Source of the DNA: Qipengyuania gaetbuli
GTDB lineage: Bacteria > Pseudomonadota > Alphaproteobacteria > Sphingomonadales > Sphingomonadaceae
Direction: 5' to 3'
Assembly (NCBI RefSeq): GCF_009827315.1
Contig: NZ_WTYF01000004.1
Coordinates: 682,001-746,000 of the forward strand
DNA: 64,000 bases
Position numbers and translations under genes: made by a program. Under the pieces are notes generated by a model. It saw only the letters and a program-made list of their open reading frames with translations. It ran no database searches and was not told the DNA's origin. Every line of letters starts with the position of its first letter. The stretch's first letter is position 1. Of this stretch, positions 1-64,000 are shown piece by piece.

Positions 1-93
1 GCGCCCGTAGGCGAGGATGGTGTTGCGCGCCGCGCCGCGTTCGGCGGCGAGCATGGCGAGGAAATCCTCGATCGTGCCTCCTGGGACAGCCAC
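1..93 (-). CDS. xerD: Tyrosine recombinase XerD, N-terminal 31 codons only (cut by window edge)
   Basis: The last 31 codons before the left edge, read on the minus strand, give a peptide with the typical XerD core-binding start (IEDFLAMLAAERGAARNTI). XerD is the site-specific recombinase that resolves chromosome dimers at dif. The proposed GTG start lies 7 bases after the stop of the upstream gene, so the two are probably co-transcribed. The catalytic C-terminal domain lies outside the window. Sitting beside divergent aroK-aroB is, from memory, a common arrangement in Sphingomonadales. The start codon is uncertain because no strong ribosome binding site is visible. Confidence 0.7.
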   Translation of the reverse strand, partial: MAVPGGTIEDFLAMLAAERGAARNTILAYGR

Positions 94-100
94 CGCCGGC

Positions 101-1918
101 TCAGGCCCGCGCGACCGCCTCCGCGGCGATCATCCGGGCTTCGGCTTCCATCCCCACGCGGTTGAGCGCGGAAACGATGTGATAGAGGTGGCGCGCGGTC
201 ATGCGGTCCCAGCTGTCGCCCTGCATGCCGAGGCCTGCGAGGTAGGCGACGAGCGCGCGGTTCTCCACCGCGGCAGCGCGGTCGATCATCTGCGTCCAAC
301 GCGTGGGCGCACCGAGGTTCATCTCCAGACGCTGTGAATATTCGGCGATATCGCCCTCGTTCACACGACCAAGGCCCGCAAGCCCGGCGAGCAGCATGCG
401 CGACTTGCGACTGTTCTGCGAATCGTCGTCATCGAAGAATGTGTCGAGCTGGCCGTCGCTGACCGTACCGCCGCGCGGATTGGCCAGCGCCAACAGTGCC
501 CAGCCGAGGCTTCCAGCGTCCACGGCGTCGGCCCAGCGCAGCGCATCGCGTTCGAGCCCGGCGGTGAGCATGGAGGCGATCAGTTCGCCTGCATCATCTG
601 CGAAATCCTCGCTCGGTGTGACGCGCGCGGCGGCATAGGCGGTCAGCACCATGCGCCCGTAATCGGCATCGCTGCCGCTCCACACGTCGCGGATGGCCGC
701 GACGCGGTTGGCAGGCGACGGATCGACATAGGCATCGCGCAGGCGTGATGCGGTAGTCAGGGCTGGCCCCTCGCCCGCGTCGGTGCGCGCCGCGTAGAGC
801 TGGCCGTAGAGATCGACGATGGCTTCCGCCGAGAGCACGCCCGAAGCGGCGGCGACGTCGGAACCGCGAATGCGCTGCGTTACCGGGAGGGCGGGCGTCA
901 TCGCTTCGGAGATAAGGTAGGTCGCGCCCAGATCGTCGGTGAGGTTTTCCGGCAGCGGTTCGCCCAGCGCATTGGCCAGCGCAAAACGCCATGGGGTCAT
1001 CGAATCGATGCCGTCCCACTCGATCGTCACCGCGCGGCGGCCATCACCTGCCGCCCCGGCGAAGCGCTGGGCCAGCAGCACGTCGATCCGCGCGTCTCCC
1101 TCGGCGCGGGAGAGCAGGCGGCGAAGATCGTTCTGGGCGCGCTGCGATTCGCCAGCGAATGCCGCGCAAATGCCTTCGAGCATGGCCCAATTGGCAATCT
1201 CGTCCGTGCCGGTGCCGAGGCGGACCGAAGGGCAGGCCCCGACGATGTCGGCCGCGCCGATGTAGGCATCGACCGCGGCCTGCGTCAGCGCAGGCGAGTA
1301 GTTCGCCGTGTCGATATCCTGCACAAGTGCACGGGCAGCCGCATATTCGCCCATCGAATTGAGCACCCGCACGCGCAGGGTGGCGAATTCGATCGGGCTC
1401 ATGCCCTGCGGCGCGTCGAGACGGCTGGCGAGCGCACGGCGCATGAGGATGTGCCCCCAACGCGACACCATGGGGCCGCGAATGCCTCCCAGCGTGGCGC
1501 GCACGAGTCCGGCAGGCTGGTTCGCCAGCGAGAGCGGCGGCAAACCGCCTTCTGCTGCGGCAATCACCCCGACCCGCGACAGCGAACGGCGCGCGGCGGG
1601 CGGAATGTCGAAGCGGGGCTTCAGGCCGAGGACATCATCCAGTTCGGCTGTGCTCATCGCCTCGAGCTCTTCGACCGAGGGGATATCGGACAGGTCGATG
1701 CCAGAGGTGTCGACCGGCTCGGGCGCGCTCGGGAGCGGCTGGACCACTTCACCTGCCTGGCCCGCGGGAGCGGAAGGCGCAGGAGATGCGGCCGGCGCCG
1801 GGCTCGGCGCGGGCGTATTGGCGGAAGACGGTAGGATGCTTTCCGGCGCGCGCTGGGCCAGCACCACCGTGGAGGACAGGACAAGCGCCGCGCCGGCGAG
1901 CCAGTAGCCGCGGTTCAT
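101..1918 (-). CDS. Secreted hypothetical protein, alpha-helical repeat-like
   Basis: A 605-residue protein with an N-terminal signal sequence (cleavage likely after VVLAQ), then a Pro/Ala/Ser-rich linker (about residues 30-65), then a long Ala/Leu-rich helical body that looks like TPR-type solenoid repeats. I do not recognise a named family. I chose the start at the ATG that overlaps by four bases (ATGA) the stop of a small membrane-protein ORF upstream. The open frame extends further upstream, but that stretch reads as the other frame of the small gene. It precedes xerD and is divergent from aroK. A periplasmic or membrane-anchored scaffold role would be a guess. Confidence 0.75.
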   Translation of the reverse strand: MNRGYWLAGAALVLSSTVVLAQRAPESILPSSANTPAPSPAPAASPAPSAPAGQAGEVVQPLPSAPEPVDTSGIDLSDIPSVEELEAMSTAELDDVLGLKPRFDIPPAARRSLSRVGVIAAAEGGLPPLSLANQPAGLVRATLGGIRGPMVSRWGHILMRRALASRLDAPQGMSPIEFATLRVRVLNSMGEYAAARALVQDIDTANYSPALTQAAVDAYIGAADIVGACPSVRLGTGTDEIANWAMLEGICAAFAGESQRAQNDLRRLLSRAEGDARIDVLLAQRFAGAAGDGRRAVTIEWDGIDSMTPWRFALANALGEPLPENLTDDLGATYLISEAMTPALPVTQRIRGSDVAAASGVLSAEAIVDLYGQLYAARTDAGEGPALTTASRLRDAYVDPSPANRVAAIRDVWSGSDADYGRMVLTAYAAARVTPSEDFADDAGELIASMLTAGLERDALRWADAVDAGSLGWALLALANPRGGTVSDGQLDTFFDDDDSQNSRKSRMLLAGLAGLGRVNEGDIAEYSQRLEMNLGAPTRWTQMIDRAAAVENRALVAYLAGLGMQGDSWDRMTARHLYHIVSALNRVGMEAEARMIAAEAVARA

Positions 1919-2055
1919 CGGGCGATCTCCGGCACTTCGACAGGCTCGGTAATCGGCCGGATCGGCTCTTCGCCGCCGTCGATCCATGCGATGACGAGCA
2001 CGGCCAGCAGGGCAAGCGCAGCGATCCCCAGAATGCGCGGGCGTTTTACGGCCAA
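1915..2055 (-). CDS. Small single-span membrane protein (46 aa)
   Basis: A short ORF starting at TTG encodes a basic N-terminus (LAVKRPR), one hydrophobic segment of about 17 residues (about residues 8-24), and an acidic, Pro-rich tail. Its stop overlaps the start of the downstream secreted protein as ATGA, the same coupling style used throughout this window, which is the main reason to believe it. A GAGGATA stretch about 8 bases upstream could serve as ribosome binding site. Function unknown. Topology suggests a cytoplasmic N-terminus and periplasmic tail. Confidence 0.5.
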   Translation of the reverse strand: MAVKRPRILGIAALALLAVLVIAWIDGGEEPIRPITEPVEVPEIAR

Positions 2056-2126
2056 GATTTTCGTATCCTCGATCAACAATCCGTGTGACTTGCCCGCGCC
2101 CTAGCCCATCTATAGGCCGAGCGGCA

Positions 2127-2696
2127 ATGAACAACGCGCACAAGCCTTCCGAAACGGTGGACCGTGCCGGCATCGCCAGCAGGCTGGACCGGCCGTTGGT
2201 GCTCGTCGGGCTGATGGGCGTGGGCAAGACCAGCATCGGGCGAAGGCTGGCAGGCGCGCTCGGGCGCGATTTCGTCGATGCGGACGAGGAGATCGAAAAG
2301 GCGGCCGACCGCAGCGTCTCCGAAATCTTCGAAGAGCATGGCGAAGCCTATTTCCGCGACGGCGAACGCCGCGTGATCGCACGCCTGCTGGAGGAAGGCC
2401 ACGGCGTCATCGCGACTGGCGGCGGTGCCTTCGTCGACCCCGAAACCCGCGCGCTGGTGCTGGAAAAGGGCGTCGCGGTGTGGCTCGACTGCGACCTGGA
2501 CACTTTGGTCGAGCGCACGTCGCGCCGTAACACGCGGCCGCTGCTCAAGACCGGCGACCCGCGCGAAATCCTGGTCAACCTGAAGGAACAGCGCGGCCCC
2601 GCCTATGCAGAGGCGCAAATCCATGTCGTGACCGGCGACGGTCCGCACGATGCAGCCGTGAACCGAATACTGGAGGAACTGGCCGCATGGCTGTGA
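2127..2696 (+). CDS. aroK: Shikimate kinase
   Basis: Phosphorylates shikimate at the 3-OH using ATP, the fifth step of the shikimate pathway to chorismate and aromatic amino acids; cytoplasmic. The 189-residue protein has the Walker A loop GLMGVGKT at residues 28-35, the DADEEIE substrate/Mg region soon after, and the conserved GGGAF segment. The start at 2127 was preferred over an upstream in-frame ATG at 2085, whose extra residues are not kinase-like. Its stop overlaps the aroB start by 10 bases, so aroK and aroB are translationally coupled, as in many proteobacteria. Confidence 0.95.
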
Positions 2697-3796
2697 TCGA
2701 CGTCGCCCTGGCCGGGCGCAGCTACGAAGTGCGCGTGGGGCACGGCCTGCTGGCCGCCATCGGCGAACAGGCCACGCCGTTCCTGCGCAAGGCGAGCGTG
2801 CCGATCGTCGCCGATGCCAATGCCCGCAAGCACTGGGGCGAAGCGGTCGAGGCATCGCTGCGTGCTGCCGGCAAGGAGCCGCGCTGGTACGAGGTCGCGC
2901 CCGGTGAAGGATCGAAAAGCTGGGAAAGCCTTGCTCGTCTGACCGACTGGCTGCTGGCCGAAGAGGTCGAGCGCGGCGATCACGTGCTGGCACTGGGCGG
3001 CGGGGTCGTGGGCGACCTCACCGGCTTTGCCTGCGCCATCCTGAAGCGCGGCTGCGGCTTCGTGCAATTGCCGACCACCTTGCTGGCGCAGGTCGACAGT
3101 TCGGTTGGCGGCAAGACCGCGATCAACACCGCTGCAGGCAAGAACCTCGTCGGGGCGTTCCACCAGCCGGGCCTCGTGATGGCCGATCTCGACGCGCTCG
3201 GCACATTGCCCGCCCGCGAAATGCGCGCCGGCTATGCCGAGGTGCTCAAATACGGAATCCTCGGCGATTCCGGCTTTTTCGACTGGCTCGAAGCGAACGG
3301 GGCCAAGGTGCTGGCCGGCGATCCCGCTGCGCTCGAACACGCCGTGGCTGCCAGCGTCGCGATGAAGGCGCGGATCGTCGCCGAGGACGAGCGCGAGACA
3401 AGCGGCGCGCGCGCCCTGCTAAACCTCGGGCACACATTCGGCCATGCGCTGGAGGCGGAAACGGGCTTTTCCGACTGCCTGCTACACGGCGAAGGCGTGG
3501 CTCTCGGCATGGTGCTGGCCGCCCGCTATTCCGCACGGCGCGGGGAGATTTCCACCGACGCAGCCGAACGGATCACGCGCGCGGTCGATGCCGCGGGACT
3601 TCCGGCGGAAATCTCGGCCCTCGGCCTCGCGTGCGACGGACGCGCGCTGGCCGATCACATGCTGCACGACAAGAAGATGGATGCAGGCTCCCTGCCCTTC
3701 ATCCTGCTGCGCTGCATCGGTGATGCCTACCTCGCGAAGGATGTCCAGCTGGCCGACGTCGCCGCCTTCCTCGACGAACAGCTGCAGGCGCATTAG
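2687..3796 (+). CDS. aroB: 3-dehydroquinate synthase
   Basis: Converts DAHP to 3-dehydroquinate, the second shikimate-pathway step, with an NAD cofactor and a divalent metal. The 369-residue length is normal. Visible hallmarks are the NAD-binding [12 protein letters not shown] stretch (about residues 100-111), the [21 protein letters not shown] segment, and the metal-binding HTFGHALE and HGEGVALGM motifs. It starts inside the end of aroK. The cyclase-family gene follows 10 bases later and may share the transcript. Confidence 0.97.
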
Positions 3797-3806
3797 GACG
3801 GAAGGC

Positions 3807-4577
3807 ATGACGCGCTTCATCGACCTGTCCATCCCGATCACCAACGTCGTGGTCTCGGACCCGGAAGTGATGCGGCCGAAAATCCAGTACATGACCCACG
3901 AGAACACGTGGGAACAGATCGCCATGTTCTTTCCGGGCCTCGAAAAGCAGGACCTGCCCGACGGCGAAGGTTGGGCCGTGGAGATGCTGGAGCTTTCCAC
4001 CCACAACGGCACCCACATGGACGCGCCGTGGCATTACCACTCGACGACCGACGATGGCGCACGCGCTGCGCCCAGCATCGACGAGGCGCCGCTCGACCGG
4101 TTCTTCCGCCCCGGCGTGAAACTCGATTTCAGCCATTTGCCGCACGGCCACGTGGTGAGCGCAGCAGAGGTAGAACAGGCATTCGATAAGATCGGTTACG
4201 ACCTCCAGCCGCTCGACATCGTCCTCGTCCAGTCGGGCGCGGTCTACGGGACAGAGAATTTCACCGACCAGGGCGTCGGCCTTGGCGCGGAAGCGACCCT
4301 GTGGCTCACCGAAAGGGGCGTGGAAGTGGTCGGCACCGATGCATGGAGCTGGGATGCGCCCTTCAGCCACACCGCGCGGCGCTGGGCGGAAAAGCGCGAC
4401 CCCGCGATCATCTGGGAAGGCCACAAGGCCGGCCGCATCAGGCCCTATTATCAGATTGAGAAGCTGACCAATCTCGCCGCCCTGCCCGACCACGGCTTCA
4501 CCTTCAGCTGCTTCCCCGTGAAGATCGAGCGCGCCAGCGCAGGCTGGATCCGCGCGGTCGCGATGGTGGAAGGCTGA
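3807..4577 (+). CDS. Cyclase-family metal-dependent hydrolase
   Basis: A 256-residue protein of the cyclase/kynurenine formamidase-like family (PF04199). The defining metal-binding motif is seen as THNGTHMDAPWH, and a later HTARRWAEKRDP segment is also family-like. Members hydrolyse amides or lactones, for example N-formylkynurenine, but the substrate here cannot be assigned: no other kynurenine-pathway gene is nearby. The start chosen (ATG at 3807, preceded by GGACGGAAGG) follows aroB. A longer in-frame ORF beginning inside aroB is just the shifted frame of that gene. A GNAT gene follows two bases after the stop. Confidence 0.85.
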   Translation: MTRFIDLSIPITNVVVSDPEVMRPKIQYMTHENTWEQIAMFFPGLEKQDLPDGEGWAVEMLELSTHNGTHMDAPWHYHSTTDDGARAAPSIDEAPLDRFFRPGVKLDFSHLPHGHVVSAAEVEQAFDKIGYDLQPLDIVLVQSGAVYGTENFTDQGVGLGAEATLWLTERGVEVVGTDAWSWDAPFSHTARRWAEKRDPAIIWEGHKAGRIRPYYQIEKLTNLAALPDHGFTFSCFPVKIERASAGWIRAVAMVEG

Positions 4578-4579
4578 CC

Positions 4580-5041
4580 ATGCGGATCGCCGAGGCGAGC
4601 CTAGCGGACCCGGCGGTTCGCGATCTCATTGCATTTCACCAGCAGGACATGGAGGCGATGTCGCCGCCCGGCACCAGCTTCGCGCTCGACCTTTCGGGCC
4701 TGTCGGGGGGGGAGACGACCGTGCTGGGCGCGTGGGAAGGCGAGGAACTGGTCGCCATCGGTGCCCTTAAGCGGCTCGGTAGCGGGCAAGCGGAACTGAA
4801 ATCGATGCGCACGCGGCCCGAACATCTCGGCAAGGGCATTGCGAAAGCGGTGCTGGAGGCGCTGATCGACCTTTCACGCGCGGAAGGGATTGCGCGGCTG
4901 AGCCTGGAAACGGGAACTTCGGACGAGTTCGTCCCCGCCATCAGGCTCTATACGAAATACGGTTTCGAACGCGGCGATGCCTTTGCGGACTACGTCAACG
5001 GGCCGCACAACCAGTGCTACCACCTCCCGCTGACGGAATGA
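4580..5041 (+). CDS. GNAT-family N-acetyltransferase
   Basis: A 153-residue GNAT protein. The acetyl-CoA-binding motif A is visible as RTRPEHLGKGIAKAVLEAL (about residues 76-94), followed by LSLETG and the FVPAIRLYTKYGFE region typical of motif B. It probably acetylates a small amine or amino group; the substrate is unknown. It begins two bases after the cyclase stop and is the last plus-strand gene of the aroK-aroB run. The next gene converges on it with only 6 bases between the stops. Confidence 0.88.
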   Translation: MRIAEASLADPAVRDLIAFHQQDMEAMSPPGTSFALDLSGLSGGETTVLGAWEGEELVAIGALKRLGSGQAELKSMRTRPEHLGKGIAKAVLEALIDLSRAEGIARLSLETGTSDEFVPAIRLYTKYGFERGDAFADYVNGPHNQCYHLPLTE

Positions 5042-5047
5042 CCTTGC

Positions 5048-5308
5048 TCAGCCCGCGCGCGGTTCGAGCCGGGTGACCTTGGCCCCTGCGCCGACTGGCT
5101 GGTAATCGGCCAGCATCGCGTCGTGTTCTTCGAAAAGGCGTTCGATTTCAGGGCGGCGTTGCAGCAGCATCTGCGCGATGCCCGGTGCGAGGCTGTCGCC
5201 TTCGCCGATCTTGCCGAGAATGCCTGCGAGGTCTGCGATCGTCGCGTCCTCGGGCGTCTTGTGGTAATTGCCCCTGGTATCGAAGAAGCCTGTGCCCCTG
5301 TGTGCCAT
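5048..5308 (-). CDS. Hypothetical protein (86 aa)
   Basis: A small soluble protein starting MAHRGTGFFDTRGNYHKTPEDATIADL, with a predicted helical, Leu/Ile-rich body and no membrane segment, signal peptide or cysteine. An AGGAG sequence 7 bases before the ATG supports the start. I do not recognise a family. It stands alone between the convergent GNAT gene and pccA, which ends about 180 bases away. Composition matches the neighbourhood, so it looks native rather than acquired. Confidence 0.7.
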   Translation of the reverse strand: MAHRGTGFFDTRGNYHKTPEDATIADLAGILGKIGEGDSLAPGIAQMLLQRRPEIERLFEEHDAMLADYQPVGAGAKVTRLEPRAG

Positions 5309-5490
5309 GCGATAACTCCTGTGCGTGTTGCGTCAGAAGCGAACCGAAGGTCCCCAGTATCTCCTGCTTACCGAGTCGGTAAAAGCTCGTTCACCATGTT
5401 TGGGTGCAATGCAGCGAAATTCGCAAGGAATGTCGCGCAACCCTTTCAAAAGATTGCGCAGCACTTTCCTTAATCGCGCAAGGCGCTTGC

Positions 5491-7512
5491 CTATTCGAGT
5501 TCGAGGATGACCTCGTCCACCGCGAGGCTGTCGCCCTCGCCGGCATTGATCTTGCCGACCACGGCCTGCTTTTCGGCGCGCAGGATGTTTTCCATCTTCA
5601 TCGCTTCCACCGTGGCGAGCGGCTGTCCGGGCTGCACCTCGTCCCCTTCGGCAACGTGCAGCTTCACCAGCAGGCCGGGCATGGGGCAGATGAGCATCTT
5701 CGAAAGATCCGGCGGCTCCTTCTCGATCATGTGCGTTGCGAGGTGGGCGATGCGCGTCTGGAGGATGCGCAAGGTGTGCGTCGCGCCGCGCGTGGTGATC
5801 GCATAGCCCGTGCGGGTGGGCTTTAGCTGCAGCGTCAGCGCCTCGCCCTCCGCCTCGAGGTCGATCATCGTCTCGCCGGGCGTGTATTCCATGTCGAGAT
5901 CGACCGGCTGGCCGTCGACCGTGATGGCATCTTCCTCCAGCACGACGCGGTAATCGGTCTCGCCCAGGCGCACGGTCCAGTCGCCCGGCGCGTAGAAATC
6001 GCCATCCAGTTGCTGGTCGATGCGCCGCGCGCGGTCGGCATCGGCAGTCGCGATGACCCCGCCCACGGCTGCCAGCACGCGCTTCAGGTCATCCGAGGCG
6101 GCTGCGCCCTCGAAGCCGTCGGGATATTCCTCGGCGATGAAACCGGTGGTCAGCTCGCCCGAACGGAAACGCGGGTGCTGCATGATCGCGCTGAGGAAAT
6201 CGACATTGTGGCCGAGGCCTTCGATGCGGAAGGCGTCCAGTGCCTGCACCTGCATGCCTGCTGCCTCGTCGCGCGTTTCGCCCCAGGTGATCAGCTTGGC
6301 GATCATCGGGTCGTAGAACATCGAAACCTCGCCGCCTTCGAACACGCCGTCATCGACGCGCACGCCGGCGACGCCGCGGCGGCCGTTCTCCGCCCCGTCG
6401 TCGGCCCATGGCTCGACCGGCGGCTGGTAGCGCACCAGGCGGCCCGTGGAAGGCAGGAAGCCGCGATAGGGGTCTTCGGCATAGACGCGATTCTCGATCG
6501 CCCAGCCGTCGATCTTCACGTCGTCCTGCGTGATGGCGAGCTTTTCGCCTGCCGCCACGCGGATCATCTGCTCGACGAGGTCTACGCCGGTGATCGCCTC
6601 GGTGACCGGATGTTCCACCTGCAGGCGGGTGTTCATTTCGAGGAAGTAGAAGCTCTCGCCGGTCTTGTCGGCGCCGGAAACGATCAGTTCGACCGTGCCC
6701 GCACTGTAATAACCGACCGCCTTCGACAGGGCGACGCACTGTTCGCCCATGGCCTTGCGCATTTCTGCGCTGACGAAGGGCGACGGCGCTTCCTCGACCA
6801 CCTTCTGGTGGCGGCGCTGGATCGAGCATTCGCGCTCGTTGAGGTAGATCACGTTGCCGTGCTTGTCGCCGAGGATCTGGATCTCGATGTGGCGCGGGTC
6901 CTCGATGAACTTCTCGATGAAGACGCGGTCGTCACCGAAGGAGTTGAGGCCTTCGCGCTTCACGCTTTCGAAGCCTTCGCGCACGTCCTTTTCGCTATAG
7001 GCAAGGCGCATGCCTTTGCCGCCGCCGCCGGCACTGGCCTTCATCATGACCGGATAGCCGATATCGTTCGAGATCTCGACCGCATGCTCGGTATCGCGGA
7101 TTTCGCCGACGAAGCCGGGGACCACGTTCACGCCTGCCTCGCGGGCGATCTTCTTGCTCTCGATCTTGTCGCCCATCGCGGCGATGGCCTTGGTCGGCGG
7201 GCCGACGAAGGCGATGCCTTCCTTGTCCAGCGCTTCCACGAAGCTCGCGCGCTCCGAAAGGAAACCATAGCCCGGGTGAACGGCATCCGCGCCGGTCTGC
7301 TTGCATGCAGCGATGATCTTGTCGGCGATGAGGTAGCTTTCCGCCGCAGGGGCCGGACCGATATGCACCGCCTCGTCAGCCATCCGCACGAAGGGCGCCC
7401 GCGCGTCGGCATCGGAATAGACCGCCACGGTGGCGATCCCCATGCGCTTGGCCGTCTTGATGACGCGGCAGGCGATTTCGCCGCGATTGGCGATCAGGAT
7501 TTTCTCGAACAT
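5491..7512 (-). CDS. pccA: Propionyl-CoA carboxylase alpha subunit (biotin carboxylase/carrier)
   Basis: ATP-dependent carboxylation of biotin and carrier for the transfer that turns propionyl-CoA into (S)-methylmalonyl-CoA. The 673 residues contain, in order, the biotin carboxylase N-domain (ILIANRGEIACRV), an ATP-grasp domain with the Gly-rich loop KASAGGGGKGMRL (about residues 160-172), the biotin carboxylase C-domain, a middle domain, and a C-terminal biotinyl domain with EAMKMEN whose biotinylated lysine is about residue 639. Partner beta subunit pccB lies about 5.5 kb upstream on the same strand, with methylmalonyl-CoA epimerase, mutase and biotin synthase between them. A 3-methylcrotonyl-CoA carboxylase subunit is less likely given this context. 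Confidence 0.93.
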   Translation of the reverse strand: MFEKILIANRGEIACRVIKTAKRMGIATVAVYSDADARAPFVRMADEAVHIGPAPAAESYLIADKIIAACKQTGADAVHPGYGFLSERASFVEALDKEGIAFVGPPTKAIAAMGDKIESKKIAREAGVNVVPGFVGEIRDTEHAVEISNDIGYPVMMKASAGGGGKGMRLAYSEKDVREGFESVKREGLNSFGDDRVFIEKFIEDPRHIEIQILGDKHGNVIYLNERECSIQRRHQKVVEEAPSPFVSAEMRKAMGEQCVALSKAVGYYSAGTVELIVSGADKTGESFYFLEMNTRLQVEHPVTEAITGVDLVEQMIRVAAGEKLAITQDDVKIDGWAIENRVYAEDPYRGFLPSTGRLVRYQPPVEPWADDGAENGRRGVAGVRVDDGVFEGGEVSMFYDPMIAKLITWGETRDEAAGMQVQALDAFRIEGLGHNVDFLSAIMQHPRFRSGELTTGFIAEEYPDGFEGAAASDDLKRVLAAVGGVIATADADRARRIDQQLDGDFYAPGDWTVRLGETDYRVVLEEDAITVDGQPVDLDMEYTPGETMIDLEAEGEALTLQLKPTRTGYAITTRGATHTLRILQTRIAHLATHMIEKEPPDLSKMLICPMPGLLVKLHVAEGDEVQPGQPLATVEAMKMENILRAEKQAVVGKINAGEGDSLAVDEVILELE

Positions 7513-7582
7513 TCAGGCTCCGGGAGCGGCAGAGGTCATGCACAAGCCTATGCCGCCCCTTCGGAGCCACATCAAGTCATGG

Positions 7583-8023
7583 TCAGTGATCGGCGTGCGC
7601 ATGTCCGATGTAGCTTGTCTCTCGCGCGATCAGGGAATCGAATTCCTCCAGCAATTTCTGCGCCTTGTCCCGGCCGCCGGCCAGCTTCGACAGCTGTTCC
7701 ATCCATGCGATATCGTCGGGCGAAGTGGCCCAGGTCATGTCGTTCGGCCCGCCTTCCATGGGAAAGACATACATCAGGTCCCATTCGCCGGTGTTGAGAT
7801 GAATGCCGTGGATGCCGCTCTTCTTGCCGGTCATGCCGTCGGCCTTGGCGAAATAGTCGCGGATGATTTCCGTCCCGCGTCCGCGCTTGCCTTGCTTGAA
7901 CTTGGTCAGGACCACGCGGGCCCAGGTCACGCCTTCCATGCGTTCCGGCCCTTCCTGGGCCATGGCAGGTGCGGCGGGAAGTGCGAGCCCAATTGCGGCT
8001 GCGGCGAGTAAAAGCTTCTTCAT
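7583..8023 (-). CDS. Secreted hypothetical protein
   Basis: A 146-residue protein with a clear signal peptide (MKKLLLAAAAIGLALPAAPAMA, cleavage after AMA) and a mature part of about 124 residues containing WDLMYVFPMEGGPNDMTWATS and a helical C-terminus ending in a His-rich HAHADH. No family recognised with confidence; the layout vaguely recalls dimeric alpha/beta-barrel-type small domains. It sits between the DUF3445 gene and pccA, with a 70-base gap to pccA, so it may be transcribed with the propionate genes. Confidence 0.75.
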   Translation of the reverse strand: MKKLLLAAAAIGLALPAAPAMAQEGPERMEGVTWARVVLTKFKQGKRGRGTEIIRDYFAKADGMTGKKSGIHGIHLNTGEWDLMYVFPMEGGPNDMTWATSPDDIAWMEQLSKLAGGRDKAQKLLEEFDSLIARETSYIGHAHADH

Positions 8024-8152
8024 ACGTCCTCTCCCTTCAAGGAATGCGGCCCTGAGAAGCGATCCGAATTCTAGTGATGCTGTTGTCCCCCAGCGGCGCG
8101 AAAGACACGCCTTTTCCCGCCGGGAGTCAAGGAAGGCGCCTAAGCACCCGCC

Positions 8153-8938
8153 TCAGCTGGATTTTTCCGAATAGGCGACCAGCGCGTCGGCATAGGCACC
8201 GGCGCCGCGGCGGTCGCCCTCGCCGTCCAGCAGGGTGCGCATCGCGCCCGCCAGCCGCTCGACATTATCGCGCGACAATTCGCCCAGCGGCGAGACGTAG
8301 ATGCCGATGGTGAAGAGGATCGCGCCGGTTTCGGGCAGGCGGCGCAGCGTCTGGCGTTCGGAGCGCACGAACAGCGTCTCGCCCGCGTTGTCAGGCGTCA
8401 CATGGGCAAAGGCCTGAGCCGGCGGCTGCGCCACCCAGCGCCGCTCGCCCGTGGCAGCGATGAACCAGTTGCAGCGCCCGTAGATCGCGCCTGCCTTCAG
8501 CTTGGCCATGAAATGATCGACCCCGCTGGCGAGCTGCTCCTCGTATCCCTGGATCGGCGCGTGGAGTGCGCGCAAGGGCAGCCCCATCTTGTCCGCCGGT
8601 GTCCAGTCGGACGGCCATGCGACCGCCGCACCGACGAGGCGGTACTGGTCGTCGCCTTCGCGAAGGGTGAGCAGGCACATGTCCTCGTGATGCGTGCGGG
8701 CCGCTTCCGGCAGCCCGCCCGACAGGTCGAGCATGGCGGCAAGCTCCGCCCCCGGTGCCTCGCCCTCCGGCGAAATCTGGATGCCTTGCGGATAGGCTGC
8801 AAACCCAGCCTCGCGTGCGGCGAGGTCGGGATCGGGCTGGAGCCACTCGTCCTCGTCCATCTTGGCGAGCCCCATCTTCAGCACGCCGCCACCGCGTGCG
8901 CGGGGCAGCAGGTCGTCGACGGAGAAGCCGAGGGTCAC
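8153..8938 (-). CDS. DUF3445 protein (heme-dependent oxidative N-demethylase-like)
   Basis: A 261-residue protein resembling the DUF3445/HODM family, some members of which are heme enzymes that oxidatively demethylate amines. Segments such as [47 protein letters not shown] and RCNWFI are family-like. The family assignment comes from recall. The start is a GTG overlapping the bioB stop as GTGA, so it is translationally coupled to bioB. A much longer in-frame ORF runs antisense-like through bioB and was not used. Its role beside propionate genes is unclear. Confidence 0.75.
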
Positions 8939-9945
8939 TCGGCAGGCTCCATGACCTTGCAGGCGCGCATCGGCTCTTCCTGCTTGAGCGCCGTAAGGCC
9001 CAGCTTGGCGAAGAGCGCCGCATCGCTGTCGTCGCCCGCATTGGGTGCGGTCAGCAGCTTGTCGCCGGTGAAGATCGAGTTGGCGCCCGCCATGAAGCAG
9101 AGAGCCTGCGTCGCTTCGCTCATGCTTTCGCGACCGGCGGAAAGGCGGACCATCGACATGGGCATGGTTATACGCGCAACTGCCACGGTGCGCACGAACT
9201 CGATATCGTCGATCTTGGCGAGCGGGGTGTCGGCCAGCATGTCGCCCAGCACCGTGCCCTTGACCGGCACGAGCGCATTGACCGGGACGCTTTCGGGATG
9301 GCGTTCCAGCGTGGCGAGCGTGTGGACGAAGCCCACCCTGTCCTCGCGCGTCTCGCCCATGCCAACGATCCCGCCGCTGCACACATTGATGCCCGCATCG
9401 CGAACATTCTGCAGCGTGTCGAGCCGGTCATGGTAATTGCGGGTCGAGATCACCCGCTCGTAATATTCCGGCCCGGTATCGACATTGTGGTTGTAGTAAT
9501 CGAGGCCCGCTTCCTTCAGCATGTTCGCCTGTTTCGGCGTCAGCATGCCCAGCGTCATGCAGGTCTCCAGACCCATGGCGGAGACGCCCTTCACGATCTC
9601 GACGATGGCGGGCATGTCGCGGTCCTTGGGATTGCGCCACGCCGCGCCCATGCAGAAGCGCTGGCTGCCTGCATCCTTGGCCTGCGCCGCGCGCTGGAGG
9701 ACCGATTGCACCTCCATCAGCTTGGTCGCCTCGACCCCGCTATCGGCCTTGACCGACTGCGAGCAATAGCCGCAATCCTCCGGACACCCGCCGGTCTTGA
9801 TCGACAGCAGCGTGCAGAGCTGGACCTGCTCGGGCGGATGGAACTCGCGGTGGACGGTGGCCGCCCGGAAGAGCAGTTCGGTAAAGGGCAGGTCGAACAG
9901 CCCCGCGATCTCCTCGCGGGTCCAGTCGGTACGGATTTTGGTCAA
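8935..9945 (-). CDS. bioB: Biotin synthase
   Basis: Radical-SAM enzyme inserting sulfur into dethiobiotin. Seen: the radical-SAM motif CPEDCGYC and the downstream [13 protein letters not shown] and [11 protein letters not shown] segments. From the proposed TTG start the protein is 336 residues, normal for BioB. That TTG overlaps the stop of the upstream membrane protein as TTGA. Upstream in-frame residues read as the other frame of that gene. Placement in the operon of a biotin-dependent carboxylase makes functional sense: the product becomes the PccA cofactor after ligation. No other bio genes are visible here. Confidence 0.95.
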
Positions 9946-10160
9946 TTTTTCTTCCAGTTTTTGAGCCGCAAAAGCAGCGCGATGTAGATGAGCACGACGC
10001 CGATAACTGCCAGCCAAAAAGTCACTGGAGAGGCCATGTCGCAATCCGCTTCAGGCCCCATTCCGCAAGGGAGGAAAATGGCGAACAGCGCGATCATAGC
10101 CAGTAGCCAGTAAACAAGCGACCCTAAGATCGCTGCGAGCAATCGGGCGCCGGAGCTCAC
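9942..10160 (-). CDS. Small two-span membrane protein between scpA and bioB
   Basis: A 72-residue protein with two hydrophobic segments (about residues 7-27 and 46-65) around a short loop [12 protein letters not shown], ending in a basic RLKNWKKN tail. Start chosen as the GTG overlapping the scpA stop (GTGA). The stop in turn overlaps the bioB TTG start (TTGA), so it is wedged between two genes by four-base overlaps. Such coupling argues strongly that it is translated. No family recognised. A second small membrane protein lies between pccB and mce in the same operon. Confidence 0.7.
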
Positions 10161-12313
10161 TCCGCCGCCTCGTCCAGATCCTCTCCGGCAGGCGGCATAT
10201 TGTGGCCGAGCAGGCGCAGTACGTCCGCCGCGCACTCGACCACGTTGCTGCCCGGGCCGTAAATGCCCTGCACGCCTGCGCGCTTGAGGAAGTCGTAGTC
10301 CTTTTGCGGGATCACGCCGCCGGCGATCACCTTGATGTCGCTGCGGCCCGCTTCCTTCAGCAGGGTGATGAGTTCGGGAATGAGGGTCTTGTGACCTGCC
10401 GCAAGGCTACTCGCGCCAATGGCATCGACATCGTTTTCGAGCGCCATGTCGCGCGTTTCCTCCGGCGTCTGGAACAGCGGGCCGGAAACGACCTCGAACC
10501 CCATGTCGGAAAATGCAGAGGCGATCACGTTGGCGCCGCGATCGTGGCCGTCCTGACCCATCTTGGCTACCATCAGGCGCGGCGCACGGCCAAGGCGGCG
10601 CTCGACCGCCTTCACGCCTTCGATCACCTGCCGGTAGCGTGCGTCGTCCGAATAGGCTTCCGAATACACGCCGCGCACCGGACGCGGCATGGTGTCGTAG
10701 CGGCCATAGGCGTCTTCCATCGCCTGGCTGATTTCGCCCAGCGTCGCATCGTGGCGAGCCGCTTCGACCGCGAGGGCGAGGAGGTTGCCTTCCTTCTGCG
10801 CCGCCCCGCGTGCGAGCGCATCGAGCGCGGCCTTGCAGGCGAACTCGTCGCGGCCCTCGCGCACGGTCTTGAGGCGGGCGATTTGGCTTTCGCGCACGGC
10901 GTGGTTGTCGATGTCGAGCGTCTCGATATCGGCCTCTTCCGGCAGGCGGTACTTGTTAACGCCGACGATCACGGTTTCGCCCTTGTCGACGCTGGCCTGC
11001 TTGGCCGCAGCGGCCATTTCGATCTGCGCCTTGGGTTTGCCGCTGGCGACGTATTCGGTCATGCCGCCTGCCGCCTCGACCTCGTCGAGCAGCTTGCGCG
11101 CTTCTTCGATCAGCGCGGCGGTCAGGTTCTCGATATAATAGCTGCCGCCCAGCGGATCGGCGACCTTGGTGACGCCCGTCTCTTCCTGGATCACCAGCTG
11201 CGTGTTGCGCGCGATGCGGGCGGAGAAGTCGGTCGGGAGGGCAATCGCCTCGTCGAGCGCGTTGGTGTGGAGCGACTGCGTGCCGCCCAGCACCGCCGCC
11301 ATCGCCTCGATCGTGGTGCGGATGACGTTGTTGTAGGGGTCCTGTTCCTGCAAGCTCACGCCACTGGTCTGGCAGTGGGTGCGCAGCATCTTCGACTTGG
11401 GGTTCTGCGCACCCAGCCCTTCCATTACGTCGTGCCACAGCGCGCGTGCGGCGCGCATCTTGGCGATCTCCATGAAGAAGTTCATGCCGATGCCCCAGAA
11501 GAAGGACAGGCGCGGCGCGAAGGCGTCGATATCGAGGCCCGCTTCCATCGCGCGCTTGGCGTATTCCTTGCCGTCGGCGATGGTGAAGGCGAGTTCCTGC
11601 ACCGCCGTCGCCCCGGCCTCGTGCATGTGATAGCCCGAGATCGAAATGCTGTTGAATTTCGGCATGTTGGCCGAGGTATATGCGATGATGTCCGAAACGA
11701 TCCGCATGCTCGGCTCGGGCGGGTAGATATAGGTGTTGCGGACCATGAACTCCTTGAGGATGTCGTTCTGGATGGTCCCAGCGAGCTTGTCCTGAGAGAC
11801 GCCCTGCCGCTCCGCCGCGACGATGTAGAAGGCCATGACCGGGATCACCGCGCCGTTCATCGTCATCGACACGCTCATCTCGTCGAGCGGGATCTGGTCG
11901 AACAGGATTTCCATGTCGCGCACGGTGTCGATGGCGACGCCCGCCTTGCCGACATCGCCGACCACGCGCGGGTGGTCGCTGTCGTAGCCGCGGTGTGTGG
12001 CGAGGTCGAAGGCGACCGACAGACCCTTCTGCCCGGCGGCAAGGTTGCGGCGATAGAAGGCATTCGATTCCTCGGCAGTCGAGAAGCCCGCATACTGGCG
12101 GATGGTCCACGGACGGCCGGTGTACATCGAGGCGTAGGGCCCGCGCGTGAACGGCGCGATGCCGGGGACGCCGGGGGCGAGGTCGGCGGTGTCTGCGCTG
12201 GTGTAGAGCGGCTTCACCGCGATGCCCTCGGGTGTGTGCCAAGTCAGGTCGCGGCCCTTCACCTCCTTGTCGGCAAGGGGCTTCCAGTCGTCATAGCTAG
12301 GCGTGTCGGTCAT
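10157..12313 (-). CDS. scpA: Methylmalonyl-CoA mutase (single-chain)
   Basis: Adenosylcobalamin-dependent isomerisation of (R)-methylmalonyl-CoA to succinyl-CoA, the last step feeding propionate carbon into the TCA cycle. The 718-residue length matches the single-polypeptide (large-subunit type) enzyme. The N-terminal barrel shows [18 protein letters not shown] and the substrate region; the C-terminal B12 domain shows the base-off motif DGHDRG with the cobalt-ligand His near residue 590. The mutase, epimerase and both carboxylase subunits are all in this window. No MeaB-type G-protein chaperone was found. Confidence 0.96.
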
Positions 12314-12336
12314 CTCGATTTCCAGTGGCGCAGGCG

Positions 12337-12786
12337 TCAGTTCGACCAGTGCGCATTGTCTTTGGGCGTTTCCATGATCTCGGTCAGTTGGCCCATCATG
12401 TCCTTGGGGTGGAGGAAGAAGATCGGCGTGCCGTGGGCGCCGATGCGCGTGGGGCCGAGGATGCGCTTGCCCAGCCCTTCGAACCAGCTACGCGCCTCCT
12501 CGATATCCTCGACCTCGTAGCACAGGTGGTGCTGCCCGCCGGCGGGGTTCTTCTCGAGGAACCTGGCGATGGGGCTGTCAGCGCTGAGCGGCTCGATCAG
12601 CTCAATCTGGGTGCCGTGGGTGCCGTTCAGGCCGGGCGTGTCGACGAAGCAGACCTTCACCCCCTGCGCCTCCAGATCAAAGGGCTTGTGGAACGAGGTC
12701 GCGCCCATGGCGTCGCGGTAATAGCGAACCGATTCCTCGATCGAGGGCGTGGCGACGCCGATGTGGTTGAGACGGCCGAGTTTCAT
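12337..12786 (-). CDS. mce: Methylmalonyl-CoA epimerase
   Basis: Interconverts (S)- and (R)-methylmalonyl-CoA, linking the carboxylase to the mutase. A 149-residue vicinal oxygen chelate protein: it begins [18 protein letters not shown], with the first metal ligand His near residue 7, and has the internal [14 protein letters not shown] segment and the C-terminal [12 protein letters not shown] with the metal-binding region. Its ATG overlaps the upstream membrane-protein stop by one base (TGATG). The gap of 23 bases to scpA fits a single operon. Confidence 0.95.
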
Positions 12787-13043
12787 CAGAGTTTTCCTGT
12801 CAATTCAAAGCCAATCGAGAGGACAAAAAGTCCAGCGAACAACCATGCCATGAGCGCCATCAGCTCTTGCCAAGCAACTGCTTTCCCAAAGTTAGGATCA
12901 TCCCGGCCCGCTGGCTGCGGATGGATTGATTCCACCCACTCCTTCGGGATTTCTTCGTTCACCGACCACCTTCTTGCCATTCGCCAAAGCCAAAGGCCAA
13001 TCAGCGCGAAGACGGCAGCAAGGAGAACCTTAAGAACGATCAT
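12786..13043 (-). CDS. Small two-span membrane protein between pccB and mce
   Basis: An 85-residue protein with hydrophobic segments at about residues 3-20 and 62-82. Between them lies a hydrophilic stretch with a [17 protein letters not shown] region. It starts at an ATG that overlaps the pccB stop (ATGA), and its stop touches the mce start (TGATG). No family recognised. Together with the membrane protein between scpA and bioB it makes two unexplained membrane proteins coupled to an otherwise soluble pathway. Confidence 0.7.
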
Positions 13044-14572
13044 AGCGGAATATTATCATGCTTCTTCCACGGGTTCTCGAGCTGCTTTCCGCGCAGCTTC
13101 CTTAGCCCCAGCGCGATGCGCCGCCGCGTCGAGTGCGGGTAGATCACCTCGTCGATATAGCCGCGCTGCGCTGCCACGAAGGGGTTGGCGAAGCGGTCTT
13201 CGTATTCCTTCGTTTTCTCGGCGATCTTTTCCGGATCGTCGCGGTCCTGGCGGAAAATGATCTCCACCGCGCCTTTCGCGCCCATCACGGCGATTTCGGC
13301 GGTCGGCCAGGCGTAGTTGAGGTCGCCGCGCAAGTGCTTGGACGCCATCACGTCATAGGCGCCGCCATAAGCCTTGCGGGTGATGACGGTGATCTTGGGC
13401 ACGGTCGCCTCGGCATAGGCGAAGAGCAGCTTCGCGCCGTGCTTGATGATGCCATTATGCTCCTGCGCCGTGCCGGGAAGGAAGCCGGGCACGTCGACGA
13501 AGGTCAGGATCGGGATTTCGAAGGCATCGCAGAAGCGCACGAAGCGCGCGGCTTTCTTCGACGAATTGATGTCGAGCACACCGGCGAGCACCATCGGCTG
13601 GTTCGCGACCACGCCCACCGTGCGCCCTTCCACGCGGCCGAAGCCGCAGATGATGTTCGCGGCGTGGTTCGGCTGGATCTCGAAGAAATCGCCCTCGTCC
13701 AGCGTCTTCCGGATGACTTCGTGCATGTCATAGGGCTGGTTGGCGTTGTCAGGGATCAGCGTGTCGAGGCTCGGCTCCTCACGGTCCCATGCGTCCGAGG
13801 TCGGACGCTCGGGCACGTCCTCGCGGTTCGACAGCGGCAGGTAGTCGAAGAAATCGCGCGTCGCGAGCAGCGTCTCGATGTCGTTCTCGAAGCTGTTGTC
13901 GGCGACGCTGGTCTTGGTGGTGTGCGTCTTCGCACCGCCCAGTTCCTCCTGCGTGACGACTTCGTTCGTCACCGTCTTCACCACGTCGGGGCCGGTGACG
14001 AACATGTAGCTTGAATCCTCCACCATGAAGATGAAGTCGGTCATCGCAGGGCTGTAAACCGCCCCGCCCGCACACGGTCCCATGATGAGGCTGATCTGCG
14101 GCACAACGCCGCTCGCGAGCACGTTGCGCTGGAACACCTCGGCATAGCCGCCGAGCGATGCCACGCCTTCCTGGATGCGCGCGCCGCCCGAATCGTTGAG
14201 GCCGATGACCGGTGCGCCGACCTTCATCGCGGTGTCCATCACCTTGCAGATCTTCTCTGCATGGCGCTTGGAAAGAGAGCCGCCGAAGACCGTGAAATCC
14301 TGGGAGAAAACATAGACCAGGCGACCGTTGATCGTGCCCGATCCGGTGACCACGCCATCGCCCGGGATGCGCTGCTGGTCCATGCCGAAATCGACGCAGT
14401 CATGTTCGACGTAGCGGTCCAGTTCCTCGAAGCTGCCTTCGTCCAGCAGCACGTCGAGGCGCTCACGCGCGGTCAGCTTGCCCTTGGCGTGCTGCGCGTC
14501 GATGCGCTTCTGCCCGCCGCCCAGCTCTGCAGCGGCACGGCGGCGTTCCATTTCGGCGATATTGGCGGACAT
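13040..14572 (-). CDS. pccB: Propionyl-CoA carboxylase beta subunit (carboxyltransferase)
   Basis: Transfers the carboxyl group from biotin on PccA to propionyl-CoA. The 510 residues show the two crotonase-like halves of an acyl-CoA carboxyltransferase: the acyl-CoA-binding [17 protein letters not shown] region, [16 protein letters not shown], and, in the C-terminal half, [17 protein letters not shown] and the [11 protein letters not shown] segment. It is the first gene of the tightly overlapping run pccB, small membrane protein, mce, scpA, small membrane protein, bioB, DUF3445. tlyA lies 65 bases upstream on the same strand and may be in the same transcript. Confidence 0.96.
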
Positions 14573-14637
14573 GATCTCTCCGTCTGAACTCTCTCGGCAA
14601 AGCGCCTAGAGCGGACGGAGCGGCAGCGTCAATGACG

Positions 14638-15375
14638 TCAGGCGGTCCTGTGCGCGCTAATCAGGAATTCCACATTGCCTTCGGGGCCGGTGATCGGGCT
14701 TTCGACAATGCCCTGGACCGTGAAGCCAAGCCCTTCGGCCCATGTCCGCACTTCCTCGCACACGCGGGCGTGGAGGGCAGGATCGCTGACCACGCCTTTC
14801 TTGCCCACCTCCTCGCGCCCGACCTCGAACTGCGGCTTGATGAGGGCGACGAGGCGGCAATCGCGCTCCGCCAGTTCGAACGGGCGTTCCAGCACCTTGG
14901 CGAGGCTAATGAAGCTCGCATCGCACACGACCCACGAGACGGGCCGGTCGATCATCTCCGGCGTCAGGATACGCGCGCTGGTCTGTTCGAGCACGGTGAC
15001 GCGCTCGTCCTGCCGCAGTTTCCACGCCAGCTGGTTGGTACCGCTGTCGACGGCGAAAACATGCTCCGCCCCGCCCTGCAGCAATACGTCTGTGAAGCCG
15101 CCGGTGGACGAACCGATATCCATTGCCGTGACGCCGCGCGGATCGAGCCCGAAATGCTCGATCGCATGGGCGAGCTTGATGCCGCCGCGGCTGACCCAGG
15201 GATGATCGCGTCCGCGTACGTCGAGCGACGCGTCTTCGGGCAATTGCTGGCCGGGCTTGGCCATCTTCTGCTCGCCGGAAAAGACCAGCCCCGCCATCAC
15301 CAGCGCCTGCGCCCGCGTGCGGCTTTCCACCAGCCCGCGGTCCACCAGCATCTGGTCGAGACGTTTCTTCGCCAC
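14638..15375 (-). CDS. tlyA: TlyA-type rRNA (cytidine-2'-O)-methyltransferase
   Basis: TlyA 2'-O-methylates cytidines in 16S and 23S rRNA; many homologues are labelled hemolysin A. The 245 residues begin with an S4 RNA-binding domain (RLDQMLVDRGLVESRTRAQALVMAG) followed by an FtsJ-like SAM methyltransferase domain with ALDIGSS-type motif I (TAMDIGSSTGGFTDVLLQ). The start is GTG, preceded by GGAG at 6 bases. Hemolytic activity should not be inferred. It is divergent from the lipoprotein gene and upstream of pccB. Confidence 0.92.
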   Translation of the reverse strand: MAKKRLDQMLVDRGLVESRTRAQALVMAGLVFSGEQKMAKPGQQLPEDASLDVRGRDHPWVSRGGIKLAHAIEHFGLDPRGVTAMDIGSSTGGFTDVLLQGGAEHVFAVDSGTNQLAWKLRQDERVTVLEQTSARILTPEMIDRPVSWVVCDASFISLAKVLERPFELAERDCRLVALIKPQFEVGREEVGKKGVVSDPALHARVCEEVRTWAEGLGFTVQGIVESPITGPEGNVEFLISAHRTA

Positions 15376-15422
15376 AGCAAACTCCGTTTGAAACCTAGGG
15401 CGTTAGCGCGCATTGTTCATCT

Positions 15423-15971
15423 ATGAAACCGATCTACGGACATTTTGCCGCCGCTGCCGCACTGACGCTCGGCCTCGCCGCCTGCATCCCGCCCGCGCCG
15501 GAACCTACCCCCGCGCCCAGCCCTACCCCTGCAGCGAGGCCGGCTCCGCCCCCACCCCCGGTCGCAGCCGCACCGGCGCCCGAAAACTGGATCGATGCGC
15601 CGCAGACGCAGGGCAATTGGACGTACGCAAATAAGAGCGCGACCTTCGGGACCGGCGCTTCGCCCATACAACCGGCCTTGTCGCTCAGCTGCAATCCGGC
15701 AGACCGGACGATTGCCATCGCACGGACGATTCGCGGTACGAATACCGCCTCGACCATGACGCTGCGCACCGAAACGCAGGACCGCACGCTGCAGGCCAGG
15801 CCTGCCACCGGTCAGGCGCCGCTATCGGTGGCGGTAGTTGCGGCACGCGATCCGCTTTTCGACGCGATTGCGCTGACCCGTGGTCGATTCGCAGTCGAGA
15901 CACCGGGCCAGCCCACGCTCTACCTGCCCGCCTGGGCCGAAGTGACGCGGGTGATCGAAGACTGCCGCTGA
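15423..15971 (+). CDS. Proline-rich lipoprotein, hypothetical
   Basis: A 182-residue protein with a lipoprotein signal peptide (lipobox LAAC, lipidated Cys about residue 21) followed by a Pro/Ala-rich tether of about 30 residues and a compact C-terminal domain starting around NWIDAPQTQGNW. The domain contains two cysteines that could pair (SLSCNP and the terminal EDCR). Likely anchored in the outer membrane or facing the periplasm. Family unknown. Divergent from tlyA with a 47-base gap. Confidence 0.75.
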   Translation: MKPIYGHFAAAAALTLGLAACIPPAPEPTPAPSPTPAARPAPPPPPVAAAPAPENWIDAPQTQGNWTYANKSATFGTGASPIQPALSLSCNPADRTIAIARTIRGTNTASTMTLRTETQDRTLQARPATGQAPLSVAVVAARDPLFDAIALTRGRFAVETPGQPTLYLPAWAEVTRVIEDCR

Positions 15972-16023
15972 GCCGATTCCCTTCGGCCTCCACCGCCTTG
16001 CGCAAGCCGACGATCTGCCAATG

Positions 16024-16050
16024 AAAAAGGCCCGGAGAATGCTCCGAGCC
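16024..16050 (-). terminator. Intrinsic terminator for leftward transcription
   Basis: The minus strand reads GGCTCGGAG-catt-CTCCGGGCC followed by TTTTT: a hairpin of nine positions with one mismatch and a U-run. On the plus strand no T-run follows, so it should end leftward transcripts. No annotated minus-strand gene lies just upstream, which implies an unrecognised leftward RNA starting somewhere before the ilvE leader. Confidence 0.6.
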
Positions 16051-16186
16051 ACAAATGCTGATTCTGACGTGGGAAAACTTTTTTTCAAGCCTTGTTTTAC
16101 ACGCCGCAACGCAACAAATTGATAGTCAAGATCAGCGGCGAACGCGGTCTTGGGGCCCTTGAAAAGGCTTCTAGCTCACTAGCGCG

Positions 16187-16200
16187 AAAGGAGGTGATCC
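16187..16200 (+). promoter_or_regulatory. Perfect 14-base Shine-Dalgarno sequence of the leader ORF
   Basis: AAAGGAGGTGATCC is the exact complement of the conserved 3' end of 16S rRNA (GGATCACCTCCTTT). The GGAGG core sits 8 bases before the ATG at 16202. Fourteen continuous pairs is far more than a normal ribosome binding site in this window. Confidence 0.85.
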
Positions 16201-16201
16201 G

Positions 16202-16258
16202 ATGTCTCATGGTTCAGCAGAGAGGTCGGCAAGTTTCCGCGCGAGGTACTATCGGTAA
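16202..16258 (+). CDS. 18-residue leader peptide MSHGSAERSASFRARYYR
   Basis: An 18-codon ORF directly after a perfect 14-base Shine-Dalgarno sequence. The peptide is Ser/Arg-rich and ends RARYYR; it has no branched-chain residue run, so it is not a classical ilv attenuator peptide. Its last codons (CTATCGG) form the 5' arm of a hairpin whose loop holds the TAA stop. The next long gene on the strand is ilvE, about 320 bases downstream. It may be a regulatory leader, an arrest peptide or a genuine microprotein. Evidence is purely from the sequence. Confidence 0.6.
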   Translation: MSHGSAERSASFRARYYR

Positions 16259-16485
16259 GCAGACCCGATAGAGACTTCGTGAGCGGCACTTCCGCCGCTG
16301 ACCATGCGAAGGGCAGTTTCTCCTCCGGGCGAAGCTGCCCTTCTCATTTCGGGTCGTAGCCCTCAGACGCCGGGCGCGACGCATCCGCGTCGCTTGGCTT
16401 CGGCCTGACCGGCCGTCACGCGGTCGCGTTCTGACTGCCGTGACCAAGATTGGCTCTGGGCTTGGAATCAAAAACGCGAGCCAAT
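16249..16485 (+). promoter_or_regulatory. Structured leader upstream of ilvE (serial hairpins)
   Basis: Five inverted repeats in a row. Hairpin 1: CTATCGG (16249-16255) with CCGATAG (16265-16271), containing the leader-ORF stop. Hairpin 2: AGCGGC (16282-16287) with GCCGCT (16294-16299). Hairpin 3: a 13-pair stem, 16308-16320 with 16331-16343, whose loop TCCTCC could pair with GGAGG of the leader ORF. Hairpin 4: GCGACGC (16376-16382) with GCGTCGC (16387-16393). Hairpin 5: ATTGGCTC (16449-16456) with GAGCCAAT (16478-16485). Hairpin 3 is not followed by a convincing U-run. This is not a riboswitch class I can name. Confidence 0.5.
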
Positions 16486-16579
16486 GGCGAGTGCAAGGCC
16501 GACCGGCCGCCCGCAGCGATGCGACCGCCAGGTCGCGTGAGCGAGGATATCGCGAGCGCGGACGCGCTTGCGGAACACA

Positions 16580-17679
<1,100 letters not shown>

Positions 17680-17683
<4 letters not shown>

Positions 17684-18609
17684 CCCCTCGCGGCAACAGA
17701 CGGCTCGACCGCGCTGCAATCGCCCAGCCGGTCGCGCATCGCATCGATCAACCAGCTCGTCGCAGGCCCCGGGCGCGCATCGCGGCGCCATAGAGCGCTG
17801 AGTGTGTAGTTCGCGCCGGGCTTTTCGGGCAGGTCGAGCAGACATAGCCGGCCTTCGGCGATATCCGCGCTCACCGTGTGGCGCGGCATGTTGCCCCAGC
17901 CGATGCCCTCCTTAAGCAGCGCGTGCTTGGCGCCGAGATCGGCCAGCCGCCAGCTTTGCGGTGACAGGACCGAGAACTCGCGTCCCTCCGTCAGCGGCGA
18001 CCTGTCGGACAGGACGAGCTGCAGGTGTTTGCGGCTTTCGCCCGGCCCAACTCCTTTGCGGGCGAGCGGGTGCTCAGGGGCGGCCACGGGCACCAGCTCG
18101 ACCTCACCGATCGCCTGCCGTTCCAGCTCGGGATGGTCCGCCAGCACCGGCCCGCCGACGGCAAGGTCCGCGCCGCCATCGAGCAGGCAGGCCGCCACCG
18201 CCCCCAGCGCCTCGACCTGCAAGCGCAAGGCGACGGTGGGAAACATCGCGCGGAATTCGCGCAGCACGCTGGCAGTGACCTCGCCCGGCAGCATCACGTC
18301 GACCACCAGCGAGACCTCGCTTTCGAGTCCCGCGTGGAGGCTGCGCGTCTTGGCCAGCAAGGTATCGATCCCGTCGGCGATGCCCTTGGCCTCGGCAAGC
18401 AGGCCGCGACCCTCTTCGGTCAGCACGGGCCGGCGCGATCCTTCGCGATCAAACAGGGTGACGCCGAGCTGCGACTCCATTTGCGCGATACCATAACTGA
18501 CGGCGGAAACCGCCCGCCCTATGCGCCGCGCGGCCGCGCCGAAGCTGCCTTCCTCCGCCACGGCGAGGAAGATGCGCAATTGGTCGAGGCTCGGTTCGCC
18601 CAACTTCAT
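17680..18609 (-). CDS. LysR-family transcriptional regulator
   Basis: A 309-residue LysR protein: N-terminal winged HTH (about residues 7-66, LRIFLAVAEEGSFGAAARRIGRAVSAVSYGI) and a periplasmic-binding-like effector domain from about residue 90. The start is the ATG at 18609; the ORF extends further upstream but those residues precede the normal LysR start. Divergent from the pirin-azoreductase pair with a 102-base intergenic region, the usual layout for a LysR protein controlling its neighbours. The effector could be a quinone or electrophile, given the target genes; that is inference. Confidence 0.92.
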
Positions 18610-18711
18610 TGTTCGGATTTCCTGAACATCCTGATGTGTTTTATCGCAGTTATCGGAACGCAGCGCAAACTCTATCTCTCTTCCCAACGAAGCATTCCCA
18701 CAGGGAGATAC

Positions 18712-19416
18712 ATGATGATCGAACTACGGCCCTTCAATACGCTCGGCGCGGCCAACCACGGCTGGCTCGATGCGCACCACCACTTTTCCTTCGCCAGTTA
18801 CCACGACCCCTCGCGCGTCAACTGGGGCGCCCTGCGCGTCTGGAACGACGACAAGATCGCTCCGAAGAGCGGATTCCCGACCCACCCGCACCAGGACATG
18901 GAAATTATCACCTATGTGCGCAGCGGCGCGATCACCCATCGCGACAGCATGGGCAACGAAGGCCGCACCGAGGCAGGCGACGTCCAAGTGATGAGCGCGG
19001 GACGCGGCGTGGCCCATTCCGAGTTCAATCTCGAAGACGAGGAAACCACGTTGTTCCAGATCTGGATCATCCCGTCCGAACGCGGCGGCGATCCCAGCTG
19101 GGGCGCACGGCAGTTCCCCAAGGACGACCGTGCCGGCCAGTTCGTGCCGCTCGCCAGCGGCGCTGCCAACGATGACGATGCGCTGCGCATCCGCACCGAT
19201 GCCCGCGTGCTGGGTGCCACGGTCAAGGCAGGCGAAAGCGTGACCTACACGCCTGCCCAGGCCGACCGGCACCTCTACCTCGTGCCCGCCACCGGCAGCA
19301 TCCGCGTGGGCAATATCGAGGCGAAGGCCCGCGACGGCATCGCCATCACCAAGGAAGACAGCATCACCATCACCGCGCTTGAGGACAGCGAACTCGTCCT
19401 CGTCGACGCAGCCTGA
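18712..19416 (+). CDS. Pirin-family bicupin protein
   Basis: A 234-residue pirin. The metal-binding cupin residues are seen in FPTHPHQDMEIITYV (His, His, Glu) and RGVAHSE. Some pirins are quercetin 2,3-dioxygenases; others modulate enzymes, so no activity is assigned. The ATG at 18712 is preceded by AGGGAGA at a good distance. Followed 16 bases later by the FMN azoreductase gene, likely one operon under the divergent LysR protein. Confidence 0.92.
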   Translation: MMIELRPFNTLGAANHGWLDAHHHFSFASYHDPSRVNWGALRVWNDDKIAPKSGFPTHPHQDMEIITYVRSGAITHRDSMGNEGRTEAGDVQVMSAGRGVAHSEFNLEDEETTLFQIWIIPSERGGDPSWGARQFPKDDRAGQFVPLASGAANDDDALRIRTDARVLGATVKAGESVTYTPAQADRHLYLVPATGSIRVGNIEAKARDGIAITKEDSITITALEDSELVLVDAA

Positions 19417-19431
19417 ACAGGAGACAGACAC

Positions 19432-20025
19432 ATGAGCACCATCCTTCACATCACCGCCAGCATCCGTGACGGCGATTCCGTATCGCGCAGCCTTGGCGGC
19501 AAGCTCGTTGGAGGCCTCGCCGCGAAGCAGGGCGCAAGCGTCGTCACCCGCGACTTGTCGCAGAACGACCTGCCCTTCATCGACGCCGAGCGGTTCGCCG
19601 CCAACCTCGCGCCCTATGCCGACCGCTCGCCCGAGCAGCATGAGCTGGCAAAGGTCGCCGACGAGCTGATCGAGGAACTCAAGGCGGCCGATACACTGGT
19701 CTTCAGCGTGCCGATCTACAACTTCTCGGTCCCCGCGACGGTCAAGGCCTGGGCCGACCTCGTCGCGCGTGCCGGCACGACCTTCCAGTACACCGCCAAT
19801 GGTCCCGAGGGCCTGCTGACGGGCAAGAAGGCCTACATCACCGCCGCTTCGGGCGGCACGCCGGTCGGCAGCGCGATGGACTTCATGACGCCGTGGCTGA
19901 CCTTCTTCCTCGGCTTCCTCGGCATCAAGGACGTGGAAATCGTCGCTGCCGACGGCATCATGGGTGAAGGCGGCGAAGAAAAGATCGCCGAGGCACACCA
20001 GCAGGTTGAACAGCTGGCCGCCTGA
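19432..20025 (+). CDS. azoR: FMN-dependent NADH-azoreductase / quinone reductase
   Basis: A 197-residue flavodoxin-fold reductase of the AzoR family. Visible: the N-terminal phosphate-binding SIRDGDSVSRSLGGKL, the FSVPIYNFSVPATVKAW segment around the flavin, and ITAASGGTPVG. Reduces quinones and azo compounds with NAD(P)H, detoxifying electrophiles. The pirin gene is 16 bases upstream. The stop abuts the convergent MFS gene with no gap. Confidence 0.9.
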   Translation: MSTILHITASIRDGDSVSRSLGGKLVGGLAAKQGASVVTRDLSQNDLPFIDAERFAANLAPYADRSPEQHELAKVADELIEELKAADTLVFSVPIYNFSVPATVKAWADLVARAGTTFQYTANGPEGLLTGKKAYITAASGGTPVGSAMDFMTPWLTFFLGFLGIKDVEIVAADGIMGEGGEEKIAEAHQQVEQLAA

Positions 20026-21369
20026 TCAGGCAGGCTTCTGCGCCGCCAGTATCTCGCGCCGCTTCCGAAGTTCATAATACTCGGGGCGGCGCGGATACTG
20101 GACGGTCAGCAACAATGTCAGGGCCCCGGCCAGACCGGCCCCCACGATGAGGAAAATCGCCGGCAAGCCCCCGAGCGCATCGGTCTTGCCGAGCATGAAA
20201 GCACCGAACGAAATGCCGAAGTTGGACACGGCCATGTAGATCGTGAACTGCGTGGCGGCGACCGTCGGATCGCACAGGCGCATGGAGATCGGCAGCAGCG
20301 CGACCGTGATCAGCATGTCCAGCGGGATCCAGAAGCACACGAAGGCCACGAAGACGGCCGAATTGCTCCAATAGCCCACACCGAAATACATGACCGCGCA
20401 AAGGGCTATTCCGGAGGCGAGCCACATCAGGCCGATCCGTTTCGCGCCGAACTTGTCCCCAAGCCAGCCTCCAAGCGTTATGCACAGCACGCCCGCCAAC
20501 AGGCCGCCCGTCGCGGTAAGGCTGGCGATTTCCGACGTATCCCAGCCGGCATAATTCGCCCCGATCAGCGGGGTGGCCCCTGTGAACGCCCCGTAGAGCA
20601 TCCCGCGCCCGAACAGGCACGGTATCCACAGCAGGCTCACCGCCCGGCTCATCGAATGGAACGTCGCTTTGAGGAGCGGCCACCAGGCATCGAGCTGAAT
20701 TTCCAGGTTCCGCCGATGCGCCTGCCCCGCGCTCCACGGCAGCGACCTCTCTCCGCCGCGTTCCCTGAAGGATGCGATGTAGACGCACAGGGCGAAGATT
20801 AGCGCCGCAACGATAAGGAAGGCGGCTGGCGCACCCAGACGCTCGATCACGAATCCGCAGATGGCCGTGGCAACGCCGACCCCGATCGCCTGTCCGCCGA
20901 ACATCATCCCCGACCCGCGGGCCCGTTCTTCTTCGGTCATGATATCGACTGCAAGGCCATCAACGGCGACATCCTGAAATGTCGTCGCCATGTTCACGGC
21001 AAAGCCTATGCCGCCGAGGATGGTGACGTCGGTCACTGCCGGATCGATCAAGGCGGCGGCGACCAGGCACGCGATCATCACGAACTGCGCGCCAAGTATC
21101 CACGCCCTGCGCCTTCCCATCGGCAGGAAGGTGTAGCGGTCCATGATGAAGCCGTTCACCAGCTTCAGCGACCAGGGCAGCGCCGTCAGTGCGGCGACCG
21201 TCCCGACATCCGCAGCCGACGCCCCGTTCACCGCCATCCAGGCGGAGATGGCGAACCAGAACAGGCCGATGGGCATGCCTTGCCCGACGTAGAGAATGAA
21301 CAGCGTGAACAGCCGCAGTCGCTGGCTGTTCTCGAGAATCCACGCATTGCTTGAACCGGCAACAGCCAT
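20026..21369 (-). CDS. MFS transporter, AmpG/SLC33-like
   Basis: A 447-residue integral membrane protein with about 12 hydrophobic segments. It looks like the AmpG/acetyl-CoA-transporter branch of the major facilitator superfamily: LYVGQGMPIGLFWFAISAWM near the start, LPWSLKLVNGFIMDRYTF, and TFQDVAVDGLAVDIM are typical of AmpG-like proteins. AmpG imports muropeptides for cell-wall recycling, but the substrate here is not proven. Start supported by a GGGGGGA stretch before the ATG. Confidence 0.82.
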   Translation of the reverse strand: MAVAGSSNAWILENSQRLRLFTLFILYVGQGMPIGLFWFAISAWMAVNGASAADVGTVAALTALPWSLKLVNGFIMDRYTFLPMGRRRAWILGAQFVMIACLVAAALIDPAVTDVTILGGIGFAVNMATTFQDVAVDGLAVDIMTEEERARGSGMMFGGQAIGVGVATAICGFVIERLGAPAAFLIVAALIFALCVYIASFRERGGERSLPWSAGQAHRRNLEIQLDAWWPLLKATFHSMSRAVSLLWIPCLFGRGMLYGAFTGATPLIGANYAGWDTSEIASLTATGGLLAGVLCITLGGWLGDKFGAKRIGLMWLASGIALCAVMYFGVGYWSNSAVFVAFVCFWIPLDMLITVALLPISMRLCDPTVAATQFTIYMAVSNFGISFGAFMLGKTDALGGLPAIFLIVGAGLAGALTLLLTVQYPRRPEYYELRKRREILAAQKPA

Positions 21370-21508
21370 GCTCGTCCCCCCTTGAAGTGAGCGGCTGGCC
21401 TTGTGCCGTGGCCGGATGCGTCCCTAACGATCCGTGCCGGATGTGTGACTCGGAATCACCGCTCTGGCAAGTGCGTCGCCCAAACTGCTGATTTCACGAA
21501 GAACAGCA

Positions 21509-22396
21509 TTATATCCGCGTCTTCACGAGCAGCGGCTTGAAGATATTGCGCGTGGGCCTGAGGACGATGATCGCAACGCCCGCCAGCGCGATAGCCCCGC
21601 CCACGACCAGCCTCGTACTCACCGCATCGCCTGTAAGCCAAGCTCCGAAAACGATCGTCAGGATCGGAGTCATAAGGGTCAGGGGCACGACGAGATTGGC
21701 GTCGTTTTCCTGAAGCAGCCGGTAGTAGGCCGTGTGCGCGCCGACCGATACGACGATCGCGGCGAAGACCAGGCAGGCCGCCAGTTCCCACGGAGCCGCG
21801 CGCCATGACGTTGCCTGCCCTGTCTCCATCGCCAGCGACAGCGGCAGCAGGACGAGAACCGACGCGAGGGCCGCCCACGCCTGCAGGCGGATCGACGAGA
21901 TATCGAGTTGCTTCATGAACACCGTGCCCAGCGCACCGACGACGGCACCGGCAAAGATGAGGATGAGGCCGGTGCTCGCCTCCATCTGGTTGCCGCCCGT
22001 CATCGCGTAGAGAACGCCGCCGAAGGCCAGCGCGATGCCGAGGCCACGCTTCCAACGGATGCGCTCGCCGAGGAACAGGATGGCGAACAACACCGTCATC
22101 GGTGCACCCGAAAGGCTGACGACGCCCGCTGCGGAAGGGCTGGCTGTCTGAAGCCCCATGAACAGCAGGGCGAACGACCCGCCGCTGATGGCGAGCCCGA
22201 TCAGCATCACTCTACCCAATTGCCTCGGAACCGGTCGCAACAATGGCAGCAATGCCAACGCCACGATGGCCGAGCGCAGGAGGGCATAAAACAAGGGCGG
22301 CGTCTCGAGGTCGCTGACCGCAATCTTGCTGACCACGACATTGAGCGCCCAGACGACGTTGCACGCCATGATGATGGCAAAGGCGCGGGGCGACAC
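21509..22396 (-). CDS. EamA/DMT-family transporter
   Basis: A 295-residue protein with about ten hydrophobic segments in two repeated EamA halves, each ending in the usual GxAxxxxGVxxxx pattern (ALAFGGVLYAMTG; GGAIALAGVAIIVL). A drug/metabolite exporter of unknown substrate. I chose the GTG start at 22396, 4 bases after the nadE stop, with GGAAGG upstream. The long open frame upstream belongs to the other frame of nadE. Confidence 0.87.
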   Translation of the reverse strand: MSPRAFAIIMACNVVWALNVVVSKIAVSDLETPPLFYALLRSAIVALALLPLLRPVPRQLGRVMLIGLAISGGSFALLFMGLQTASPSAAGVVSLSGAPMTVLFAILFLGERIRWKRGLGIALAFGGVLYAMTGGNQMEASTGLILIFAGAVVGALGTVFMKQLDISSIRLQAWAALASVLVLLPLSLAMETGQATSWRAAPWELAACLVFAAIVVSVGAHTAYYRLLQENDANLVVPLTLMTPILTIVFGAWLTGDAVSTRLVVGGAIALAGVAIIVLRPTRNIFKPLLVKTRI

Positions 22397-22400
22397 GGGC

Positions 22401-24707
22401 TCAGCCTTCCAGCGGCGGGAGCACGCCGTGCAGGTCGGCCAGCCAGACGTCCGCCACCGCATCGCTTGGCGCGCGCCAGTCGCCGCGGGGCGACAGGGCG
22501 CCGCCCGCACTGACCTTGGGACCGTTGGGAAGTGCGCTGCGCTTGAACTGGCTGAATGCGAAGAAGCGCTTCACGAAATTCTCCAGCCATTTGGCAATGG
22601 TGGAAAGGTCGTACTGGTTGCGCGCTTCCTGCGGGAAATCGATCGGCCACAACCCCGCCTGCGCGTCCTTCCACGCGTGCCATGCGAGAAAGGCGACATG
22701 GCTCGGGCTTTGCCCCCAGCGGATGACGTGGTGGAGGAAGAAGTCGTTCAACTCATAAGGTCCGATGATCGACTGGGTGGACTGGATGGCTCCGTCCGCT
22801 CCTGCCGGCACCAGTTCGGGGCTGATTTCGGTGTCGAGGATGGCGAGCAATATCTCGTCCACGCCGTCGTCGAACTGGTGCGTCGTGGTCGTCCAGCGGA
22901 TGAGGTACTGGATCAGCGTCTTGGGCACGCCGGCATTGACCGCATAATGGCTCATCTGGTCGCCCACGCCATAGGTGCACCAGCCGAGCGCCAGTTCGGA
23001 CAGGTCGCCCGTGCCCAGCACGAAGCCCGAATGGTGCCCCGCGAGACGGAACAGGTAGTCGGTCCGCAGGCCTGCCTGCACGTTCTCGAAGGTGGTGTCG
23101 TATTGCGGCTCGCCGTCGGAGAACGGGTGGTCGATATCCTCCAGCATCTGGCGCGCAGCCGGCTTGATGTCGATTTCCTCGGCCGTGATGTGGAAAGCTT
23201 CCATCAGCTCCCATGCATTGGACTTGGTGTGGTCCGAGGTCGCGAAGCCGGGCATGGTGTAACCGCGAATGTCCGTTCGGGGCCGCCCTAGCCGGTCTAT
23301 AGCCTTGGCCGCGACGAGCAGCGCGTGGGTCGAATCCAGCCCGCCCGAAATGCCGATCACAATGGCCTTCGCCTTCGTGGATTCGATCCGGCGCATCAGC
23401 GCATCGACCTGGATGTTGAAGGCTTCGTAGCAATCTTCGTCCAGCTTCTCGCGCCGGTTGGGCACAAAGGGGAAACGGCGGATCGGGCGCACCAATCCGA
23501 TATCGCGGCGCGCTGCCCCGTGCTCGAACGTGGCGCGGCGATACCAGTCCTCGGGCCGTCCGGCGAAATCCCCGGCGTCGCCCCAGGTCTGCATCCGCAT
23601 CCGCTCGGCAAGGATGCGGCGGGTGTCGATATCCGTCACGCATAGCTCGGGCGCATGGTCGAAGCGTTCGCTTTCGACCAGCAGGTCGCCAAGCTCGTAG
23701 ATCATGCCCTGCCCGTCCCACGCGAGGTCGGTCGTGCTCTCGCCATAACCGCTCGCCGAATAGGCATAGGCGCAGACCGAGCGCGAGGAACTGGCACGGG
23801 TGAGCATGTGCCGCTCGTCCGACTTGCCGATGGTGATGTTCGAGGCCGAGAGGTTCAGTAGGATCGTCGCCCCGGCCAGCGCGGCAAGCGTGCCGGGCGG
23901 GTTGGGTGACCAGAAATCCTCGCAGATCTCGATTCCGAAAGTGAAACCCGGCAAGTCGCTCGCCTCGAACACCATATCCGTTCCGAAGGGTACAGTCTCG
24001 CCGCCCACCGCGATTTCCAGCCCGACGCATTCGCGCCCGTGGCTGAACCAGCGCTTCTCGTAGAACTCACGGTAATTGGGCAGGTAACTCTTGGGAACAA
24101 CGCCAAGAATGCGGCCCTGCGTGATGGCGATGGCGCAATTGTAGATGCGCCCGTTGCGCCGCAGCGGCGCGCCGATGACGAGGACCGGCGAAAGCCTCTC
24201 CGATGCCGCGACAATGTCTGACAGGTGCCGCTCCACCGCCTCGAGTAGCGCCGTCTGCAAGTGCAGATCGTCGATCGCATAGGACGAAAGGCACAGCTCG
24301 GGATAGAGCAGCAGGTCGACACCCTGATCGTGCGCCTTTTCGGCCTGCTCCAGAATGCCTTGCGCATTGTAGGCGACGTCTGCCGTGCGAGTGCGCGGCG
24401 TGGCCGTTGCCACCCGTACGAAGCCATGGGTGTGCAGGTCGTAGAAGGGGTGCGTATCGCCCTTGGCCATTGGTCGGGTGTCTTTCTCGCCTTCAGAGGC
24501 GGGGGTTATCCAGTCGGCGGGCTGGCATATACCGAGCTCGGAAAGTTTGCGCTGGGCATCGGCGCGGGCGATCCGGCCCTTGCTCTCCCAGCCGAATACG
24601 GTCTGTGTCTTGAAGCCGTGCCGCGAGGCGAATTCTTCCGCGGAAAGTGGCGGCTCCTGCGACAGGCGCCAGGCCTTGAGTTTCTGTCCCGCGATATGCA
24701 TGCCCAT
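22401..24707 (-). CDS. nadE: Glutamine-dependent NAD+ synthase with N-terminal HTH-like extension
   Basis: Makes NAD+ from deamido-NAD+ using glutamine. The core (from Met at 24470, 689 residues) has an N-terminal nitrilase glutaminase domain (Glu in YPELCLSSYA, Lys in VVPKSYLPNYREFYE, Cys in GIEICEDFW) and a C-terminal ATP-pyrophosphatase domain (GISGGLDSTHAL). Upstream, in the same frame with no stop, lie about 79 residues resembling a Cro/C1-type HTH (GQKLKAWRLSQEPPLSAEEFA, VFGWESKGRI). So either the two are fused, or translation restarts at 24470 from an overlapping gene. Starts at 24707, 24701 and 24737 are all possible. The EamA gene follows 4 bases after the stop. Confidence 0.85.
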   Translation of the reverse strand: MGMHIAGQKLKAWRLSQEPPLSAEEFASRHGFKTQTVFGWESKGRIARADAQRKLSELGICQPADWITPASEGEKDTRPMAKGDTHPFYDLHTHGFVRVATATPRTRTADVAYNAQGILEQAEKAHDQGVDLLLYPELCLSSYAIDDLHLQTALLEAVERHLSDIVAASERLSPVLVIGAPLRRNGRIYNCAIAITQGRILGVVPKSYLPNYREFYEKRWFSHGRECVGLEIAVGGETVPFGTDMVFEASDLPGFTFGIEICEDFWSPNPPGTLAALAGATILLNLSASNITIGKSDERHMLTRASSSRSVCAYAYSASGYGESTTDLAWDGQGMIYELGDLLVESERFDHAPELCVTDIDTRRILAERMRMQTWGDAGDFAGRPEDWYRRATFEHGAARRDIGLVRPIRRFPFVPNRREKLDEDCYEAFNIQVDALMRRIESTKAKAIVIGISGGLDSTHALLVAAKAIDRLGRPRTDIRGYTMPGFATSDHTKSNAWELMEAFHITAEEIDIKPAARQMLEDIDHPFSDGEPQYDTTFENVQAGLRTDYLFRLAGHHSGFVLGTGDLSELALGWCTYGVGDQMSHYAVNAGVPKTLIQYLIRWTTTTHQFDDGVDEILLAILDTEISPELVPAGADGAIQSTQSIIGPYELNDFFLHHVIRWGQSPSHVAFLAWHAWKDAQAGLWPIDFPQEARNQYDLSTIAKWLENFVKRFFAFSQFKRSALPNGPKVSAGGALSPRGDWRAPSDAVADVWLADLHGVLPPLEG

Positions 24708-24708
24708 G

Positions 24709-24731
24709 CGATTATCTCTAAAAGATAATCG
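24709..24731. promoter_or_regulatory. 9-bp inverted repeat at the HTH-nadE start, candidate operator
   Basis: CGATTATCT (24709-24717) and AGATAATCG (24723-24731) are perfect inverted arms with a 5-base spacer, directly upstream of the ATG at 24707 and within the 33-base gap after the topoisomerase stop. Symmetry, spacing and position suit autoregulation by the HTH segment encoded just downstream. As RNA it could also form a hairpin next to the start codon. Confidence 0.5.
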
Positions 24732-24740
24732 ATGCAAGGC

Positions 24741-25745
24741 TCATGCGGCCTTCAGCAACTCCGCTGCCGCCGGCGCTTCCTGCAGCAGATCGATCAGCGC
24801 CCGTTCCTCGCGCGTCAGCCAGCGCGTGGCACGCGGGAGGCGCAGGTTCGCCCGCCACTCTTCCTGCCGTTCCACGAGGTCGATCACGGCGGGGTGGATA
24901 TAGCTCCTCCGCGTCACAGCAGGCGTATTGCCCAGCTTCTCGGCCACGCAGTCGAGTAGCGCCTTGAGCGGCATCTTCCCCTCGCCATTACGCAGGCATT
25001 CGAGCGCCAGCACGCTCGCGTGCCAGGTACGGAAGTTCTTGGCTGTGAAGCGCTCGCCCATGGCCTCTTCGAGATAATGGTTCACGTCGCTGGAGGTGAC
25101 CGCATTCACTTCTCCGTCCCCGTCGACATATTTGAACACGTTCTGGCCCGGCAGGTCCTGCATGGAGCGCACCATGCGCGCCAGCGTGCCGTCGGTCAGC
25201 GTGACCTCGCGCATCTTGCCGGACTTGCCCTTGTACCTGAGTCGCAGGGTCTTGCCCGTCACTTCGGCATGGCGGCGGCGCAGGGTCGTGGCTCCGAAGC
25301 TCTTGTTGCGCTCCGCATATCCCTCGTTCCCCACGCGCACGGCGCCGAGGTCGAGCAGGCGCACCACGCTGGCCACGGCCCGTTCGCGCGTCAGATTGCG
25401 GCCTTTCAGATCGTCCTCAACCCGCTTGCGCACCAGCGGCAGCAGATTGCCGAATGCGATGCAGCCATCGAACTTCTCGCTCTCGCGCGCGGTGCGGAAT
25501 TCCGGATGGTAGCGGTACTGCTTGCGCCCCTTGGCATCGATGCCGGTGGCGAGGATGTGCCCGTTTGCCGCCGGGCAGAACCATGCGTCGGTATAGGCCG
25601 GTGGCAAGGCGATCGCATTGAGCCGCTTCTTCTCCGCCGCATCGCCGATCAGCCTGCCCCTCTCATCGTAATAGGCCCAGCCCTTGCCGGCGCGTTTGCG
25701 GGAAATGCCTGGCAGGCTGTCGTCGACATAGATGAGCTTCGTCAT
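24741..25745 (-). CDS. DNA topoisomerase IB (poxvirus-type)
   Basis: A 334-residue bacterial type IB topoisomerase, which relaxes supercoils by transient nicking through a 3'-phosphotyrosine. The N-terminal domain begins LIYVDDSLPGISRKRAGKGW; the catalytic domain shows KNFRTWHASVLA and the active Tyr in RRSYIHP, about residue 282. The start at 25745 is the first Met before the conserved N-terminus; an upstream extension is not conserved-looking. Next downstream on the strand is HTH-nadE. Confidence 0.92.
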   Translation of the reverse strand: MTKLIYVDDSLPGISRKRAGKGWAYYDERGRLIGDAAEKKRLNAIALPPAYTDAWFCPAANGHILATGIDAKGRKQYRYHPEFRTARESEKFDGCIAFGNLLPLVRKRVEDDLKGRNLTRERAVASVVRLLDLGAVRVGNEGYAERNKSFGATTLRRRHAEVTGKTLRLRYKGKSGKMREVTLTDGTLARMVRSMQDLPGQNVFKYVDGDGEVNAVTSSDVNHYLEEAMGERFTAKNFRTWHASVLALECLRNGEGKMPLKALLDCVAEKLGNTPAVTRRSYIHPAVIDLVERQEEWRANLRLPRATRWLTREERALIDLLQEAPAAAELLKAA

Positions 25746-25837
25746 GGCGAAGCGAAGAACCGTGGCAGGCCTGTAGCGGTTCCCCATCTTGCGACGAACG
25801 GATGAGCCAACTAGCCCATCACGCAAAGGAGAACCCG

Positions 25838-26689
25838 ATGGCCGACCCGACCTATACCCCGCCCGCAGTCTGGACCAACGACGCAGAGAACGGCGGGCGC
25901 TTCGCCAGCATCAACGCCCCGACATCCGGCGCACGCGAGCAGAAGGACCTGCCGACTGGCGACCACGACTTCCAGCTCTATTCGCTGGCCACGCCCAACG
26001 GGGTGAAGGCCACGATCATGTTCGAGGAATTGCTCGAAGCTGGCCACTCGGGCGCGGAATACGATGCCTTCACGGTCAACATCGGCAATGGCGACCAGTT
26101 CGGATCGGCCTTCGTCGACCTCAACCCCAATTCGAAGATCCCCACCCTGCTCGACCGCAGCGGCGAGAAACCGGTGCGCGTCTTCGAGAGCGGCGCAATC
26201 CTGATGCACCTGGCAGAAAAGTTCGGCGCGTTCCTGCCGACCGACGCCTCGCGCGCCGAAGTCCTCAGCTGGCTGTTCTGGCAAGTCGGCAGCGCGCCCT
26301 TCATCGGTGGCGGCTTCGGCCATTTCTATGCCTACGCGCCGGAGAAGTACGAATATCCGATCAACCGATATGCCATGGAAACCAAGCGCCTGTTCGATGT
26401 CGCGGACAAGCGGCTTGCTGACAGCGAATACCTTGGCGGCGACGAATACACGGTGGCCGATATTGCCACCTTCCCCTGGCTCGCCCCCTTCGTCGAAGGC
26501 ACGATCTACAACGAGGCGAAGACCTTCCTCTCGATCCACGAATACGAGAATGTCGCGCGCTGGGCCAAGCAGATAGCGGCTCGCCCCGCCGTCAAGCGCG
26601 GGCGGATCGTCAACAAGGCGTGGGGCGACGAGGACACGCAGCTTCTCGAGCGCCACTCGGCAGCGGATTTCGAGGGCAAGAAGCTCTAA
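25838..26689 (+). CDS. yghU: Glutathione-dependent disulfide-bond oxidoreductase (YghU-type GST)
   Basis: A 283-residue Nu-class glutathione transferase-like protein. N-terminal YPPAVWT-type start (YTPPAVWTNDAENGGRFASIN), thioredoxin-like domain with LNPNSKIPTLLD and the glutathione-binding FESGAILMHLAEKF, and an all-helical C-terminal domain. YghU reduces small disulfides with two bound glutathiones. AAAGGAGAAC precedes the ATG. Stands alone between topoisomerase IB (divergent) and tRNA-Gln. Confidence 0.92.
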   Translation: MADPTYTPPAVWTNDAENGGRFASINAPTSGAREQKDLPTGDHDFQLYSLATPNGVKATIMFEELLEAGHSGAEYDAFTVNIGNGDQFGSAFVDLNPNSKIPTLLDRSGEKPVRVFESGAILMHLAEKFGAFLPTDASRAEVLSWLFWQVGSAPFIGGGFGHFYAYAPEKYEYPINRYAMETKRLFDVADKRLADSEYLGGDEYTVADIATFPWLAPFVEGTIYNEAKTFLSIHEYENVARWAKQIAARPAVKRGRIVNKAWGDEDTQLLERHSAADFEGKKL

Positions 26690-26737
26690 CACCCCCTTCA
26701 CATCGGCGGCGGGCGCGCTATAGGAGCGCCCGCCTGC

Positions 26738-26812
26738 TGGGGTGTAGCCAAGTGGTAAGGCATCGGTTTTTGGTACCGACATTCGCAGGTTCGATCCCTG
26801 CCACCCCAGCCA
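26738..26812 (+). tRNA. tRNA-Gln (anticodon UUG)
   Basis: A 75-base cloverleaf: acceptor arms TGGGGTG and CACCCCA (7 pairs), D arm GCC...GGC, anticodon stem TCGGT/ACCGA with loop TTTTGGT giving anticodon TTG, T arm GCAGG TTCGATC CCTGC, then discriminator G and encoded CCA. No integrase or duplicated tRNA end is nearby, so it is not evidently used as an attachment site here. Confidence 0.97.
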
Positions 26813-26858
26813 CTTTCTCCCATTTGCGTATTCGGCGCTTCCCGCTAACCCTGACCGC

Positions 26859-28370
26859 ATGAGCGATCAGGACCCGAACCGCATTCCCGTCATCATCGGC
26901 GTTGGCCAGATCAACGACCGCACCGAAAATCCCGGCGACGCCCTCGACCCAATCGGGCTGATGGCAGAGGCGCTTCGACGCGCCGATGCTGATGCGGGCG
27001 GCGGTTGGCTGGAGACCTGCGATTCGCTTGCCGTGGTCGCGCAGCTGGCGTGGCCGCAGCTCAACCCGGTCGACGGGGTGTTGGCCGAAAGGCTCGGCAT
27101 CGAACCGGCCCACCGGATGCAAACCGCCATGCCCAATGGCGACAGCCCGATCCTGCTCCTCCACGAAGCCGCCAACCGCATCGCCAGTGGCGAAGCGAGC
27201 GTGTGCGCAGTGGCCGGCGGCGAAGCCCTGCGCACCGCCGCACGCCTCGCAGCGCTCAAGCCGCGGGAAGACGGCTCCAAGCCCAACGCGCTGCGCGATG
27301 CCTCGCACCGGCGGCGCACGGGCTATGCGCAGGGGTTCGGGCTGGTCGTGCCGACCGATGTATACCCGCTCTACGAGAATGCCGGACGCGCTGCCTATGG
27401 CCAGACGCTCGCCCAAGGGCAGGCGGAAAGCGGCGCAATCTGGGCCGGCATGAGCAAGGTCGCAGCCAGCAACGAAAGCGCCTGGATCCGCCGCGAGGCA
27501 GATGCCGGGGACATCGTCACCCCGTCGGGCAATAATCGCCCGATCGCCTTCCCCTATACCAAGCTCCAGGTCGCCAATTCATCGGTGAACCAGGGCGCGG
27601 GCTTCCTCGTCACCAGCCTCGGCGAAGCGCGCGAACGCGGTCTTTCCGATAATCAGGTGGTCTTCGTGGGATATGGCGTTGCGGCGCACGAAAGCGGCAA
27701 TTTCCTTGCCCGCGACCGCTACGATGCCTCGCCCAGCCTTGCCACGTCGATCAAGCGGACGATGCAGCTGAACGATGTCGAAGCGGGCGACCTAGCCTAT
27801 GTCGAACTCTATTCCTGTTTCCCTTGCGTGCCGAAGATGGCGCGCCGCGTGCTCGGCTGGCCGCTGGACAAGCCGTCCAGCGTGTTCGGCGGCCTCACTT
27901 TCGGCGGCGGGCCGATCGGCAATTACATGAGCCATGCGGTTGCCGAGATGGTGCTGCGGCTACGCGGCACGGCGGACAAGGGCCTGCTGTTCGCCAATGG
28001 CGGCTATGCGACGCACAACCACACGATCCTGCTGTCGGGCCAGCCGACCGGTGCAAGCTTCCCGCAGGACTTCGACTACCAGGCAGAAGCCGATGAGCGT
28101 CGCGGCGAAGTGCCCGAACTCGACGAGGAATACGCCGGTCCCGCGACGGTCGAGACATATACCGTGTTCTACGAGCGCGACGGCAGAGCGCGCGAGGGTG
28201 TCGTGGTGGCACGCACGCCCGAGGGCAAGCGCACTCTCGCCGCCATCTCGGGCGACGACGCAGAGATGATTGCCTTCTTCACCGACGGCGCCAGCGAGCC
28301 GGTAGGAACTGCGGGCAGCATCCTGAACGGCGAGGACGGTCGCGCAATCTGGCTACGCCCCTCGCAATAG
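26859..28370 (+). CDS. Thiolase-family protein (acetyl-CoA acetyltransferase-like)
   Basis: A 503-residue thiolase-fold protein of the acetyl-CoA acetyltransferase/SCP-x-like group: IPVIIGVGQINDRTENP at the start, CAVAGGEALRTA, SSVNQGAGFLVTS, LYSCFPCVPKMARR and the FGGLTFGGGPIGNYMSHAVAEM region, with a C-terminal OB-like extension after about residue 400. The usual thiolase Cys-box is not obvious (SVCAVAGGE is where it would be), so catalytic competence is unproven. The enoyl-CoA hydratase gene follows by about 65 bases; both probably act on CoA thioesters. Confidence 0.85.
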   Translation: MSDQDPNRIPVIIGVGQINDRTENPGDALDPIGLMAEALRRADADAGGGWLETCDSLAVVAQLAWPQLNPVDGVLAERLGIEPAHRMQTAMPNGDSPILLLHEAANRIASGEASVCAVAGGEALRTAARLAALKPREDGSKPNALRDASHRRRTGYAQGFGLVVPTDVYPLYENAGRAAYGQTLAQGQAESGAIWAGMSKVAASNESAWIRREADAGDIVTPSGNNRPIAFPYTKLQVANSSVNQGAGFLVTSLGEARERGLSDNQVVFVGYGVAAHESGNFLARDRYDASPSLATSIKRTMQLNDVEAGDLAYVELYSCFPCVPKMARRVLGWPLDKPSSVFGGLTFGGGPIGNYMSHAVAEMVLRLRGTADKGLLFANGGYATHNHTILLSGQPTGASFPQDFDYQAEADERRGEVPELDEEYAGPATVETYTVFYERDGRAREGVVVARTPEGKRTLAAISGDDAEMIAFFTDGASEPVGTAGSILNGEDGRAIWLRPSQ

Positions 28371-28434
28371 GTTGCAATCGCGCACCGATTTGCGCAGAGG
28401 GGTTGCACAGACACATGAGAGAGGGACTGGAGTG

Positions 28435-29220
28435 ATGAGCGATTTCGAAATGATCACGGCGACCCGCGAAGGTCCGGTCCTGACGATCACGCTCAATCGG
28501 CCCGAACGCCTCAACGCCTGCCCCCCGCAGATGGCGGACGAGATCTTCACCGCCCTGCGCGATATCGGCGATGCCCGCGCAGTGCTGATGCGCGGCGAAG
28601 GTCGTGCCTTCTGCTCTGGCGCGGACCTTGCTGCAAATGCCGAAATGTCGGTCAGCGGCGGCGATCGCGCCTTTGCCTCGCTCAGCAAACATTACAATCC
28701 GATGGTGCAGGCACTGGCCAGCCTTCCCGTGCCCGTCGTCTCGATGGTTCAGGGCCCTGCAGCCGGCGTCGGATGCTCGATCGCGCTTGCCGCCGATTTC
28801 GTGCTTGCAGGCAAGAGCGGCTATTTCCTCCAGGCTTTCGTCAACATCGGCCTCGTGCCCGATGGCGGATCGAGCTGGATGCTCCCGCGTCTCATCGGCA
28901 CCGCACAGGCAACGCGCATGATGATGCTGGGCGAGAAGATCCACGGCGAGGAAGCCGAACGCATCGGCCTCATCTACAAGTGCGTGGAAGACGACGCGCT
29001 GGAAAGCGAAGCCCGCGCGCTGGTCGAAAAGCTGGCCAATGGCCCAACGGTGGCACTCGGCCAGATGAAGCGCACGCTGCGCGACGGGCTGCAGGCCGAT
29101 TTCCCAGCCACGCTGGCGGCAGAGGCCAATGCCCAGCGTATCGCGGGCAGCACGCAGGATGCGGTCGAAGGTGCGATGGCATTCCTCCAGAAGCGCAAGG
29201 CCGCATTCAAGGGCGCCTAA
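28435..29220 (+). CDS. Enoyl-CoA hydratase/isomerase family protein
   Basis: A 261-residue crotonase-fold protein: LTITLNRPERLNA near the N-terminus, the oxyanion-hole segments RAFCSGADL and GPAAGVGCSIALAADFV, and the region around NIGLVPDGGSSWMLPRLIG. The usual substrates are 2-enoyl-CoAs in fatty-acid or amino-acid breakdown; specificity is not assignable. The ATG at 28435 follows GGACTGGAGTG. Lies between the thiolase-like gene and moeA on the same strand. Confidence 0.92.
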   Translation: MSDFEMITATREGPVLTITLNRPERLNACPPQMADEIFTALRDIGDARAVLMRGEGRAFCSGADLAANAEMSVSGGDRAFASLSKHYNPMVQALASLPVPVVSMVQGPAAGVGCSIALAADFVLAGKSGYFLQAFVNIGLVPDGGSSWMLPRLIGTAQATRMMMLGEKIHGEEAERIGLIYKCVEDDALESEARALVEKLANGPTVALGQMKRTLRDGLQADFPATLAAEANAQRIAGSTQDAVEGAMAFLQKRKAAFKGA

Positions 29221-29270
29221 GGCAAAAGCCGCTCTGGCCAAGCAATGGCCGGCAGCCCTAGAAGGCATCC

Positions 29271-30455
29271 ATGACCAGCTTCGACGAGGCGCTCGCGCTG
29301 CTTGTGGGCGCTGTTCGCCCCTTACCCGCCGAAAGCGTGCCGCTCGAACAAGCCGCAGGGCGCTTCCTCGCGGCCCCGCTCCATGCGCGCTCTGACGCCC
29401 CTTCCCGCGCCGTGTCGGCAATGGACGGCTATGCCGTGACCCTGGAGAATGTGGAGCCGGACCGGTGGATGAGCTTGGCCGGAGAGAGCCGACCCGGCCT
29501 GCCTGACCCCGGCACCCTCGAACCGGGCACTGCCATGCGGATATTCACCGGCGCTCCGCTACCTGCGGGCGCAGATTGCGTGATCATGCAGGAATATGCG
29601 GAGCGCGAAGGCGGACAGGTCCGCTTCCGCAGCGGCTTCGGTCCGGCGCGGCATGTCCGGACTGCCGGCAGCGATTTTCGCGCAGGCGACCTGCTTCTGG
29701 CGGCCGGGACAAGTCTGGCACCCCGCGCAATGGTTGCGGCGGCGTCTGCCGACCGGGACACGGTAGAGGTTTCAACCACGCCCAAGATCGCGATTATCGC
29801 GACAGGCGAAGAATTGGCGGCCCCCGGGACTGCGCATTTGAAGGCGGGTGCAATCTCCGAATCCGCGAGCTACGGCGTAGCGGCAATGTGCGAGGCGATG
29901 GGTTGTGAAGTGGTCCTGCGCGCGAGAGGCGCCGACCGGCTCGAATTGCTGGAAGAGGTGGCCGCCAAGGCCTTGGAAGCCGCCGATTGCGTGGTCGTGA
30001 CCGGCGGCGCATCTGTGGGCGATCACGACCTCGCCAAGCCTATGTTCGGCAAGGCAGGCCTGGACCTTGTCTTCGCAGGTGTCGCCATCAAGCCCGGTAA
30101 GCCGGTGTGGTTCGGAAGAGCCAATGGCCGCCTTGTGATGGGCCTGCCGGGCAATCCGACATCCGCCATGGTCACCGCGCGCCTGTTGCTGCGCCCGCTG
30201 CTGGCAGCGATGCAGGGCGGAATTCCGGCAGCAGAGTTGCGCTTCGTTTCAATGCCATTGGCTGCGTCCCTGCCGCACGCCGGCGACCGCGAGACATTCG
30301 TCAGGGCAACGGCCACGTTGGAGGGGTTGGTACCGGTAGGAAACCAGGAAAGCGGGGCGCAGGCACCGCTCGCAGCAGCCGACTGGCTGATCAGGCGTCC
30401 TGCCGGATCACCTGTCTGCAACAAGGGGGCCCTCGTCGAGGCTCTCCCCTTCTGA
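29271..30455 (+). CDS. moeA: Molybdopterin molybdotransferase
   Basis: Inserts molybdate into adenylylated molybdopterin to make active cofactor. The 394 residues show domain I with RFLAAPLHARSDAPSRAVSAMDGYAV, FTGAPLPAGADCVIMQE, the MogA-like domain with IIATGEELAAPG and VVTGGASVGDHD, KPGKPVWFG and GLPGNPTSA. It would serve the molybdenum enzyme SoeA, and mobA is also in this window. Followed by a strong bidirectional terminator. Confidence 0.96.
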   Translation: MTSFDEALALLVGAVRPLPAESVPLEQAAGRFLAAPLHARSDAPSRAVSAMDGYAVTLENVEPDRWMSLAGESRPGLPDPGTLEPGTAMRIFTGAPLPAGADCVIMQEYAEREGGQVRFRSGFGPARHVRTAGSDFRAGDLLLAAGTSLAPRAMVAAASADRDTVEVSTTPKIAIIATGEELAAPGTAHLKAGAISESASYGVAAMCEAMGCEVVLRARGADRLELLEEVAAKALEAADCVVVTGGASVGDHDLAKPMFGKAGLDLVFAGVAIKPGKPVWFGRANGRLVMGLPGNPTSAMVTARLLLRPLLAAMQGGIPAAELRFVSMPLAASLPHAGDRETFVRATATLEGLVPVGNQESGAQAPLAAADWLIRRPAGSPVCNKGALVEALPF

Positions 30456-30465
30456 AATGCGAAGC

Positions 30466-30511
30466 GCAGCCGCGCCGCGGGAACTCGGTGTTCCTCCCGC
30501 GGCGCGGCTGC
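30466..30511. terminator. Strong 17-bp hairpin between convergent moeA and ompW
   Basis: A perfect 17-pair stem: 30466-30482 (starts GCAGCCGCG) with 30495-30511 (ends GCGGCTGC), 12-base loop. It lies between two convergent stops. U-runs are weak on both sides (CCTTTATG on plus), so it may work as a bidirectional barrier or mRNA-end stabiliser as much as a classical terminator. Confidence 0.75.
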
Positions 30512-30524
30512 ACCTTTATGCCGG

Positions 30525-31193
30525 TCAGAACCGGTAGCTGACGCCGGCGCTGAGCACCCAGGGGTCGAGCTTGTGCTTGGTCTGGATGGCCAGCGTGTCA
30601 CCGACGTACCACTGCGCGGTGGTGTCGACGAAATAGCGCTTGGCATCGAAAGTCAGGCCAAGGCCCTTGTCGTTGAGATCGACATCGAAGCCGGCCTGCA
30701 GTGCGACGCCGAATTCGTCCGACAGGTCGGTGTCGGTCACACCCAGCGGCAGGGTAGCCGCGCCGGGATCTTCGCCGACCCACAGGAAGTAGGTCGGGCC
30801 TGCGCCGACATAGGGGCGCACCGCGCCGAGGTCGAAGTGGTACTTCGCGGTGAAGGTTGCAGGGATCACCTTGGCGTTCGACACCAGTTCTGCGCCCGGG
30901 AGGCCCGACACGGCATCGACGTCATGCTGCGTCATGCAGCAAATCGTCTCGACCGAGAAATTGTCGCTGAAGTAATATTCGATAGCCAGCGTCGGCACGA
31001 AGTTGTCGTTGGCCTTGGTCTGCGTATCGGCAGGCAGGCCGACGATGTCGGTGTCCACACGCGTGATTTCCCCGTCGGGGCTGACCAGCGTGCCCAGAAG
31101 CTTGACCTGCAGGTCGCCGGCTTCGGCAGATGCGGTGGCCGGGAAAGCTGCGATTGCCAGCGTGGCGAAGCTCAGCGCGAACTTGTTCTTCAT
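30525..31193 (-). CDS. ompW: OmpW-family outer membrane protein
   Basis: An outer-membrane eight-stranded beta-barrel of the OmpW family, a small-molecule channel. 222 residues with a signal peptide ending ATASA, alternating beta-strand composition, VRPYVGAGPTYFLWVGEDPG typical of the family, and the C-terminal aromatic residue (VSYRF) needed for barrel insertion. Start taken at the ATG at 31193; the longer ORF upstream lacks a signal. A FNR-type box lies about 95 bases before the start, shared with the divergent regulator; OmpW is FNR-controlled in other bacteria. Confidence 0.9.
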   Translation of the reverse strand: MKNKFALSFATLAIAAFPATASAEAGDLQVKLLGTLVSPDGEITRVDTDIVGLPADTQTKANDNFVPTLAIEYYFSDNFSVETICCMTQHDVDAVSGLPGAELVSNAKVIPATFTAKYHFDLGAVRPYVGAGPTYFLWVGEDPGAATLPLGVTDTDLSDEFGVALQAGFDVDLNDKGLGLTFDAKRYFVDTTAQWYVGDTLAIQTKHKLDPWVLSAGVSYRF

Positions 31194-31286
31194 GATTTCC
31201 GTCCTGGCGCTGCAGTGGCCGTCCTTTACGGCCGAGGTTGTTACAGCGCTCGCCAGTCCCAATGCCTTTGGCGCAAGGCCCTGACC

Positions 31287-31300
31287 TTGATTTAGGTCAA
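31287..31300. promoter_or_regulatory. FNR/FixK-type box between ompW and the Crp/Fnr gene
   Basis: TTGAT-TTAG-GTCAA matches the FNR/FixK consensus TTGAT-N4-ATCAA at 9 of 10 positions. It sits 34 bases before the regulator's ATG and about 95 bases before ompW, so it could mediate autoregulation and ompW control. Confidence 0.7.
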
Positions 31301-31334
31301 TGCCGCCAAAGGTTTTGTGCGGCATCGCCGCGCA

Positions 31335-32036
31335 ATGATGACCTTCGCCGAGCAATTCGACCGGTTTGCGCAGCTGCACCTGCCGGCACATCTTGGCGAT
31401 GACGCCATCCTGCGTTTTCGCTCGCTGGCGCGCCCCGTCGACGCAGCGCGCGACGTTGCTCTCGGCCTCGACGAGGGGAGCGACCATCTCGTGTTCGTGT
31501 CATCGGGCGCGATAAAGCTGGTCGCCCATGCCTCTGCCGGCCGCAACCAGGTGGTCGCATTCCATTTCCCCGACGAACTGGTCGTCGTCCCGGCTCGCGC
31601 CGAGCATTCCTATACGCTGAGCACGCTGCGCAAGAGCGACCTCCTGGTGTTCGATTACGCCAGCTTCGCCGACCTTGCCCGCGGCGATCCTGCCGTATTG
31701 CGCAGCCTGCTCGACACGGCGCGCAGTTCGCTTTCGCGTTCGCGCGAAAAGTCGCTCACGCTCGGCCGCAAGACCGCCACCGAAAGGCTCGCCAGCTTCC
31801 TGGTGGGCATGGCGCACCGCATCGGCGTGGAACGCGAAGGCCTCACCTTCATCGACCTGCCGATGTCGCGGCGGGACATCGCCGACAGCCTCGGTCTGAC
31901 CATCGAGACGGTAAGCCGCCAGTTCACCATCCTGCGTGACCTCGGGATCGTCCGCACGGTCGGCAAGTCGGGGGTGCAACTGGTCGACCTGCGCGCCCTC
32001 GAGGCGCGGGCCGGATACCTGACCGAGGCCGCGTGA
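31335..32036 (+). CDS. Crp/Fnr-family regulator, FixK-like, cysteine-free
   Basis: A 233-residue Crp/Fnr protein: an N-terminal cyclic-nucleotide-binding-type beta-roll (about residues 20-120), a dimer helix, and a C-terminal HTH with recognition helix ETVSRQFTIL, whose E-SR pattern predicts binding to TTGAT half-sites. The whole protein has no cysteine, so it cannot hold the FNR 4Fe-4S cluster; FixK-type proteins also sense nothing by themselves. The start could be either of two adjacent ATGs (31335, 31338). It is directly upstream of the cco operon, which carries a matching box. Inferred role: activator of microaerobic genes. Confidence 0.9.
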   Translation: MMTFAEQFDRFAQLHLPAHLGDDAILRFRSLARPVDAARDVALGLDEGSDHLVFVSSGAIKLVAHASAGRNQVVAFHFPDELVVVPARAEHSYTLSTLRKSDLLVFDYASFADLARGDPAVLRSLLDTARSSLSRSREKSLTLGRKTATERLASFLVGMAHRIGVEREGLTFIDLPMSRRDIADSLGLTIETVSRQFTILRDLGIVRTVGKSGVQLVDLRALEARAGYLTEAA

Positions 32037-32051
32037 AATTTTTGATCAAAA

Positions 32052-32065
32052 TTGCGCTGGATCAA
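32052..32065 (+). promoter_or_regulatory. FNR/FixK-type box upstream of ccoN
   Basis: TTGCG-CTGG-ATCAA: the second half-site is perfect, the first matches at 3 of 5 positions. A further TTTGATCAAA lies 10 bases upstream. Located 53 bases before the ccoN ATG, a suitable place for activation by the adjacent FixK-like regulator. Confidence 0.65.
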
Positions 32066-32117
32066 AGTTTGCCCGCCAGCGGGTGGCTAGCAGCAGTGCC
32101 GGACAACGGAGATTTCA

Positions 32118-33785
32118 ATGCAAGCTGAATCTGCTCTCGGGCGCGTGGCACTGTGGTTTGTCATCGCCCTGCTGGCACTGGCGGCGATGCTATCAGCCAA
32201 GGATGGCGGTTTCGCCGCGCATGCGCTGATCGTCGCGGTGACGGCCTTCGCCCTCGTCCTGGTCAGCGCCGCAAGGTTCGATCCCACGACATCGCTCAAC
32301 AGCTTCTTCCGCATCCCGCCGGGGGAAAGCCAGTATGACGACGATCCGGTCCGCTGGGGCGTGCTGGCGACGATGTTCTGGGGCCTGGCAGGCTTCGTGG
32401 CAGGGCTCTATATCGCCCTGCAGCTTGCGTTTCCGCAGCTCAATTTCGAGCCATACCTCAATTTCGGCCGTCTGCGCCCGCTGCACACCAGCGCGGTGAT
32501 CTTCGCGTTTGGCGGCAACGCGCTGCTCGCGACCAGCTTCTACGTCGTCCAGCGCACCTGCCGCGCCAAGCTGGCCTTCCCCTCGCTCGCGCGCTTCGTG
32601 TTCTGGGGCTACCAGATGTTCATCGTGCTGGCGGCGACCGGCTATCTCCTCGGTGTTACCCAGTCCAAGGAATACGCCGAGCCCGAATGGTACGTCGACC
32701 TGTGGCTGACCATCGTCTGGGTCGCCTATCTCATCGTCTTCGTCGCCACGATCGTGAAGCGCAAGGAACCCCACATCTACGTGGCCAACTGGTTCTTCCT
32801 CGCCTTCATCATCACCGTGGCAATGCTGCACGTGGTCAACAACCTCGCCATCCCCGTCAGCCTGACGGGTTCGCGCAGCTACCAGGTCTTCGCCGGGGTT
32901 CAGGATGCGCTGACCCAGTGGTGGTACGGCCATAACGCGGTCGGCTTCTTCCTGACTGCCGGCTTCCTGGCGATGATGTACTACTTCGTCCCCAAGCAGG
33001 CCGAACGCCCGGTCTATTCCTACCGCCTGTCGATCATCCACTTCTGGTCGCTGATCTTCCTCTACATCTGGGCGGGTCCGCACCACCTCCACTATACCGC
33101 GCTGCCCGACTGGGCGCAGACGCTGGGCATGGTGTTCTCGGTGATGCTGTGGATGCCCAGCTGGGGCGGCATGATCAACGGCCTGATGACGCTGAACGGC
33201 GCCTGGGACAAGATCCGCACCGACCCGATCATCCGCATGATGGTCATGGCGCTCGCCTTCTACGGGATGAGCACCTTCGAAGGCCCGATGATGTCGATCA
33301 AGGCCGTGAACAGCCTGTCGCACTACACCGACTGGACCATCGGCCACGTCCATTCCGGCGCACTTGGCTGGAACGGCATGATCACCTTCGCCTGCGTCTA
33401 CTACCTCGTGCCGCGCCTGTGGAAGCGCAAGCGGATGTATTCGCTGCGCATGATCAACTGGCACTTCTGGCTCGCGACGCTGGGGATCGTCTTCTACGCC
33501 GCCAGCATGTGGGTGGCAGGCGTCACCCAGGGCCTGATGTGGCGTGAATACGGTGCCGACGGCTACCTCGTGAACAGCTTTGCCGACACCGTCGCAGCGC
33601 TGCACCCGATGTACCTGCTGCGCGCCTTCGGCGGCCTGCTCTACCTGTCGGGTTACGTCATCATGATCTGGAACGTGTGGCAGACCCTCGCCGGTCGTGT
33701 CCGCGAGGAAGCTCCGATGACCGAGACCCCGCACGACGAGAACGCCGACCGTCCCCTTCCCCCTGCCGCCGTACCGGCCGAGTGA
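32118..33785 (+). CDS. ccoN: cbb3-type cytochrome c oxidase subunit I
   Basis: Catalytic subunit of the high-affinity heme-copper oxidase; reduces O2 at the low-spin/high-spin heme b and CuB centre in the inner membrane. 555 residues with about 12-14 transmembrane segments. Seen: [14 protein letters not shown] with the heme b ligand His, [13 protein letters not shown] with the CuB His, the [15 protein letters not shown] double His, and the [12 protein letters not shown] heme-ligand region. First gene of ccoNOQP-GHIS. An FNR/FixK box precedes it. Confidence 0.97.
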
Positions 33786-33793
33786 GAACGAGC

Positions 33794-34558
33794 ATGACCG
33801 ACCAAGTCGTCAAAGAAACCGTCAAGGGCCACAAGCGGCTCGAACGCAACGTCACCCTGATGGCGGTCGCGACCTTCCTCACCGTCACCATCGGCGGCAT
33901 CGTGGAAATCGCCCCGCTGTTCTGGATCGACAACACGATCGAGAAGGTGGACGGGATGCGTCCCTACACACCGCTCGAACTCGCCGGCCGCGACATCTAC
34001 ATCCGCGAAGGCTGCTATACTTGTCATAGCCAGATGATCCGTCCCTTCAAGGACGAGGTCGAACGCTATGGCCACTACAGCCTCGCGGCAGAGAGCATGT
34101 ACGACCACCCGTTCCAGTGGGGCTCCAAGCGGACCGGGCCGGACCTTGCCCGCGTCGGTGGCCGCTATTCGGACGAATGGCACGTGCAGCATCTCAAGAA
34201 TCCGCAGGATGTCGTGCCTGAAAGCGTGATGCCGCAGTACGGCTTCCTGGCGGAGGCCGACCTGTCGATCGCCGATCCGGCCGCGAACCTCACGGCGCTA
34301 CGCCGGGTGGGCGTGCCCTATTCGGACGAGCAGATCGAGAAGGCCGAAGCCGACCTCAAGCTGCAGGCTGACCCTGCCGGCAATGCGGCGGACCTCGCTG
34401 CCCGCTATCCCAAGTCGCAGGTGCGCGATTACGACGGCAATCCGGCTCGCCTGACCGAGATGGATGCGCTGGTCGCCTACCTCCAGATGCTGGGCACGCT
34501 GGTCGATGTCGACAGCGCCGCCGCGCAGGAGGAACTCGCCACCGAGAAGGGGCGCTGA
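33794..34558 (+). CDS. ccoO: cbb3 oxidase subunit II, monoheme cytochrome c
   Basis: Membrane-anchored cytochrome c that passes electrons from CcoP towards CcoN. 254 residues: one N-terminal transmembrane helix (about residues 20-38), then the heme c site CYTCH at about residues 74-78 ([17 protein letters not shown]) and the distal Met region [10 protein letters not shown]. Starts 9 bases after ccoN and ends 2 bases before ccoQ. Confidence 0.96.
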
Positions 34559-34560
34559 GG

Positions 34561-34719
34561 ATGTACGAAACCCTGCGCCACTTCGCCGACAGCTATGGCC
34601 TTGCAGCCATGATGGTCGCCTTCCTCGCGCTCTGCGCCTGGCCGTTCCGTCCCGGAGCACACCAGCACAACCAGAACGCCGCCAATTCGATTTTCAAGGA
34701 CATGCCCGATGGCGAATGA
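34561..34719 (+). CDS. ccoQ: cbb3 oxidase subunit CcoQ (52 aa)
   Basis: Small subunit that stabilises the cbb3 complex. 52 residues, MYETLRHFADSYGL followed by a single hydrophobic span with FLALCAWPFRPG, then a hydrophilic tail. The fold and position between ccoO and ccoP identify it. It overlaps the ccoP start by 11 bases, so its last codons are read in two frames. Confidence 0.92.
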   Translation: MYETLRHFADSYGLAAMMVAFLALCAWPFRPGAHQHNQNAANSIFKDMPDGE

Positions 34720-35626
34720 CGACAAGCGCATCGACCAGCCGACCGGGACCGAATTCGTCGGTCACGAATGGGACGGTATCGAGGAACTGAACACACCGCT
34801 ACCGCGCTGGTGGCTGTGGACCTTCTACCTGACGGTCTTCTGGGGCCTTGCCTACACGGTCGCCTATCCTGCCTGGCCGATGATCTCGGGCGCGACGCAG
34901 GGCATGCTCGGCTGGACCAGCCGCGGCCAGCTGGCGAACGAGATGGATCTCGCCGACCAGGCCCGCATGAGCGTGAACGAGCGGATCGCCGCTCTGGACG
35001 TGGAGAAACTGGCGGCCGATCCCGAACTGATGGAACAGGCCATCGCGGGCGGTGCCGCGGCATTCCGCGTGAACTGTTCGCAGTGCCACGGATCGGGCGC
35101 TGCGGGTTATCAGGACCTCGGCTATCCCAACCTCAACGACGACGACTGGCTGTGGGGTGGCTCGATGAGCGAGATCGAATACACGATCACGCACGGCATC
35201 CGCCAGCCGGGTGAAGATCGCCGTCAAGGCGTGATGCCCCCGTTCGAGGGCGCGTTCGACAATGCCCAGATGGCTGCGCTTGTCTCGCACGTGCGGTCGC
35301 TCAGCGGTCTGGAACAGCCCAATGCCGCTGGCGCTGTCACTTACGCGGACAATTGCGCCGCTTGCCACGGCACCGCAGGCGAGGGGAACCGCGAACTGGG
35401 CGCGCCGCGCCTCGACGACGCCATCTGGCTGCGCGGCAGCAGTGCTGCAGCCATCCGGGCGCAGATCGTGAACCCCAAGATGGGCGCAATGCCTGCATGG
35501 GCCGATCGGCTGGATCCGGTGACCATCAAGATGCTGACGGCATTCGTCCATTCGCGCGGGGGAGGCGAGGACTTCGTGGAGGCTCCGGTCGCAGAACCGG
35601 TCGCCGAAGCCGATGCCGCAGAATGA
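34709..35626 (+). CDS. ccoP: cbb3 oxidase subunit III, diheme cytochrome c
   Basis: Accepts electrons from soluble cytochrome c or the bc1 complex. 305 residues: an N-terminal transmembrane region with PLPRWWLWTFYLTVFWGLAY (about residues 30-55), then two cytochrome c domains with heme sites CSQCH (about 123-127) and CAACH (about 216-220). It starts inside ccoQ and its end overlaps ccoG by 14 bases. Confidence 0.97.
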   Translation: MANDDKRIDQPTGTEFVGHEWDGIEELNTPLPRWWLWTFYLTVFWGLAYTVAYPAWPMISGATQGMLGWTSRGQLANEMDLADQARMSVNERIAALDVEKLAADPELMEQAIAGGAAAFRVNCSQCHGSGAAGYQDLGYPNLNDDDWLWGGSMSEIEYTITHGIRQPGEDRRQGVMPPFEGAFDNAQMAALVSHVRSLSGLEQPNAAGAVTYADNCAACHGTAGEGNRELGAPRLDDAIWLRGSSAAAIRAQIVNPKMGAMPAWADRLDPVTIKMLTAFVHSRGGGEDFVEAPVAEPVAEADAAE

Positions 35627-37172
35627 CGATCCGCGGCAGGTAATCGAAGACGGGGTCGTCAAGACCAACGACCCCGTCTCGAGTGCCGTTGCCAGCCCTG
35701 AAGCCGCTACGCGGCGGCACGAGCCGCAACAGCCGCCGCGCCAGGACCTGCCCGAAAAGCTCTACGAAGCGCGCAAGGCGGTTCACAACAAGCGCATCGA
35801 CGGCCCGTTCCGCCGTTTCAAGTGGCTGGTCATGGTGGTCACTCTGGCGATCTATTACGGCACGCCGTGGATCCGCTGGGACCGTGGCCCCTACGCGCCG
35901 GACCAGGCGGTACTGGTCGATCTCGCCAACCGCCGCTTCTACATGTTCGGCATCGAGATCTGGCCGCATGAATTCTACTTCGTCGCCGGCCTGCTGATCA
36001 TGGCGGGCATCGGCCTGTTTCTCGTCACCAGCGCGGTCGGCCGCGCGTGGTGCGGCTACGCCTGTCCCCAGACCGTCTGGACCGACGTGTTCCAGCACGT
36101 CGACCGCTTCGTCGACGGCGACCGCAATGCGCGCATGCGCCTCGATGCGGCGCCGTGGACGTGGAGCAAGGTCATGCGCCGTGCCTTCAAGTGGTCGATC
36201 TACCTCTTCATCGGGTTCTGGACCGGCGGCGCGTGGATCATGTATTTCGCCGATGCACCCACGCTGGTGCATGATTTCTGGCGCGGAGAGGCTGCGCCGG
36301 TCGCCTACATCACGGTTGCCGTCCTGACGCTGACCACGGTCACGCTGGGCGGGTTCATGCGCGAACAGGTGTGCATCTACATGTGCCCCTGGCCGCGCAT
36401 ACAGACCGCGATGATGGACGAAAAATCGCTGCTGGTGACCTACAAGGACTGGCGCGGCGAACCGCGAGGCAGCGTCAAGAAGGCCGCCAAGAACCCCGGC
36501 CAGTTCGGTGACTGCATCGACTGCACCCAATGCGTGCAGGTCTGCCCGACCGGCATCGACATCCGCGAAGGACCGCAGATCGGCTGCATCACCTGCGCAT
36601 TGTGCATCGATGCCTGCGACCGGGTGATGAAGGACATCGGTCGCCCGCGCGGCCTGATCGACTACGCGACGCTGGAGGACTGCGAGCGCGAGGCGGCAGG
36701 CGGAACCCCGCGCCCGCCGTGGAAGGCGCTGCTGCGTCCGCGCACGCTGGTCTATCTCGGCATCTGGTCGGCGATCGGTTTTGCCCTGCTTTTCGCGCTC
36801 GGCACGCGGTCGCATCTCGATCTCACCATTTCGCCCGACCGCAATCCGCCCTTCATGCTGATGAGCGACGGTTCCATCCGCAATTCCTACACGCTCAAGC
36901 TGCGCAACATGACCACCAGCCCGCGCGAGATGACCGTGGCGATGGAGGGGCTGGAAGGCGGCCGTTTCTGGACCGACCGTATCAGCCAGGATGCGGCGGC
37001 GCGCAGCCAGGCCTTCACCGTCCCGGCGGACGAGACGCGGACCGTCAGGGCCTATGTCGTGGCACCTGCGGGCAGCGGCCAGCAGGACTTCACCTTCACG
37101 CTGGCGACCGACGACCAGCAACCCGAAACCGCCAGCGGCACAACCCGCTTCAGCGCACCGGAGAGCGAATGA
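35613..37172 (+). CDS. ccoG: cbb3 oxidase assembly protein CcoG (FixG)
   Basis: Membrane polyferredoxin needed for cbb3 copper-centre assembly; related CcoG proteins reduce Cu(II). 519 residues with about five transmembrane segments, WCGYACPQTVW and CMYMCPW-type cysteines (EQVCIYMCPWPRIQ), the ferredoxin region CIDCTQCVQVCPTGID and CITCALCIDACD, and a C-terminal Ig-like domain after about residue 400. Starts inside ccoP; its stop overlaps the ccoH start as ATGA. Confidence 0.95.
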   Translation: MPQNDDPRQVIEDGVVKTNDPVSSAVASPEAATRRHEPQQPPRQDLPEKLYEARKAVHNKRIDGPFRRFKWLVMVVTLAIYYGTPWIRWDRGPYAPDQAVLVDLANRRFYMFGIEIWPHEFYFVAGLLIMAGIGLFLVTSAVGRAWCGYACPQTVWTDVFQHVDRFVDGDRNARMRLDAAPWTWSKVMRRAFKWSIYLFIGFWTGGAWIMYFADAPTLVHDFWRGEAAPVAYITVAVLTLTTVTLGGFMREQVCIYMCPWPRIQTAMMDEKSLLVTYKDWRGEPRGSVKKAAKNPGQFGDCIDCTQCVQVCPTGIDIREGPQIGCITCALCIDACDRVMKDIGRPRGLIDYATLEDCEREAAGGTPRPPWKALLRPRTLVYLGIWSAIGFALLFALGTRSHLDLTISPDRNPPFMLMSDGSIRNSYTLKLRNMTTSPREMTVAMEGLEGGRFWTDRISQDAAARSQAFTVPADETRTVRAYVVAPAGSGQQDFTFTLATDDQQPETASGTTRFSAPESE

Positions 37173-37618
37173 TGACCAAGCGTTTCACGGGCTGGCACAT
37201 GACCGGCATCCTCGTCGGAGGCTTCGGCGTGGTGGTCGCTGTCAATTTCATGATGGCCGGCCTTGCCGTGAACAGCTTCGGCGGGGTCGTGGTCGAAAAT
37301 TCCTACGTCGCCAGCCAAAAGTTCAACGGCTGGCTGGCCGCAGCGGAAGAGGCCAACGAACTCGGCTGGTCGGCCCGTGTGGCGCGCAATGGGGCAGGCC
37401 ATCTGGAAGTCCAGACCGAGGGCACGCCCGAAGGCACGCTGGCGATTGCCGAACTGCGTCACCCGCTCGGCCGGGCAGAACCGCTGCGCTGGCAACTCGA
37501 AGCGGCAGATGACGGCCGCTTCGTCAGCACCGCGCCGCTGCCGGAAGGACGCTGGCTGGTCCGCCTGACCCTTGCCGAAGGCGAACAAGAATATCGCATC
37601 GAGCGCCCCGTGGGATGA
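37169..37618 (+). CDS. ccoH: cbb3 assembly protein CcoH (FixH)
   Basis: A 149-residue FixH-family protein needed for oxidase maturation: short cytoplasmic start, one transmembrane helix (about residues 11-31, MTGILVGGFGVVVAVNFMMA), then a periplasmic domain with VENSYVASQKFNGW, the family signature. It overlaps ccoG by 4 bases (ATGA) and ccoI by 4 bases. Confidence 0.93.
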   Translation: MMTKRFTGWHMTGILVGGFGVVVAVNFMMAGLAVNSFGGVVVENSYVASQKFNGWLAAAEEANELGWSARVARNGAGHLEVQTEGTPEGTLAIAELRHPLGRAEPLRWQLEAADDGRFVSTAPLPEGRWLVRLTLAEGEQEYRIERPVG

Positions 37619-39738
37619 ACGCCCTCGCCAATCCCCTGCCCGATGAGGCTCCGGCGCTGGTCGACAGCCGCTTCACCGTGCCGGGGATGCGCTGTGCAGG
37701 CTGTATCGCGAAGATCGAGCGGGGCCTTGGCGAAATCGATGGTGTCGACGCGGCGCGCGTGAACTTTTCTGCCAAGCGGGTGGCGGTGCGCCATGTTGCG
37801 CGCGTGGACGACGAGGCGCTGATCTCCGCGCTCGAGCACCTCGGCTTCGAAGCGCAGCCGGTGGCCGCCAATCCGCTCGCGGAAGACGACCGGGAGGCAA
37901 AGCGCCTATTCCGCGCGCTTGCAGTCGCGGGCTTCGGCATGATGAACATCATGCTGCTGTCGGTCAGCGTGTGGTCGGGCGCAGGCGGCGTGACGCGCGA
38001 GCTGTTCCACCTTCTCTCCGCCCTTATCGCCCTGCCGGTGGTGGCCTATTCCGGCCGGCCGTTCTTCGCCAGCGCGGCCATGGCGCTGCGCTATCGCCGC
38101 ACCAACATGGACGTTCCCATCTCTATCGGTGTCCTGCTGGCGACGGGCATGTCATTCTACGAAGTGCTGACCGGCGGCGAGCACGCCTATTTCGATGGCG
38201 CTGTCATGCTGCTCTTCTTCCTGCTCGCAGGTCGCTCGCTCGACGCGATGATGCGCAACCGCACGCGGGCAGGCATCGGTGCCCTGCTCTCGCGCATGGG
38301 CAAGAGCGCGGCCATTGTCCAGGAGGACGGCAGCACGCAGCGGATCGTGGCGGAAAACCTCTTTCCCGGCATGACCATGATCGTGGCGGCCGGCGAAGCC
38401 CTCGCCGCAGACGGGACGGTCGTTTCCGGCAAGGGCGCGCTCGACAATGCCATGCTGACGGGCGAAAGTACGCCGGAAGCCGTCGCCCCCGGCGATACGG
38501 TCCATGCTGGCGCGATCGCGCTAGAAGGCCCGTTGACTGTAGAGATTACGGCGACGCAGGGCGACACTGCGCTGGCAGAAATCGCGCGCCTCATGGATGA
38601 AGCGGGCCAATCGCGCAGCCGCTACGTTCGTATCGCGGACCGCGCCTCGCGGCTCTATGCGCCTGCGGTTCACACGCTGGCAGTGCTCGCTTTCATCGGC
38701 TGGATGATCGCGGGCGCCGGCTGGCACCAGTCGCTCGTCATTGCGATTGCAGTGCTTATCATCACCTGTCCCTGCGCGATGGGACTTGCAGTTCCGGCGG
38801 CGCAAGTGGTCGCCTCCGGTGCGCTCATCAAGAAAGGCCTGCTGGTCAAGGACGGGACAGCGCTCGAACGGCTGGCAGAGGTCGATATCGCCCTGTTCGA
38901 CAAGACCGGCACGCTCACGCTGGGCGAGCCTCGCCCCGATATCTCGCATCTCGACGCACGCGCCAAATCGGTGGCCCTCGCACTTGCACAGGCGAGCAGC
39001 CATCCGCTCAGCCGCGGTCTCACGGCAAGCCTGCGGGCGGAAGGCGTGAAACCTGCGACCCTTGCCGATATCAGCGAGATCAAGGGCGAAGGGATCGTGG
39101 CGACCTGGGACAATTCTTCGGTCGCGCTGCGCCGCAACGAGATCGGCGGGCCGGGCATGTCCACCACACTCCATGTCGGCGGGCTCGCTCATCCCATCCT
39201 GTTTTCGGACGCCCTGCGACCCGACGCGAAGGAGGCGATCGACACGCTGGCCCGCATGGGCGTGTGCTCGCAGGTCATTTCCGGCGACCGCCCTGGTGCC
39301 GTCGCGAAGGTGGTCGAGGAACTCAACCTCGAAGGTTTTGCCGGTGTCGGTCCGGAAGAAAAGCTCGAGCGGCTCGAAGCCCTGCGCAGCGAGGGGCATT
39401 TCCCGCTGATGGTCGGCGACGGGCTCAACGACGGCCCTGCCCTCGCTGCCGCCCACGCCTCCATCGCGCCGGGCACGGCCAGCGACATCAGCCAGCAAGC
39501 CGCAGATGCGGTCTTCATCGGCGAACGCCTTGCGCCCGTGGCGACTGCTGTGAGCGTGGCGCGCGACACGATGCGTATCGTCCGCCAGAACTTCACCTTC
39601 GCCATCGGCTACAATGTGCTGGCTGTTCCGCTGGCGCTGGCAGGCATGGTCACACCGCTGATCGCGGCCATCGCCATGTCGCTCAGCTCGCTGGTCGTGG
39701 TCGCGAACTCGCTCCGCCTCGCAAGGTCCGCGAAGTGA
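37615..39738 (+). CDS. ccoI: Copper-exporting P1B-type ATPase for oxidase assembly
   Basis: Moves Cu(I) across the inner membrane to supply CuB of the cbb3 oxidase. 707 residues: N-terminal heavy-metal domain with MRCAGC, about eight transmembrane helices, the metal-channel CPCAMGLAVP, phosphorylation motif DKTGTLT, and the hinge GDGLNDGPAL. It belongs to the FixI/CopA2 type rather than the copper-detoxification type, judged by its place in the cco operon. Overlaps ccoH and ccoS by 4 bases each. Confidence 0.95.
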   Translation: MNALANPLPDEAPALVDSRFTVPGMRCAGCIAKIERGLGEIDGVDAARVNFSAKRVAVRHVARVDDEALISALEHLGFEAQPVAANPLAEDDREAKRLFRALAVAGFGMMNIMLLSVSVWSGAGGVTRELFHLLSALIALPVVAYSGRPFFASAAMALRYRRTNMDVPISIGVLLATGMSFYEVLTGGEHAYFDGAVMLLFFLLAGRSLDAMMRNRTRAGIGALLSRMGKSAAIVQEDGSTQRIVAENLFPGMTMIVAAGEALAADGTVVSGKGALDNAMLTGESTPEAVAPGDTVHAGAIALEGPLTVEITATQGDTALAEIARLMDEAGQSRSRYVRIADRASRLYAPAVHTLAVLAFIGWMIAGAGWHQSLVIAIAVLIITCPCAMGLAVPAAQVVASGALIKKGLLVKDGTALERLAEVDIALFDKTGTLTLGEPRPDISHLDARAKSVALALAQASSHPLSRGLTASLRAEGVKPATLADISEIKGEGIVATWDNSSVALRRNEIGGPGMSTTLHVGGLAHPILFSDALRPDAKEAIDTLARMGVCSQVISGDRPGAVAKVVEELNLEGFAGVGPEEKLERLEALRSEGHFPLMVGDGLNDGPALAAAHASIAPGTASDISQQAADAVFIGERLAPVATAVSVARDTMRIVRQNFTFAIGYNVLAVPLALAGMVTPLIAAIAMSLSSLVVVANSLRLARSAK

Positions 39739-39899
39739 GCGGCCTTGCGATCCTCATCCCGATTGCGCTCGGCATGGGCGTATTCGGGCTGGCGATGTTC
39801 TTCTGGGCCATGCGCGACGGGCAGTTCGAGGATCTCGACGGTGCCGCACACCGCATCCTCATTGATGACGAGGACGAAAGCGAGGAGAACGCCAAATGA
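39735..39899 (+). CDS. ccoS: cbb3 assembly protein CcoS (54 aa)
   Basis: Small membrane protein needed for heme/Cu insertion into CcoN. 54 residues: VSGLAILIPIALGMGVFGLAMFFWA-type single span followed by the family signature MRDGQFEDLDGAAHRIL and an acidic tail. GTG start overlapping the ccoI stop (GTGA); its stop overlaps the start of the next small gene (ATGA). Confidence 0.92.
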   Translation: MSGLAILIPIALGMGVFGLAMFFWAMRDGQFEDLDGAAHRILIDDEDESEENAK

Positions 39900-40114
39900 G
39901 TTCCTTCGCGCTCCCCCTTGCTGCCCTGTTCCCACTGATAATCGGCCCCCTGCCCGCCGAAGCCACGAGCTTGACGGCAACGCTTTGCGCCAGTGGTGAG
40001 ACCATCGTCCTCACCCTCCCGATGCGCACCGGCGGAGAAGACGAACCCGGCGCCTGCCTGCAAAAAGGGTGTCACGCCGGTTGCTCTCGAAAACGGCTTG
40101 ATCGAAGTCAATGA
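39896..40114 (+). CDS. Small exported protein with Cys-rich tail, between ccoS and hemN
   Basis: A 72-residue protein with a signal-like N-terminus (FALPLAALFPLIIGPLPAEA, possible cleavage after AEA) and a mature part of about 50 residues. The mature part has four cysteines, two of them in GACLQKGCHAGC with another in TLCASG, and a basic end. It overlaps ccoS and hemN by ATGA on both sides, so translation is strongly implied. No family named with certainty. Its position between oxidase-assembly and heme genes suggests a role in metal or heme handling; this is inference only. Confidence 0.7.
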   Translation: MSSFALPLAALFPLIIGPLPAEATSLTATLCASGETIVLTLPMRTGGEDEPGACLQKGCHAGCSRKRLDRSQ

Positions 40115-41460
40115 AAGCGGGGGCAATTCCCGCCAATCCGGCCTGCATGTGGCCCTATCACCCCGACCTGCTCGCAACGCCCGTTCCGCGTTACACCAGC
40201 TTCCCGACTGCCGCCGAATTCGGCGACATCCCGGGCGATGCCTATCGCAAGGCCTTGGAGATCGTGTCGGGCGATGTCTCGCTCTACGTCCACATCCCTT
40301 TCTGCGAGAAAATCTGTTTCTACTGCGGCTGCAATACCGGCAAGGCCGGGCGTCGGCAGCGGCTGGAATCCTATCTCTCGGCACTGCACGCAGAGATTGA
40401 TCTCGTGTCCTCGCTCCTCCCGCGAGGCACGAAGGTCGGGCGGGTGGCATTCGGTGGCGGTAGCCCCAATGCCATCACGCCTACCGATTTCGTGCGGCTG
40501 GTCGACACGCTGACCATCCGCTTCGGTCTCGACGACCCGATCTTCTCGATCGAGCTCGATCCGCGCACGATGACGCGCTCCTGGGCCGAAGTGATCGGCC
40601 ACGTCGGGATCGAGCGTGCCAGCTTAGGCGTCCAGACCTTCGCCCCGCACTGCCAGGAAGCGATCGGGCGTGTGCAGACAGAGGATTCGATTGTCGAGAC
40701 GGTCGATCTGCTCAGGAATGCAGGCGTCACTTCGCTCAATTTCGATCTCATGTACGGCCTGCCCGGCCAGACCCGCGACGACCTGCTCGACACGCTCCAG
40801 CGCACCCGCGCTCTAGGCGCGGATCGCGTCGCGCTATTCGGCTATGCCCATGTGCCGCACATCGTCCCGCGCCAGCGGATGATCGACGATACCGACCTGC
40901 CCGACCAGGCGGAGCGGTTCGCCATGGCCGGGCTCGGCTATTCCTACCTGGCGACCCACGGCTATCTGCCGGTCGGTTTCGACCATTTCGCGCGGCCCGG
41001 CGGCGATCCCCTTGCACGCGCAGCGACGGAAGGGCGGGTGCACCGCAATTTCCAGGGCTTTACCGACGATGCCGCGCCGAACCTGATCGGCCTCGGCAGT
41101 TCGGCGATCAGTTCCTTCCCTCACCTCCTCGCCCAGAACGAGAAGAACAGCGGGCGTTATCGTATGATCGCCTCGCAAGGGTCGCTCACCGCCCAGCGCG
41201 GGTTCGAGCGCAGCGCAGAGGACCGCGAACGCGGCAAGGCGATCGAGGATCTGCTCTGTCAGGGCAGGACCGAATTGCCCGAATATCTCACGGCCGATAT
41301 CGCCTGCCGCCTGTCGGCGTTTACTGCCCGCGGACTGGCTTCGCTCGACGGGAGAGTGCTGACCATGGACCCCGACGGCCTGCCCTATGCGCGGACGATC
41401 GCCGCCCTGCTCGACCCGTACAGGCAGGTGTCAAAAACGCGCTTCAGCGCAGCGGTCTGA
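40111..41460 (+). CDS. hemN: Oxygen-independent coproporphyrinogen III dehydrogenase
   Basis: Radical-SAM enzyme of anaerobic or microaerobic heme synthesis: coproporphyrinogen III to protoporphyrinogen IX. 449 residues; the CxxxCxxC cluster is CEKICFYC at about residues 65-72, followed by GGGSPN, ELDPRTM and the SLGVQTF segment. Starts with ATGA overlap after the small exported protein, making hemN the distal gene of the cco operon; this supplies heme b/c when oxygen is scarce. Confidence 0.95.
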   Translation: MKAGAIPANPACMWPYHPDLLATPVPRYTSFPTAAEFGDIPGDAYRKALEIVSGDVSLYVHIPFCEKICFYCGCNTGKAGRRQRLESYLSALHAEIDLVSSLLPRGTKVGRVAFGGGSPNAITPTDFVRLVDTLTIRFGLDDPIFSIELDPRTMTRSWAEVIGHVGIERASLGVQTFAPHCQEAIGRVQTEDSIVETVDLLRNAGVTSLNFDLMYGLPGQTRDDLLDTLQRTRALGADRVALFGYAHVPHIVPRQRMIDDTDLPDQAERFAMAGLGYSYLATHGYLPVGFDHFARPGGDPLARAATEGRVHRNFQGFTDDAAPNLIGLGSSAISSFPHLLAQNEKNSGRYRMIASQGSLTAQRGFERSAEDRERGKAIEDLLCQGRTELPEYLTADIACRLSAFTARGLASLDGRVLTMDPDGLPYARTIAALLDPYRQVSKTRFSAAV

Positions 41461-41518
41461 CAAACGAGCGGATGCAATCGGCATGGACGGCCTCGTCCGC
41501 CCGGCCTAGCCTGCATCA

Positions 41519-42121
41519 GTGGTCGAAGTTCTGCATCCAAGCCGGGTTGCCATAGTCATCGCCGCAGGCGGGCGTGGCGAACGCATTGGCGGAGACAAGC
41601 CCGCCCGGATATTGGCCGGACGATCCATGCTGGAACGTGCCATCGATGCGGCGCAAACATGGGGCGACACCATCGCGATAGCGGTGAGCGAGCCCGGGCA
41701 GGCAGCGCCTTCGGACCTTCCCATCCTGTTCGACAGCGCGGAAAACCTCGGCCCGATTTCGGCGCTCGCCAGCGCGTTCCGCTTCGCCGGTGAGCAGCAC
41801 TGCTCTCACGTCCTGCTGGTGGCCTGCGACATGCCTTTCCTTCACCGCGACCTTTTGCCGCGCCTTGCGGCAGCTATCGGTGGTAAAGGTGCCGCGCTTC
41901 CCGTCGCGAGCGGGCATTTACAGGCGATGGCCGGTCTCTGGCGGGTTGCGCCGGACGAGCTTGCCGCTTTCATCGCACAAGGCGGGCGTTCACTCCGGCG
42001 GTTTGCGGAGGCGCAGGAGGCGCTCGAAATACAATGGCCTACAGATGGCAGTGGCGATGCGTTCGAGGATATCGATGATCTTACCCAGCTACGTGAAGCC
42101 GAAGCGCGGCTGAGCCAGTGA
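41519..42121 (+). CDS. mobA: Molybdenum cofactor guanylyltransferase
   Basis: Adds GMP to molybdopterin to give the bis-MGD cofactor used by DMSO-reductase-family enzymes such as SoeA next door. 200 residues: N-terminal nucleotide-binding AIVIAAGGRGERIGGDKPARIL, SALASAFRF, ACDMPFLH and a C-terminal domain. The GTG start at 41519 has a poor ribosome binding site, so it may lie slightly elsewhere. Converges on soeC, with 2 bases between stops. Confidence 0.88.
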   Translation: MVEVLHPSRVAIVIAAGGRGERIGGDKPARILAGRSMLERAIDAAQTWGDTIAIAVSEPGQAAPSDLPILFDSAENLGPISALASAFRFAGEQHCSHVLLVACDMPFLHRDLLPRLAAAIGGKGAALPVASGHLQAMAGLWRVAPDELAAFIAQGGRSLRRFAEAQEALEIQWPTDGSGDAFEDIDDLTQLREAEARLSQ

Positions 42122-42123
42122 GG

Positions 42124-43080
42124 TCAGACGGCCTGCTCTCCGTAATACAGGGTTACGGCGTGCTTGGCTTCGGCGAAGAACAGCCAACGCTCGGTCGCAA
42201 CCCCGATCTGGCAGGCGACCAGGCCAATCACCGCAAACAGCAGTGTCAAAGGTTCGAAGGGGAAGACCAGCCCGTACACCATGGCGAGCATGGGGATGAT
42301 GAAACCGGACCATACGGTAATCCGCCGGAGCTTGTCCGCGTGCTTCCTCGCGATGCGGAATCCCATTTCGCGTAGAAGGTAATTGTCATTGTCGTGCGGG
42401 CTCCCGGTCATCTCGACCCGCCCCAAATGTCCCAGCCCTGTCGCCGAACCTGCCGTGCTGACGGGCGCGGAGGTGTGGATGCGCCGCCAGTAGGCCATCT
42501 TCACGCCTAGCCCGATTATCAACATTACCAGCGCAAGCAGCCGCGTGATCGCCGTCGCCTGGTCGGCATCGAAAGCGTCCAGCAGGAATGCGAGGATCAC
42601 CGCGCCATTCATCGGCCCGAGGACAAGATAGCCCGCAACAGTCCAGCCGTTGAACCACGCGGGAACAGGCCGCAGCGAAGCGTAGATCATGGCCGTGCAG
42701 TAAAGCGTCACGAGCGACACGGCCGCTCCCACGATGCCCAGAACGACGTTGGTCGAGCTTGCGACGAGGTTGAAGCTCCACGCAATCGCGAACAGGCCGA
42801 GCGGGACGAAGGCGATCACTGCCGCCAGCCCTTCGCGTGAAAGCCAGCTCGACCGCCACTGCGACAACGCCCGCCATGCGCGTTCCGGACGTCCAAGGTG
42901 CAGCGTCGAGGACAGCAACCCCGCAACGATCAGGGTAAAAGCCAGGCCGAAAGTCGCGAAACCGAAACCCGCCTCTCGCGGCAGGACGCCCAGCGATGCG
43001 AGCAAGGCCAAGACGATCATCATCCCGTAGCCCGCGCCGCTGGCGGTAGTGAAGAAGATCACGGATTTCGCAGGATGCAT
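42124..43080 (-). CDS. soeC: Sulfite dehydrogenase-type membrane anchor (SoeC/DmsC-like)
   Basis: Membrane anchor that passes electrons between SoeB and the quinone pool. 318 residues with about eight hydrophobic segments; DmsC/NrfD-type features include LLSSTLHLGRPERAWRALSQWRSSWLSRE and the conserved Asn/Arg patches. The Soe assignment rests on the enzyme having no Tat signal and on the flanking sulfur genes; DMSO reductase or polysulfide reductase anchors are alternatives. Third gene of soeABC, 11 bases after soeB. Confidence 0.82.
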   Translation of the reverse strand: MHPAKSVIFFTTASGAGYGMMIVLALLASLGVLPREAGFGFATFGLAFTLIVAGLLSSTLHLGRPERAWRALSQWRSSWLSREGLAAVIAFVPLGLFAIAWSFNLVASSTNVVLGIVGAAVSLVTLYCTAMIYASLRPVPAWFNGWTVAGYLVLGPMNGAVILAFLLDAFDADQATAITRLLALVMLIIGLGVKMAYWRRIHTSAPVSTAGSATGLGHLGRVEMTGSPHDNDNYLLREMGFRIARKHADKLRRITVWSGFIIPMLAMVYGLVFPFEPLTLLFAVIGLVACQIGVATERWLFFAEAKHAVTLYYGEQAV

Positions 43081-43091
43081 CGCCCGTTCCC

Positions 43092-43841
43092 CTACGACAG
43101 GATCTTGTCGACCCAGCGGGCGATCAGGCCCGCCCCTTCGGTCGTCTCGTCGACATGGTCCAGCATGCGCGGTGCCTTGGCCCCTTCCCGCCCGTCCTGT
43201 CGCGGTCGCGGCGGCAGGTATTTGTTGACCGGTTTCGTCTGCTGCTCGGGCATGAGGTCGTAGCCGCCTCTTGCAGCGACGAGGCGCGACACTTCGCTAT
43301 CCGGATCGCCCAAGTCGCCGAAACTGCGCGCGCCTGCCGGACAGGTAGATACGCAGGCCGGCACGCGGCTCTCCTCGGGCAGGTTCTCGTTGTAGATCTT
43401 GTCGACGCAGAGCGTGCATTTCTTCATCACGCCCTGGTTCTCGTCATATTCGCGCGCGCCATAGGGGCACGCCCAACTACACAGCTTGCAGCCGATGCAG
43501 ATGTCCTCGTTGACCAGCACGATGCCGTCTTCCTCGCGCTTGTAGCTCGCCCCTGTCGGGCACACGGTCACGCAAGGCGCATCCTCACAGTGCAGGCAGG
43601 ACCGCGGGAAATGGACGGTCTGGCCGCGGCCGGCCTCATCGGTCGTCTCGTAGGTGTGGACACGGTTGAACCATACGCCGTCCGGCTTCTTGCCGTAGGG
43701 GTCGTAGTCGGTGAGCGGCGCGGACTTCGCGCCTGCATTCCATTCCTTGCAGTTCACCGCGCAGGCGTGACACCCGACACAGATGTCGAGATCGACGACG
43801 AGGCCGAGCTTCTTGCCAGTAGTCTCCGGAAGGCTGGTCAT
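43092..43841 (-). CDS. soeB: Sulfite dehydrogenase-type iron-sulfur subunit (SoeB/DmsB-like)
   Basis: A 249-residue electron-transfer subunit with four 4Fe-4S cluster motifs: CVGCHACAVNCKEW, CLHCEDAPCVTVCPTGA, CIGCKLCSWACPYGA, and CTLCVDKI with CVSTCPAGA. It takes electrons from the SoeA molybdenum site to SoeC. Overlaps soeA by 4 bases (ATGA). No Tat signal, which fits a cytoplasmic enzyme. Confidence 0.88.
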   Translation of the reverse strand: MTSLPETTGKKLGLVVDLDICVGCHACAVNCKEWNAGAKSAPLTDYDPYGKKPDGVWFNRVHTYETTDEAGRGQTVHFPRSCLHCEDAPCVTVCPTGASYKREEDGIVLVNEDICIGCKLCSWACPYGAREYDENQGVMKKCTLCVDKIYNENLPEESRVPACVSTCPAGARSFGDLGDPDSEVSRLVAARGGYDLMPEQQTKPVNKYLPPRPRQDGREGAKAPRMLDHVDETTEGAGLIARWVDKILS

Positions 43842-46816
43842 GTCCCCTTATTCCCACGGTTACCGCGCCCATCCCTGATGCCGTCGATCCAGCTGTGATT
43901 GGCGTGCCGCTGGCCGATGAATTCCTTGAGTGCGGCCTTCCCGCCCGTCCCGTCACCCCTGAGGTCCGCGCCAAACTCCAGCGGGCCGTCCTGCCCCGTG
44001 AAGCGCTGTCCGACGGGCTCGAAAACGGGATATGCTTCACCTGCCTCCTCCGCCGTACACTTCCGCAAGCGGACGCGAAGATCGTACCATGCGGCCTGGC
44101 CGGTCACCGGGTCCGAATTGGAATAGGCTTTGTCGCCCTTCTCCGGCAGCAGCTTCTCGGTGATGATGTGATTGAGAAGGAAGCCGCGCGTCATCTCGGG
44201 GCTGTCCTTGTCGAGGCCCCAGGCGCCCTTGCGCTTACCGATCGCGTTCCAGGTCCACACGACATCGGGGTTCACGCCGGTGACGAGCTTCACCTGCGCC
44301 TTCACGCGACCGCGGCCGTTCTCGATCCAAACCCAGTCGTCGTCCGCAAGCTCGTGGCGGGCGGCAAGGTCGCGGTGCATGTGCAACTTGTTCGCGCTGG
44401 TGATTTGCCGGAGCCACGCATTCTGGCTGCCCCAGCTGTGATACATGTGCATCGGCCGCTGCGAGAGAGCGTGGACCGGGAAGTCTTCCCCGCCCTCCTC
44501 GCGTTCGAGGAATGGCTGGTACCAGATGGGCAGCGGGTCGAAATAGGTGTCGATCCGTTCGCGATGCTCCTCCGGCGGCTGGATCTTGCCGTGCCCGCGC
44601 GCCGCCAGGCGGAATTTCTGCAAATCCTCGTTGTAGAGCTGGAAGGTGATTGGGTCGGTCGAGCCGAGCCAAGCCATTTTCTTGGCATAGGCGAGGTATT
44701 CGCGGTTCGCGTATTTCATGAATTGCGCGGAAAGCGGCAGTTCCTCGTGCCAGAAACACCCGTTCTCGATGTAGCGGTCGAGCTGTTCGGGATTGACCGA
44801 ACCGACGCCCGACTTGCTCCCGTCCTCGCCGCGCCAGCCCGATAGCGGACCCACCCCGGGCGCGCGTTCGTGGTTGATGATATAGTCCTCGTACCCGCCC
44901 GGGAATTTCGGCGATCCGTCGGGATTGGTCATGCCCGGCAGGCCCAGCCGCGCGCCGAGATCGAGCAGGACAGTCTGGAACGGGCGCACATCGCGGTCGA
45001 GCGGAAGGACCGGCTGGCGGATCGCGTCCCCGCCGCCATGGGCAGACGAGATCGGCCGGTCGAGCATGGAGATGCAGTCCCACCGCTCCAGATAGGTCGT
45101 ATCGGGCAGGATGAGGTCGCAATAGGGGACCGTCTCCGACCAGAAGGCATCGGAGTAGATGATCTTCGGGATGACGTATTCGCCGTCCTCGCGCTTCTTC
45201 GTGAAATAGCCCAACGTGTCGGGGATGTTCATCGAACTGTTCCAGGCCATGTTGGCCATGAACATGAACAGCAAATCGATGCCGTAAGGGTCCTGCGTGG
45301 CGGCATTGTGCAGCACCATGTGCATCATGCCGTGCAGCGCCAGCGGGTGCTCCCAGCTGAAAGCCTTGTCGATCCTCAGCGGTTCGCCGTGCTGGTCGAC
45401 GATCAGGTCTTCAGGCGATCGCGGGAAGCCCAGCGGTGGGCCGTCCAGCGGAACGCCCGCTTCCGCCTTGGGCCAAGCCGCCTTGACGCCGGGCGGGATC
45501 GGCTTGGGGAACGGCGCCTTGTACCTCCATCCTCCAGGGCAATCGACCGAGCCAAGCAGCGCCTGCAGGATGTGGATGGCCCGGCAGGTGTGGAAACCGT
45601 TCGAATGCGCCGAGATGCCGCGCATGGCATGGAAGGACACGGGCCGGCCGACGAAGCGGTCGTGGTGACGCCCCCAGGCATCGATCCACGGCTCCTCGAT
45701 TACGATTTCCTTCTCGAACGCCGTCTCCGCCAGTTCTGCGGCAATGCGGCGGATCGTGTCCGCCGGAATGCCGGTCGTCGCTGCAACGGCATCGGCTGAA
45801 AATTCGGCGTCTAGGTACCGTTCCGCGAGCAATTGGAAGGACGGAACGACGCGGCGGCCATTCATTTCTCGCTCGCCCGCAAAGGCCGGTTTGATGTGCG
45901 CAGCATTGGCCCTGATCGCCCGGTCCTGCTCGAGGCACCATGCAAGCGGTGCGCCGTCGTCCTCGTGCCGCAGGAACAGGCCGTCATCGGCAGCGCCCGG
46001 CTCGTTGATGACCAGCCAGGGCGCGTTGGAATAGCGGGCAAGGCTCGCCCAATCGATCTTCTCCGCCCGCAGAAGTTCATGGATCAGCGCGAACACGAAC
46101 AGTCCGTCGGTCCCCGGCCTGATCCCGATCCACTCATCCGCGATCGCCGAATAGCCGGTACGCACCGGATTGACCGACACGAACTTCGTCCCCGGCCGGG
46201 TCTTCAGATTGCCGAGGCCAAGCTTGATCGGATTGCTGTCATGATCGTCGGCCACGCCGAACATCATGTGGTAGAGCGTGCGCTCGTAATCGGGCTCGCC
46301 GAATTCCCAGAAGGCCCCGCCCAGCGTGTAGAGCCCGCCTGCAGCCATGTTGACCGAGCAGAAGCCTCCGTGGGCTGCGAAATTGTGCGTGCCGAACTGG
46401 CTGGCCCACCATCCGGTCAGAGATTGCGACTGGTCACGCCCGGTGAAGAAGGCGAGCTTGGCCGGATCACGCTCGCGAACCTCGCCCAGCCACTGGGTCG
46501 CCAGTTCCAGCGCCTCGTCCCACTCGATCTCGCGGAATTCGCCCGATCCCCTCTCGCCTGTGCGAAGCAGTGGCTTGGTCAGCTTGGCCGGCGCATACTG
46601 GTGCATGATGCCCGCGCTACCCTTGGCACACAGCACACCCTTGTTGACCGGATGATCGGGATTGCCCTCGATATAGCGGATCGTGCCGTCCTTCAGGTGG
46701 ACCCTGATCCCGCAGCGGCAGGCACACATGTAACAGGTGGAGGTCTTCACCTCGTCGGCCACCTGCGGCGACAGGGCCACGTCCTCGCGGACGGTCTCGA
46801 AGGGGTTAAAGCCCAT
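43838..46816 (-). CDS. soeA: Molybdopterin oxidoreductase, SoeA-like sulfite dehydrogenase catalytic subunit
   Basis: A 992-residue DMSO-reductase-family enzyme with bis-MGD cofactor. N-terminal 4Fe-4S ligands are CYMCACRC at about residues 28-35 plus Cys63 (GVLCAKGSAG). The absence of a twin-arginine signal places it in the cytoplasm, as known for SoeA, which oxidises sulfite to sulfate. Other family members (thiosulfate/polysulfide reductases, formate dehydrogenases) usually have Tat signals or other lengths. Divergent from the ArsR repressor over 137 bases. mobA and moeA nearby make its cofactor. Confidence 0.83.
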   Translation of the reverse strand: MGFNPFETVREDVALSPQVADEVKTSTCYMCACRCGIRVHLKDGTIRYIEGNPDHPVNKGVLCAKGSAGIMHQYAPAKLTKPLLRTGERGSGEFREIEWDEALELATQWLGEVRERDPAKLAFFTGRDQSQSLTGWWASQFGTHNFAAHGGFCSVNMAAGGLYTLGGAFWEFGEPDYERTLYHMMFGVADDHDSNPIKLGLGNLKTRPGTKFVSVNPVRTGYSAIADEWIGIRPGTDGLFVFALIHELLRAEKIDWASLARYSNAPWLVINEPGAADDGLFLRHEDDGAPLAWCLEQDRAIRANAAHIKPAFAGEREMNGRRVVPSFQLLAERYLDAEFSADAVAATTGIPADTIRRIAAELAETAFEKEIVIEEPWIDAWGRHHDRFVGRPVSFHAMRGISAHSNGFHTCRAIHILQALLGSVDCPGGWRYKAPFPKPIPPGVKAAWPKAEAGVPLDGPPLGFPRSPEDLIVDQHGEPLRIDKAFSWEHPLALHGMMHMVLHNAATQDPYGIDLLFMFMANMAWNSSMNIPDTLGYFTKKREDGEYVIPKIIYSDAFWSETVPYCDLILPDTTYLERWDCISMLDRPISSAHGGGDAIRQPVLPLDRDVRPFQTVLLDLGARLGLPGMTNPDGSPKFPGGYEDYIINHERAPGVGPLSGWRGEDGSKSGVGSVNPEQLDRYIENGCFWHEELPLSAQFMKYANREYLAYAKKMAWLGSTDPITFQLYNEDLQKFRLAARGHGKIQPPEEHRERIDTYFDPLPIWYQPFLEREEGGEDFPVHALSQRPMHMYHSWGSQNAWLRQITSANKLHMHRDLAARHELADDDWVWIENGRGRVKAQVKLVTGVNPDVVWTWNAIGKRKGAWGLDKDSPEMTRGFLLNHIITEKLLPEKGDKAYSNSDPVTGQAAWYDLRVRLRKCTAEEAGEAYPVFEPVGQRFTGQDGPLEFGADLRGDGTGGKAALKEFIGQRHANHSWIDGIRDGRGNRGNKGT

Positions 46817-46953
46817 CTCTCTCCACCGGCTCGCGACTTGTTTTCATATCACGAGTTCCTAATACAGCTATTGCAGGGCCGGTTTCGCGACGCAACCGCG
46901 AATGGCCCGGTTGTCAGACGCGCGCGTGATGCCCGCAGCCAAGGAGTCGCCAA

Positions 46954-47286
46954 GTGGATCTTCCGCTTGAAATGATGCAGGAAAATGCCGGCCGCGCCGT
47001 TGCGCTGCTGAAGTCGATGGCCAATGAATCTCGCCTGATAATCCTGTGCCAGCTGTCGCAGAAGGAAATGACGGTCGGCGAACTGGCGACCAAGATCCCG
47101 CTCTCGCAATCGGCACTTTCGCAGCACCTGAGCGTCCTGCGGCGCGAGAACCTCGTGAAGACCCGGCGGGAATCGCAGTTCGTCTGGTATTCGATCGACA
47201 GCGAAGACGCGAAGGCCGTGATCGGCACGCTCTACGACCTGTTTTGCGCGCAATGCGAAACGGACGCCGGTCAGGCTTCTGCCTGA
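46954..47286 (+). CDS. bigR: ArsR-family repressor, BigR/SqrR-like (persulfide sensor candidate)
   Basis: A 110-residue winged-helix repressor. The HTH is TVGELATKIPLSQSALSQHLSVLRREN. Cys32 (LILCQL-type position) and Cys98 (LFCAQC) match the two redox cysteines of BigR/SqrR, which form a polysulfide bridge in the presence of persulfides and release DNA; Cys101 is an extra. The start is GTG at 46954, chosen because AAGGAG lies 7 bases upstream; ATG at 46972 is an alternative. Neighbours are the sulfur genes soeA and the pdo operon. No classical metal-binding CxC motif is seen. Confidence 0.85.
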   Translation: MDLPLEMMQENAGRAVALLKSMANESRLIILCQLSQKEMTVGELATKIPLSQSALSQHLSVLRRENLVKTRRESQFVWYSIDSEDAKAVIGTLYDLFCAQCETDAGQASA

Positions 47287-47304
47287 TCCTCGCGCCCACC
47301 CCGC

Positions 47305-49143
47305 TCACATCCGTTTCTCTATCCGGTTGGCGCCGAGGTCCGGCGTCGACATAATGCCGCGTGCAGCGGCATCGGGGGCGAGCGTCCTGAACGCATCGAA
47401 CTGCGTCAGGAAGATCTTGCCGCTCAGCTTGTAGAGGAAGTGGGTCCGCGACAGCCGGTCGGTGACGGGTCCCTTCACTTCGGACAAGTGCATGGTCACC
47501 CCTGCATCGCCCAGCCGCTCGTTGAGCGCCTCCAGTACTTCCAGTCCCGAAGCATCGATGAAATTGACTGCCGAGCACATCAGGACGAGATGTTTCACCT
47601 CCGGATTGTCGGCAATCTCGCTGAGGACAAATTCCTCCAGCCAGCGCGAGTTGAGATAGGTCAGGGATTCGTCGACCCGGATGGTGAGGACCTGCGGATC
47701 GCACAGGACCTTGTGCCGGCGCACATTGCGGAAATGCTCCGTATTGGGGACCTGCCCCACCACCGCCGCGTGCGGCAGCGAGGAATGCCACACGAACAAG
47801 GCAAGGCTGGCGATCACGCCAACCAGCACGCCCGATTCCACCCCGTCCACCAGCGTGACGAGGATCGTGGCAGTGATCGCGATGAAGTCACGCTTGGAAT
47901 AGCGCCACAGCTCGACGGGCTTGTGCAGGTCCACCAGGGTGAGAACCGCCACGATGATCGTCGCCGACAAGGTGGCCAGCGGCAGGTAGAACAGCAGCGG
48001 CGTCAGGAAAACGGTGGCCAGCGCAATGCCGATGGCCGTGAAAGCCCCCGCCGCCGGCGTTGCTGCGCCGGCGTCGAAATTGACGACCGAACGTGAAAAA
48101 CCGCCGGTCACCGGAAAGCCTCCGGACAGCGAGGAAGCCAGATTCGACGTGCCCAGCGCCACCAGCTCTTGGTCGGGATCGATGCGCTGCCTGCGCTTGG
48201 CGGCAAGCGTCTGCGCGACAGACACGGATTCGACGAAGCCGATGATCGAGATGAAGGCGGCTCCGACCAGCAATTCCGACCAGAACCCCGCATCGAAGCT
48301 GGGCAAGGCAAACGGTGGCAGGCCGACCGGGATGTCGCCCACGGTCCTGACACCGCGCTCGTCGAGGCCCAGCAAGGCTACAGCTGCCGTGGTCACGACG
48401 ATCGCGAGCACAGGACCCGCCTTGGTCGCCACCCCCGCTGTTCCTTCCTTGAGGCCAAGCTTCATCAGGGTAGGCTTCAGCCCCTTTCGCACCCATACGA
48501 GAAACGCAGTGGCGCCCGCACCAATCGCCAGAGTGACCTGGTTGGTGTCCCCGATATGCGAGGCAAGCGACAGCACGATTTCGACCAGCGTTTCGCCCTC
48601 TGCCTTCACGCCAAGCAAGTGCTTGAGCTGGCTGGCAGCAATGATGATCCCGCTTGCGGTGATGAAACCGCTGACGACCGGATGCGACAGGAGGTTGGCA
48701 AGGAAGCCGAGCCGTAGCAGGCCCATGGCGGTCAGCATCAGCCCGGAAATCGCTGCCAGCGCGATGGTCGCGGCGAGATATTCGGCCGTACCGCCCGCAG
48801 CGACCTTTCCGGCCACTGCCGCGGTCATGAGAGAGACCACGGCCACCGGCCCGACCGAAAGCGTGCGGCTGGTACCGAAGATGGCATAGGCGATTAGGGG
48901 CAGGATCGAGGCATAGAGCCCGACGACTGGCGGCAGGCCCGCCAGCAGCGCATAGGCGAGGCTCTGCGGGATCAGCATCAGCGTGACGATCACCGCCGCG
49001 ATGAGGTCGTTGGACAGCGTGCCCCTGTCGTAGGTACGCCCCCAGTCGAGGATGGGCAGGTAGCGCTGGGCGTGCTGGCGGGTCAGGCGCATCGCGCCGC
49101 CTGTCAGCGATCCGTTCCCGGTGCCGGGAGCCCTGCTACCCAT
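47305..49143 (-). CDS. SulP-family anion transporter
   Basis: A 612-residue SulP (SLC26) protein: about 12-14 transmembrane segments beginning LSNDLIAAVIVTLMLIPQSLAYALLAGLPP, and a C-terminal cytoplasmic STAS domain with LCSAVNFIDASGLEVLE-type ligand/phosphorylation site. Likely moves sulfate (import or export) in this sulfur context; bicarbonate is another possibility for the family. Start supported by GGAG 7 bases upstream of the ATG. Last gene of the pdo-YeeE-DUF442-SulP run; it converges on bigR. Confidence 0.88.
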   Translation of the reverse strand: MGSRAPGTGNGSLTGGAMRLTRQHAQRYLPILDWGRTYDRGTLSNDLIAAVIVTLMLIPQSLAYALLAGLPPVVGLYASILPLIAYAIFGTSRTLSVGPVAVVSLMTAAVAGKVAAGGTAEYLAATIALAAISGLMLTAMGLLRLGFLANLLSHPVVSGFITASGIIIAASQLKHLLGVKAEGETLVEIVLSLASHIGDTNQVTLAIGAGATAFLVWVRKGLKPTLMKLGLKEGTAGVATKAGPVLAIVVTTAAVALLGLDERGVRTVGDIPVGLPPFALPSFDAGFWSELLVGAAFISIIGFVESVSVAQTLAAKRRQRIDPDQELVALGTSNLASSLSGGFPVTGGFSRSVVNFDAGAATPAAGAFTAIGIALATVFLTPLLFYLPLATLSATIIVAVLTLVDLHKPVELWRYSKRDFIAITATILVTLVDGVESGVLVGVIASLALFVWHSSLPHAAVVGQVPNTEHFRNVRRHKVLCDPQVLTIRVDESLTYLNSRWLEEFVLSEIADNPEVKHLVLMCSAVNFIDASGLEVLEALNERLGDAGVTMHLSEVKGPVTDRLSRTHFLYKLSGKIFLTQFDAFRTLAPDAAARGIMSTPDLGANRIEKRM

Positions 49144-49158
49144 TCAACGCTCCGCCGG

Positions 49159-49566
49159 TCAGAGGTTCGGACGCATCGAGGCGAGGTCGTATCCGGCCTG
49201 CGCTGCGATATCGACCCGCTCGTCCGGCGTCAGCCCGTCCGGGTTTGCCAGCATCCAGAGGATGGTTGAGCGCCGACCGCTGCCGCAATAGGCCAGCACC
49301 TTGCCCTCGGCAGACCCCAAGATGTCGCCTTGGAACCGGACTTTCTCGGGCGTCAGCGTGTCAGGGGTCACGGGGTTATTGTGGAACGCCAGGCCAGCCT
49401 CGCTCGCTGCCGCAGCGATTGCTTCGGCGGAAGGCTGGTCGGGGCTTTCGCCGTCGGGCCGGTTGCAGACGATAGTCGTGAAGCCGGCGTCCTTGGCGGC
49501 ATGCACGTCCTCGGCCGTAATCTGGCCGCGAACGCTCAGGCGATCGGTTAGCTTAGTGGCTTGCAT
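49159..49566 (-). CDS. DUF442/TIGR01244 sulfur-metabolism protein (Blh-type phosphatase fold)
   Basis: A 135-residue protein of the DUF442 (Blh N-domain) family: ADFGTIVCNRPDGE-like core (FTTIVCNRPDGESPDQ), PVTPDTLTPE, and the P-loop-like CGSGRRST resembling protein tyrosine phosphatase HCxxGxR sites. In other bacteria this domain is fused or adjacent to persulfide dioxygenase and is thought to work as a sulfurtransferase. Here it is a separate gene, overlapping the upstream YeeE half by 14 bases. Confidence 0.83.
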   Translation of the reverse strand: MQATKLTDRLSVRGQITAEDVHAAKDAGFTTIVCNRPDGESPDQPSAEAIAAAASEAGLAFHNNPVTPDTLTPEKVRFQGDILGSAEGKVLAYCGSGRRSTILWMLANPDGLTPDERVDIAAQAGYDLASMRPNL

Positions 49567-49999
49567 GGGCAGGTGCCTTTGCTTTCTGGTCGAAGAGCAC
49601 GCGATGCATCAGCATCCCGGCCAGCAGGCTGGCGCAGAACACCACTGCCTCGAGCGGGGCGATGGCGAGGCTTGCGAAGCCAGGCCCCGGACAGAGGCCG
49701 GCAAGGCCCCAGCCCACACCGAAAAGGGTCGCGCCGCCCACCAGCTGCGGGGTCAGGTCGGTCCTGTCAGGAAGCGAGAACTTGGGCGCGAACACCGGAT
49801 GAGCCATCCGGGGCACGAAACGCCATGCGATGCCCATGACCAGCACTGCGCCGCCCATGACGAAGGCCAGCGTCGGGTCCCACGCACCGAAGATGTCGAG
49901 GAACCCGCGGATGCGTGCAGGGTCGGTCATGCCGCCAAGCGCGAGGCCCGCGCCGAACAGGGTGCCAGAAACCAGGGGGGGTAGATGGGTCCGGATCAT
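49553..49999 (-). CDS. YeeE/YedE sulfur transporter, second half-size protein
   Basis: A 148-residue membrane protein with about four hydrophobic segments and the pore signature GVGWGLAGLCPGPGFASLA, whose Cys is thought to relay sulfur species. YeeE/YedE (TsuA-like) proteins transport thiosulfate or polysulfides; here the function is split over two small genes. The start at 49999 overlaps the first half's stop (TAATG type, sharing one base). Confidence 0.85.
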   Translation of the reverse strand: MIRTHLPPLVSGTLFGAGLALGGMTDPARIRGFLDIFGAWDPTLAFVMGGAVLVMGIAWRFVPRMAHPVFAPKFSLPDRTDLTPQLVGGATLFGVGWGLAGLCPGPGFASLAIAPLEAVVFCASLLAGMLMHRVLFDQKAKAPAHASH

Positions 50000-50430
50000 T
50001 ACAGAGCTCCCATTACGGCCACGGTCGCGATACCCGCGATCATGAAGGTTGCCGTCGCCACGAGCGAGCGCTGCGACAGGCGGCTGACACCGCAAACACC
50101 ATGGCCGCTGGTGCAACCACTGCCGAGACGCGCGCCGAAACCGACGAGCACACCGGCAACAGCGAGCAGTGGCAGGGGCACGAATTCTGGCTCGAACCCA
50201 CCCTTCAACGTTGCCACCAGAAACGCGCCGAGCGGCAGGCCGATGACGAAGGTCCAGGCGCTCGACCAGGACATCCCGCTGTCGTTGATGCCGAATGCTC
50301 GTCCGACAATGCCGGACACGCCGGTAACACGACCCGCGCCGAGCAGCATCAGCGCTGCAGCGAGGCCGATGAGCAGCCCGCCAGCCAGGCCGGCGAGCGG
50401 GGCTGCTTCAGGGAAGCCGGGAAGCATCAT
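49999..50430 (-). CDS. YeeE/YedE sulfur transporter, first half-size protein
   Basis: A 143-residue membrane protein with four to five hydrophobic segments and the hallmark GFGARLGSGCTSGHGVCGVSRLS, including the conserved cysteines. Together with the second half it would form a full YeeE/YedE sulfur-compound channel. Starts at the ATG at 50430 overlapping the persulfide dioxygenase stop; a second ATG follows directly. Confidence 0.87.
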   Translation of the reverse strand: MMLPGFPEAAPLAGLAGGLLIGLAAALMLLGAGRVTGVSGIVGRAFGINDSGMSWSSAWTFVIGLPLGAFLVATLKGGFEPEFVPLPLLAVAGVLVGFGARLGSGCTSGHGVCGVSRLSQRSLVATATFMIAGIATVAVMGAL

Positions 50431-51359
50431 ACCGCATTCACCGGGATCTTGATGTAGCTCACGCCATTATCCTCCGGTTCGGGCAGGCGCCCGCCGCGAA
50501 TGTTCACCTGCACGCTGGGCATGATGAGCTTGGGCATGGCGAGCGTCTTGTCACGCGCAGTACGCATCTCGACAAATTCGTCCTCGCTTGTGCCTTCCTT
50601 GACGTGCACGTTCTCTCGCTTCTGCTGGCCGACCGTGGTTTCCCAGGCATATTCGTCGCGGCCGGGTGCCTTGTAGTCGTGGCAAAGGAACAGGCGCGTG
50701 TCCTCGGGCAGCGACAGGAGCCGCTTGATGGACTGGTACAGCTGGCGCGCGTCGCCGCCGGGAAAGTCCGCACGGGCAGTCCCGAAGTCGGGCATGAAGA
50801 TGGTGTCGCCGACAAATGCGGCATCGCCGATGATGAAGGCCATGTCCGCCGGCGTGTGACCGGGAACATGCAGCGCAATGCCCTCAAGCGTGCCGAGCTT
50901 GAAGGTCTCGCCGTCATCGAACAGATGATCGAACTGCGAACCGTCGCGCTGGAATTCGGTGCCTGCATTGAACAGCTTGCCGAAGACTTCCTGCACGCGA
51001 ATGATCTCCCGCCCGATGGCGAGCCTGCCGCCGAGCTTTTCCTGCAGATAGGGCGCTGCCGAGATGTGATCGGCATGGGCGTGCGTTTCGATCAGCCAGG
51101 TCACGGTGAGATCGTTCTTGGTGACATATTCGATGATGAGGTCCGCCGAACCGTTCGAAGTCCGGCCTGCAGCGGCATCGTAGTCGAGCACCGAGTCGAT
51201 GATCGCCGCCTCGTTGGTGGCGGGATCGTGGACGACGTAGCTGATCGTATTGGTCGCTTCGTCGAAGAACCCAGCGATCGAAGGCTTCAGCGCCTTGTCG
51301 TCGAGCGCGCGCCGGATCTGGGTCGTGGCGTTTTTCATAGCGGTATCGTGGGTAGACAT
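50427..51359 (-). CDS. MBL-fold persulfide dioxygenase-type protein (Blh/ETHE1-like)
   Basis: A 310-residue metallo-beta-lactamase fold protein. The metal motif THAHADH is at about residues 92-98 (HxHxDH); GHTPADMAF and CHDY supply further ligands. This is the layout of ETHE1/Blh persulfide dioxygenases, which oxidise glutathione persulfide to sulfite and glutathione using iron. The sulfite would then be oxidised by SoeABC. The ORF opens further upstream, but the ATG at 51359 gives the conserved start. First gene of a five-gene run ending with SulP. Confidence 0.88.
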   Translation of the reverse strand: MSTHDTAMKNATTQIRRALDDKALKPSIAGFFDEATNTISYVVHDPATNEAAIIDSVLDYDAAAGRTSNGSADLIIEYVTKNDLTVTWLIETHAHADHISAAPYLQEKLGGRLAIGREIIRVQEVFGKLFNAGTEFQRDGSQFDHLFDDGETFKLGTLEGIALHVPGHTPADMAFIIGDAAFVGDTIFMPDFGTARADFPGGDARQLYQSIKRLLSLPEDTRLFLCHDYKAPGRDEYAWETTVGQQKRENVHVKEGTSEDEFVEMRTARDKTLAMPKLIMPSVQVNIRGGRLPEPEDNGVSYIKIPVNAV

Positions 51360-51373
51360 GGTCTCTAGCTCCC

Positions 51374-51395
51374 TAATATGAGCATTATCTAATAT
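51374..51395. promoter_or_regulatory. AT-rich direct repeat TAATAT upstream of pdo, candidate ArsR/BigR operator
   Basis: TAATAT at 51374-51379 and 51390-51395, separated by ten bases that include ATTATC, form an AT-rich island in GC-rich DNA 15-36 bases upstream of the persulfide dioxygenase ATG. BigR-type repressors use AT-rich sites of this kind. Binding is inferred. Confidence 0.45.
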
Positions 51396-51539
51396 ACTCC
51401 GCGGGGATGTCAATGTTCCCGGGAAAACTCCTTCGCCAATAAGGGTGGTGGTCAGCGGGTCGAGCGCAGGACTTGCCGAATTTCCGGTCTTGCGCCAGCT
51501 TCCGGTCAGGGGTCGATGAATTCGAGAGGAGGACACAGG

Positions 51540-52025
51540 GTGGGTGTCAGAAACTTTGGCGCGATCATGGCATCTGCGATGCTGGTCTTCCCGGCGCAGC
51601 TTCATGCGAAACCTTCAGCCGATGTGCCGGCGCAGTTGCAGACCAAGATAGACGAGGCCGCCTCGGTTTGCGCGGAACTGGACGGCGGCAAATTCGCCAT
51701 GGAAGACGCTGCGATCCAGCGGGTCGACCTCGACGGTGACGGCGACGAGGACTGGGCGCTGAACGAATCGGGCTTCGCCTGTTCCACCGCTGCCTCGATG
51801 TATGGAGGCACCGGCGGAACGATGGCGCACTTCCTTGTAGACGGCACCCTCGCTTCCATGCTGACCCGTGGTTGGGGCATGGCGAAGCTGGGTCCGCATG
51901 CGGTGTTGCTGGCAGACGTTCACGGATCGCAGTGCGACGGGATCAACCCGACTCCTTGCGTCACCGCCAGCGTGTGGGATGCCGAAAGCAAGACCTGGCG
52001 ATCGACCGGCGCGAGCTGGGAGTAA
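51540..52025 (+). CDS. Secreted hypothetical protein
   Basis: A 161-residue protein with a signal peptide ending QLHA. The mature part contains an Asp/Gly-rich DLDGDGDEDWAL loop, like a calcium-binding or FG-GAP-type element, and three cysteines. Start taken at a GTG because AGGAGG lies 7 bases upstream; an ATG at 51516 is an alternative that would add eight residues. Family unknown. Confidence 0.7.
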   Translation: MGVRNFGAIMASAMLVFPAQLHAKPSADVPAQLQTKIDEAASVCAELDGGKFAMEDAAIQRVDLDGDGDEDWALNESGFACSTAASMYGGTGGTMAHFLVDGTLASMLTRGWGMAKLGPHAVLLADVHGSQCDGINPTPCVTASVWDAESKTWRSTGASWE

Positions 52026-52193
52026 CTCCCGACCCTTGCGATTTCGGCCGGGTTGGCTGGCGCTTCTTGCTCCTCAAAAAGCCGCACGATACATGATCGA
52101 AAGTCAGTTGCGGCCATCCGGGGGGAATGGAATGCCGAGAAAATCGAACCTGCAAGCGGACAGGATCCTGACGCAGTCCATCGCCACCGGCGC

Positions 52194-52724
52194 ATGGAAT
52201 ATGTCTCCTTCATCGCTCAGGTCGTCTCGACAGCCGCGCTTATTGTTTCGCTGATGTTTGTCGCTTTCCAGATCTCGGAAGGCACCAAGATTGCGAGCCG
52301 CGAGGAATCGAATGCGAGCATGTCCCAGTGGTCGAAGTTTCGCAGCTCGATTTACGAGAGCCGCGAGACGGCAGAAGTCTTCCGCTTCGGACTGGACGGT
52401 TCCCGGGAGCTCGATCCTACCGACCAGATGCGCTTTGACTACATGATGCGCGAACACGCCTGGGCGACGTTCCAGCTGTGGGATCGCGCCGAGGAAGGGC
52501 TGGTCCCGGCAAGGCACTTCGATCTCGGGGCCGGCCCGGATTTCCTGCGGATCATCTGCACGCCGGGAGGGAGCAAAACCTGGGCCAGGATAAGGTCCGA
52601 ATTGCCCGAGGCCTACGTGAACGACCTCGAAGCCTTGGCGGACCCGTCAGCCAGGACCGGAGGCACCAGCTGCCAGGCAATGTTGGCGGCGACCAGCTCG
52701 CCCGAAGCGACGGAGGTGCGGTAG
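52194..52724 (+). CDS. Single-span membrane protein, hypothetical
   Basis: A 176-residue protein: MEYVSFIAQVVSTAALIVSLMFVAFQ gives one N-terminal transmembrane helix and the rest is a helical, charged cytoplasmic domain with RFDYMMREHAWATFQLWDRAEEG, resembling small DUF6082-like proteins (from recall, weak). The start is the ATG directly before the hydrophobic segment; an earlier in-frame start at 52053 is possible but gives an unusual leader. No link to neighbours is seen. Confidence 0.6.
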   Translation: MEYVSFIAQVVSTAALIVSLMFVAFQISEGTKIASREESNASMSQWSKFRSSIYESRETAEVFRFGLDGSRELDPTDQMRFDYMMREHAWATFQLWDRAEEGLVPARHFDLGAGPDFLRIICTPGGSKTWARIRSELPEAYVNDLEALADPSARTGGTSCQAMLAATSSPEATEVR

Positions 52725-52765
52725 CGGCTGGAGAGCTCGCCCCCCTAGGTCGCATATCTCGCGCG

Positions 52766-53896
52766 CTACTCCTGGTGCGCTTCCTGGTAGTGGCGCTTCA
52801 ACCAGTCGGCTCCGTAGTCATTCGACGGGTCGCGCATGATCGAATGCACGTGATTATGCGCTCCGTCGCCGGACGGTTCACGGACATAGTCGATCAGCAC
52901 TGACGGGCCCTGCACTCTGAACATATAGCGGCCTCTCGGCTGGTCGGTCGGCCCCCACCAGGCAAATCGCAATGTGTCCGGACCGTCGGCTTCGATCGAA
53001 GCGCGTTGCCGCGCGGCCGCCTCATTCGACGCATCGCCGAGATATTCGTCGAGCAGGCCGTTAAGCAGTTGGCGCTGGACCGGATTGAGGTCCGAGGCCT
53101 TTATGCCGAAGGACTGCTGGTGGCTTTCCTGTTTACCCGGCCCGGCAAAGACAGCGCCATCCACCTCTGCCGCCACAACGGCCTGCACCAGTTGATCGTC
53201 GTCGAGCGATCCGAGCAAGGCTAACGCCCTGTCGGATTCATGCTGGAGCAGTTGCCAGCCTGCGTAGCGGCCCTCCTGGACAATTTGCGGATTGGCACCG
53301 AGAAACATCGGCGTGAACGCGATCTTGCCGCCGGACACGGTGAAGTTGACGGCGAAATGATGTCCCGTAACCAGCCAACCCCAATCCTCCTCCCGGGGAT
53401 CGCCGAACACGGAGACGAAATACTTCTCGCTGTCGTAATTGTCGGCAAAACCGAGCGCCTGCGCCTTGCGCGGATCGCTGTCCGGCATAGCCCCCACCAT
53501 CGCGTCGAACATCGCACGCAGCACGTCCTCGTGCCACATGATCGTCGCCGACTTGAGGTAGCCCTGGCTGGATAGTGCCGACGCCATCATGGCGTGGAGC
53601 GCGCGGCGCTGTTCGGGCGACATTTCCGCTACGACCAGTCCTGACCTCGGCGCCATGCTGACAGGCAGGTTGGACCAGCTTGTCCTGGTGGCATTGTCGT
53701 CCAGCGTGCTGCTCGCCTTTTCGCGTTGTTCGTCAGTCAGCGTGCCGAGGAATGCCAGCGTGGCTCCCTGCATGTTTGCGACCCGCATCGCTTCCAGTTC
53801 AGGGACAACCGGTTCGTGAGCCCGCGCCTGCATCGCAGGTAAGGCCAAGGCAGTAACAGCAACGGCATGAAACACGGATCGCGCGAAAGCACTCAT
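52766..53896 (-). CDS. DUF3500 family secreted protein
   Basis: A 376-residue protein with a signal peptide ending MQARA, then a DUF3500-like body: FLGTLTDEQREKASSTLDD, RALHAMMASALSSQGYLKSATIM, DYDSEKYFVSVFGDP, WGWLVTGHHFAVNFTV and HVHSIMRDPSNDYGADWL are typical. Function of DUF3500 is unknown; the conserved His and Asp residues hint at an enzyme. ATG at 53896 chosen because GGGGGAGA precedes it; TTG at 53902 is an alternative. Confidence 0.83.
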   Translation of the reverse strand: MSAFARSVFHAVAVTALALPAMQARAHEPVVPELEAMRVANMQGATLAFLGTLTDEQREKASSTLDDNATRTSWSNLPVSMAPRSGLVVAEMSPEQRRALHAMMASALSSQGYLKSATIMWHEDVLRAMFDAMVGAMPDSDPRKAQALGFADNYDSEKYFVSVFGDPREEDWGWLVTGHHFAVNFTVSGGKIAFTPMFLGANPQIVQEGRYAGWQLLQHESDRALALLGSLDDDQLVQAVVAAEVDGAVFAGPGKQESHQQSFGIKASDLNPVQRQLLNGLLDEYLGDASNEAAARQRASIEADGPDTLRFAWWGPTDQPRGRYMFRVQGPSVLIDYVREPSGDGAHNHVHSIMRDPSNDYGADWLKRHYQEAHQE

Positions 53897-53982
53897 AACC
53901 AATCTCCCCCGGACCCGAGCGAAGACTATGACAGTCGAGCGCCAAGCACAAATCTTGAGGACATCCGGTGGCGGAGGAATAG

Positions 53983-54915
53983 CTAGCCAGCCATTCCTGC
54001 CTGGCTCCCGCGTTCAAGCCACTGCCTGAAATCCTGCGGCAATTTGGCCATCGCTTCCTCGTAAAGCGCGAGGTCTTCCTCATCCAGTACGCCAACCCAG
54101 CGCCGGTTGGTGCCCTTGTGGATGAAAGTATCCGCCCCTCCCTCGAAGGCGAAGGAGATACCCTCGCCCACCACCTTGGACGGGTTCTTCTTGACCTCTT
54201 CGAAAGTGCAACGGCGAATGACGTCCGGCCAGTCTTCCTCCGCCACGTCGATGTCCAGATACGCGGCAATGCGCCTCATCTCGCCATCGAGATCGGCCCG
54301 CAGATCGTTGAAGTGGACCATCAGGATATTGTCCATCTCGCGATGGTTCCAGAAGGTGAGCGCGTAGCTCAGATGCGACCAATAGGGGTAGCCGCCGATC
54401 TCCCAGTCGAACCAGCTTCGGGTGATCCAGTCCCTCCACATCTCCTTGATATCGCCGCCGAAACGCGGGAACTCGTCGCCTACTCTGCCGGGTGTCGAAT
54501 TCGCCGCCATGTAGAACGCTTCGGTGTGGTTTCCCCAATGGTTGAGGAGCGACATAAAGACGTCCCGTGGATCACGGCTGACGCAGATGTACTTGGCTTC
54601 GGGGAAATAGGGCAGGCCATCGAGCGGGGTATGCGTCTTGATGAACCGCCGGTGTTCCTGCGCCTCCAGCTGGCCGAGCGTCAGTTCAAGCGGGAAGAGC
54701 CTGAAATCCAGCCAGGGCGACAAATCGGATGCAGGCGCCGGCATGTCGTCGTGCGGAAACAGGAGGTTGGCGACGATCGTCTGCATCAGCGTCGTCCCGG
54801 CCTTGTAGGACGTTGCGATGATGATGTCGTTGTCGCGGGGTTTGAACCAATTCCACCTGGTCGAATCCAGGTGATGGTTCTGATAGATGCGCGTCTTCGC
54901 TGGTTGATTTGCCAA
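53983..54915 (-). CDS. Sulfotransferase (PF00685-like)
   Basis: A 310-residue PAPS-dependent sulfotransferase: the 5'-phosphosulfate loop IATSYKAGTTLMQTI (about residues 33-47), a conserved FIKTHTPLDGLPY catalytic His region, and the 3'-phosphate site VSRDPRDVFMSLLNH. The substrate is unknown; aryl or alkyl alcohols are typical. The start is TTG, supported by GGGAGGAGG 5 bases upstream. Minus strand next to DUF3500. Confidence 0.9.
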   Translation of the reverse strand: MANQPAKTRIYQNHHLDSTRWNWFKPRDNDIIIATSYKAGTTLMQTIVANLLFPHDDMPAPASDLSPWLDFRLFPLELTLGQLEAQEHRRFIKTHTPLDGLPYFPEAKYICVSRDPRDVFMSLLNHWGNHTEAFYMAANSTPGRVGDEFPRFGGDIKEMWRDWITRSWFDWEIGGYPYWSHLSYALTFWNHREMDNILMVHFNDLRADLDGEMRRIAAYLDIDVAEEDWPDVIRRCTFEEVKKNPSKVVGEGISFAFEGGADTFIHKGTNRRWVGVLDEEDLALYEEAMAKLPQDFRQWLERGSQAGMAG

Positions 54916-55170
54916 TAGAGCCTCCTCCCAGCGACCCTGACGGGTTGGCTACACCTGCCGGTCGCATCTTGGCAAGAAGTGGCGTGTGACCGCGGATTTC
55001 TGGGAAATCGTAGCGGAGGGAGGCTCGCCGCCCCGACCTTCGAATTTGATCGATTGATTGGCATGACCGGCAACAATTGCCTCGGCGACGCGTGTTACAA
55101 CCCAACTCGGACACGCTTCTGTGTTGTCTGCAATGATGTTAGGTCTGTCCAAAATCGGGGGGGACGGGGA

Positions 55171-55893
55171 ATGGGCAAGGTAACTCCTGGCCGCAGATCG
55201 AGCGGCTTCTTCGCGACAAGCGCACTTTTGATTGCCGCTCTGGTTCTGCTGAGTTTTCCCGCCACCTACTTCATTCCCCTGGCAACAGGCAGCAATCAAT
55301 TCACGCTTTTGCGCCACCTGCACGGGTTGGCGTTCTTCGCCTGGGTTGGGCTCTTCGTGGTGCAAACGCAGCTGGTAAGAACAGGCAAAGTGAAGCTGCA
55401 CCGCGAACTCGGCATGGCAGGGGTCGCGCTTGCCGGAGCGATGTTGCCGCTCGGCATATGGCAGACTGTGCAAGCGGCAGCCGAACGACAGGCCCGCGGC
55501 GTTGAACAGCCGTTCGAATATGCGATCTACAACTTGGTCGATATCACGGTTTTTTGCATCGCGTTTGCCTGGGCCATCTTCGAAGCGACGCGGCGAGTTG
55601 AGTGGCATCGGCGGCTCATATTCGTGGCATTTCTGAACCTTTTCGCCCCAGCCTTTTCACGAATTAGCTGGATGACCGTGATCCCTTTTCCATGGTCGGA
55701 CATGATACCGGCATTGGTAGGCGATGCAGTTCTGATCGCGCTTGCCATCTACGACAAGCGCAAGCTGGGCCGGATCCACCCTGTGACCCTCGGGGCCATG
55801 GCGATCCTGATCCCGCTGCATGCAGTTTCGCCGCTCATCGCCCGCACGGACTGGTGGAATTCCCTTGCGCCGCTGCTGTTCGGATTCTGGTAG
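55171..55893 (+). CDS. Multi-span membrane protein, hypothetical
   Basis: A 240-residue protein with about seven hydrophobic segments: a Sec-type N-terminal segment, LRHLHGLAFFAWVGLFVVQTQLV with conserved His residues, and WHRRLIFVAFLNLFAPAFSRISW. The paired His residues in adjacent helices could bind heme or metal. Family not named. The ATG at 55171 follows a G-rich stretch. It reads as native-composition DNA, unlike the following 8 kb. Confidence 0.7.
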   Translation: MGKVTPGRRSSGFFATSALLIAALVLLSFPATYFIPLATGSNQFTLLRHLHGLAFFAWVGLFVVQTQLVRTGKVKLHRELGMAGVALAGAMLPLGIWQTVQAAAERQARGVEQPFEYAIYNLVDITVFCIAFAWAIFEATRRVEWHRRLIFVAFLNLFAPAFSRISWMTVIPFPWSDMIPALVGDAVLIALAIYDKRKLGRIHPVTLGAMAILIPLHAVSPLIARTDWWNSLAPLLFGFW

Positions 55894-56283
55894 CGGAGGA
55901 GGGACAGGAATAGCCTTCTTATTATCCTGTAATTAAAGGGTTATTCTCTAATTTTCGCGGTCATTACCCCCAACGACACCCCCTCACCCGATCACTTTCT
56001 AAGGTTATCCCCGGGGTATTGAATCCCCCCTCCCCCGTCATGCTCGAAGCGACATGGGATCAGTGTCAGCTTTGCGCCCTCATTCCGGACGTTCAGGCTT
56101 TCCCTGCGGATGCCTGAAAGCGGACCGGCAGCTTTGCTCCGGTAATCAGCACCGCGAATGTCCGATGATGGGTGGGAAGCGGACGCTTTATCCGCGGATT
56201 CGAGAAGTGCGTTGAGTTGTGCTATTAGGAGTCAATCACAAGAGAAGATGGTCGCGCGGGATTTCTCCTACAGGGGACCGATC
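55894..56283. other. Non-coding stretch upstream of the decayed gene
   Basis: About 390 bases without a believable gene. Contains a C-rich stretch near 55970-56030 and one copy of the short dispersed repeat (56157-56187). GC content falls from here rightwards. Confidence 0.6.
56157..56187 (+). repeat. Dispersed repeat copy 1 (core GGGTGGGAAGCGG)
   Basis: AATGTCCGATGATGGGTGGGAAGCGGACGCTT: the GTCCG and CGGAC ends are inverted, so the element may fold as a hairpin. Related sequences lie at 63391-63420 and 63801-63832. Confidence 0.5.
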
Positions 56284-56878
56284 ATGCGTGTTTCAAGATT
56301 TTCACCCACAGCGGCCATTGCTCTAGCAATGGCATTTGCCGCTTCCGCAGCGCCTCCCGATGGAAAAGGTGGGGGTAAAGACAAGGGCGGCGAAAACCCA
56401 CCAACCGATTTTTTGCCTGAGATCTAATACAAGTCAGATCGGCAGAAGTACGAAGACATTATCTTTGCCAATCGAGAGGGTGACCAGGCCGTCCTGATTT
56501 ACCGCGGTTCAAAATCTGTCGGAAGTGGGTTTTCTGCGTCAAGCAATTCGGACGTCAGCCCGCAGCCGAATATGATTACATGGAGTGATGGCGAAACAGC
56601 TTTCATCATTTCTTGGACCGAAGGCAGCGGCTTCTCACTGGGCACACAAGGCGAAATACATACTTTCGCCGGAGGCCGACCCACAGGTTTGACGTTTTCA
56701 AATGCGGACGATGCGATCGCCCTGTCCAATGGCAGTCGCGGCCTATATATATATATATGATATTCCTGCCAATGACATAGATGGCGGGTCGATTACGCAG
56801 CACATCCTAAAGCGGAAGGGCCGCTCTTTCCCCGATTTGCTAAGCGTTGAAGCGGAATGCCAGTTGTGGTCTGATTAG
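56284..56878 (+). pseudogene. Decayed secreted protein gene: nonsense codon plus TA-repeat frameshift
   Basis: The gene opens with a signal peptide (MRVSRFSPTAAIALAMAFAASA, then APPDGKGGGKDKGGENPP). The frame meets TAA at 56425-56427, where the flanks read PEI-stop-YKSDRQKYEDIIF, suggesting a CAA to TAA change. The same frame then runs open for 110 codons to TGA at 56758-56760, inside a (TA)7 tract. One extra TA unit, or two fewer, would open the frame again into DIPANDIDGG... to TAG at 56876. The product vaguely recalls TolB/PD40-type secreted proteins, but the family is not certain. Confidence 0.65.
56744..56758. repeat. (TA)7 dinucleotide tract inside the decayed gene
   Basis: Fifteen bases of alternating T and A ending in the in-frame TGA. 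Repeat-length changes of +1 or -2 units restore the downstream frame, so it is a potential slippage site. Confidence 0.85.
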
Positions 56879-56988
56879 GAATAGCTCTCGGACCCGCTAT
56901 CCAACCGACGCTTCGCAATCAGCGGCAGGGAAACTGCTACTTCCGGTAGGTGCATTAGCAGTGACTCACAAAAGGATAAGAGAGGACA

Positions 56989-58317
56989 TTAGCATTGCTT
57001 AAGCGGTTGCCCGAATTTGTGATGCATTCGACGGGATTGTGGGGCAACGCTGACCTCAGAGGCAATATCAAAGGTTCGCGAGTAGTTTGAAAAGCGCTCC
57101 CTTACCTCGCCGTCCCCGATGCCAAATTCAGCTAGGCTATATTTATGAGGGCGCCGCTTCAGCCTTTTGGAGCGGGAAAGATACTGTTTCATCGCAGGCA
57201 CAGCAGGTCCGATGTCCAAGCTCAGAAATTCGTACACTCGCTTCATAGTGCCGAACCAATCCCTATCCATGTCGTCATAATTAACGTCGATCATGTTGCT
57301 GTCGGGTATGCTCCTTCGTGCTTCCTGCATACGCTGTACTTTGAGCGCAGTCTTGCGAAGCCATTCTCGCCCTAACTTCCGAGGGTTGGTCTTGTTCGAG
57401 TAAATTATTGTTTGGTTCCAAGCCAGTGATGCAGCGCTTCCCACCAGTTTCACTGGGTCTCGATGGGTGAAGATGAGCCTTGCATCGGGGAAAACTCTCA
57501 GCAGTGCAGGCAAGTCCAACATATGCTGGGGTGTCTTAAGGAGCCATGGGCGATCGATGGGCGCCTGCTGCGACCAGCCAACCAATCGAAGGAGATTGGC
57601 CATGTGTAAATAGGCCGGGGTAGCATCCTGAGCCTCACACCACCTGGCGTAAGTCGGAATCGACCACTGTGTCTCGTGCTTCATACCCCACATGCTCGCG
57701 ACGAGCAGGCCCAATTCCTCCTCGGGTTCGAAGGGCCCGGTCGGGTGGATAGACAGCGTACGCGGATTCGCCAGTCGTGCGATCGCCATGATCCGCCGTG
57801 CTATGGCTGGACGCCGATCGCTCTTGATACCTTCGATGACTTCTATGAAATCGGGCCGCGGCACCGGACTTATGGTCTCGAAACTACGTAGATGATTGAA
57901 GCGTCGATCAACTGCCAAGAGACGATGAAGTCGGGTCGTGCCGGATCGCATGGGTCCGACAATCACAATCGGGCGTGAGATAGGTCTCGCTAAGATTTCA
58001 GGGCGATCACCGAACCACCTTTGAGCCATTAGCCGGCCGTGAAGGACGTGCGAGAATTGCTTCTGTGCTGCCCATTGCCCCGCTTCATTCAAATTCGCTT
58101 CGTGGTTCAACGACCCAAGCAACACCTCCATTGGTGCTTCGAACCAATCATCACCGAAATCGTCCAAACTGACATCAGATGCGGCCTTCTCCAGCAGGTA
58201 GTTCTTTTCTAGAGGAGCCTTGCTTATTAGGCCGGTCTCAAAACCAGCTCGAATGGCGGCGTTCACTAGATCAATAAATGCGGAACGCTGTGGCGGTTTG
58301 ATAATCTTATTATACAA
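56989..58317 (-). CDS. Sulfotransferase-family protein (Sulfotransfer_3-like)
   Basis: A 442-residue protein with the PAPS 5'-phosphosulfate motif GPMRSGTTRLHRLL (about residues 122-135) and a 3'-phosphate-like FTHRDPVKLVGS. These place it in the bacterial Sulfotransfer_3/PF13469 group, larger than the neighbour at 54 kb. Start TTG with AGGCGG upstream; no in-frame ATG gives a better start. GC is lower than the first 50 kb, consistent with transfer. Substrate unknown. Confidence 0.83.
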   Translation of the reverse strand: MYNKIIKPPQRSAFIDLVNAAIRAGFETGLISKAPLEKNYLLEKAASDVSLDDFGDDWFEAPMEVLLGSLNHEANLNEAGQWAAQKQFSHVLHGRLMAQRWFGDRPEILARPISRPIVIVGPMRSGTTRLHRLLAVDRRFNHLRSFETISPVPRPDFIEVIEGIKSDRRPAIARRIMAIARLANPRTLSIHPTGPFEPEEELGLLVASMWGMKHETQWSIPTYARWCEAQDATPAYLHMANLLRLVGWSQQAPIDRPWLLKTPQHMLDLPALLRVFPDARLIFTHRDPVKLVGSAASLAWNQTIIYSNKTNPRKLGREWLRKTALKVQRMQEARRSIPDSNMIDVNYDDMDRDWFGTMKRVYEFLSLDIGPAVPAMKQYLSRSKRLKRRPHKYSLAEFGIGDGEVRERFSNYSRTFDIASEVSVAPQSRRMHHKFGQPLKQC

Positions 58318-58610
58318 CTTTTCCGCCTGTTCGGTGCATGATTGTCAGACTACCGATGACGTCATGGGGAGGTTCCCATATCCGAGCACACGACCGATTG
58401 TCCTACCCGCTGATATAGACTGAAAAGGTCGACGATTTGCTCAACCCGCCGCGAGCGCTATTGAGGTCGGATTGTAGCAATTGGCTCCATCACTGAGTGG
58501 CGGCTTGATACCAAATTTTTCCCCGTAGATCAGTTGCTAGATGGGGAAAGCGCAACTTCTGCCAAGAGTAGGTTGAGTGCCATCTGTACCATGCCCCTAG
58601 AAGGCTAGGC
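58318..58610. other. Non-coding stretch
   Basis: About 290 bases with no convincing gene. It contains a perfect palindrome ATGACGTCAT at 58356-58365. No clear promoter for the flanking minus-strand genes was seen. Confidence 0.5.
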
Positions 58611-58853
58611 TCAATACCCTCCAGGAGGATCACTGGCAGGGAAGCTTTCATCGAGATCCTCGTCGGTTTCAGTCCATTCCCTCACAGGCTTGTCGCGCAT
58701 CGCCCCGGGGCCGGCGTCGCGAACGTCCATGTGACTGTCGTGAGGCTGATCGGGACCGAACGCCGCGTTACGTTGCCTCGAACGCCCCCACCGCCTGTAA
58801 GCCAACACGACAGCACCACCTATCGCACCTATGATGCCGAGCCTACGCATCAT
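58611..58853 (-). CDS. Small membrane-anchored protein (80 aa) with acidic tail
   Basis: MMRRLGIIGAIGGAVVLAYRRWG provides one N-terminal membrane helix. The rest is hydrophilic with the C-terminal motif DESFPASDPPGGY, a short motif found in many small stress-associated proteins of alphaproteobacteria (from recall). GGAGG lies just before the paired ATG codons. Its start overlaps the upstream gene by 11 bases, so the two are coupled. Confidence 0.65.
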   Translation of the reverse strand: MMRRLGIIGAIGGAVVLAYRRWGRSRQRNAAFGPDQPHDSHMDVRDAGPGAMRDKPVREWTETDEDLDESFPASDPPGGY

Positions 58854-59085
58854 CCACCTCCGCTTCGACCTGCCTATCCTGAATGTGCCATACACCTCGG
58901 TCGTCGCGCCGGACGTCGCCGAGAAATGCCCGTCCTCGATAGCCCTCTCGCCAAAGCTTTACGGGGAACGGGGTTTCATTCTCCTCCAGATAGTGAAAGG
59001 CGCAAGCGGGGTTACCGCCTTCCATTGTGATGACATCGATTATTGCGTCATCCAGATCGTGAATTTCGAGTATGAGAGTAGGCAT
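58843..59085 (-). CDS. Small hypothetical protein (80 aa)
   Basis: An 80-residue soluble protein (PTLILEIHDLDDAIIDVIT...) with a Trp-containing middle and an acidic end. The ATG at 59085 is preceded by GGAGG with ideal spacing; an in-frame start at 59106 lacks that. Its stop lies inside the beginning of the small membrane-protein gene. Family not recognised. Confidence 0.6.
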   Translation of the reverse strand: MPTLILEIHDLDDAIIDVITMEGGNPACAFHYLEENETPFPVKLWREGYRGRAFLGDVRRDDRGVWHIQDRQVEAEVDDA

Positions 59086-59277
59086 GGGGCCTCCAATCGG
59101 GGCCAAGAGCTCATGCAGAAGCTAAGATAGGAAAGGTTAAATGCAGCCTCGCCCGCAATCTGCTGTCACCGTTACCAAAGGAATGTAGCACTTTGATGGG
59201 CAGTTGACCAATTTGGCTTGTTCGCTTGCGCTTCAAAGGCGCTCACAGCCGAAACTCAAGCACGAGCAGACATGATG

Positions 59278-59302
59278 AAACGGGCGGCATAGGCCGCCCG
59301 TT
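59278..59302 (-). terminator. Hairpin after the PRC-barrel gene
   Basis: Perfect 10-pair stem AACGGGCGGC (59279-59288) with GCCGCCCGTT (59293-59302), 4-base loop, 12 bases beyond the stop of the PRC gene. Only a short U-rich stretch follows on the minus strand, so it may be a moderate terminator. Confidence 0.65.
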
Positions 59303-59313
59303 GGTCATCCAGC

Positions 59314-59709
59314 TTAGTACGGAATGCCATAGTAGCTGCGGACACCGACCACATAATCCGAATTGAACTGCGGCTGGTCATCCTGAGCATAGGAGGGCGC
59401 GTCCTTGAGGGCCTCCTTGTCAATATCGACTATATAGCCTCCGATTCCGACATTGTATTCAAGGCGATCCCACGGAATGGGGTAATGGTTCTTCCCCAGC
59501 CCTAGAATGCCGCCGAAACTCATGACGGCGTATTCGACGCGGCCGGTGCGCTTTCCGACCATGAAGTTTTCGATCTGGCCAAGCTTTTCGCCGTTCTTGT
59601 TATACACCGTCGTGCCTTCGACCTTGTCGGAGGCGATAAGTGCGGCCGTTTCGTCGTGGGCGACATCTCCGTCGCTTGCTCGCTCGAGCATCGTGGCATG
59701 GTTGGTCAT
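59314..59709 (-). CDS. PRC-barrel domain protein
   Basis: A 131-residue protein whose central part (about residues 25-105) is a PRC-barrel: VEGTTVYNKNGEKLGQIENFMVG, GRVEYAVMSFGGILGLGKNHYPIPW. PRC-barrel proteins of this type are commonly stress-induced in alphaproteobacteria; the molecular role is unknown. ATG at 59709 is preceded by AAAGGAG. A perfect GGAAC-N16-CGTT promoter lies about 80 bases upstream, so EcfG control is likely. Confidence 0.9.
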   Translation of the reverse strand: MTNHATMLERASDGDVAHDETAALIASDKVEGTTVYNKNGEKLGQIENFMVGKRTGRVEYAVMSFGGILGLGKNHYPIPWDRLEYNVGIGGYIVDIDKEALKDAPSYAQDDQPQFNSDYVVGVRSYYGIPY

Positions 59710-59787
59710 GGCGTTCTCCTTTCGAGGAGTTTGCTTGCTAGGTGAAACAGGCGTGCTCTCATCGTCTGGGCACTGCCGTAACAAACT

Positions 59788-59812
59788 AACGGAACGGCAA
59801 AGCGGTCGTTCC
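59788..59812 (-). promoter_or_regulatory. EcfG-type promoter of the PRC-barrel gene
   Basis: On the minus strand GGAAC (59812-59808), 16 bases, then CGTT (59791-59788): an exact match to the alphaproteobacterial general-stress sigma EcfG consensus GGAAC-N16/17-CGTT, positioned 79 bases before the ATG. Confidence 0.75.
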
Positions 59813-60122
59813 GAGAAATACCGTCAACGCAGAACGGCATCATGCCTGGAAGCGCCGCCGCGCTTTTCCGGGTCGTTTCAAGCTAGTCAGCTTCTGAGGC
59901 CCCTCTCACTCGGCAAATCAGTAGCAAAGTTGGCGAGCAGCAAACATCCTCCAAATCGCCCACCCGTTACCGAAAAGCATCAGAGCTGGCCTCGGCGTCA
60001 CAGGGGTGGATCAGCACCAAGTGGCTCGCGACCTTGGTGCGCCTGACCATAGTGCACCAGACGCTTAACACTTACGGCGAACGGATTCCGTGATCGGCTA
60101 ACCGATTCAGGTGGCGCGCCAT
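59813..60122. other. Non-coding stretch between the PRC promoter and the HWE kinase stop
   Basis: About 310 bases. An ORF reads across it on the plus strand, but it begins antisense inside the PRC gene and looks like a shadow. Nothing else recognisable was seen. Confidence 0.45.
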
Positions 60123-61535
60123 TCAAGAGAGATAGTCTTGGGGATCTACCCTGTGGATGTGATCAATCAGACAGTTATCCGCCGGGCAAGTGAGCGACCA
60201 GATGATGCCTTCTCGGCGAAAGTCGAAAGAAACGCCGCCATTGAAGACTGCTTCGACGTTCTGTTTTACCAGTAGAAAGCCGAATCCTCTTCGACTGGGG
60301 AGACTGACCTCCGGGCCGCCGGACTCAGACCAGAAAATCTCTAAACTTAAATGTTCTTCTTTGTTGTCTGAACGTTGCCACCCAATCTGAACAGTCCCAG
60401 TCTCAGTCGAAAGCGCTCCGTATTTATCTGCATTGGTAGCCAACTCGTGTATCGCGAGGCCAAGAGCCTCAGCATGTCGCGCGCTAATAATCAGATCTTG
60501 GGAACCCACAACCTGAATCCGGGAGCGCTGCTGGTCACTAACGTGCTGGGTTTGGGCATTCACGACATCGACGATGCGTGCTCCGGTCCAATCTCCCCCG
60601 TCCAAGATTTCCTGATTGGACTTCAATGCAGCAATGCGATGGATGAGCGAATCCGCAAATTCCTCGCTGGATTTGTGGCGCGAGCGATTGATCATCGCCT
60701 GAATGGTCGCGAGCATGTTGCGAGAGCGGTGGCCAACCTCCCTCATTAGCATCTCGATCCGCTTCCTCGCTTCAAGCTCTTCCGTGATATCGGTGTTTGA
60801 GCCGCACCATAGGATCACTCTACCATCACTATCTTTGAGGGGGTTCGCGCGACTCAAGAACCAACGATAGGCTCCATCATGGCGTTTGAGAGGGAAAGTA
60901 TCCTCCCAAGGCTCACCGCTGTCCCAGGCTTCCTGAATGCGCCGCACGACCCTGTCGACATGGTCGGGATGATGAACACTCTTCCAACCCCAACCCTCCA
61001 TGTCTTGCAGGGTCGTTCCCGTATAATCAAACCAGCGCTGATTGTACCAATAGATCCACCCTTGTGCATTCGCGATCCATGCAAGCTGTGGGATATTGTT
61101 CGCGAGGGCAGTAAATTGTTCCGTCTTTTCTTGCAGACCAGCTAGAAGTCGCGCTTGTTCGCGAAGGTCATTCGCTATCTTTGATGCACCCACTACCTGA
61201 CCAGAGTCGTCGCGAACTGGTGAAACCGTGACCGCGATCGGAATCTCGGTGCCGTCCTTTGACAAACGAGTTGTCCGGAATCTCGGGACGATTTTGCCCT
61301 GACGAACGCTCTCTAGGATCCGACGCTCTTCTTCCAAGCGGTTCTCGGGAATGATGCGCGTTATTGACTGTCCTACGATTTCGTCCGCGCTCCACCCGAA
61401 GAGCGCCTCTGCCGCAGGGTTCCAGGTTTCAACCGTGCCATCGAGCGATTTCGAAATGATCGCATCGGAAGAGCAGGACACGATTGCTGCGAACCTTGCA
61501 GCGTCGCTGGCTCGCGCTCCATCGCCATCTGCCAC
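60123..61535 (-). CDS. PAS-PAS-HWE-family sensor histidine kinase
   Basis: A 470-residue soluble kinase: PAS1 at about residues 10-125 (SKSLDGTVETWNPAAEALFGWSADE), PAS2 at about 130-255 (WIANAQGWIYWYNQRWFDYTG, PAC-like DGAYRWFLSRANPL), then an HWE domain with the H-box VGHRSRNML, N-box LAIHELATNADKYGAL and the IFWSESGGP segment. HWE kinases can feed the PhyR/EcfG general stress response. Start is GTG, supported by GGGGAG at 8 bases. No cognate response regulator is in the window. Sits between two stress-promoter-carrying genes. Confidence 0.92.
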   Translation of the reverse strand: MADGDGARASDAARFAAIVSCSSDAIISKSLDGTVETWNPAAEALFGWSADEIVGQSITRIIPENRLEEERRILESVRQGKIVPRFRTTRLSKDGTEIPIAVTVSPVRDDSGQVVGASKIANDLREQARLLAGLQEKTEQFTALANNIPQLAWIANAQGWIYWYNQRWFDYTGTTLQDMEGWGWKSVHHPDHVDRVVRRIQEAWDSGEPWEDTFPLKRHDGAYRWFLSRANPLKDSDGRVILWCGSNTDITEELEARKRIEMLMREVGHRSRNMLATIQAMINRSRHKSSEEFADSLIHRIAALKSNQEILDGGDWTGARIVDVVNAQTQHVSDQQRSRIQVVGSQDLIISARHAEALGLAIHELATNADKYGALSTETGTVQIGWQRSDNKEEHLSLEIFWSESGGPEVSLPSRRGFGFLLVKQNVEAVFNGGVSFDFRREGIIWSLTCPADNCLIDHIHRVDPQDYLS

Positions 61536-61650
61536 GAAAGTTCTCCCCGGTCTGATTGGCCGAGTATTTTCTGGCCAAAGTTGATGCCCGCCGCAAGGGG
61601 TTGCCCCGCCGTCTGCTTACTTTCCAGTTGCACCGAACTTGGTTGAAACA

Positions 61651-61675
61651 GGAACGACACGCCGCAGAATCTGTT
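61651..61675 (+). promoter_or_regulatory. EcfG-like promoter of the entericidin gene
   Basis: GGAAC (61651-61655), 16 bases, TGTT (61672-61675): one mismatch to GGAAC-N16-CGTT. Lies 34 bases upstream of the ATG of the small lipoprotein, a fitting position for EcfG control. Confidence 0.6.
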
Positions 61676-61709
61676 CTTATTAAGTCAATTGATCAATGGA
61701 GAGTGAGAA

Positions 61710-61844
61710 ATGAGAAAGCTTCTTACAATGCTCGCGCTGGGTGGTTCCGTACTGCTCCTGCCGGCATGCAATACAATCGATGGCGCTGTTGAAGACGTGG
61801 AATCCGTTGGCGATTGCGCGGATGGCGTTGAAGGCAACTGCTAA
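61710..61844 (+). CDS. Entericidin-like small lipoprotein (44 aa)
   Basis: A 44-residue lipoprotein precursor: MRKLLTMLALGGSVLLLPAC with lipobox LPAC, followed by NTIDGAVEDVESVGDC and two more cysteines. This is the entericidin A/B pattern (CNTxxG). Entericidins are tiny membrane lipoproteins induced in stationary or stress conditions. Spaced GGAGAGTGAG before the ATG. EcfG-like promoter upstream; terminator about 47 bases downstream. Confidence 0.85.
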   Translation: MRKLLTMLALGGSVLLLPACNTIDGAVEDVESVGDCADGVEGNC

Positions 61845-61868
61845 CGGCCATCTAACTGCTAACGGCCA
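61836..61868. repeat. 15-bp direct repeat, 18-bp period, over the entericidin stop
   Basis: AACTGCTAACGGCCA occurs at 61836-61850 and 61854-61868. The first copy contains the entericidin stop codon, so the duplication created a second TAA-containing stretch just downstream. Confidence 0.85.
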
Positions 61869-61890
61869 CCGATAAGCACAAATTGCGGAG

Positions 61891-61918
61891 TGGCGTCGCG
61901 GAGTTGTGACGCCATTTT
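61891..61918 (+). terminator. Rho-independent terminator after the entericidin gene
   Basis: TGGCGTC (61891-61897) pairs with GACGCCA (61908-61914), followed by TTTTCGTTT. Correct strand and distance for the entericidin transcript. Confidence 0.8.
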
Positions 61919-61975
61919 CGTTTCAACCGCGCTGACCCCCTGTGATCAACAATGCTGATTACTTGTTAATTCAGT

Positions 61976-62011
61976 GATCCAAACTTAGGCGAAGATCCAA
62001 ACTTAGGCGAA
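61976..62011. repeat. Perfect 18-bp tandem duplication
   Basis: GATCCAAACTTAGGCGAA occurs twice in tandem (61976-61993 and 61994-62011). Two copies only, no spacer, no relation to CRISPR. Same 18-bp period as the duplication at the entericidin stop. Confidence 0.95.
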
Positions 62012-62410
62012 GCTGCACCTAAGGTGATGTGTCAGGTGCGGATCGCCAAGCTGGGGGGGAGGCTCAACGGCCCACATAAGGTCAGGTGCTATCGATATGG
62101 GGTGATGGGGATGAACTTCAAGTCATGCCAACGTAATGAAGAAGGCCTGACATGAGGGGACACCCACTGCCAGCCCTTCAGGCGGCTCCCCGTATGTAAA
62201 GCCGCGGGGTAACGATCTAAATCAACTCCCCAAGGTGGCAATTCCGGTAAACGGAACGATGGGCTGATCGATTTGCACCTGTGTAGGGTCGCGGAAACAC
62301 AAGTCTGCCCACCGTTTCGAATTCAAGAATTCAAGTCGCTCTTTTGAGTCAGAACCGGGCGACAAATAGTGCGCCTCGCAAAAGATGGCGGGCCGCCTCG
62401 CTATGATGGC
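62012..62410. other. Non-coding stretch
   Basis: About 400 bases with no convincing gene on either strand. It contains GGGG-rich patches and short GTGATG-type words but no clear structure. Confidence 0.5.
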
Positions 62411-62629
62411 TCAGGACGATTTGGGCGACCCGCCGAAGTCGCTAGGACGCGCTTTAGATCGTCTGCGGGAGTGCGCCCTATGGTCTTCAACAGGCTTACG
62501 AAATGACTGTTCCGAGAAAACCGGATTTAGTTTCTTTCGTCGCCTCCGGCGTGCAACCATCCATTCGGACAGCATGAACGCGGCGAGGAGCGCCGCGAGG
62601 AAGACCAGGGAGATGAGAAATAGTGGCAT
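62411..62629 (-). CDS. Small single-span membrane protein (72 aa)
   Basis: MPLFLISLVFLAALLAAFMLSEW is one N-terminal transmembrane helix; the remaining 45 residues are strongly basic (RRRRRKK, HRAHSRRRSK). GGAGG lies 4 bases upstream of the ATG. Function unknown; the basic tail could interact with nucleic acid or phospholipid. Confidence 0.6.
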   Translation of the reverse strand: MPLFLISLVFLAALLAAFMLSEWMVARRRRRKKLNPVFSEQSFRKPVEDHRAHSRRRSKARPSDFGGSPKSS

Positions 62630-62848
62630 GGTTCCTCCATGCTAGGGCGGGATCATCCGGGAGAGCGGATGTCCCAAGGCGCAGATATGCCTAGAGAATT
62701 TTCTGCGACTCCGAACTCATACAACTTATTGTATAACTTAGCAAATTCCCCAATCCCTTAGTGACCTGCTTTAACTTAGTGAATTCCTACCAAGAGTATC
62801 TCGGCACATTCACTCCCACCGCTCGTTCCGCAACTATGGCAAATCTCT

Positions 62849-62959
62849 ATGAAAAATAACCGTGGCCCTCCTGGGAGAGGCGAAACGGTTCTTTGGCTGT
62901 CGCTCGCATTCGTGCTGGTGATCTTCGCGCTAATCCTGACGATAGCGCTCGCAAAATAA
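62849..62959 (+). CDS. Very small single-span membrane protein (36 aa)
   Basis: MKNNRGPPGRGETVLWLSLAF... with one hydrophobic helix of about 22 residues and a final Lys. No ribosome binding site is evident, so it is uncertain; its appeal is the clean cytoplasmic-loop-plus-helix layout in a region rich in such small proteins. Confidence 0.35.
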   Translation: MKNNRGPPGRGETVLWLSLAFVLVIFALILTIALAK

Positions 62960-62983
62960 CGAATGTGGTGATGTAGATCGCTC

Positions 62984-63250
62984 CTAATCGCTCTCGGTGA
63001 GCCGATCGATGAGTTCCGCGATGCGCTCGATGGCATCGCGGGTGTCGCCGGAATACTTCAATGCATCAGCACGTACATAGTCCGCAATCGAGGGGTGAGT
63101 CATGTAGTGAACGGCTGCTGCACGGTAAGCCACCATGGCATCGTGCAGGGCATTCATGTCATTGGTCGCTGAAGAAGATTCCATTGCCTGTCGAGCGCAA
63201 TCCGCGACGCACTGCGCGCAATCGGCAATTCTTGATAACCGGCTTTCCAT
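62984..63250 (-). CDS. Hypothetical helical protein with N-terminal Cys motif
   Basis: An 88-residue, highly helical protein; the N-terminus has C-AQ-C-VAD-C (residues about 11-18), the rest Ala-, Asp- and Leu-rich with HYMTHPSIADYV. The three closely spaced cysteines on a helix resemble copper- or redox-binding four-helix proteins. GGAG upstream of the ATG. Function not known. Confidence 0.6.
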   Translation of the reverse strand: MESRLSRIADCAQCVADCARQAMESSSATNDMNALHDAMVAYRAAAVHYMTHPSIADYVRADALKYSGDTRDAIERIAELIDRLTESD

Positions 63251-63390
63251 GGCGCCGACTCCAGAGGCGAGACGCAGACATGATGCGGCACGAGGCCTTC
63301 TGGTTCAACACATCTGTGGCGTGTAGTAGAATCTTCGATAAGCTTTTGCGGCTACTTGTTCCTGTCACATCGCTAGCTCGATGAGAGCGT

Positions 63391-63420
63391 CGTCAGATGG
63401 GGTGGGAAGCGGTCAACGCT
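63391..63420 (+). repeat. Dispersed repeat copy 2 (core GGGTGGGAAGCGG)
   Basis: CGTCAGATGGGGTGGGAAGCGGTCAACGCT: shares the core with copies at 56157-56187 and 63801-63832. Confidence 0.45.
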
Positions 63421-63475
63421 CTGACCAACTGACATAGCAATCAGTGTCGATCATCGCGATAAGCGTTCGACCGTC

Positions 63476-63712
63476 TTAGCCTTCGAAGTAAACTTTCGCG
63501 ACCCAACCGGTGCTATCGCCTGCTAACCGCGCCACATCAGATGCGAAATTCCTACGGTATGCCTGTGTTGATCGCTCAAGCATCTGACCTTTTTGCTCAA
63601 TCGCTAGGGAAACCGATTGCGCAGGTGTCAAATTCCGACAGTTGGCATTCTGCGAACAGCCCGAAACGATAGTACAGAGAATGAAGCTCAGCAGCGGCAA
63701 TGGGCGGGACAT
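63476..63712 (-). CDS. Small lipoprotein (78 aa)
   Basis: A lipoprotein precursor: MSRPLPLLSFILCTIVSGC with lipobox VSGC, lipidated Cys about residue 19; mature part of 60 residues with one more Cys and a helical body. AGGTGAG precedes the ATG. No family recognised. Confidence 0.65.
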   Translation of the reverse strand: MSRPLPLLSFILCTIVSGCSQNANCRNLTPAQSVSLAIEQKGQMLERSTQAYRRNFASDVARLAGDSTGWVAKVYFEG

Positions 63713-63800
63713 GGCTCACCTGTGCCCCCATTCTCTACTGTCCGCAATCGGGTCGTTAGCCGCCCGTCCGCACTTGGGACATCGCTAGGTCGGTAAATCG

Positions 63801-63832
63801 GTCACGAAGTGGGTGGAAAGCGGTCGTTAGTG
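63801..63832 (+). repeat. Dispersed repeat copy 3 (core GGGTGGAAAGCGG)
   Basis: GTCACGAAGTGGGTGGAAAGCGGTCGTTAGTG: same core with one change. AAAGCGGTCGTT is also seen at the EcfG promoter near 59798-59810. Confidence 0.45.
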
Positions 63833-63909
63833 CGATGAATTGAGGTGCACGATGCTCACCATTTGATTAGAAAAGAAGGCAATCATACCCGTCAGCGCGC
63901 GGAGGTCGA

Positions 63910-64000
63910 ATGCTTAGACACGTCGAGTATCGCACCGGAGATGTATTACTCTACCCAGATCGTCGCGTTCTTGTCGGTCCGTCAGCGGAAGTCTCATTGG
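63910..64000 (+). CDS. Partial gene at the right edge, possibly a winged-helix regulator
   Basis: An ATG at 63910, preceded by GGAGG with short spacing, opens a frame of 30 codons that runs off the window. The beginning MLRHVEYRTGDVLLYPDRRV, followed by LVGPSAEVSL, resembles the start of an OmpR-type winged-helix domain, but too little is present to decide. Strand, start and coding status are all tentative. Confidence 0.4.
   Translation, partial: MLRHVEYRTGDVLLYPDRRVLVGPSAEVSL

Follow-up and report, generated by a model that had tools for sequence, protein, structure and literature searches.

A predicted terminated small RNA upstream of ilvE, related by sequence to the CC2171 family and carrying a 16S rRNA-tail complement and a short open reading frame

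The CC2171 RNA of Caulobacter is catalogued as a small RNA, and Landt 2008 is reportedly its original report. The corresponding Rfam family, RF01867, carries the type 'Gene; sRNA', and no function for it was found in the literature searched. In the RNA papers searched, as far as their available text extends, CC2171 is mentioned in just two tables, one in the Rfam 15 paper (PMC11701678) and one of Mesorhizobium huakuii small RNAs (PMC5596092). The latter lists MH_s33 as the CC2171 entry and gives it a second set of coordinates, spanning 215 nt, which is taken to be the RNA-seq product. Neither an open reading frame (ORF) nor an element complementary to the 16S rRNA tail is described for CC2171 in the available text, supplements aside. 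According to the accessible parts of a study of Caulobacter genome architecture (PMC4117421), 75.4% of coding sequences in this organism lack a Shine-Dalgarno (SD) sequence, against which a small RNA with a 15-base SD stands out all the more. The same source states in general terms that Caulobacter noncoding RNAs as a whole are untranslated by ribosome profiling, and this calls for caution toward the explanation favored below. The nearest alphaproteobacterial small RNAs with ORFs in the literature searched, within its available text, are UpsM of Rhodobacter sphaeroides (PMC5089854) and rnTrpL of Sinorhizobium meliloti (PMC10117765).

The RNA described here lies in a window of 64,000 nucleotides from Qipengyuania gaetbuli, by which we mean the whole stretch of DNA that was analyzed. 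Sequence comparison, folding and a consensus scan indicate that approximately positions 16127-16349 correspond to a small RNA, about 220 nt long, that ends at an intrinsic terminator. Among loci of the genus, the conserved stretch begins near 16127, upstream of the interval considered in the original prediction, and ends near 16349. The fold of 16187-16600 is more stable than those of all 100 shuffled sequences (z -5.5). The features of the RNA and its surroundings are as follows.

16064..16098, + strand: upstream block CTGACGTGGGAAAACTTTTTTTCAAGCCTTGTTTT, strongly conserved among 30 genus-level loci
16127..16152, + strand: 5' hairpin CAAGATC-GCG/CGC-GGTCTTG, which forms an additional 5' domain in the window's type and whose pairs persist in 27-29 of 29 sequences
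16186..16200, + strand: GAAAGGAGGTGATCC, complementary at 15/15 positions to the alphaproteobacterial 16S rRNA 3' tail
16202..16258, + strand: 18-codon ORF, peptide MSHGSAERSASFRARYYR; start, frame and length conserved, peptide without visible selection
16208..16213, + strand: CATGGT (codons 3-4), 5' strand of a long-range helix, pairing with 16301-16306
16249..16271, + strand: hairpin CTATCGG/CCGATAG, whose loop contains the stop codon; double changes at four pairs in 9-12 of 29 sequences
16282..16299, + strand: short conserved hairpin AGCGG/CCGCT, whose pairs are invariant and hence without covariation
16301..16306, + strand: ACCATG, which immediately precedes the terminator and supplies the 3' strand of the long-range helix
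16308..16349, + strand: intrinsic terminator GAAGGGCAG.../...CTGCCCTTC followed by TCATTT; six stem pairs show double changes among 29 genus sequences
16350..16603, + strand: spacer to ilvE, outside the RNA, made up for the most part of a repeat-bearing insert that the closest relative (locus L006) lacks
16604..17683, + strand: ilvE, a neighbor only in the window's type; the name, for a branched-chain aminotransferase, comes from the original prediction, and class IV aminotransferase homologues are found downstream

The 16S-tail element had been described as a perfect 14-base SD complementary to the 3' end of 16S rRNA, and this description holds. The sequence AAAGGAGGTGATCC at 16187-16200 is the sole match with at most two mismatches in the 64 kb, versus 0.25 expected, and together with the preceding G it is complementary at 15 of 15 positions to GGATCACCTCCTTTC, the 16S 3' tail. 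The reference for the tail is a 53-base 16S end, which agreed at 53/53 positions in all 20 matches listed of 535 plasmid records; these are alphaproteobacterial plasmids (class by genus name), for which the gene table lists no RNA genes at these places. The segment from GAAAGG through the fourth codon is invariant across 30 genus loci, the window's own included. RF01867 was also used to fetch loci, and of the 30 with the highest scores, 29 have an SD that is perfect or has a single mismatch; the thirtieth (L040) has two SD changes and an ATG start. In all 29 loci the base before AAAGG is G, and a variable base precedes a start codon that is either ATG (15) or GTG (14). Masking of the SD by an internal copy of the 16S tail is at most weak: the mean z is -0.24 for the window's type and ranges from -0.8 to -1.5 for the other types.

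An exact match to the SD-start pattern is found in 67 of 147 alphaproteobacterial genomes versus none of 250 other Pseudomonadota (rows counted by hand), and in 48 of 289 genomes of the class. A scan of named genomes yielded at least 119 stretches with the pattern, and the 80 titles listed include Rhizobiales, Rhodobacterales, Sphingomonadales, Caulobacterales, Rhodospirillales and Acetobacteraceae. The pattern is not wholly specific, in that locus L136 resembles an ordinary gene. Both L136, an Azospirillum record, and L231, an IMG/VR contig, have a perfect SD before an ordinary-looking longer frame, so the full 16S-tail complement occurs outside the small RNA too. One genome (G072) has two SD-start copies, one with GATCGA and the other with GATCCG, which are perhaps diverged paralogues of the RNA. 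A phage origin was considered and rejected; six IMG/VR contigs contain the pattern, and, judged from at most 230 bases of each, three look like the Bradyrhizobium-type RNA and two like the MSHCH type (one of them cut off), and in the sixth the pattern stands before a longer frame. A remnant of a 16S gene was also rejected, since the complement ends at the tail and the homologues have a start codon, an ORF and a helix there.

A total of 187 distinct sequences (205 loci), preselected for the SD and start, were sorted into types A, B, C, D and X according to how the peptide begins, irrespective of taxonomy. The window belongs to type A (MSHG), which is Sphingomonadales by every title seen except that of L136; type C is mostly Rhodobacterales, and type X is mixed. 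The exception, L136, has a 59-codon frame that looks like a typical secreted protein, so its match probably arose by chance; it is kept in the type-A counts. Because the 187 sequences were selected for the SD and start, conservation of these elements rests on the 30 genus loci found by BLAST and on 29 of the 30 RF01867 loci.

A permissive Rfam scan gave one convincing match for the window, RF01867, the Caulobacter sRNA CC2171. Positions 16177-16341 align to model positions 1-159 of 159 at 38.3 bits (E 7.4e-7 in 301 bases), which is below the gathering threshold of 75 bits. Together with the SD-free model described below, this makes the RNA an RF01867 homologue, though not a listed member by Rfam's own rule. 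At an E-value of 0.01, RF01867 is detected in 69 of the 289 genomes of the class, and it exceeds the gathering cut-off in nine. Seven loci drawn from the five types match RF01867 at 33 to 90 bits, and at E 0.01 they match no other Rfam family except a tRNA. A second model was built from 25 of the 50 type-B sequences, cut downstream of the SD and start codon. This SD-free model, whose E-values are rough, finds the window RNA at 16204-16352 with an E-value of 4.4e-8 in 142 kb (28.3 bits). It also detects three further type-A loci, which score 21-43 bits, whereas no unrelated match in the window exceeds 16.4 bits. The Rhodobacterales-like and Rhizobiaceae-like loci reach only 16-20 bits, near this background match, so homology there rests on RF01867 with the SD included. 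The sequences used for this model, and the 37 of the same 50 that were aligned for analysis of the helix, remained after odd-length or most divergent ones had been dropped by eye.

At closer range, a 211-base BLASTN probe detects the RNA in 35 of 61 genomes, namely the window's own and 34 of 36 relatives in the same genus, and in none of 24 genomes from other families of the order. The two genus relatives in which it was missed have assemblies split into 380 and 420 contigs. The 30 genus loci fetched keep the terminator stem and the 5' hairpin. Comparison with relatives had been proposed as a check on the locus, and the BLASTN search, the genus alignment and the RF01867 loci together reveal conservation of the SD, ORF and stems.

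At the 3' end, the terminator is also recognized by the consensus scan, and its counterpart in type B likewise has double changes (37 sequences). Double changes in the hairpin that holds the stop codon fall largely between two clades of the genus, and the pairs of the 5' hairpin are nearly all invariant in 29 genus sequences. The conserved block upstream of the RNA is probably its promoter or an operator; the consensus scan gave no sigma-70 match for this block on the + strand. The extra 5' domain and this block together suggest that the RNA begins near 16127 in the window's type. Other types have promoter-like hexamers about -50 and -27 from the SD, approximately 17 apart and at a fixed distance, which occur at about 8-18 times background, and the RNA would therefore start about 14 bases before the SD in those types. 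In the window's type, a hexamer promoter was not seen at the corresponding place. The minus strand has a terminator-like hairpin with a T run (16029-16050) a short way upstream of the conserved block; an antisense transcript may end here, or the hairpin may terminate the upstream gene as a bidirectional terminator.

The ORF was predicted to have 18 codons and a stop in the loop of the first hairpin, and indeed its TAA lies in the loop of 16249-16271. The length of this frame is conserved: it is 18 codons in 59 of 62 type-A and 17 of 19 type-C sequences, and it has medians of 24 and 24.5 codons in types B and D, with a coefficient of variation (CV) of 0.08; in the mixed type X the CV is 0.30. 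The stop codons TAA, TGA and TAG interchange among the 187 sequences. The first stop of frames 1 and 2 lies among the conserved first codons or else at widely varying places (CV 0.42 to 2.33), and these frames are no clean null, as this stop is in conserved codons in, for example, 27 of 30 sequences (frame 2, type D) and 11 of 17 (type C).

The peptide itself is poorly conserved. In close pairs, the synonymous share of changed codons is 12/103 in type A, 11/29 in B, 19/56 in C, 5/20 in D and 2/11 in X. The random expectation, computed for single changes, is 0.23-0.27 (0.25, 0.26 and 0.27 for A, B and C), so that type A is below it and types B and C are slightly above it. Past codon 8, mean amino-acid identity is 0.21-0.63, which is lower than nucleotide identity in every type. 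Two clades of the genus have peptides whose second halves are quite different (MSHGSAERSASFRARYYR and MSHGSVARSVKIPTEHTR) and yet equal in length. The Bradyrhizobium-type peptide includes KRCHLAGIAR in all five loci looked at, and the same bases can form the long-range helix described below. A 14-codon variant, KRCHLA[GE][IV]AR, is found at L105, L115, L119, L123, L141, L161, L166, L227 and L230, of which L105, L115, L119, L123 and L141 are Bradyrhizobium by title; those of these loci whose sequence was printed contain TCACCTC, which is able to pair with the SD. Overall, the codon comparisons make the ORF look like a reading frame without a selected product, a statement that is firm only for the window's type. 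Because peptide selection is absent in this type and not clear elsewhere, an arrest peptide or a microprotein, both of which had been suggested, is unlikely. For an Arg/Tyr-dependent arrest peptide in particular, the YYR ending is found in 9 of 62 sequences of the window's type and in none of 125 of other types, and codon and identity tests in the five types did not reveal a conserved peptide near the stop.

The long-range helix connects the beginning of the ORF to the segment directly before the terminator. It is CATGGT/ACCATG in the window and CATTGTC/GACAATG in type B; CATGGT is invariant in the genus, and the counterpart helix covaries in other orders. In the type-B alignment (37 of 50 sequences), the helix and terminator together have double changes in 15 of 18 pairs, and 96.1% of cells pair. 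There are 49 double-change cells versus 8.3 in shuffled alignments, and none of 500 shuffles reaches any of five measures. Versions of the helix that are slid out of register have only 33-62% pairing. Mean duplex energies with true partners and with partners swapped between types, calculated for 183 of the 187 sequences (four without a clear terminator were left out), are -21.8 and -16.3 kcal/mol in type A, -22.8 and -15.5 in B, -16.5 and -14.0 in C, -17.3 and -14.2 in D, and -18.1 and -15.2 in X. The true partner is better in all five types, with differences in C, D and X that are smaller than one standard deviation of the swaps. Against the helix, it never varies within the genus, and other pairings are preferred when the window or the genus alignment is folded freely; in the genus the CCGAT around the start codon can pair with an invariant GTCGG, which competes with a simple helix picture. 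Another switch had been proposed at this locus, in which the TCCTCC loop of a 13-pair hairpin pairs with GGAGG of the leader. The 13-pair stem is present with its loop, and the switch is not borne out, because CCTCC occurs in the terminator-loop region of only 11 of 29 distinct genus loci.

The association with ilvE is a local one. The gene probably starts at 16604, since in 17 of 30 genus loci the alignment to the longer ORF does not begin before residue 12 or 13, and it is downstream of the RNA in all 30 genus loci. When each distinct locus is counted once and 900 nt or more of sequence must be available downstream, ilvE follows the RNA in 42 of 60 of the window's type (29/29 in the genus and 13/31 others) and in none of 116 of other types. 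A general role as an ilvE leader, as originally envisaged, is thus not supported, and the constant linkage to an ilv biosynthetic gene that would be expected of attenuation is not found. The earlier view that this is not textbook attenuation is sustained by the peptides: three Ile/Leu/Val residues in a row occur in 0 of 62 of the window's type, and such runs are present in 14 of 125 peptides of other types, which are without ilvE. About 240 bases of further inverted repeats had also been assigned to the leader, and these prove to be largely an insert. Locus L006 is identical through the RNA and has ilvE about 204 nt closer. Positions 16338-16449 and 16493-16566 are pieces of a dispersed repeat that recurs elsewhere in the genome at three sites (79, 85 and 96% identity), and the distance from terminator to ilvE varies widely within the genus.

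Other types are found in varied contexts. In 62 of 106 of their loci, the next predicted gene points the opposite way to the RNA, and most of these are real genes, to judge from Pfam matches for 14 of 20 picked opposite-strand proteins; the other 6 of the 20 have no match. Downstream genes were called by a longest-ORF rule, which chose the wrong strand in at least three type-A loci (L079, L097 and L148, in which ilvE is forward), so the overall opposite-strand figure of 76/139 is too high. Downstream genes include those for RF-1-domain proteins (4/63), EamA transporters (3/63) and RNB-domain proteins (3/63). At the Rhodobacterales-like loci L077, L089, L124 and L158, a gene for a protein of 140-141 amino acids follows the RNA, and in L077 it is arfB, which is involved in ribosome rescue. 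A gene for a queuosine-precursor transporter is upstream in L077 and L158, and RNase R is downstream in L078. A link to ribosome rescue through arfB and the RNB-domain genes (3/63) was set aside as local synteny.

The explanation that we consider slightly more likely than not is that this RF01867 homologue is an autonomous, terminated RNA built for ribosome engagement, in which the act of translation, not the peptide, is functional. The 15-base element would pair with the free 3' tail of 16S rRNA and place a ribosome on the ATG or GTG, and the short ORF, of set length and arbitrary sequence, would be translated to a fixed stop. A ribosome on the first codons would pull apart the long-range helix to the segment before the terminator, giving two states of the RNA, folded and ribosome-occupied, and the RNA would close when ribosomes are scarce. 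With a peptide that drifts, the output has to come from the RNA or the ribosome; it might be the stability or activity of the RNA, exposure of its 3' segment, or occupancy of free 30S subunits. Comparison of homologues supports the homology, the SD, the conserved start, stop and frame, the terminator and the varied contexts, as well as the lack of clear peptide constraint and the covarying helix of other orders. Ribosome binding and translation in the cell, the fold switch and the control output are what we infer from them. The suggestion of a ribosome-occupancy sensor made in the original prediction comes close to this explanation. More tentative, but still plausible, is the idea that its full 16S-tail complement and content-free ORF of set length let the RNA serve across the class as a gauge or clamp for initiating ribosomes, with its fold reporting ribosome availability to the cell. 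Very long SD duplexes may slow initiation, which counts against the favored explanation. Our confidence in it was lowered, and that in a microprotein raised, because of the slight synonymous excess in types B and C and the limited reach of the SD-free model.

The element could instead make the RNA a ribosome sponge that captures 30S subunits by the 16S tail, with an ORF that merely releases bound ribosomes. Complementarity that extends beyond the SD core toward the 3' end of the 16S tail and the G kept before AAAGG in 29/29 loci fit such a sponge, but it would need neither a set frame length nor a covarying helix, and we regard it as unlikely. A small mRNA encoding a functional microprotein of about 14-26 residues would fit the strong SD, the conserved start and stop, the synonymous share slightly above random in types B and C, and the near-constant KRCHLAGIAR of Bradyrhizobium, though the same bases can form the long-range helix. 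This alternative is improbable in view of the identity past codon 8, which is below that of the nucleotides in every type, and of the 12/103 synonymous changes in the window's type against a random 0.25, a result that also speaks against the microprotein originally proposed for this locus.

As a cis leader or attenuator of ilvE, the RNA would use translation of the ORF to control the terminator, which does lie between them, and ilvE follows in 42/60 loci of the window's type, including all 29 of the genus; a cis role could even be a later addition in the window's lineage. Yet the gene is absent within 900 nt in 18 of those 60 loci and present in 0 of 116 others, and none of 62 peptides has an Ile/Leu/Val run, so that this role is about as improbable as that of a microprotein. 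An ordinary noncoding, trans-acting sRNA, in which the SD-like element and the ORF are incidental or serve as a seed, would agree with the Rfam type, the intrinsic terminator and the promoter-like elements of other types. It is the least probable of the alternatives, as it does not account for a start limited to A/G-TG, a stop position kept despite changes of stop codon, and a preserved frame-0 length.

If ribosome engagement with a drifting peptide is the correct explanation, it would account for a conserved RNA across many Alphaproteobacteria, and it would provide a natural case of conserved 16S-tail pairing well past the usual SD.

The known RNA nearest to the window RNA is RF01867/CC2171, with which it shares end-to-end homology in the model alignment, the SD, the long-range helix and the terminator. 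The window RNA differs in its extra 5' hairpin domain, its AUG start, its 18 codons and its score below the cut-off, and the family is catalogued as an sRNA whose ORF is unmentioned in the available text of the literature searched. UpsM, as described in the accessible parts of its report (PMC5089854), is likewise a terminated small RNA at the head of a gene for which a small ORF has been proposed. In contrast to the window RNA, however, UpsM derives from the mraZ 5' UTR and is found in Rhodobacteraceae only, and its ORF crosses the terminator and is said to be present only in R. sphaeroides. That the two are the same RNA was rejected in the light of that report; L077 and L158, the two Rhodobacterales-like loci checked, have a queuosine-precursor transporter upstream, and the genes downstream include those for RF-1-domain proteins and EamA transporters. 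The rnTrpL RNA of S. meliloti, which encodes peTrpL, resembles the window RNA in being a small RNA with a short ORF, which in rnTrpL is translated; it arises from an attenuator, and the accessible text (PMC10117765) describes a leaderless ORF and a functional peptide, whereas the window RNA has a strong SD and an arbitrary peptide. Pairing past the core SD is also known from the extended SD motifs of Staphylococcus aureus, where it helps to set the start codon and is estimated in the available part of that paper (PMC13009471) to involve about 30% of ordinary initiation sites. Unlike these ordinary initiation sites, the window has a near-complete complement of the 16S tail on one small RNA.
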